Shown here: piece after piece, positions 1 through 23,596 of the stretch
How the letters are laid out: every line of letters begins with the position of its first letter
Numbering within the stretch: the first letter of the stretch is position 1
Source: a virus
IMG/VR virus record: IMGVR_UViG_3300023174_000639
Location: 1 to 23,596 of that record
Strand: one strand, 5' to 3'
DNA: 23,596 nucleotides
Notes under the pieces: generated by a model
What the model was told of the DNA's origin: nothing
What the model saw: the letters and a program-made list of their open reading frames with translations, nothing else
Databases searched by the model: none
Position numbers and translations under genes: made by a program

Positions 1-390
1 GCTAACACCCAGTTTCACTCCCGACTCCAACATGGTCTGAATCAACTGACCCATTGGAGTTGGAAGTATTTTTAGTTTTCCGTAGCCGTTAGGACCATCC
101 ATCCACATCTTGGTTATCATGTGACTCACACGATCAAGATTGATTTTTAAATCCTGAGGATGATCAACTTCTCCAAGAACGGAGTAGCCACCAGCGATCT
201 GTTCATTGAGCGTTTTGACAGCCCTGCCAATTTCTTCAGAAGAGTAAACACGCTGATTTGCATTACGGATGTCTCCTTGAATGCAAATGCCGTTTAGGTG
301 CAGCGATTTTTTACCATCGCTGCCTTCGTCGCGCTCCAAGACAATCTTAGCCTGGTCAAAACTCAAATGTTCTGATAGAGTAGTTTTCAC
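1..390 (-). CDS. 21: Prohead core protease gp21 (N-terminal part, runs off the window)
   Basis: The minus-strand frame gives about 130 residues that look like the N-terminal part of T4 gp21, the serine-type protease that matures the prohead by cleaving scaffold and capsid proteins. Features seen: GICIQGDIRNANQRVYSSEE near residues 33-52, then GEVDHP with a histidine near residue 77, the position expected for the catalytic His, followed by DRVSHMITKMW. The catalytic Ser should lie in the missing part beyond coordinate 1. No in-frame ATG is present. I chose GTG at 390 because AGGA lies about 12 nt upstream; TTG at 399 is the alternative. It begins 16 nt after the stop of the core protein gene, the head-gene adjacency seen in T4-like phages. 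It was found by direct translation, as it is open at the window edge. Confidence 0.9.
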   Translation of the reverse strand, partial: MKTTLSEHLSFDQAKIVLERDEGSDGKKSLHLNGICIQGDIRNANQRVYSSEEIGRAVKTLNEQIAGGYSVLGEVDHPQDLKINLDRVSHMITKMWMDGPNGYGKLKILPTPMGQLIQTMLESGVKLGVS

Positions 391-405
391 CTTTGTCAAG
401 TCCTA

Positions 406-1305
406 TTATCTACGACCACGGAAAAGGCTTTGCTTGTTGTCTGGTGATTCTTTTGCACCAGCTTTTTCGGCACCATGTCCTGGCTCTTTTGTTGAGAAAG
501 CACCACCGGCTTTGCCGCCTGGAACATTAATGTTGCCTTTAGCATGTGGATTGTCGCCAGCTTTAGTATTGCTTAGTGCGGAACCTTTCATAGCACCGCC
601 TGCAGCACCTACTTCACCTGCGTCAGCACCGTTACGACCACTTAGGATATTAGCAGTTGTGCCACCCATGTCGTTCTTGCTGAATTTCATACCTTGTGCA
701 TTTGTAGCAGAACCTTGGCCTTTATCGCCAGTTCCTACCAAAGCGCCTTCACCGGCACCTTTCTTTTCTGCGCCATGGCCGTTTGCAACTTTCTCAACGT
801 ATTCACGTACAGTTGCTAGATCGCCCATGCCTTCTTCTTTAGCAAATGGATTTTCGCCTTCTTCGCTGTCGTCGCCCATATCGTCGCCACCTTTGAGTTC
901 ATCAAATTTAGCTTGTAGTTCATCAACGATAGAGTCTAGGTCTTGAAACAATTCTTCTTCAGACTTTTCGCCACCTTCTTCGTCATCCATTTCTGCATCA
1001 ATATCGCCTTCTAGATCGTCAGTTGGATCTCCGCCCATTGCAGGCATGTCGTCGTCGCCTTCGATGGCAATATCTTCAAATTCTTCGTCAACTTTGTCTT
1101 CTTCTGCATCTTCATCTTTAGCAGCTTCGTCCATGTCTTCGTCTTCATCTTTTTCTTCTTCTTCAGCGATTTCGCTGTCGATTAAAGATTCGTAGATTTC
1201 ACGAGATGCTGTAACCACGTACTCGTGGAACAGTTCTTCTGCTTTAGCTTGATCGTCATTGACCAAATGCTCAAGCATTTGTTGTAGTAGTTTATTATCG
1301 GCCAT
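406..1305 (-). CDS. Acidic prohead core (scaffold) protein, gp68-like position
   Basis: A 299-aa protein. Residues 1-48 are predicted helical (MADNKLLQQMLEHL..., then EYVVTASREIYESLIDSEIAE). A very acidic stretch of Glu/Asp runs from about 48 to 160, and the C-terminal half is Gly/Ala/Lys-rich and ends FRGRR. The helical start, the acidic low-complexity middle and the place between portal and gp21 fit an internal scaffold/core protein of the T4 gp67/gp68/gp22 kind, which fills the prohead and is digested by gp21. Sites of the T4 gp21 type occur at I37-Y-E39/S and I46-A-E48/E. A strong ribosome site (GAGGAGAT) lies about 5 nt before the ATG. Which T4 core protein it matches cannot be decided by eye, because scaffold sequences diverge quickly. 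Confidence 0.7.
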   Translation of the reverse strand: MADNKLLQQMLEHLVNDDQAKAEELFHEYVVTASREIYESLIDSEIAEEEEKDEDEDMDEAAKDEDAEEDKVDEEFEDIAIEGDDDMPAMGGDPTDDLEGDIDAEMDDEEGGEKSEEELFQDLDSIVDELQAKFDELKGGDDMGDDSEEGENPFAKEEGMGDLATVREYVEKVANGHGAEKKGAGEGALVGTGDKGQGSATNAQGMKFSKNDMGGTTANILSGRNGADAGEVGAAGGAMKGSALSNTKAGDNPHAKGNINVPGGKAGGAFSTKEPGHGAEKAGAKESPDNKQSLFRGRR

Positions 1306-1341
1306 AGTTTATCTCCTCAAATGGTATGGGCTGTTGTTTAT

Positions 1342-1370
1342 TTAACACGAAGATTACAATCTAGTGTTAA
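1342..1370 (-). promoter_or_regulatory. Stem-loop between the 218-aa gene and the core protein gene
   Basis: Inverted repeat TTAACAC/GTGTTAA with an inner AGAT-TACA-ATCT hairpin. It covers the TAA stop of the upstream gene and ends about 36 nt before the core protein ATG. No T run follows it on the minus strand, so it is not an ordinary terminator. An RNA-processing, stability or partial attenuation role is possible; the function is unknown. Confidence 0.45.
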
Positions 1371-2023
1371 ATGGTAGTTTTTTGATTGATTTGATCAGAA
1401 TATATAGTATCAGGAAAACTTCTACTAAATTCGTCGTAAGTGATATGACTTAGGTTAGTCAAGGTAGGGCCTAGTTTGTCTGGTATAAATGCACCGGGTT
1501 CTATTACCCTAAAAAAATGTATGTGACGGAATTCTTTGATTACTTTTTCAGTCTGACTTAACCAGTTTCCGTGATATGTGGCTGCATCTGTTGATTTTTT
1601 ATAGTTGAATGTATCTGCGTAAATGTTGTTGAATTTACCGTTGTTGCCTTGATAGTCAAAGCCAAAAATATAGATTGTTTTGTGTTCTTGGGTAGCAGCG
1701 AACCACAATGCTGTGGGCCCTGAGCTCCATCCCTTGTGCGGACTAAAAAAATTAATACCGTGCTTGGTCTGTATGCCCTTGTTGGGATTAGTCCATACTT
1801 GATGTTTTTTATGATAGCCGGATTCTATGATTTCGTTGACCATTTTTACATCTACAGCTATTAGATAGTTTGGTTCAAACTCACGATATTGTGCATTGCA
1901 CCCGTAAGTTACACCTTTGGTCATTAGAGAACGAATGTCTAAGCACTGTCGGCTTGTGCCGTTGCCTATGACAAATCCGGGATTATTCTGCAGGTGCTGC
2001 TTCTTCGCCAACTGGAGTTCCAT
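1367..2023 (-). CDS. Glycosyltransferase-fold-like protein (GT42 / DUF115-MptE style motifs)
   Basis: A 218-aa protein that I could not assign to a T4 gene. Near the N-terminus it has GFVIGNGTSR (about 16-25), then TYGCNAQYREFEPNYLIAVD (about 39-58), and near the middle SSGPTALWFAATQEHKTIYI followed by FGFDY. This set (GNGxS, a GCN motif, D after a hydrophobic strand, SGxxA...IYIFGFD) resembles the nucleotide-sugar or nucleotide-binding fold of Campylobacter CstII-type sialyltransferases (GT42) and DUF115/MptE proteins. The family link is inferred from motifs, and enzymatic activity is not shown. The ATG at 2023 overlaps the upstream gene by 41 bp in another frame and has only a weak ribosome site. 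The first conserved residues begin about 16 codons in, so the true start may be later and non-ATG, or translation may be coupled. Confidence 0.6.
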   Translation of the reverse strand: MELQLAKKQHLQNNPGFVIGNGTSRQCLDIRSLMTKGVTYGCNAQYREFEPNYLIAVDVKMVNEIIESGYHKKHQVWTNPNKGIQTKHGINFFSPHKGWSSGPTALWFAATQEHKTIYIFGFDYQGNNGKFNNIYADTFNYKKSTDAATYHGNWLSQTEKVIKEFRHIHFFRVIEPGAFIPDKLGPTLTNLSHITYDEFSRSFPDTIYSDQINQKTTI

Positions 2024-2234
2024 ACATTTGTCTTATAAAGTCCAGTTCAGATTGTGATTCTAATTGATGTGCTTCGCTTTGAAGCCTTAGTTGATTGATT
2101 TGTCGCAGTGTAAGACGTATCTTTCTGGTGTCTTTTTTGTCAATGATGCTGCGATCTCTGCTGGACTCATATCTACGATCTTGAGCAAAGTCGTTGTTTT
2201 TTTCGTTGAAGTAAAAGAATTCGTTAAGAAGCAT
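1983..2234 (-). CDS. Small conserved head-module protein in the gp67 position
   Basis: 83 aa, beginning MLLNEFFYFNEKNNDF, with a charged helical middle (RRYESSRDRS, then DTRKIRLTLRQINQLRLQ) and ending QMYGTPVGEEAAPAE. It lies 10 nt after the portal stop, where T4 has gene 67 (a prohead core protein of similar size). I recognise this type of protein from marine T4-like phages, next to the portal gene, but know of no proven function. No Shine-Dalgarno sequence precedes the ATG; AATAAATA ends 4 nt before it. Its 3' end overlaps the next gene by 41 bp. Confidence 0.7.
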   Translation of the reverse strand: MLLNEFFYFNEKNNDFAQDRRYESSRDRSIIDKKDTRKIRLTLRQINQLRLQSEAHQLESQSELDFIRQMYGTPVGEEAAPAE

Positions 2235-2238
2235 AATG

Positions 2239-2246
2239 TATTTATT
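2239..2246 (-). promoter_or_regulatory. Possible late-promoter box (AATAAATA) overlapping the portal stop
   Basis: AATAAATA on the minus strand differs by one base from the T4 late consensus TATAAATA. The same variant precedes other transcription units here (10907-10914, 15750-15757). Transcription from it would begin at or just inside the ATG of the 83-aa gene, giving a leaderless or truncated message, so it may serve the downstream genes or be fortuitous in AT-rich DNA. Confidence 0.3.
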
Positions 2247-3951
2247 ACTGAACTGGTGCTTCTGGTGCTGCTTCTGCGCCGGCGTCTGCCCCTGGTTCTG
2301 CGGCAGCTGCCATGTCTAAAGGTGCTTCTGCTTCTTGACTGCCTACATCTGCAGCCATGCCTCCGGGTGTTACTCCTATGCCTCGTAGCTGGCTCTGGGC
2401 ATCAGCAGGTGCTTTGAGATTGGCACCGTTTTCTTCACGCCACATTCTTTCGTTTTCTTTGACTTCGTCTTCAGTCATACCCAAGAATCGCTTCATGGCA
2501 AAACGTTTGCTGAGATGTGGAATCTGTACTACCTGTGCAAATGTAGCTGCTCGAGCTGTGTCAAGTTCACTTTGACGATAAGCAGCAAAGTTCTGAGGCT
2601 GATTAAATTTAAGTTCAAACAGTCCGCTATCAATGTTAACACCTTGATCATTGAGCCACAGTTTAAATTCAAGATCAAATGTTTCTACTATAATACTCTG
2701 TAGACGTTTGCAGTATTCATTGAATCTCAGCTCTTGGATGTAAGCTGTGCCTACTTTACCGTCCGACACAGTGTTAGCTTGTTCATCAATAGACGTAGGA
2801 AGGTAGGAAGCTGGTATACGCAGAGCACGGAATAGTTTGTTGGTAAAGTAACGTAGATCAGTGATTTCACCTAGATTAGTACCACCCGGCAGTGTTTCAA
2901 CTTTTGATCCGCGGCCTTCTGCTGTTTGCGGAAAAAAGTAATCTTCGTTTACACTTAGAGGATTATAACTAGCGTCTATGACGTTGGCTCCGCCACCTGT
3001 TGAGCTAGGAATACGCCGCTGTTGGATTTCGTTTTTTACACGTTCAACAAAGCTCATGGCCATGTGTGCCGGCATATTTCCAACGTCCACATAGAAAATA
3101 CGTCTTTCTGGAGCACGTTGTATACGATAGATAATGATAGCGTCTTCAAGCAATTCTTTCTGCTTGTAGACTTTGAATACTGATTCTAATAGACTGTTGC
3201 CAAATGGATAGTTATTGTCTAGTCCTTCTGACAAGGAAAGATGAATAACATGTTTGGCATCCACTGTGATTTCATTGGTTTGATTACTGAATCTTGTGCC
3301 TACTGAACGTGCTGCATCACCGGCAAACCCTCTGGCCATGCCGCCACCCGATGTGTATGAACTTGTACCGCTAGGAGCTGTGTTGGTAGTGTTATGAGGT
3401 GTTGTAGCTATGAATTCTTTGAAGTTGAAGTTGAGATCACGGATCACATACTGTTCAGGAATCTTGCCTTCTGATTCGTTAACGATAATCTTGGTTACTT
3501 TGGCAGCATCTACAAATAACCACTTTTTGGTTTCTGGATCACGAATGAAAAAGCAGTCACCATATTTGAATGCATTACGCAGTATGCGGAAGATCCTAGT
3601 TTCAAAACTATTCTGCTTGCACCACTTTTGTAGGCTGTCTTTGAGTATTTTAACTTCAGTAGCAGTAGGCTCGCCACGGAAAAATGTGTGGAACGGTGTA
3701 GCGTTTTCTTTGTCTTTTTGTGTGCAAAACTCTGTGAGTATGTCCAAAGCAGCATTGACTTCTGAGTCCATGTCCATGGTGTCATACTGCATGTATCGTT
3801 CAATACGATTTGGTGAACCTGCATAGACATCTGGCAGATAACTGCTGTAGTTAGCACGAGCAGGTCCTGGACGTCCGCGACCACTAATTGGGCTCATACT
3901 GCCGCCCGAGTTGTCTATGTTAACAGGTGTAAAGTATTTTTTCCAGCTCAT
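2245..3951 (-). CDS. 20: Portal vertex protein gp20
   Basis: 568 aa, close to the 524 aa of T4 gp20. It forms the dodecameric portal ring at one capsid vertex, through which DNA is packaged and to which the tail attaches. Telling segments: SPNRIERYMQYDTMDMDSEV then NAALDILTEFCTQKD near the N-terminus, IYRIQRAPERRIFYVDVGNM in the middle, and LFRALRIPASYLPTSIDE followed by EQANTVSDGKVG. These are hallmark T4 portal sequences. The C-terminal 50 residues are Ala/Gln/Pro-rich and disordered-looking. The ATG overlaps the stop of the tape-measure-like gene by ATGA, so translation is probably coupled. Confidence 0.95.
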   Translation of the reverse strand: MSWKKYFTPVNIDNSGGSMSPISGRGRPGPARANYSSYLPDVYAGSPNRIERYMQYDTMDMDSEVNAALDILTEFCTQKDKENATPFHTFFRGEPTATEVKILKDSLQKWCKQNSFETRIFRILRNAFKYGDCFFIRDPETKKWLFVDAAKVTKIIVNESEGKIPEQYVIRDLNFNFKEFIATTPHNTTNTAPSGTSSYTSGGGMARGFAGDAARSVGTRFSNQTNEITVDAKHVIHLSLSEGLDNNYPFGNSLLESVFKVYKQKELLEDAIIIYRIQRAPERRIFYVDVGNMPAHMAMSFVERVKNEIQQRRIPSSTGGGANVIDASYNPLSVNEDYFFPQTAEGRGSKVETLPGGTNLGEITDLRYFTNKLFRALRIPASYLPTSIDEQANTVSDGKVGTAYIQELRFNEYCKRLQSIIVETFDLEFKLWLNDQGVNIDSGLFELKFNQPQNFAAYRQSELDTARAATFAQVVQIPHLSKRFAMKRFLGMTEDEVKENERMWREENGANLKAPADAQSQLRGIGVTPGGMAADVGSQEAEAPLDMAAAAEPGADAGAEAAPEAPVQ

Positions 3952-6698
3952 GCTTTGTATAGATTCTTATTAAGACCTTTGGTTGCATTAAAGGTTTCAA
4001 ATGTGTTAACCTGCGTTCCAGCTGCGTGTTTTATCAATTGTTCCATCTTAGTATTTAACTCCGCAAGCAGTGTAGTGGCAGAATTCTGAGGGCTTTTGTT
4101 TTGCTCTTCTTTGGTTTTGGCTTCTGCATCTGATTTGGCTTTGGCTTCTGCATCTGTTTTGGCTTTGGCTTCTGCTTCCTGTTTTTTCTTGTCAGCATCA
4201 GATACTGCTGCTGCAACTGCGGTATTAGCTTGTTGAGTAGCTGCTGGCTTATCTGGAATTAGAGCACTGCCTTCCCGTGCAGCAAACCCTTTTAATAGAT
4301 CTTCGCTGCTGCCAGTTAAATTTAAACCGGCACTTTCTTGAGCAGCTTTCTTATCCAACGCATCTTTGGCTTTTTTATTGCTTTCATCTTGTTGCTTGTT
4401 GAATCCTGCTTTGGATTTGAGATTTTTTGCATCTAATCCTTCATGCAGTGCTGCTCGTCTTTCTTCTTTAGCTTTTGCATCTGCTGCTGCTTTGTCTGCT
4501 TCTGCTTTTTCATCAGCAACAATTTTAGCTGCGTTGGTCTGCATCCTATTTTTAGTAGCAACTTCGAGCTGTAATTTTTCGTTTTCGTTGGTTTTCTTTT
4601 CTTCTTGGATGTCCTGTAGATCCTTGTCAAAGTCTCCTCGCATGCCGGGTATCTTATTCAGTAAACTAAAGATACCTTCTTTTAATGACAACCAAAGACC
4701 TTTCATCATTAGTCCTACATACTTGAATGCATTTCCTACTACTTCAATGTCGCCCCCTAGACGTTTAAAATGATCGTACAATTTGGTCACCCCAAACACC
4801 ATCGCTGCAACTGCGGCTGTTACTGCAATTATAGGCCATGTCACTGCGATCACTGCGGCCGCAAGTGCTAGCATAGGTGGTATCTGTGCTAATAGTGCTG
4901 GTAGGGCCATGGCCATTTGAATACCATAGTATATTCCTAATGCCACTGCAAGGGTTTTTAAAATAGGAACCACGTTGTCTAACACAAACAGCGTGAGACT
5001 TTGAAATGCTGGCCACACATAGTCTCGAATCAATCCGCCAATCATAGTCAACGCAGGTTCAAAGAAGTTGTACAGATTTTCCCATGCGCCTTGCAGAGCA
5101 GGCAGTAGATCTACTAATACAAATTCAGCCAGCGACAACAATGCTGGCATCACTGTGTTTTCTAAAAATACTCCAAGATTAGCAAACGCTGGTTCAAGTA
5201 CATCAAACAACATGCCGCCTACCGTAGTTACTACAGCGGCCATAACGTTAAAGGCTGGTACTAGATATTTCATAACCAGTCCAGCTGTGAATTCAAATGC
5301 TCTCATTAGCAAATCTAATAATCCGCTGTTAGCCAAAGCCATTTGGAAACTATTAGAGAATGCTGCCAACGCTTCTTGGCTTTTGTTGACTTTTTCATTT
5401 AATCCGTCTGTGTTTTTTGCAGCGTCATTTTGAGCTGCTGCTGCATCTTTGGTAGCATCAGTGTTAATTCTCATACCAGCAGCCACATCTGCAGACACAG
5501 CCGCCATTTCAGAACTGCTTCTGTAGGCTGTTTTATTTCTGTCCATGGTGCTCTTGGCTTCTGACTTCATGTTATTCAGAGTTTGGTTGCGTTCCTGATC
5601 TGAAATTTTAATGTTGCTTTGAGTCTGCTGATGTTGTCGTTGCAGTTGTGCATACAATTCAGGATAGGCTGCTGCTAATTGTCTACTGCTGTCAGTAGTA
5701 GCTGATCCTGATGATAGCACATCTTTGGCAAAATCTTTTAGTCCTTGAGACGGCATTGACTGAACCATGTTTAGCATAGAGTCTGCAACATCTTTGTTTA
5801 GTCCCTGCTGTGCAGCAGCAAATTGTCCGTCTTTGATCAGTCTTTCTCGTTCTTTTTCTTTATCTGCTCTGCTTTCACCTGTGACTTTGGCCAACGCATC
5901 CATTTCTTTGAGATAATTTTTAGCTCCTTGAGCTAGTTCTGCATTGCTTTGTGTGCCTTGTCTTCCAGAATTTCTTAGATTTTTTGTATAGTTGGCCAGG
6001 CCTTGATTGATGTCTTGTGTAGAATATCCCAAAGCATATAAATCACTACCTGTGGCTCGCAATGCTTTAGAAACATCTCCAAATCGTTTAGCACCTGCTT
6101 CCACGTTTGATCCCAAACCTAACATAGCTTCGCCGTTGTTAGAGATTAATGAACCAAACTGCTCCATGGTCATACCTGCTCGGCCGGCAGCAGCACTAAA
6201 CGATGAAATGCTTCCACCAAACGTTGCTCCGCCTTTAGATACTTCATTGAAGCTTTTTGCCACGCTAGTAGCTGCACCTGCTACTGCGGTGAACATAGTA
6301 CCAACTATAGGAATAGATGAAAAAATGTTTGCAGCAGCATTTAGATCATTGCCAACATTGGCAAATTGTTTTATGGTGTTTGTTACTGCTGAGGACATAC
6401 GATCAAGTCCTCCAACAACAGTACCTGTGGTGCCGACCAGTGTACCAAATGCCTTGCCTACCCCGGAAGCCATTTTGGACATTGCTCCAGGCCCGCTAGC
6501 TCCTCCACCTCCACCAGTATTACCACCTCCTCCACCTCCACCAGTATTACCACCTCCGCCTCCAGGTCCTGGAGGGCCAGGTCTGCGGGGGCCGCCTCCT
6601 TGCAGTGCTTTAAGAATTTCTTTCAGTGTGGCGTCAGAGGCTGCATTTTTAGCTTCTACTTGTCCAATTCCTGGAATGTCGATCATTACTGCTGCCAT
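3948..6698 (-). CDS. Tape-measure-like virion protein
   Basis: 916 aa, not recognisable as T4 gp29 but with the build of a tail tape measure. The N-terminus (MAAVMIDIPGIGQVEAKNAA) is followed by a Gly/Pro-rich linker at about 35-70. A long helical Ala/Gln/Lys-rich part comes next, then several hydrophobic helices between about 455 and 660 (FEFTAGLVMKYLVPAFNVMA; LALAAAVIAVTWPIIAVTAA), and a charged Ala/Lys/Glu coiled-coil region from about 690 to 880. Tape measures set tail length and are ejected through the tube. At about 1.5 angstrom per residue, 916 residues would be enough for a tail of up to roughly 135 nm, which is an upper bound. AGGAAA lies about 11 nt before the ATG. It heads the minus-strand head/tail unit from the late box at 6750-6757. 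Confidence 0.65.
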   Translation of the reverse strand: MAAVMIDIPGIGQVEAKNAASDATLKEILKALQGGGPRRPGPPGPGGGGGNTGGGGGGGNTGGGGGASGPGAMSKMASGVGKAFGTLVGTTGTVVGGLDRMSSAVTNTIKQFANVGNDLNAAANIFSSIPIVGTMFTAVAGAATSVAKSFNEVSKGGATFGGSISSFSAAAGRAGMTMEQFGSLISNNGEAMLGLGSNVEAGAKRFGDVSKALRATGSDLYALGYSTQDINQGLANYTKNLRNSGRQGTQSNAELAQGAKNYLKEMDALAKVTGESRADKEKERERLIKDGQFAAAQQGLNKDVADSMLNMVQSMPSQGLKDFAKDVLSSGSATTDSSRQLAAAYPELYAQLQRQHQQTQSNIKISDQERNQTLNNMKSEAKSTMDRNKTAYRSSSEMAAVSADVAAGMRINTDATKDAAAAQNDAAKNTDGLNEKVNKSQEALAAFSNSFQMALANSGLLDLLMRAFEFTAGLVMKYLVPAFNVMAAVVTTVGGMLFDVLEPAFANLGVFLENTVMPALLSLAEFVLVDLLPALQGAWENLYNFFEPALTMIGGLIRDYVWPAFQSLTLFVLDNVVPILKTLAVALGIYYGIQMAMALPALLAQIPPMLALAAAVIAVTWPIIAVTAAVAAMVFGVTKLYDHFKRLGGDIEVVGNAFKYVGLMMKGLWLSLKEGIFSLLNKIPGMRGDFDKDLQDIQEEKKTNENEKLQLEVATKNRMQTNAAKIVADEKAEADKAAADAKAKEERRAALHEGLDAKNLKSKAGFNKQQDESNKKAKDALDKKAAQESAGLNLTGSSEDLLKGFAAREGSALIPDKPAATQQANTAVAAAVSDADKKKQEAEAKAKTDAEAKAKSDAEAKTKEEQNKSPQNSATTLLAELNTKMEQLIKHAAGTQVNTFETFNATKGLNKNLYKA
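4111..4182 (-). repeat. Three 24-bp tandem units in the tape-measure-like gene
   Basis: Units start at 4111, 4135 and 4159 with a few substitutions. They encode an 8-residue repeat of the form (T/S)DAEAKAK in the C-terminal coiled-coil region. The 24-bp period keeps frame, so copy-number change would lengthen the helix without breaking the gene. Confidence 0.75.
6502..6557 (-). repeat. Two 27-bp tandem units encoding a Gly-rich linker
   Basis: Near-identical copies begin at about 6502 and 6529 and encode GGNTGGGGG-type repeats near residues 45-66 of the tape-measure-like protein. Likely a flexible linker that can change length by slippage. Confidence 0.7.
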
Positions 6699-6726
6699 GT
6701 CTTATTTTTTCCTGGTAAAATGCGCA

Positions 6727-6734
6727 TATAAATA
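6727..6734 (+). promoter_or_regulatory. Late promoter (TATAAATA) for the gp26-like gene
   Basis: Exact match to the T4 late -10 consensus TATAAATA, 32 nt before the ATG at 6767, leaving room for a start site near 6740 and a short leader with GGAG 6-7 nt before the ATG. In T4 this box is read by the gp55-containing polymerase, and a gp55 gene is present at 14859-15701. Confidence 0.75.
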
Positions 6735-6749
6735 CACTGAGTACAATAG

Positions 6750-6757
6750 TATTTATT
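6750..6757 (-). promoter_or_regulatory. Late promoter box (AATAAATA) for the minus-strand head/tail unit
   Basis: AATAAATA on the minus strand, one base from TATAAATA, 51 nt upstream of the tape-measure-like ATG at 6698. It faces the plus-strand box at 6727-6734, so both start sites fall near 6740-6743 and the two transcripts may overlap by a few bases or just meet. Confidence 0.55.
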
Positions 6758-6766
6758 GGAGATAAA

Positions 6767-7642
6767 ATGAGTGAAATAGCACAATCGGCGCCAGAATCCA
6801 AAGGTAAGAATCCTTTATCTAACTGGTTTCGTCAACCTAAAATTTATGTTAATCTGCCTAGCAAAGGAAAATTCTATCCTGCTGGCACATTAGATCAAAG
6901 CAGTACAGAAGAGTATGCTGTGTATGCAATGACTGCCAAAGACGAACTGATGTTTAAAACTCCTGATGCTATGATTTCAGGACAAAGCACTGTGGAAGTG
7001 ATCAAAAGCTGTATTCCATCTATCAAAGATCCTTGGCAGATGCCCAGCATTGACCTTGATTTTTGTTTGATAGCTATTAGAATAGCCACCTACGGAGAGC
7101 ACATGGATGTTACTGCTCCATGTCCTTACTGCAATCATTCAAATGATTATATGTTAGATCTCAACCAATGGATGCAGATGTTTAATAATTTTGTGTTTCA
7201 AGATGTGGTCGAAGTTGATCCTTTACGTGTCAGCATACGTCCGTATACATATAAAGAAACTACCAAAGCAGCCATTAAGAGCTTAGAACAACAAAAAATC
7301 TTCCAGATCATCAACGATGAAACCATGTCTGATGAGGACAAGTTAGATAAATTTGGCAAGAGTTTTGTTAAATTAACCGAGCTTACTGTGGATGTTATTG
7401 CTGATTGTATCACGAGAATCGAAACGCCTGATGGTAGCAGTGATGACAAAGCACAGATCAAAGATTTCATCAACAACTGTTCCAAGGATGTGTTTTCTAA
7501 AATTTCAGATAACCTCACACAGATGAAGACTCAGATCAATCTGGAAATCAAGGACGTGGCCTGTGGAGAATGTGAGAAGAAATTTGATCTTCCTATCACT
7601 ATGGATCAATCAAATTTTTTCGCAGTAAAATCTCAAAAATAA
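6767..7642 (+). CDS. 26: Baseplate hub protein, T4 gp26-like
   Basis: 291 aa. The N-terminal KIYVNLPSKGKFYPAGTLD, the EYAVYAMTAKDELMFKTPDA block and DPWQMPSIDLDFCLIAIRIA are the pattern I know from T4-type gp26 hub proteins of marine phages. Two Cys pairs, C119-P-Y-C122 and C266-G-E-C269, could form one zinc-binding site by bringing distant parts together. In T4, gp26 takes part in assembling the central baseplate hub. Proteins of this kind followed by a small ORF also resemble tail assembly chaperone pairs; that role is inference. GGAG lies 6-7 nt before the ATG and a perfect late box lies upstream. The reading frame ends AAA-TAA, next to the start of the following ORF. Confidence 0.8.
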   Translation: MSEIAQSAPESKGKNPLSNWFRQPKIYVNLPSKGKFYPAGTLDQSSTEEYAVYAMTAKDELMFKTPDAMISGQSTVEVIKSCIPSIKDPWQMPSIDLDFCLIAIRIATYGEHMDVTAPCPYCNHSNDYMLDLNQWMQMFNNFVFQDVVEVDPLRVSIRPYTYKETTKAAIKSLEQQKIFQIINDETMSDEDKLDKFGKSFVKLTELTVDVIADCITRIETPDGSSDDKAQIKDFINNCSKDVFSKISDNLTQMKTQINLEIKDVACGECEKKFDLPITMDQSNFFAVKSQK

Positions 7643-7644
7643 CT

Positions 7645-7848
7645 TTGCCGGAGATTTTACAGCTTTCCTCCGATATGGACAAAGAGGCAAAGGCTATAAA
7701 GAAAGATGTACTCAAATTGTGTTGGTATATGAGAGGCCTTTCTTATGCCGAAGTCATGAATATGAGTTGGGAAGAACGAGAAATCGTAGGTGAAATAATA
7801 AAAGAAAATTTAGAAACAACTAAAAAGACTGGATTAAATTTCTTTTAG
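7645..7848 (+). CDS. Small hub/tail assembly protein after gp26 (start uncertain)
   Basis: 67 residues if TTG at 7645 is used, 57 if ATG at 7675 is used. The core KLCWYMRGLSYAEVMNMSWE plus REIVGEIIKENLETTKKTG is typical of the small ORF after gp26 in marine T4-like phages, sometimes labelled gp51. It also resembles the C-terminal extension of tail assembly chaperones. Neither start has a convincing ribosome site. The ORF is in the -1 frame relative to gp26 and is open through CAAAAATAA at the end of gp26, so it may be made as a gp26 fusion by -1 slippage or by termination-reinitiation. Its TAG stop interlocks with the stop of the convergent gene at 7845. Confidence 0.65.
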   Translation: MPEILQLSSDMDKEAKAIKKDVLKLCWYMRGLSYAEVMNMSWEEREIVGEIIKENLETTKKTGLNFF

Positions 7849-8345
7849 AACAGTGTTGAAAATTGTTGTAGTGTGCTAATTTGTTTTGAATTCAACGGTT
7901 GACTACTAATCACTGTTTTGAGCGCCTGAGCTACTGCATCAGGATTATCAGTATCATACATGTTGTTTTTAACATTACTGCGTAGAGTTTTTAGCAATGC
8001 AATGTCTGAAGCCACCATTGGTGATCCTCGAGTAACTAAATCTAAAGTTTGAACTACAGAATCTGGATTCAATGCAGTGGATTTTTCTTGTGCTGCAGGT
8101 TCAGATGCTGCTACAGGTGCTGCTTTTTTTGTAGGAGTATCGCTGCCACCAAACCATTTTGACGGGCTTAAAAATTTATCTACAGCGGCTGCACCTTTTT
8201 TGTATCCCGCGACTGCTCTAGCAGGTGCTGCTGCAATACCGCCAGCAACTGCTCCGACACCTTTGGCCACTGATCCAACACCTCGTCCGATCACTCTACC
8301 GCCCGGATCCATGGGATTAGCTTCAATGAGCTCTTTTATTCTCAT
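7845..8345 (-). CDS. Putative prohead-targeted internal protein, MRI-leader family (166 aa)
   Basis: 166 aa, not assigned to a known T4 gene. It begins MRIKELIE-A, which ends in a T4 gp21-type site (L-x-E before Ala) after residue 8. Then comes a Gly/Ala-rich stretch GRGVGSVAKGVGAVAGG (about 20-36), closely similar to one in the upstream 355-aa protein, a basic-amphipathic patch, an Ala/Pro linker, and a helical C-terminus of about 75 residues. The leader matches the idea of a capsid targeting sequence as in T4 internal proteins (IPIII begins MKTYQEFIAE-A). Function is inferred from this likeness only. The ATG overlaps the previous stop by ATGA. Its stop interlocks with that of the plus-strand gene ending at 7848. 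Confidence 0.7.
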   Translation of the reverse strand: MRIKELIEANPMDPGGRVIGRGVGSVAKGVGAVAGGIAAAPARAVAGYKKGAAAVDKFLSPSKWFGGSDTPTKKAAPVAASEPAAQEKSTALNPDSVVQTLDLVTRGSPMVASDIALLKTLRSNVKNNMYDTDNPDAVAQALKTVISSQPLNSKQISTLQQFSTLF

Positions 8346-9409
8346 TTTCTAAATACGCTGATTGTGCCTTGCGATAATCCAGTTTCAAACATTTTCTGCT
8401 TGTGCATTTCTACACGTTGAGCTAACGCTTCTGACAATGCATTTCCGTAATTAATCTTGCTGGCATTTTGTTGCGTTAGTTGATTTGCCATTTGTCCCAT
8501 TGCTGCGTTGCCAGCTTTGGCTTTTTCGGCTGCTGCTGCTCTAGCATTACGTTTACGCACAGCATCAGGTGTTTGACTAAGTTGACCTGCTACTTTGCCG
8601 CCTGTTTTCTTAGGTAGAGGTTGATTAGGATTATCTGCAGCCGCTGTGTTTGTAGCACTAACTGGCGCATTAGCCATGGTGTTAGCTGGTGCTACTGCTG
8701 GATCTGCTGCTGGGGCTGCGCCTGCTGCTGGTGCTGCTGCCGTTGTTGGTTCAGCTGCCGGTGCTGCTGCTGGATCTGCTGCTGGTGCTGCTGTTGTCGG
8801 TTCAGCTGCCGGTGCTGCTCCCGCTGCCGGTTTAGGATCAGGAGTTGCCATTGATTTTTGTAGCAACTGTAAAATTCTCTGCTTGCCTTTCTTATCTAAC
8901 TTGTCTACGTTGGCTTTTACTTGAGCGTAGACTGTTTGTCCTGCTTTAGCAGTAGTCTGTTGATCCACTGCTGCTGTGGTTTTAGCTAACGCGGCGCCTG
9001 CTGCGCCTGTTTGAGCCGTTGCAGGTGCTGTGCCTGCAGGTCCTTGCGCATTGATATCTTGTGCTGAAGGTGCGGTTCCACTCGGTGCTGATGCTGGTGC
9101 GCCTCCTGCTGCAGACGCTGGTGCTGCGGCTCCTCCTGCTGCTGGTGCTCTGGCTGGCGCTGCCGCTGTTTTACCTGCTGCCGGTGCAGCTCCTGGAACA
9201 TCGTCCCCAGCTCCGCTTACCACTTCCTTACCTGCTTGGAAACCTTTTTTTACAGCAGCTCCTAGACCAGCAACGCCGCCTGCTACTGACCCAACACCTT
9301 TGGCCAACGCTCCCACACCTTTGCCTACAGCAGATCCAATTTTATTTAGAATCGGACCTTCTTCTAGCTGTTGAAGCTGTGATTCAGTTAATAGTTCGTT
9401 AATTCTCAT
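8342..9409 (-). CDS. Putative prohead-targeted internal protein, MRI-leader family (355 aa)
   Basis: 355 aa. It begins MRINELLTE-S, a gp21-type site after residue 9, with a second at L-E-E/G about 8 residues later (LQQLEEGPI). GKGVGALAKGVGSVAGGVAG follows at about 29-48. Residues about 75-150 and 190-250 are Ala/Pro/Gly low complexity, with the motif AEPTTAA repeated. Between them lies YAQVKANVDKLDKKGKQR, which resembles YAEIKKSIMQLNTKDRKR at the C-terminus of the 490-aa protein. A helical C-terminus contains ALSE-A (about 327) and ends TGLSQGTISVFRK. I know no enzyme signature here. A structural or DNA-associated internal head protein is the best guess. It starts 1 nt after the stop of the 490-aa gene and is probably coupled. 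Confidence 0.7.
   Translation of the reverse strand: MRINELLTESQLQQLEEGPILNKIGSAVGKGVGALAKGVGSVAGGVAGLGAAVKKGFQAGKEVVSGAGDDVPGAAPAAGKTAAAPARAPAAGGAAAPASAAGGAPASAPSGTAPSAQDINAQGPAGTAPATAQTGAAGAALAKTTAAVDQQTTAKAGQTVYAQVKANVDKLDKKGKQRILQLLQKSMATPDPKPAAGAAPAAEPTTAAPAADPAAAPAAEPTTAAAPAAGAAPAADPAVAPANTMANAPVSATNTAAADNPNQPLPKKTGGKVAGQLSQTPDAVRKRNARAAAAEKAKAGNAAMGQMANQLTQQNASKINYGNALSEALAQRVEMHKQKMFETGLSQGTISVFRK
8690..8835 (-). repeat. Ala/Pro/Thr-coding repeat tract
   Basis: GCTG-rich low-complexity DNA with two near copies of a 36-39 bp unit, about 8730-8768 and 8784-8819, differing by a 3-bp deletion and a few substitutions. It encodes AEPTTAA and PAAGAAPAADPA type linkers in the 355-aa protein. 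All length changes seen keep frame. Confidence 0.7.
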
Positions 9410-9410
9410 A

Positions 9411-10883
9411 TCAAGCGGTTCCTAGTTGTTTGGTAAGATAAGCAATCATGCGTTTTCTATCTTTAGTATTTAACTGCATAATTGACTTTTTAATTTCTGC
9501 ATAGCCACTAGTTGCGGCAGCCGGAGTTTCAGCTGGGCTTGCAGTGTCTAGTTTCATATCAGTGTATACTTTGGTAACAATGTCTGGTGATACTTCCATA
9601 CTGGTTAGAAACTTTTTCAGTTCTTCGGAATCTGTTGGCGATCCATCTAGCTTCCATCCTGCTAAAAGTTTTTCGTAGGTAATTTTGTTTGTGATGTTTT
9701 GACCAACACGGTCAATGCCTTTGCCTACTGCACCAACAACTTTGCCAGCGCCTGCTTTGAGTTTGTCCATAAATCCAGCTTCTGTAAGCACACGATTAAA
9801 AAGTAGATAAACTTGACCTTCGCTTAATGGACGAGTTTGAACATAATAACTTTCTTTCTTTTCAGATCCAGTCGAAGCTGCCACAGCACCTTGAGCTCCT
9901 GCTTGAAGTCCTTGTTTAGCTGTGTTGATAAACTGTAATATACTGTCGTTGTCTTTAGCAGCTTTCCAGGCACCGTCTACCATGCTCTGCATGTCTGCCA
10001 TGTATTCTTTGCTACGAACTATATCGGCAACTGCTTTTAACTGATCAAACCCTTCGCCTGCTCCGTCACCACCACCTTTGATTAAATTCATAGCTGCACG
10101 AATAGCACTAGCTTCTTCTGGTTTGACTAATGCGTTGAATCCTTGAGTAGTCTGTGTCCACTCCATCCCCGGCGCTCTTAGAGTTTTAGTTGCGCCCCAG
10201 CTGACATTTTCTAATCCGGCATCACTGGATCCAAACGGTATAGACTGTTCACGGAACCCTGCTATCCAGTTGCCTAGCATTTCAAATGCTTTGCCAGATA
10301 GATAACCCAATGCAGCAGTTTTAACACCTTTGCCGATAGCTGTAGAAAGTTTTTCACCTTTGATCAATTCAGCTGCACCACGTAGAACTTGACCAGCTAT
10401 AGCACCGCCTACAGGACCACCTGCTAGCGAAGCTAATGCTGTTAATACACCAATAACGGCTGCGCTTTTGCCTGGATTTTCTTTCATCCAGATGCCTAAA
10501 TTTGAAATTCCGTCTAACAGTTTTGAATCAGGAAACTTTTTATTAATATCATTTTTAAGTTTTTCAAATTTTTGATCCATAGCCTGAACAGGCTTGGTAT
10601 TCTGCAACCACTTGCCAACGTTATTAATAGTATCGTTGACTTTTTTAACACCGTCTACACCAAGGCCTGCAAGGGTTCTATTATCACCACCTGCAATAGC
10701 AGCTTGCTCGACATTTTTAAAGATGCCTTTAATTTGATCTGCTGTTAGAGTAGCTTCAATTAAAGGCACGAATTCATTGTAAATTCCCTCTACAATACGT
10801 CTCTGTTCGAGAGTTAGTCCATCACACGACTCTTTAAGTATTTGTCGATGATTATTGCTTTCTATTAGATGTTCAATGCGCAT
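9411..10883 (-). CDS. Putative prohead-targeted virion protein, MRI-leader family (490 aa)
   Basis: 490 aa. It begins MRIEHLIE-S. The first 44 residues hold four gp21-type sites: after E8 (LIE/S), E18 (LKE/S), E32 (IVE/G) and E43 (LIE/A). Two more lie near E355 (LSE/G) and E368 (LTE/A), at the joint between a central domain and the C-terminal module. The central part (about 135-215) has Gly/Ala-rich hydrophobic helices (SAAVIGVLTALASLAGGPVG) that could insert in membranes. From about 369 a module follows: GKVVGAVGKGIDRVGQ, then GWKLDGSPTDSEELKKFL, then a terminal helical YAEIKKSIMQL domain. I recognise similar modules in marine phage virion proteins but know no proven function. It is the first gene of its unit, with a late box 24 nt upstream. 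Confidence 0.7.
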   Translation of the reverse strand: MRIEHLIESNNHRQILKESCDGLTLEQRRIVEGIYNEFVPLIEATLTADQIKGIFKNVEQAAIAGGDNRTLAGLGVDGVKKVNDTINNVGKWLQNTKPVQAMDQKFEKLKNDINKKFPDSKLLDGISNLGIWMKENPGKSAAVIGVLTALASLAGGPVGGAIAGQVLRGAAELIKGEKLSTAIGKGVKTAALGYLSGKAFEMLGNWIAGFREQSIPFGSSDAGLENVSWGATKTLRAPGMEWTQTTQGFNALVKPEEASAIRAAMNLIKGGGDGAGEGFDQLKAVADIVRSKEYMADMQSMVDGAWKAAKDNDSILQFINTAKQGLQAGAQGAVAASTGSEKKESYYVQTRPLSEGQVYLLFNRVLTEAGFMDKLKAGAGKVVGAVGKGIDRVGQNITNKITYEKLLAGWKLDGSPTDSEELKKFLTSMEVSPDIVTKVYTDMKLDTASPAETPAAATSGYAEIKKSIMQLNTKDRKRMIAYLTKQLGTA

Positions 10884-10906
10884 GAATAATCCATTGTTTG
10901 ATTGTT

Positions 10907-10914
10907 TATTTATT
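10907..10914 (-). promoter_or_regulatory. Late promoter box (AATAAATA) for the MRI-leader gene unit
   Basis: AATAAATA on the minus strand, 24 nt before the ATG of the 490-aa gene, and 2 nt beyond the U tract of the terminator at 10917-10938. Same one-base variant of the T4 late box as at 6750-6757 and 15750-15757. Confidence 0.6.
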
Positions 10915-10916
10915 GT

Positions 10917-10938
10917 AAAAACGAGCTTGCGCTCGTTT
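10917..10938 (-). terminator. Intrinsic terminator of the gp55/gp47/gp46 operon
   Basis: On the minus strand an 8-bp stem AAACGAGC/GCTCGTTT closes a GCAA (GNRA) tetraloop, and the run of five T starts inside the 3' arm. It ends the transcript coming from 15701 to 11375 plus about 440 nt of untranslated RNA, and lies just before the late box of the next unit. On the plus strand the same stem is followed by TTGCGTTTT, a poorer terminator. Confidence 0.75.
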
Positions 10939-11037
10939 GCGTTTTCGCTTGTCGCTCAACGCCGTTGTCTTCTTTCTTAATTGATGTACATTGTAATTGC
11001 GAAGCAATTCAAGTATTATGCAGATTGTTCAGTCACA

Positions 11038-11058
11038 CTTTGCCCAGGCCGGGCAAAG
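11038..11058. repeat. Inverted repeat, 8-bp stem
   Basis: CTTTGCCC, loop AGGCC, GGGCAAAG. A perfect, fairly GC-rich stem in the non-coding region with no T run on the plus side, so a structural RNA or DNA hairpin and not a standard terminator. Confidence 0.6.
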
Positions 11059-11374
11059 ATAAGAGCATTATGCGAGTTGCACAGTACACTCTAGCGTTAC
11101 AGCGTTACAGAGGCGGTCATCCGGTACCTCGAGCTGCGTCTTTATATGACGGCGGTGTATACATTTACGCTAACAAATGTACACACGTAGGGTATTTCTC
11201 CCTTCTTTTTGCCTGTTTTTTCTTTTCAAATAACCAAATCGCAGGTCTTAGTAGCGATCGTCATCCTTTCGGGTAGTGGTTAAGCACCTTTGCGGCAAGG
11301 TTTTCCATCCCTGTGTACACGTAGACCAGGTTTAGAGCGCACGAAATTGAGCCTGCGCTAGCCAAAAAACCGCT

Positions 11375-11809
11375 TTATTTTGCCTGAGATTGTTCTAAAA
11401 GACGCTGTCTAAGTATGTTTGAACCGCCAACTCTGACATTTATAATACCATTATAATAGTCATCATTTTCTAAAACTCTGCGTTCAAACTGTTCTCTTGC
11501 TTCTAAATATGATAGTTCTGCCTTGGATTTGCAAAGATAAAGTATTTCTCTTGTGAAGTTTTCCGGACCTAATGCTTGAACGTCTGCGTTTAACCTGTCA
11601 GATGAACCATAGTATTCGCGCCAATCGCTTTCTACTACACTTCTTCTTTTGAGTTTTTTGCCTTTGAGTGGGGGTTTAGTACGTTTGAATTGTGCTAATT
11701 TCTTGCCTATGTACTTCTGTCCGGTGGTTTTATTCGTGATTATATAAACAAAGCCAATATAGCCTTCTGGTATTTCGTCTATTATTTGATTTTGAAACGT
11801 CCATTGCAC
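11375..11809 (-). CDS. GIY-YIG nuclease, Seg-like free-standing homing endonuclease candidate
   Basis: 144 aa. The N-terminus carries FVYIITNKTTGQKYIGKK, with F20-V-Y22 as the GIY element and Y33-I-G35 as the YIG element. R64 (SDWREYYGSS) is in the place of the catalytic arginine, and E103 or E106 (YLEAREQFE) is a candidate metal-binding glutamate, followed by DDYYN. This is a GIY-YIG nuclease domain with almost nothing after it, so no evident separate DNA-binding domain. T4 phages carry free-standing Seg homing endonucleases of this family, but a phage DNA-processing role is also possible. It is the last gene of the gp55/gp47/gp46 unit, 11 nt after the 72-aa gene. Confidence 0.75.
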   Translation of the reverse strand: MQWTFQNQIIDEIPEGYIGFVYIITNKTTGQKYIGKKLAQFKRTKPPLKGKKLKRRSVVESDWREYYGSSDRLNADVQALGPENFTREILYLCKSKAELSYLEAREQFERRVLENDDYYNGIINVRVGGSNILRQRLLEQSQAK

Positions 11810-11820
11810 TCTTTAATTAG

Positions 11821-12039
11821 TTAAAGCTTCTTGCCTCTCATGCCTTTTCTGGATTCTCGCTGTGCCTTGCGTTTGTCTTGTATTTCTACTCTTAGTATTG
11901 ATGCCTGTGTGCGTATTTCTGATAGCCATAGTCTAGCCTTGATGCCTGCTTCGTTGGATTTTTTGTGATGAAACCGATCCTGCCATTTAAAGTATTCTTG
12001 AAAGGCATGGATCATACGATCATGTGCGTCTGAACTCAT
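11821..12039 (-). CDS. Small basic protein after gp46, function unknown
   Basis: 72 aa, rich in Lys/Arg and His: MSSDAHDRMIHAFQEYFKWQ then RFHHKKSNEAG, ending RKAQRESRKGMRGKKL. Probably helical throughout with a strongly basic tail, so nucleic-acid or protein binding is plausible. I do not recognise the family. The ATG overlaps the gp46 stop by ATGA, so it is likely coupled to gp46 and expressed with it. Confidence 0.65.
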   Translation of the reverse strand: MSSDAHDRMIHAFQEYFKWQDRFHHKKSNEAGIKARLWLSEIRTQASILRVEIQDKRKAQRESRKGMRGKKL

Positions 12040-13814
12040 GCCACAATCTCTATGTCATTTGAATAACTAGTGAATCCGTTTTCTTTGATTACCTTTAGCA
12101 CGTGATTAACACGGCTGGTCAAGTCATCTCTATGTGAAATCAAGAATACATTCTTGTCACGCTCACGAGTCATGCGTTTCAACACAGCAATACTGGATTC
12201 AACACCAGAAGCATCCATGCCCGAATCCACAAGTTCGTCAATGAACAGCAAGTTAATACTGGTGTATAGGTTTTCCCACACATCACGGAACGCCCACGAC
12301 AAAGACAGGATTAGTCTATTACGCTCACCGCGGCTTAGATTATCGAAATCTAGATCCTGTCCTAACTGTGTGATAATCACAGTTAGATCATTCTGGAATT
12401 CCACTGTGTGCGGTAGGCCAATCTTGTCCAAATAGTAGGTCAATCGTTGATTCAAGAACGCAAGATTCTGATCAATTATTCGTTTGCGAACAAAACTATC
12501 TTTGTTAGTCAATAACTTGTGCAAGAATTCTTGATGATCTTTCACACGCACCAACTCGTTGAGACCGTTCCAATCTATTTCCTGTACCGCAGTTTCTTTT
12601 AGTTCAACAATCTGATCGTCATAGGGATTTTCTTCTGCAGTCTTGATGGTTAACTCACGTTCTAGACCATCGAAACTGTTTTTATGATTCAGTGCTTGTT
12701 CCAGGCTGTCATAGATAACCTCAGGACACATGCCCAACACACCCAACAGATCCAGTGCTTCTTTGAGATCGTTGAGTTCTTTTTCCTGTACCATTACATT
12801 TTCTTTGGATTCTGTGACCTGCTTGGCTTTGCTAGACATCATGGTTTCATATTTTTCGTCATGAATATCTTGGCCACAACTATGACACTTGTGTTCAGCT
12901 AGTGCAACAAGTTCTTTTTCTAATTTTTCTAAAGTGCGTTGTTCTTTTTCAACCGCAGCAGTTTGTTTAGCTATCAGCGACACCAACGAGTTCTTGTCTT
13001 TGTTGTTTTTGTTCCACTCGACCAATGCACGTTGGTTAGCAATCTCAATGTCGATGTCTATATGGCTGAGTCGTTCTATGCTTTTGCGCAGATTAGTCAG
13101 TGAAGTTTCTTTCTGTTCTTCCCACATGCGTTGTTTACGTATTAGAGATTCTATGCTTTGCTGTATTCTTTCGTTGCTGGCTTTGATAGTTTCTATTCTT
13201 GTGTTTTCTGTTGCAATACCGTCTTTGCTGATCTTGATAGATTCTTTGAGAGCTTCTGCTTTTTCTGACAGTATGGTAATACCTAATAGTTGTTCTATGA
13301 TAGCACGTTGATCTGCTGCCTTCATGGATAGGAACGGTTCTGTGTAGGTGTTCAAGGCAATGAGATGTTTGAACATTTCGTGTTTCATGCCAAACACTTC
13401 TTCAATAGCCTTTTGTGTTTCTCTACTGTCACCTTGACTTTCGTCGAGATCACTGAGTTCCTGTTCCTGATCGTTGATGCTGAATCTCAACAGATTAGGT
13501 TTACGACCTCGCTCGATGTGATACTTGACACCGTCTTTTTCAAAGGTAACAGTACACAACATGCCTTTGCAGTTGATTTTGTTGATAAGATTATCACGTT
13601 TGATATTGGTTAGAGCTTGCCCGTAGATGGCATAGCTAAGACCATTAATAATAGTGGTCTTACCTGTGCCGTTTCTAGCACCTGAGTCATCGCCACCTAG
13701 GTCTAGATTTTCGCCTAAGACCAAAGTAAGTTGTCCTCGATCGAAATCTATGGCCTGGGTTTGATTGCCCACGCTCATGAAGTTGCGTACTGTGAGATTA
13801 TTGATTTTAATCAT
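12036..13814 (-). CDS. 46: Recombination endonuclease subunit gp46 (Rad50-like ATPase)
   Basis: 592 aa, close to T4 gp46 (560 aa). SMC/Rad50 architecture: an N-terminal ATPase lobe with Walker A GARNGTGKT at 45-53, coiled-coil arms, a zinc-hook C310-H-S-C313 at the turn, and a C-terminal lobe with ABC signature LSRGERNR then Walker B NLLFIDE near 520-526 and the H-loop region VFLISHRDD. With gp47 it resects DNA ends, giving the single strands that UvsX uses for recombination-dependent replication. The Walker A is preceded by an unusual acidic insert (NLDLGGDDS) common in T4-type gp46. The ATG overlaps the gp47 stop by ATGA. Confidence 0.95.
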   Translation of the reverse strand: MIKINNLTVRNFMSVGNQTQAIDFDRGQLTLVLGENLDLGGDDSGARNGTGKTTIINGLSYAIYGQALTNIKRDNLINKINCKGMLCTVTFEKDGVKYHIERGRKPNLLRFSINDQEQELSDLDESQGDSRETQKAIEEVFGMKHEMFKHLIALNTYTEPFLSMKAADQRAIIEQLLGITILSEKAEALKESIKISKDGIATENTRIETIKASNERIQQSIESLIRKQRMWEEQKETSLTNLRKSIERLSHIDIDIEIANQRALVEWNKNNKDKNSLVSLIAKQTAAVEKEQRTLEKLEKELVALAEHKCHSCGQDIHDEKYETMMSSKAKQVTESKENVMVQEKELNDLKEALDLLGVLGMCPEVIYDSLEQALNHKNSFDGLERELTIKTAEENPYDDQIVELKETAVQEIDWNGLNELVRVKDHQEFLHKLLTNKDSFVRKRIIDQNLAFLNQRLTYYLDKIGLPHTVEFQNDLTVIITQLGQDLDFDNLSRGERNRLILSLSWAFRDVWENLYTSINLLFIDELVDSGMDASGVESSIAVLKRMTRERDKNVFLISHRDDLTSRVNHVLKVIKENGFTSYSNDIEIVA

Positions 13815-14821
13815 AGTTCGTTATAGATGTCCAACAGTAATTTTTTGTCATAAGTGTCGCTGTCTATGTTATTGATCTGATTCATCACGATAGTATCAAC
13901 TGATTCAAATGTGATGTCGATGGGATTAACAGCACTTTCTACTTCTACCTTTTCTGGAATCAGCATGAGTTCACGCAGTTTATACTGCGGCATAAACTGT
14001 TCTTTGATAAAGTTTGCTTCTTCAAAGGTGATGGGCAAGTCAATGGTCACCCGACAATGCATCTTTTCACGCAGTAACTTGTCCGGCGTGTCGATGATCT
14101 GACTCAGCTTGTAGGTTCTATATATAGGTTGACCCGGCCAAGAATAATATTCGGGCTTGCCACCCCAGTCCATAATCATCATGCCGCGATCGTCGTCACC
14201 TGCGTCCGCATAGTTGTGCGGAAAGGCATTGCCTATGTAAACCACATTGCCTTTTTGTTGTCGCTTGTGAAAGTGTCCAGTAAACACTAATTCTTGATTC
14301 TGAAAATGTCCAGTCTGCAACTGACCGTGATCAGGCATTTGCACCATGGCATTCATATAAAAATGCGGCAGTTCAAGATGTCCAAATATGTATTTGCTTT
14401 TCAGTTGTTTTACTGTGGTCCACTCGTCGCCTATCAACCAAGGCATGATAGTGACATCACCTTCTGTGTGTAATTCACGTATGGGCACGATGTTAGGAAA
14501 CAATCGCATGAACTCTACAGAGTTGATTTCACGTTTGTCTTTGTAGAACAGATCGTGATTGCCTAGAATGAAATAGACTTTTTCAAAACTCTGACTGAGT
14601 TTTTCTAGGTTTGATACCGTATAATTCATAGTACTCACATCAGTGGTACTGCGATTATGATGCCAGTCGCCTAGGAATATGGCTGTTTCACAGCCTTGTG
14701 CTCGAGCTGTGTCACAGAACCAAGTGACGAAATCTTCGCAGTCTTGGTTATGTGTACGACTTCCGGATTTTAATCCAAAGTGTATGTCAGTGAAGCATGC
14801 AACTTTCTTAAAAAGATTCAT
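13811..14821 (-). CDS. 47: Recombination endonuclease subunit gp47 (Mre11-like nuclease)
   Basis: 336 aa, near T4 gp47 (339 aa). Calcineurin-like phosphoesterase motifs in order: D12-I-H14, G51-D-W-H54 with HNRS, G87-N-H89-D90, and FTGHFHKR near 178-185. These hold the two catalytic metal ions. It partners gp46 in end resection. The ATG at 14821 has no ribosome site upstream; the sequence before it is instead a near-perfect sigma70-type promoter whose start site falls on or next to the ATG, so the message may be leaderless. Translation can also come from read-through of the gp55 transcript, 37 nt upstream. Confidence 0.95.
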   Translation of the reverse strand: MNLFKKVACFTDIHFGLKSGSRTHNQDCEDFVTWFCDTARAQGCETAIFLGDWHHNRSTTDVSTMNYTVSNLEKLSQSFEKVYFILGNHDLFYKDKREINSVEFMRLFPNIVPIRELHTEGDVTIMPWLIGDEWTTVKQLKSKYIFGHLELPHFYMNAMVQMPDHGQLQTGHFQNQELVFTGHFHKRQQKGNVVYIGNAFPHNYADAGDDDRGMMIMDWGGKPEYYSWPGQPIYRTYKLSQIIDTPDKLLREKMHCRVTIDLPITFEEANFIKEQFMPQYKLRELMLIPEKVEVESAVNPIDITFESVDTIVMNQINNIDSDTYDKKLLLDIYNEL

Positions 14822-14827
14822 AGATTA

Positions 14828-14856
14828 ATTATAACAGAATATAAATGTAAAGTCAA
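14828..14856 (-). promoter_or_regulatory. Sigma70-type promoter before gp47
   Basis: Minus strand: -35 TTGACT at 14851-14856 (5 of 6 match), 17-bp spacer, -10 TATAAT at 14828-14833 (6 of 6). Six bases after the -10 element comes the A of the gp47 ATG at 14821. The -35 box lies just after the gp55 stop codon (14859-14861). This is a host-polymerase promoter of early or middle type. Confidence 0.8.
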
Positions 14857-14858
14857 AC

Positions 14859-15701
14859 TCAATCTAAACTATCTGTAATAGTGACTGGTCCGGGAGAGTT
14901 CTTACTACCATTGGCGCTGTTTTGACGTGTCCATGAAGGATTCATCCCATTCATCTCAAGAATATCGTCTCGAATGTTTTGATTGCGTTTTTCAAGATTG
15001 ATAATTCTAACGAATGAATTAGTTACGGCAGCAGTATAGTAGGCAAACGGATTATCACTTTTTGATTCATCAAATTGCAGTCCTATTTGAGTCAGTTGAA
15101 GAATAGCCTGCCCTTTCATTTCATCATTGTATGTGTATCCACGGACGTTGCCTCTAGTAGCATATCTTTCACAGAGCTTGATAAACATGCGAGCTAGGTC
15201 GTTGGTCATTTGTCCGTGATCCTTGGAAAACTCTCCGCGATCTAGATCTCCCTTCCAATGACTTTTTCCCACGCAGACCAAGTTACCATTATCATCATAT
15301 TTCCAATGCTGAAATGGTGGAAAGTTTACTTTGTCGTGACTGTCAGCAGTATTCTTTAGAGTCTTCTTACGACCCGGTGCTAATGGTATGTGTGTAAAGG
15401 TCATCACACGAAATACTAGATCCTGTTTCTGTACTTTGCGATAGTCTACTTCAAATTCTTTAGCAGGCATTTTTTTACCAGCTGCGGCCACAGCAGCTTC
15501 GTGTGCAGCCTTAGCCATTTTAGATGCTCTGTTTCTTTTGGCTTCTGCAATGGTGCGTATATTCAGCTTATCCAAGTTAGTAACGATAAGATCGTATTCT
15601 CCGTATGCAGGATCGGTGAAACTACTGTAGGTATTTTTGCTTAGGTGTATTTCTCTTAATAAATCTTTGTTGGTTAGATACTTAATTTTAGGCACAATCA
15701 T
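14859..15701 (-). CDS. 55: Late-transcription sigma factor gp55
   Basis: 280 aa, longer than T4 gp55 (185 aa). The C-terminal half has the gp55 signature: LARMFIKLCERYATRGNVRG, YNDEMKGQAILQLTQIGLQF, then NPFAYYTAAVTNSFVRIINL. These are the parts resembling sigma region 2, which binds the core polymerase and the TATAAATA box. In T4 gp55 works with gp33 and the sliding clamp gp45 to transcribe late genes. The extra N-terminal length (about 1-130) holds an Ala/Lys-rich helix and a segment with GRKKTLKNTADSHDKVNFPP, not part of T4 gp55 as I know it. GGAG lies 11 nt before the ATG. The gene order gp55-gp47-gp46 is usual in marine T4-like phages. Confidence 0.9.
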   Translation of the reverse strand: MIVPKIKYLTNKDLLREIHLSKNTYSSFTDPAYGEYDLIVTNLDKLNIRTIAEAKRNRASKMAKAAHEAAVAAAGKKMPAKEFEVDYRKVQKQDLVFRVMTFTHIPLAPGRKKTLKNTADSHDKVNFPPFQHWKYDDNGNLVCVGKSHWKGDLDRGEFSKDHGQMTNDLARMFIKLCERYATRGNVRGYTYNDEMKGQAILQLTQIGLQFDESKSDNPFAYYTAAVTNSFVRIINLEKRNQNIRDDILEMNGMNPSWTRQNSANGSKNSPGPVTITDSLD

Positions 15702-15728
15702 CAGTTAGAATTCTCCGTTATATGTTAT

Positions 15729-15737
15729 ATAATAGCA
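15729..15737 (-). promoter_or_regulatory. Possible extended -10 promoter for gp55
   Basis: Minus strand TGC-TATTAT, an extended -10 element (TGn plus 5 of 6 in the -10 hexamer), placed for a start near 15722 and a leader of about 20 nt containing GGAG. No good -35 box at the right distance. Confidence 0.4.
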
Positions 15738-15749
15738 CATTTTTATCAT

Positions 15750-15757
15750 AATAAATA
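15750..15757 (+). promoter_or_regulatory. Late promoter box (AATAAATA) for the baseplate operon
   Basis: AATAAATA on the plus strand, 28 nt before the ATG of gp48, with AAGGAAA at 15769-15775 as ribosome site. It shares the 84-bp divergent gap with the gp55 promoter region. Confidence 0.6.
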
Positions 15758-15785
15758 GTCTATATGACAAGGAAATCTGCTCAAA

Positions 15786-17051
15786 ATGGCACGTAAGTCT
15801 TATCCAGAAACCGCAGCAGAAGAAGCTGCTAGAATAAATGCTGCCAGCGGTGACCCCACTGGTATTTCTGCTGAACAAGTTGCAAACAATCGAGCACTTA
15901 ATGAAAGATTGACAGCAGCTTTTGGATTCGGTGCATCCTCTAAACCATCTTCAGGTCCAGGCAGTAATCCGGTGTCACCTTTTTCACAGTTGACAGCAGC
16001 TATTTCAGACGGATTTAGCCAAGCTACCAACGAAGGGCAAGCTGCTCTACAAAGTGCTTCGTCCGAGATTTCAAAACTCAAATTAGATGAAAAAGTTTCC
16101 GACTTGGCTGCTGGTGCAAAATCAGGCCTAAGCCAACTAGCCGGAGATGCAAAAAACTTTGGGGCTAGTGCCATGGGAGGCAACCTTACTGTGAACAGTG
16201 CAGTGGGCGGCGCTGTGGATAAATTGAGATCGGTGGCAGGATCAACCAGTAACATAGCAGCAGATATCTCCGGAACAATTAACAAACTCACTGGCGGCAA
16301 CCTTGCAGGCGGATTGCTAAAAGCTGCTGGTAGCATCAGCGGAGCAGCAGGTATGCTCAACAATATACTTAGTCTCAAGCGAGGAATCAACATCCCAAAG
16401 GGAGCGCAGGTTTTCATGCCACAGGGACAAGCTATACAGTTAAGTGCCGGCGCGAAAGATGACTGGCGTGTGCGTATAAACTGTGAATGGAATATTTTTA
16501 ACAGTCCGTTGTTTCAGCAACTTCAAGACACTGGTGGAGTAGTTTGGCCATATATGCCTAACATCACAGTCAGCACTAAGGCAGAATATAACACCATACC
16601 TGTTACACATGCCAACTACTCTCAATATAGTTACAAGAACAGCGTGGTGGATGATATTTCGATCAGCGGAGAGTTTAGTTGCGAAACTAAAGCAGATGCT
16701 GCATACTGGATTGCCGCTACAACATTTTTCAAGACAGCGACTAAAATGTTTTTTGGTCAAGGTGACCTTGCTGGTAATCCTCCTATAATCTGTAATCTTA
16801 CAGGATACGGCAGTCATGTGTTTGACAAAGTACCTGTGATTATAAAATCGTTCTCGGTAGATTTCAAAGATGATGTTAATTACATACAGTGCGATCCGTT
16901 CAACAATCAAAAATACACATGGGTGCCAATCCTAAGTACTATCACAGTGGTAGTAGCACCTGTGTATAGTAGACAAGGCTTGAGAAAATTCAGCCTACAA
17001 GATTATGCCAAAGGCAAAATGTCTGGCGACAAGCAAGTAGGATATATCTAA
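15786..17051 (+). CDS. 48: Baseplate tail tube cap gp48
   Basis: 421 aa against 364 in T4. Residues 1 to about 195 are Ala/Ser/Gly-rich and weakly conserved-looking. The second half is the gp48 domain, with INIPKGAQVFMPQGQAIQLS, then DDWRVRINCEWNIFNSPLF, VWPYMPNITVSTKAEYNTIP, and the tube-like domain SQYSYKNSVVDDISISGEF followed by VIIKSFSVDFKDDVNYIQC. gp48 sits on the baseplate hub and starts tail tube polymerisation. It is the first gene of the plus-strand baseplate operon, and its stop overlaps the gp53 start as TAATG. Confidence 0.85.
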   Translation: MARKSYPETAAEEAARINAASGDPTGISAEQVANNRALNERLTAAFGFGASSKPSSGPGSNPVSPFSQLTAAISDGFSQATNEGQAALQSASSEISKLKLDEKVSDLAAGAKSGLSQLAGDAKNFGASAMGGNLTVNSAVGGAVDKLRSVAGSTSNIAADISGTINKLTGGNLAGGLLKAAGSISGAAGMLNNILSLKRGINIPKGAQVFMPQGQAIQLSAGAKDDWRVRINCEWNIFNSPLFQQLQDTGGVVWPYMPNITVSTKAEYNTIPVTHANYSQYSYKNSVVDDISISGEFSCETKADAAYWIAATTFFKTATKMFFGQGDLAGNPPIICNLTGYGSHVFDKVPVIIKSFSVDFKDDVNYIQCDPFNNQKYTWVPILSTITVVVAPVYSRQGLRKFSLQDYAKGKMSGDKQVGYI

Positions 17052-17350
17052 TGGCCAACTATACTAAAACCAGTCCTTGGGCAGATACCAATCAAAACAA
17101 GTTCTATCTAGACCTACTAGAGATTAGACCGGTGCCGTCTGAGCCAGATGATTTTAGATATGTGATAGAAAACCAATATAGACACAGGCCAGATTTGTTG
17201 GCCTACGATGTGTATGGTAGTGCAAAATTATGGTGGGTGTTTGTCCAACGCAACATGAGTATTATAAAAGATCCTATCTATGACTTTGAACCAGGTGTCG
17301 TTATCTATCTTCCTAAAAAAAGCAATCTAGAAAAGTTCTTAGGAGTCTAA
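17051..17350 (+). CDS. 53: Baseplate wedge subunit gp53 (short form)
   Basis: 99 aa, about half of T4 gp53 (196 aa). YTKTSPWADTNQNKFYLDLL, YRHRPDLLAYDVYGSAKLWW, and FVQRNMSIIKDPIYDFEPGV then VIYLPKK match the conserved gp53 core, which ends with a LysM-like (PGxxIxxP) segment. gp53 binds wedges together through gp6. The order gp48-gp53-hub-gp5-gp25-gp6 supports the call. The short length is a feature of the gene itself, not a break: both ends are cleanly coupled, TAATG before and TAA-ATG after. Confidence 0.85.
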   Translation: MANYTKTSPWADTNQNKFYLDLLEIRPVPSEPDDFRYVIENQYRHRPDLLAYDVYGSAKLWWVFVQRNMSIIKDPIYDFEPGVVIYLPKKSNLEKFLGV

Positions 17351-19771
17351 ATGGTAGCGAGATTTATTCCCGAAGGCAAAGAATTATTTTTTAAACCAGA
17401 CGGTAGCGTAGTCATTCCAGGGTTTACAAACTCTACTATTCCTGTAGGTCTAGCACAAATCATAACTAATTTAGATCCTACTAGACCGACTAATCCATTG
17501 AAAGGCGGAGCTTCTACACAACAAGAAAAAACAAACACCACAGCTGCCTCTGCTAACAAAAATCTTCCGTCTGTAGTGAAGAATCCAATGGAAGTGTTTG
17601 CCAGTTCAAATGTGTTATGGACATTTGCGTGTTTAAGTCCAGCACAATATAACAATCCCCCGTCATATCGTAACTCTCCGGGAGATTTGAAAAATATTGT
17701 TTTTTCATCTGCAGGCAGATTTGACGGAAATAGGGCCACAACATTTTACGGAAGTCCTGAGTTTTACATTAATAATTTTACAATGATTAATGTGATAGGA
17801 GCCAACGAATCCACCGGCAACAGTAACGCTGTAAAATTTTCGTTTGATATCATTGAACCTCACTCCATGGGTCTGTTGTTACAGAGCATGCAGTCGGCTG
17901 CGATTAAAGCAGGATATCTCAGTTACTTAGACAATGCTCCTTTTGTGTTGCGTATGGATATACAAGGATTCAATGAACTGGGACAGAATCTATCTACAAT
18001 TAAACCCAAGTTTTTTGTGTGTTCTTTAACATCGACAAAATTCACAGTCAGTGAAAGCGGCAGCGTTTATAAGGTTGAAGCTATACCCTACAATCATCAA
18101 GGACTATCTAGTCTTATCAATACCACATACAGCGATGTAAAACTTTTTGCCAGCGGACAAGGCACAGTGTTTGATTTATTGTCAAGTGGCGAAGGCAGTC
18201 TCATGGCTTATTTGAACAAGAATGAAGACAAATTAAAAGCTGAAGGACTTATCGAAGAAAAAGATGAATACGTGATTCAATTTCCTATCCTAAGCAGTGA
18301 CTGGGTTTCATCAGCAGGTGATACAGAGAAAATTAAAAAAGCCACACTTGATCCTAGAGCAGATAGTAGTGATCCCAAGAAAGCAGTGTCAGCAGCTGTA
18401 CCAAAAACTGATCCTCAACAATTAGACAAAAATTCAATTGCATCTTCGAGTCTAGGGCTCGATCAAAGCTCGGGAGGCAGACCGTTATTTAAACGTGCCG
18501 GCGATCAGTATGACGAAAAGACAGGGGTGTTGAAACGAGACGGCATGACCATAGATCCTAAAAATCGTGCTTTTCAGTTTGGTCAAAGTCAATCATTGAC
18601 TGCCATTATAAACCAAGTAATTTTAAGTTCTGAATATGCCACAAATGCCCTCGATCCTAATAATCTTGTGAATGGATTTATTAAATGGTTTAAATTGGAT
18701 GTACAAATAGAACTTTTAAAATTAGATGTCAGCACAGGAGACTATGCTAAGAAAATCACTTATCGAGTAGTGCCTTATCTTGTGCATCAAAGTATATTCA
18801 CAAACGCTACATCGGCTCCGGTCGGATATACCGAGTTGACCAAAGACATAGTAAAAGAATATCAATATATCTACACAGGTCAGAACGTTGATATTCTCAG
18901 TTTCAACATTGAGATCAATAATTTATTTTATTCCGGTATCGCTCCTAAGCCAGCAGACCAAGGAGCTAACACTGCCAATCAAAATCAAAAACCCAGTGAG
19001 AAATTAAATCCATCAACTAAAACCGGCAAAGGTCAAGCACCCGAAGTACAGTCAGCACAGACCGGGCGCAGTAGAAAAAAACGTGATCCTGACTTATTAA
19101 AAGGATACAAAGGTGGATCGGAAAACAAAAGCGTGGAGCAAAACGTAGCTGAAAATTTTCAAAAGGCCTTTATCAGCGGCAGCAGTGCAGACATGGTAGT
19201 TGTAACTATGGAAATACTTGGAGATCCTTATTGGTTAGTCGATTCCGGTATAGGCAACCATTTTTCAGCAGCACCGGCGCCTACATCACAGATCTTAGAT
19301 GATGGCACAATGAATTACGAAGCCGGCAATGTTTTTATCTATATCACATTTAGAACACCAGCAGATGTCAACACATTAACTGGTCTGTATGATTTTTCAA
19401 TTGCTGGCAAGGAAAGTCCGTTTGGTGGTATATACAGAGTAAACAAGTGCGAAAACACATTCAGCGACGGTAATTGGAAACAAAAATTAACATGTCTTAG
19501 AATGCCAGGACCACAAGGTCCTGAAGTCAACAAAACTGTTACCGGAGATAAACCGTCTGTGATAGACAAAGCGTCAACTCCTGCAATTGAGATAGGACCA
19601 GTACAACCACCTAGCACATCACCTATTGATCAAAGCAGTCCCAACACTGCTAATATTAACACAGGTAACAATGTCGGTGCCGCTACTAACAGCACGAAAG
19701 TAACAACAACATCTAATCAAACACGCAGAGTGGTAGGATTTAGATACTACAGAGATCTAGGACAAAATTAA
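17351..19771 (+). CDS. Large baseplate hub protein, probably gp27-like
   Basis: 806 aa, twice T4 gp27 (391 aa). Recognisable hub-like segments: FDIIEPHSMGLLLQSMQSAA and VLRMDIQGFNELGQ (about 165-210), VYKVEAIPYNHQGLSSLINT (about 237-256), TYRVVPYLVHQSIFTNATSA (about 475-494), VDILSFNIEINNLFYSGIAP (about 515-534), VTMEILGDPYWLVDSGIGNH (about 618-637) and FGGIYRVNKCENTFSDGNWK (about 690-709). Polar, Gln/Ser/Thr-rich linkers occur at about 535-600 and 725-790. Its place between gp53 and gp5, and the mix of tube-like domains, suggest it joins the gp5 spike to the tube as gp27 does. This rests on context and pattern, not a clear match. Coupled by TAATG to gp5. Confidence 0.65.
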   Translation: MVARFIPEGKELFFKPDGSVVIPGFTNSTIPVGLAQIITNLDPTRPTNPLKGGASTQQEKTNTTAASANKNLPSVVKNPMEVFASSNVLWTFACLSPAQYNNPPSYRNSPGDLKNIVFSSAGRFDGNRATTFYGSPEFYINNFTMINVIGANESTGNSNAVKFSFDIIEPHSMGLLLQSMQSAAIKAGYLSYLDNAPFVLRMDIQGFNELGQNLSTIKPKFFVCSLTSTKFTVSESGSVYKVEAIPYNHQGLSSLINTTYSDVKLFASGQGTVFDLLSSGEGSLMAYLNKNEDKLKAEGLIEEKDEYVIQFPILSSDWVSSAGDTEKIKKATLDPRADSSDPKKAVSAAVPKTDPQQLDKNSIASSSLGLDQSSGGRPLFKRAGDQYDEKTGVLKRDGMTIDPKNRAFQFGQSQSLTAIINQVILSSEYATNALDPNNLVNGFIKWFKLDVQIELLKLDVSTGDYAKKITYRVVPYLVHQSIFTNATSAPVGYTELTKDIVKEYQYIYTGQNVDILSFNIEINNLFYSGIAPKPADQGANTANQNQKPSEKLNPSTKTGKGQAPEVQSAQTGRSRKKRDPDLLKGYKGGSENKSVEQNVAENFQKAFISGSSADMVVVTMEILGDPYWLVDSGIGNHFSAAPAPTSQILDDGTMNYEAGNVFIYITFRTPADVNTLTGLYDFSIAGKESPFGGIYRVNKCENTFSDGNWKQKLTCLRMPGPQGPEVNKTVTGDKPSVIDKASTPAIEIGPVQPPSTSPIDQSSPNTANINTGNNVGAATNSTKVTTTSNQTRRVVGFRYYRDLGQN

Positions 19772-21366
19772 TGGCAGAATTATCAAGACCGTCAGTTGAC
19801 GACTCAGACAGAAGTGGCGGACTAACCACTGGTATCTATATCGCCACAGTGATCAGCCATCTTGATCCGTCATTCATGGGATCAATAGAAGTTAATCTTT
19901 TGAAAGACCAAGCCAACACCGCAGGTGATGACAGTCAAACGTTTATCGTAAAATATGCTTCGCCATTTTTTGGATACACTCCTTTTGAGTTCATGGGAAA
20001 GAATGATGGTACTAAATCCACCATTGACGGATTCAGTGACACACAAAAATCATATGGTATGTGGTTCGTGCCGCCCGATGTTGGGGTCAATGTGTTAGTG
20101 CTGTTTGTCAACGGTGATCCAGCAGCTGGCTATTGGTTTGCCTGCGTACCGGGTATAAACATAAATCACATGGTGCCAGCCATAGCTGGTAGCACAGTGA
20201 ACAGTCTAGACGCCGAAGATAAAAAAAGATATGGTAATACCAAACTACCCTTGCCTGTGGCTGAAATGAACAAACGCATCAACGGCGAAACTCAAGAAAT
20301 TGATCCAGAAAAATATCCCAGAGTGGTTCACCCCATAGCGGATAGATTTCTTGAACAAGGTCTATTAGAAGATGACGTTAGAGGATTCAATACAAGTTCG
20401 CCTAGACGAGAAGCTCCTAGTATGGTGTTTGGTATCAGTACTCCCGGTCCTCTTGACAGAAGAGAAAGTGCTAAAAAACAACAGATAGGAAAATCCGACA
20501 GCGTAGCCACAGTACCAGTGAGTAGACTAGGTGGCACACAGTTGGTCATGGATGACGGCAATGACAGATACCATAGAGAAAAATCTGCTGCTGAAGGTCC
20601 GGTAAAATACGTAGATTTATTAGATCCTGCTAATCAGAAAAAAGGCAATACCGGAAGTGCTACTATTCCTGCCAGCGAATACTTTAGAGTAAGAACTAGG
20701 ACCGGGCACCAGATATTGATGCACAATTCAGAAGACTTGATCTACATAGCCAATGCTCGAGGCACTGCATGGATAGAATTGACCAGCAATGGAAAAATAG
20801 ATATCTACTCCGACGACAGCATCAGTATCCACACAGGCAATGATTTAAACATTCGAGCTGATAGAGACATCAACTTTGAATGTGGTCGCAATATGAACTT
20901 CAGAACAGAAACTGGCAAATGGCATGCTGAGATTGCAACGGACATGGAATTTTTAATCAACAATGATTCCAAGCTCACTGTGGGAAACAACCTTGATATT
21001 TTAGTTGGGTCCAAAGCAAAGATTTCTGCCAATAACGATCTGGATATTGCTACAGACACTGAACTTAAAATTTCAGCTACTGGCGATCTCAGCGTCGGTT
21101 CTGGTTCAGAAGTTAAGATCAACGGAACCAAGATCAATCTCAACGGCCCTAATAATGCCGAAACTGCGGTAGCAGCAGACTTTGTGAAACCCTATGATCT
21201 CAGAGATAATATCGCCACTAGCACAGCAGCAGGCTGGGACAAGCGGTATCAAGCAGGTATAGTGAAAAGCTTCATGAAGAGAATACCTATGCATGAGCCG
21301 TGGGCCTTACATGAACACCGAGCACCAGATTTATTGACTCCGGATAACACGGACAGGGATACTTAA
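19771..21366 (+). CDS. 5: Baseplate central spike gp5, no lysozyme domain seen
   Basis: 531 aa. An OB-fold part (about 18-150: TGIYIATVISHLDPSFMGSI, then YGMWFVPPDVGVNVLVLF) is followed by a linker (about 150-300, with SSPRREAPSMVFGISTPGP). From about 310 to 460 runs a beta-prism with short repeats (DLNIRADRDINFECG, DLDIATDTELKISATGDLSV). The last 70 residues end with FMKRIPMHEPWALHEH. This is the order of T4 gp5 and VgrG, but the T4 lysozyme domain that sits between OB fold and prism is not recognisable here. The trimeric spike pierces the outer membrane. The C-terminal HEPWALHEH is histidine-rich and could sit at or near the tip. Confidence 0.85.
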   Translation: MAELSRPSVDDSDRSGGLTTGIYIATVISHLDPSFMGSIEVNLLKDQANTAGDDSQTFIVKYASPFFGYTPFEFMGKNDGTKSTIDGFSDTQKSYGMWFVPPDVGVNVLVLFVNGDPAAGYWFACVPGININHMVPAIAGSTVNSLDAEDKKRYGNTKLPLPVAEMNKRINGETQEIDPEKYPRVVHPIADRFLEQGLLEDDVRGFNTSSPRREAPSMVFGISTPGPLDRRESAKKQQIGKSDSVATVPVSRLGGTQLVMDDGNDRYHREKSAAEGPVKYVDLLDPANQKKGNTGSATIPASEYFRVRTRTGHQILMHNSEDLIYIANARGTAWIELTSNGKIDIYSDDSISIHTGNDLNIRADRDINFECGRNMNFRTETGKWHAEIATDMEFLINNDSKLTVGNNLDILVGSKAKISANNDLDIATDTELKISATGDLSVGSGSEVKINGTKINLNGPNNAETAVAADFVKPYDLRDNIATSTAAGWDKRYQAGIVKSFMKRIPMHEPWALHEHRAPDLLTPDNTDRDT

Positions 21367-21368
21367 TT

Positions 21369-21806
21369 ATGGCCACAAGACTATACAATCAACAAACCGC
21401 AGCACAGCGTTCTGCTACTGTAACGCAGAATCAAGGTCAATTCACTTACAAAGGATTTAGTTCTAATGAAGCCAACAAGAACTTTAAACTCTATGATATC
21501 AATCTTGTCAAGCAGGATTTGATCAATCATTTTTATATTCGCAAAGGCGAAAAGTTAGAAAATCCAGAATTTGGCACAGTGATCTGGGACATGCTGTTTG
21601 AGCCATTCACTCCTGATGTCAAGGAAATCATAGCCAAGGATGTAGAAGCTATCATAAACTACGATCCTAGATTTACAGTAACTGAAATCAACATAGACAG
21701 CACAGATCAAGGCATGCGAATTCAAGCAGATTTGGTGTATATTCCTTTCAATATCAATGAACGTATGACCTTGAATTTTGATAAGACTAATTCTGTAATT
21801 AACTAA
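21369..21806 (+). CDS. 25: Baseplate wedge subunit gp25
   Basis: 145 aa, about the size of T4 gp25 (132 aa). It is of the GPW/gp25 family (the TssE fold of type VI secretion): DINLVKQDLINHFYIRKGEK, LENPEFGTVIWDMLFEPFTP, then IINYDPRFTVTEINID. The EFG and PxF/W elements are typical of the family. gp25 forms the wedge core with gp6 and gp53 and helps start the sheath. It begins 2 nt after the gp5 stop. Confidence 0.92.
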   Translation: MATRLYNQQTAAQRSATVTQNQGQFTYKGFSSNEANKNFKLYDINLVKQDLINHFYIRKGEKLENPEFGTVIWDMLFEPFTPDVKEIIAKDVEAIINYDPRFTVTEINIDSTDQGMRIQADLVYIPFNINERMTLNFDKTNSVIN

Positions 21807-21835
21807 GCATATTATTTTTAAGGGTAAATATTGGT

Positions 21836-23596
21836 ATGACCACAACCAGCAGACAAAACAATCTCATACTAAATCAAGATTGGACTAGGATCTATCAGAC
21901 GTTTAAAAACGCTGATTTCCGCAGCTACGATTTTGAGAATCTGCGTAGAGTTATTATCACATATCTACGTGAAAATTACCCAGAAGATTTCAATGACTAT
22001 GTAGAATCATCAGAATACATGGCATTGATAGATGCTGTGGCATTCTTAGGACAAAGCCTGGCATTCCGTATAGATCTTGCCAGCCGTGAAAACTTTATTG
22101 AACTAGCAGAAACCAAAGAAAGTGTACTACGCATAGCTCGCATGCTTAGTTACAATGCCAAACGCACAGTTGCAGCCAGCGGACTATTGAAGTTCACAAC
22201 AATAACCACCACTGATACCATCATAGACAGCAACGGAAAAAATCTTGCGCAACAGTTGATAACTTGGAACGATCCTACAAATACTAACTGGTTAGAACAG
22301 TTCCTTACTGTGTTGAATTCTGCTATGGCAGATAATACAGAATTTGGTCGTAGCCAAGGTTCTGCCACTATTCAAGGTATTCCTACAGAACAGTATAGAT
22401 TCCGTACAGCCAGTACAGATGTACCTTTATTTTCGTTTACCAAGACTGTGGCCAGTAGAGGCATGAGCTTTGAGATAGTTAGCACAGCTTTTAAAAACAG
22501 CGAGAACATCTACGAAGAACCGCCAGTGCCTGGCAACCAACTAGGATTCGTTTATAGAAACGATGGTTCCGGACCCGGCAGTGCTAACACAGGATTTTTT
22601 GTGCAGTTCAAACAAGGCACATTGGAACTAGCAGATTTCACAGTTGATGTACCTACCACCAATGAAAAAATTGCTGTGGATGCAGGTAACATCAACAATG
22701 ATGATGTATGGCTGTTTTCTTTAAACTCGCAGGGAGCACAACTTGAGGAATGGACCAAAGTATCGTCTTTGGTGGGTAATAACATTGCCTATAATAGTGT
22801 AACACAAGACATACGTAACATCTATGCTGTCAACACTAAAGAAAATGATAATATTGATCTTGTGTTTGCAGACGGTATCTACGGCAACCTGCCACAGGGA
22901 TCTTTTAGAGTATTTTATAGAACCAGCAACGGACTATCGTATACCATATACCCAAATGAATTAAGAGGTATTAATATTTCTGTGCTGTACAGAAACAAAA
23001 ACAATGTTGAACATACATTGACCATCGGGCTGGCCTTACAGAGCACTGTGGCCAACTCCGCAGCTTCTGAAGACATAGACAATATTCGTGCCAACGCTCC
23101 CGCAGTATATTACACACAGAATAGAATGATCACCGCAGAAGATTATAATCTAGCACCATTGTTGAGTTCACAGAATATTGTAAAAATTAAAGCAGTGAAT
23201 AGAACATCCAGCGGTATCAGTAGAAATTTTGATATCATCGATGCCACAGGAAAGTACAGCAGTATCAACGTGTTTGGTGACGATGGCTATCTTTACAAGC
23301 AAGAAGACGAATCGGTGCTGTCATTTAAATTTACCAGTAGAATAGATATCATCAATTTTATTAGACGCAGTGTAGAACCAGTGTTTACAGATGCCGACGT
23401 TTATAATTTTTATTTTACAAAATTTGATAAGATATTATTCACAGATTTTAATACCGTGTGGCAGTCTGTGACCACCGCTACTAGCACAGGATATTTTAAA
23501 AATGTGGTAGATAATTCTCAACTCAAGGTTGGGGGCTACTCTACTAGTAACTTGAAATATGTATTGGCCAATGCAGCTGTAAAGTTTATTCCGCCT
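21836..23596 (+). CDS. 6: Baseplate wedge subunit gp6 (3' end beyond window)
   Basis: An open frame of 587 codons from ATG 21836 to the window edge; T4 gp6 has 660 aa. The N-terminus reads LILNQDWTRIYQTFKNADFR, YLRENYPEDFNDYVESSEYM, then LIDAVAFLGQSLAFRIDLAS and RENFIELAETKESVLRIARM. This is the gp6 (baseplate J-like) signature. Later segments DGIYGNLPQGSFRVFYRTSN and APAVYYTQNRMITAEDYN agree with baseplate J proteins. gp6 dimers build the inner ring of the baseplate and drive its change from dome to star shape. AAGGG lies about 12 nt before the ATG. The call comes from direct translation. Confidence 0.92.
   Translation, partial: MTTTSRQNNLILNQDWTRIYQTFKNADFRSYDFENLRRVIITYLRENYPEDFNDYVESSEYMALIDAVAFLGQSLAFRIDLASRENFIELAETKESVLRIARMLSYNAKRTVAASGLLKFTTITTTDTIIDSNGKNLAQQLITWNDPTNTNWLEQFLTVLNSAMADNTEFGRSQGSATIQGIPTEQYRFRTASTDVPLFSFTKTVASRGMSFEIVSTAFKNSENIYEEPPVPGNQLGFVYRNDGSGPGSANTGFFVQFKQGTLELADFTVDVPTTNEKIAVDAGNINNDDVWLFSLNSQGAQLEEWTKVSSLVGNNIAYNSVTQDIRNIYAVNTKENDNIDLVFADGIYGNLPQGSFRVFYRTSNGLSYTIYPNELRGINISVLYRNKNNVEHTLTIGLALQSTVANSAASEDIDNIRANAPAVYYTQNRMITAEDYNLAPLLSSQNIVKIKAVNRTSSGISRNFDIIDATGKYSSINVFGDDGYLYKQEDESVLSFKFTSRIDIINFIRRSVEPVFTDADVYNFYFTKFDKILFTDFNTVWQSVTTATSTGYFKNVVDNSQLKVGGYSTSNLKYVLANAAVKFIPP

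Follow-up and report, generated by a model that had tools for sequence, protein, structure and literature searches.

A candidate gp21-processed packaging leader, portable among unrelated proteins, on three adjacent genes of an environmental jumbo T4-type phage

Three adjacent genes on the minus strand of an uncultured virus encode proteins that start alike: MRIEHLIE/S in P1 (9411..10883; 490 aa), MRINELLTE/S in P2 (8342..9409; 355 aa) and MRIKELIE/A in P3 (7845..8345; 166 aa). Each start ends in a match to L/I-x-E, the cleavage rule of the prohead protease gp21 (PMC9026906). Are these leaders that direct proteins into the phage head and are then cut off? An earlier note on the window (the whole stretch of DNA analysed, 23,596 nucleotides) had proposed that they are, and its open reading frames, coordinates and N-termini for the three proteins proved accurate. 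It had also placed a gp21 homologue on the same contig, and this was borne out: the minus-strand ORF at 1..399, partial at the contig end, matches PHROG 207 (head maturation protease, 3.6e-40) and Pfam Peptidase_S77 (4.8e-15). Other head genes lie on the same strand. They encode the gp20 portal protein (2245..3951; phrog_213, 1.1e-107) and, placed by synteny, an 83-aa protein at the gp67 position (1983..2234; PA5oct counterpart gp333) and an acidic protein at the gp68/core position (406..1305; phrog_15696, 1.4e-4; PA5oct counterpart gp332). As judged by the portal protein, the closest isolates are jumbo T4-type phages such as Phosso, PA5oct, Atu_ph07 and 121Q (44-51% identity). P1, P2 and P3 matched no PHROG or Pfam family above the cut-off, and tblastn with P1 and P2 against 50,697 phage records returned no match. 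We think it probable, with fair confidence, that P1-P3 are internal head proteins of a jumbo T4-type phage and carry a portable packaging leader processed by gp21.

P1 carries [L/I]xE sites at E8/S, E18/S, E32/G and E43/A, and two more at E355/G and E368/A. Hence, the earlier count was correct: three further sites up to residue 44, plus a pair at a domain junction. Which of these sites would set the mature start? E8 is poorly conserved, since close homologues have H or N at cleavage position P1', while the leaders of other homologues look quite different. E8 was therefore ruled out as the mature start. The conserved cut is E43/A44: the Glu ahead of the xxLTxDQ block of the mature domain is retained in 31 of 31 homologues, invariant although the leaders upstream are unrelated. 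At this cut, cleavage position P3 is L or I and cleavage position P2 varies freely, a pattern that is the gp21 rule L/I-x-E. A44 is thus the likely mature start, as judged by conservation, and residues 1-43 (10755..10883, minus strand) would form a multi-site propeptide, the length of which ranges from 35 to 52 residues across the homologues. The second predicted processing region, LSE355/G with LTE368/A (9780..9825, minus strand), reads LSEGQ[VI]Y and then xLxE/[AG] in P1 homologues. The predicted mature fragments on either side are residues 44-355 (9819..10754, minus strand; pI 9.0) and residues 369-490 (9414..9779, minus strand; pI 9.4).

P2 is basic and consists of a leader, a Gly-rich segment, Ala/Pro-rich linkers and a small helical module. 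Its [L/I]xE sites are E9/S, E17/G and E327/A; E5 also matches the bare motif, as does E5 of P3. The leader (MRINELLTE/S...QLEE/GP; 9359..9409, minus strand) has two predicted cuts, E9 and E17, both retained in nearly all P2 homologues, with a linker of varying length between them. The first would leave an N-terminus at S10 and the second, also conserved, one at G18. At the other end, a C-terminal tail ending in ...SVFRK (8345..8428, minus strand) is predicted to be released after LSE327/A: 26 of 35 homologues have a C-terminal [LIV]xE site that shifts along with the tail, while some have none. P3 evolves fast, and its one site beyond the bare E5 is E8/A, at the end of the leader (residues 1-8; 8322..8345, minus strand), with a predicted N-terminus at A9. 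The leader Glu is retained in most P3 homologues, the exceptions being L080 (LND/G) and L011 (IATE/G). Loss of [L/I]-x-E among homologues had been named as what would speak against the proposal; such loss occurs at E8 of P1, while P2, the P1 mature start and most P3 proteins keep the site.

Several cut sites in P1 and P2, head genes nearby and a flexible, Ala/Pro-rich P2 are also what one would see if P1-P3 belonged to the prohead core (scaffold), as do T4 gp22, gp67 and gp68, which are cut by gp21 and largely leave the head. The small PA5oct protein at the gp67 position, moreover, has a leader of the same kind (gp333; MKINDIITE/G). Scaffold proteins, however, would be expected to carry sites all along. 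Here they cluster up to residue 45, at a single junction and at the C-terminus. P1 propeptides hold 86 cleavage-motif sites against 14 expected, and P2 leaders 63 against 13; P1 bodies are depleted (10 LxE sites against 35.9 expected in 28 homologues), and the P2 middle has no excess (4 against 7.4). These expectations come from shuffle tests, which ignore shared descent. Cuts there would leave fragments of about 312, 122 and 310 residues; in addition, the bodies have a basic character, and enzyme-like proteins carry the same leader. We therefore regard a scaffold role as unlikely and favor retained internal head proteins.

The PA5oct annotation bears indirectly on virion content. gp333 is annotated as detected by ESI-MS/MS, and gp332 likewise as found by MS; the leader-like proteins gp213, gp103 and gp158 have no MS-detected annotation. 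With leader-like genes both detected and undetected, the numbers are too small for an enrichment test.

How specific is the leader, and does it occur elsewhere? In six related contigs with 1117 genes, 1.8% of gene starts have [LI]xE[ASG] with its Glu at residues 7-10, against 0.9% of internal positions taken at random. At such rates, chance would not be expected to place three adjacent matches within about 20 genes. The plain motif near gene starts is only about 2-fold above the internal baseline genome-wide, and a clear signal needs the specific leader pattern. The earlier note had suggested looking for enrichment of MRI-type leaders over chance in other phages, and in IMG/VR this was evident: a degenerate leader pattern matched 83 stretches, while a scrambled pattern of the same composition matched one, which had no ORF. 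The 221 leader ORFs fall into about 66 BLAST-separate groups with dissimilar bodies; the leader is a portable module. When the residue following MRINEILT was left free in the search, 58 of 59 leader ORFs had Glu there. Tagged proteins include Pfam matches to ADPrib_exo_Tox (1.5e-12) and SprT-like (8.8e-7) and a PHROG match to a T7-type kinase (1.1e-10; T7 gp0.7-like). Cultured T4-type phages have leader-tagged proteins too, namely Alishewanella phage Slicko01, Salicola phage SCTP-2, Pseudomonas phage PA5oct and Sinorhizobium phage Phosso. As regards late expression, TAAATA lies closely upstream of the ATG in 16 of 66 leader groups and 129 of 1625 other genes. An exact TATAAATA is absent at the P1 operon, as searched within the window; AATAAATA lies about 35 nt upstream of the P1 start.

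Perhaps the leader is simply an N-terminal localization or assembly helix, binding for example portal, tail or membrane, that stays unprocessed and resembles L-x-E by accident? The residue after the leader Glu (position P1') is indeed loose, being S, Q, N, A, D, G, K or R. In P1 homologues, though, the Glu itself is invariant and cleavage position P2 is free. The same rule fits the likely cut of the major capsid protein, which is KYLAE/SATAGATSAGN in the same clade and LxE/[STN] in PA5oct, Phosso, 121Q, Atu_ph07 and CBB. LxE also precedes an ADP-ribosyltransferase (ART) domain where that domain is internal, and LxE/[AGS] stands before the ART domain in five of five phage records with Peptidase_S77 and in none of five without it. 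An unprocessed helix is thus very improbable, and comparative evidence argues strongly for a capsid-targeting leader that would be processed by gp21. Of 20 long contigs that bear the leader, 13 also encode the protease, and it is these 13 that contain gp23. The remaining seven have neither and are presumably fragments; in G023 (264 kb), a gp23 fragment is present and an S77 match is absent. Cyanophage DUF6267 homologues (S-WAM1, P-HM1 and Syn1) are leaderless and the Melnitz-1 homologue has a leader, so leaders are gained and lost even among S77-bearing phages.

The ART-fold proteins come from other phages. Members of one family, A3, were collected by internal motifs rather than by leader, and the Glu is retained in 14 of 14 aligned members despite divergent leaders. 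An AF2 model of A3 (pLDDT 83) has a disordered leader; VIA-align gave Z scores of 10.4 for Tpt1 and 9.9 for DarT (about 9-10 overall), and the top Foldseek matches were DarT (best E 1.1e-3). The model thus points to a DarT/Tpt1/ART fold, with NAD-dependent transferase activity putative. The ART-family profile had no match among PDB sequences. The T4 leader sequence is MKTYQEFIAE/A. ART-family leaders such as MKAVEFIAE/S and MRYTDFITE/S resemble it, although ten residues are no proof of descent.

Processed internal proteins are known from several phages. The set studied here is like T4 IPI, IPII and IPIII (PMC9026906) in its short N-terminal L/I-x-E leader, unrelated and basic bodies and gp21-type protease. 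It differs in the leader, M[RK]IxE[IL][LI]xE, in bodies that are unrelated to theirs and fall into many more families, in packaging that is predicted here, in the longer, multi-site propeptide of P1, and in the internal and C-terminal sites of P1 and P2. T4 Alt is a packaged and injected ADP-ribosyltransferase cut at both ends (PMC9026906). It is matched by the ART fold behind a cleavable leader in related phages and by the two-end processing predicted for P2; the tagged ART family, in contrast, is DarT/Tpt1-like by fold, and its kinship to Alt is hypothetical. The earlier note held that such cargo is little described outside T4, but some is known there: at least 10 internal proteins of T-even phages have been reported, recognized via an N-terminal signal (PMC12373910), and in giant phages, SPN3US among them, a similar role is proposed for propeptides that are longer (PMC5694885). 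Injected Ip1-Ip3 of T-even phages block type IV restriction enzymes (PMC12373910). Like P1-P3, they are signal-tagged, variable accessory proteins discovered through the N-terminal signal, with no sequence relation to P1-P3 in the searches made. In SPN3US and phiKZ, head or ejection proteins are cut by the prohead protease (PMC5694885, PMC9026906). They share multi-site propeptides, identical N-termini on diverged proteins and a proposed targeting role with the present set, but their propeptides are mostly >100 residues and the phiKZ motif is S/A-x-E. The core idea of a protease-trimmed, capsid-targeted set has strong sequence support; the first P1 site as mature start and the statement on cargo outside T4 needed revision.

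From these comparisons we infer cleavage, packaging and injection, as well as the roles of P1-P3. As the T4 capsid targeting sequence does, the leader M[RK]I-x-E-[IL]-[LI]-x-E would pull the newly made protein into the core of the prohead. The gp21-type protease would then cleave behind [L/I]-x-E, leaving the body in the head, from which it probably exits with the DNA. P1, cut at its 43-residue multi-site propeptide and at the internal junction, would yield two basic pieces; P2 would be cut at both ends. In other environmental phages, the same leader stands as a portable module ahead of dozens of unrelated bodies. Might P1-P3, once packaged, be ejection proteins that build a DNA conduit through the envelope rather than soluble effectors? 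GKGVGAVAGG-like segments are present in all three. In P1, hydropathy peaks at about residues 140-160, where AF2 predicts long helices. That maximum (Kyte-Doolittle mean 1.7) is marginal, however, and the AF2 model, built with 27 homologues, is poor (pLDDT 52), so that a claim about the fold is impossible. The P1 profile had no match among PDB sequences, and a homologue of known function was not found. We hold a conduit role, itself a form of packaging, to be possible but doubtful.

Among the proteins behind the leader in other environmental phages are ART-fold proteins, a kinase like T7 gp0.7 and a peptidase of SprT type, so such phages probably bring along a set of packaged proteins that act on the host. 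We lean slightly toward a broader proposal, in which one N-terminal tag for packaging is common to T4-type phages of the environment, jumbo phages among them. It would mark an open-ended collection of proteins carried in the virion, with members that can be exchanged: ART-fold proteins, a kinase, peptidases, P1-P3 and small basic peptides, some of them delivered as pre-cut polyproteins. T4 capsid targeting sequences are known; the tag described here has a different sequence and is used on many more proteins. To our knowledge, which proteins a phage brings into the cell has mostly been learned from virion proteomics on a small number of cultured phages. With a short, protease-linked leader, the packaged proteins of uncultured T4-type phages become a question of sequence, and candidates for host takeover that otherwise have no annotation become testable. 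If the proposal is true, this tag, for which sequence is enough to find it, would tell which proteins uncultured phages inject. The leader also points to a far wider use of the T4 capsid targeting principle, and on more sorts of protein, than is seen in the T-even internal proteins.

The earlier note had proposed that three adjacent minus-strand genes, P1 (9411-10883), P2 (8342-9409) and P3 (7845-8345), encode proteins with short MRI-type leaders ending in cut sites ([L/I]-x-E, here LxE) for gp21, the T4-type prohead protease. All three MRI-type starts and every LxE site it named are present in the window, as is a gp21-type protease; the strict site has a background rate of 0.9-1.8% at residues 7-10. 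The 23.6-kb virus record is a single contig with T4-type late genes: a truncated gp21 protease gene, core proteins, gp20 portal, gp26-like hub, P3-P2-P1, gp46/gp47/gp55-like genes and baseplate genes. In the portal protein, jumbo T4-type phages show the greatest identity (Phosso, 50.6%; PA5oct, 49.4%; Atu_ph07, 47.0%; 121Q, 44.4%). We set the gene order against that of PA5oct; P1-P3 were not recognisable in the corresponding neighbourhood of PA5oct and Phosso. A structural protein of 916 aa, whose gene (3948-6698) lies between those of the hub and the portal, weakly matches tape-measure PHROG 1538, and its counterpart by position, PA5oct gp335, is an MS-detected structural protein. The "NAD synthetase" label (PHROG 447) of the ORF at 11375-11809 is probably wrong: its remaining matches are homing endonucleases, and its sequence is GIY-YIG endonuclease-like.

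Are the sites conserved? Fifteen relatives with identical gene order were found among viral contigs, and after leader scans the homologue set comprised 65 P1, 80 P2 and 47 P3 hits, duplicates included. P2 homologues start with M[RK][IL]xE and a hydrophobic pair, the first site's Glu being residue 9; in nearly all, another LxE/G lies 5-11 residues further on, both sites being kept while the linker varies in length. The N-termini of P1, 35-52 residues long, belong to several unrelated types, and in 31/31 homologues, counted without conditioning on Glu, [L/I]-x-E/[A/V] stands immediately N-terminal to a conserved xLTxDQ block. Subsite P2 before this mature start is variable (I, K, C, R, N, S or A); with subsites P3 and P1 fixed and subsite P2 free, the pattern matches the published gp21 rule, L/I-x-E (PMC9026906). 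An internal P1 junction, LSE/GQ[VI]Y then xLxE/[AG], is also conserved. LxE sites are enriched in P1 propeptides (86 versus 14.0 expected) and P2 leaders (63 versus 12.9) and depleted in P1 bodies (10 versus 35.9). The P2 excess beyond the leader is due to a C-terminal site, present in 26/35 homologues, where its spacing from a short basic tail (e.g. FRKK) varies; with leader and tail removed, the middle holds 4 sites versus 7.4 expected. T4 Alt is known to be processed at both ends (PMC9026906). One P3 homologue (L080:7530-7772, plus strand) is a natural variant with LND/G replacing LxE/G, placing Asp at the predicted cut. In some relatives the gene directly upstream of P1 is a fourth one with a leader (MRINEILIESQLNEEVLTE/L; 307 aa) (L002:448-1371, plus strand; also L075, L092, L107 and L108).

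The leader also occurs on other proteins. We searched IMG/VR with a nucleotide pattern encoding M-[R/S]-I-[KNQH]-E-hydrophobic-hydrophobic-[TI]-E-[S/T-like]. It matched 83 stretches; identical codons in scrambled order gave one match, without an ORF, and a Lys variant gave at least 120. A third pattern ended at MRINEILT and left the following residue unconstrained: that residue was Glu in 58/59 leader ORFs, four unrelated QueE-like proteins starting MRINEIFT being excluded, and the residue after it was S (28), Q (10), N (7), A (4), D (3), G (3), K (2) or R (1). Among the matches listed, 221 leader ORFs fell, leader removed, into 66 BLAST groups, of which a few Lys-pattern singletons may be chance. 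Of 65 tagged representatives, 25 have a pI above 9. Recognisable domains on tagged bodies at other viral loci were ADP-ribosyltransferase (ART) exoenzyme PF03496 (L058, 1.5e-12), ART-PolyVal (L056, 1.4e-4, below cut-off), SprT-like (L206), DUF6267 (L184), DUF6321 (L309), DUF2726 (L157, below cut-off) and a T7 gp0.7-like kinase PHROG (L061, 1.1e-10).

In small basic proteins of 60-86 aa, the leader directly precedes a copy of the likely mature N-arm motif of the major capsid protein (MCP), [ST]ATAGATSAG (minus strand, G005:78456-78638, G010:172655-172840 and G011:266291-266551; also L131, L169 and L173). Nucleotidyltransferase-like proteins (GRMNPPTIGH and similar motifs) with MLLNELFE/A-type leaders are possibly packaged as well (minus strand, G010:174496-175641, G011:268897-269943, G005:80857-81774 and G019:11826-12431). 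TAAATA, the T4-type late promoter core, peaks sharply 10-11 nt before the ATG of leader genes and other genes of those loci (e.g. L062, L110 and L303), so transcripts would begin almost at the start codon, as near-leaderless late mRNAs.

As a test independent of the leader, we retrieved one tagged family (alignments A2 and A3) by internal motifs only. Its leaders vary (MRINEILTE, MKAVEFIAE, MRYTDFITE, MRSSEFITE, MQLDEILLRLNE, MNIKEILIE), and all 14 aligned members keep the Glu preceding the mature start. Where another domain stands in front, LxE still immediately precedes the ART domain (QLDE/S, KLNE/S, KLME/S). In an AF2 model (pLDDT 83; residues 1-10 below 50), residues 5-173 are predicted to adopt a DarT/Tpt1 ADP-ribosyltransferase fold (Z 10.4 to Tpt1, 9.9 to DarT; best Foldseek E 1.1e-3). 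Distant homologues were compared across ten phage records. Site and protease (Peptidase_S77) are both present in SCTP-2 (LNE/S), Slicko01 (LEE/G), Vibrio K566 and D484 (LAE/A, LEE/A) and LR756508 (LFE/A); neither was found in JA13, HRDY3, Lu11, Sen-NF or RHph_N28_1. This co-occurrence, 5/5 versus 0/5, gives a Fisher's exact p of 0.004 (two-sided 0.008), whose true weight is lower because several of the ten records are related. In Alishewanella phage Slicko01, four adjacent genes (L374:861-3806), two of them ART-like, have a common private leader, LYES-x-L-x-E, a different tag sequence with the identical protease motif.

Among isolates, PA5oct gp333, at the gp67 position and annotated as ESI-MS/MS-detected, has a leader of this kind, MKINDIITE/G. 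MCP N-arms of the window's jumbo T4-type clade carry LxE preceding a conserved [STN]A[TS][AS]GAT block; from its position in the chain, this is likely the MCP cut. T4 capsid targeting sequences are already known, as are signal-tagged Ip proteins of T-even phages (PMC12373910) and giant-phage propeptides (PMC5694885). We found no description of the tag in environmental T4-type phages in the open-access literature searched.

The sequences themselves show that the leader is portable, that the Glu is invariant, that sites are enriched in some segments and depleted in others, and that site and protease co-occur; the simplest account of this is a capsid-targeting leader that gp21 removes. We infer that tagged proteins are cleaved, packaged and injected. 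More speculatively, the basic charge of P1-P3 would suit association with DNA, and their Gly-rich segments would suit contact with membranes.
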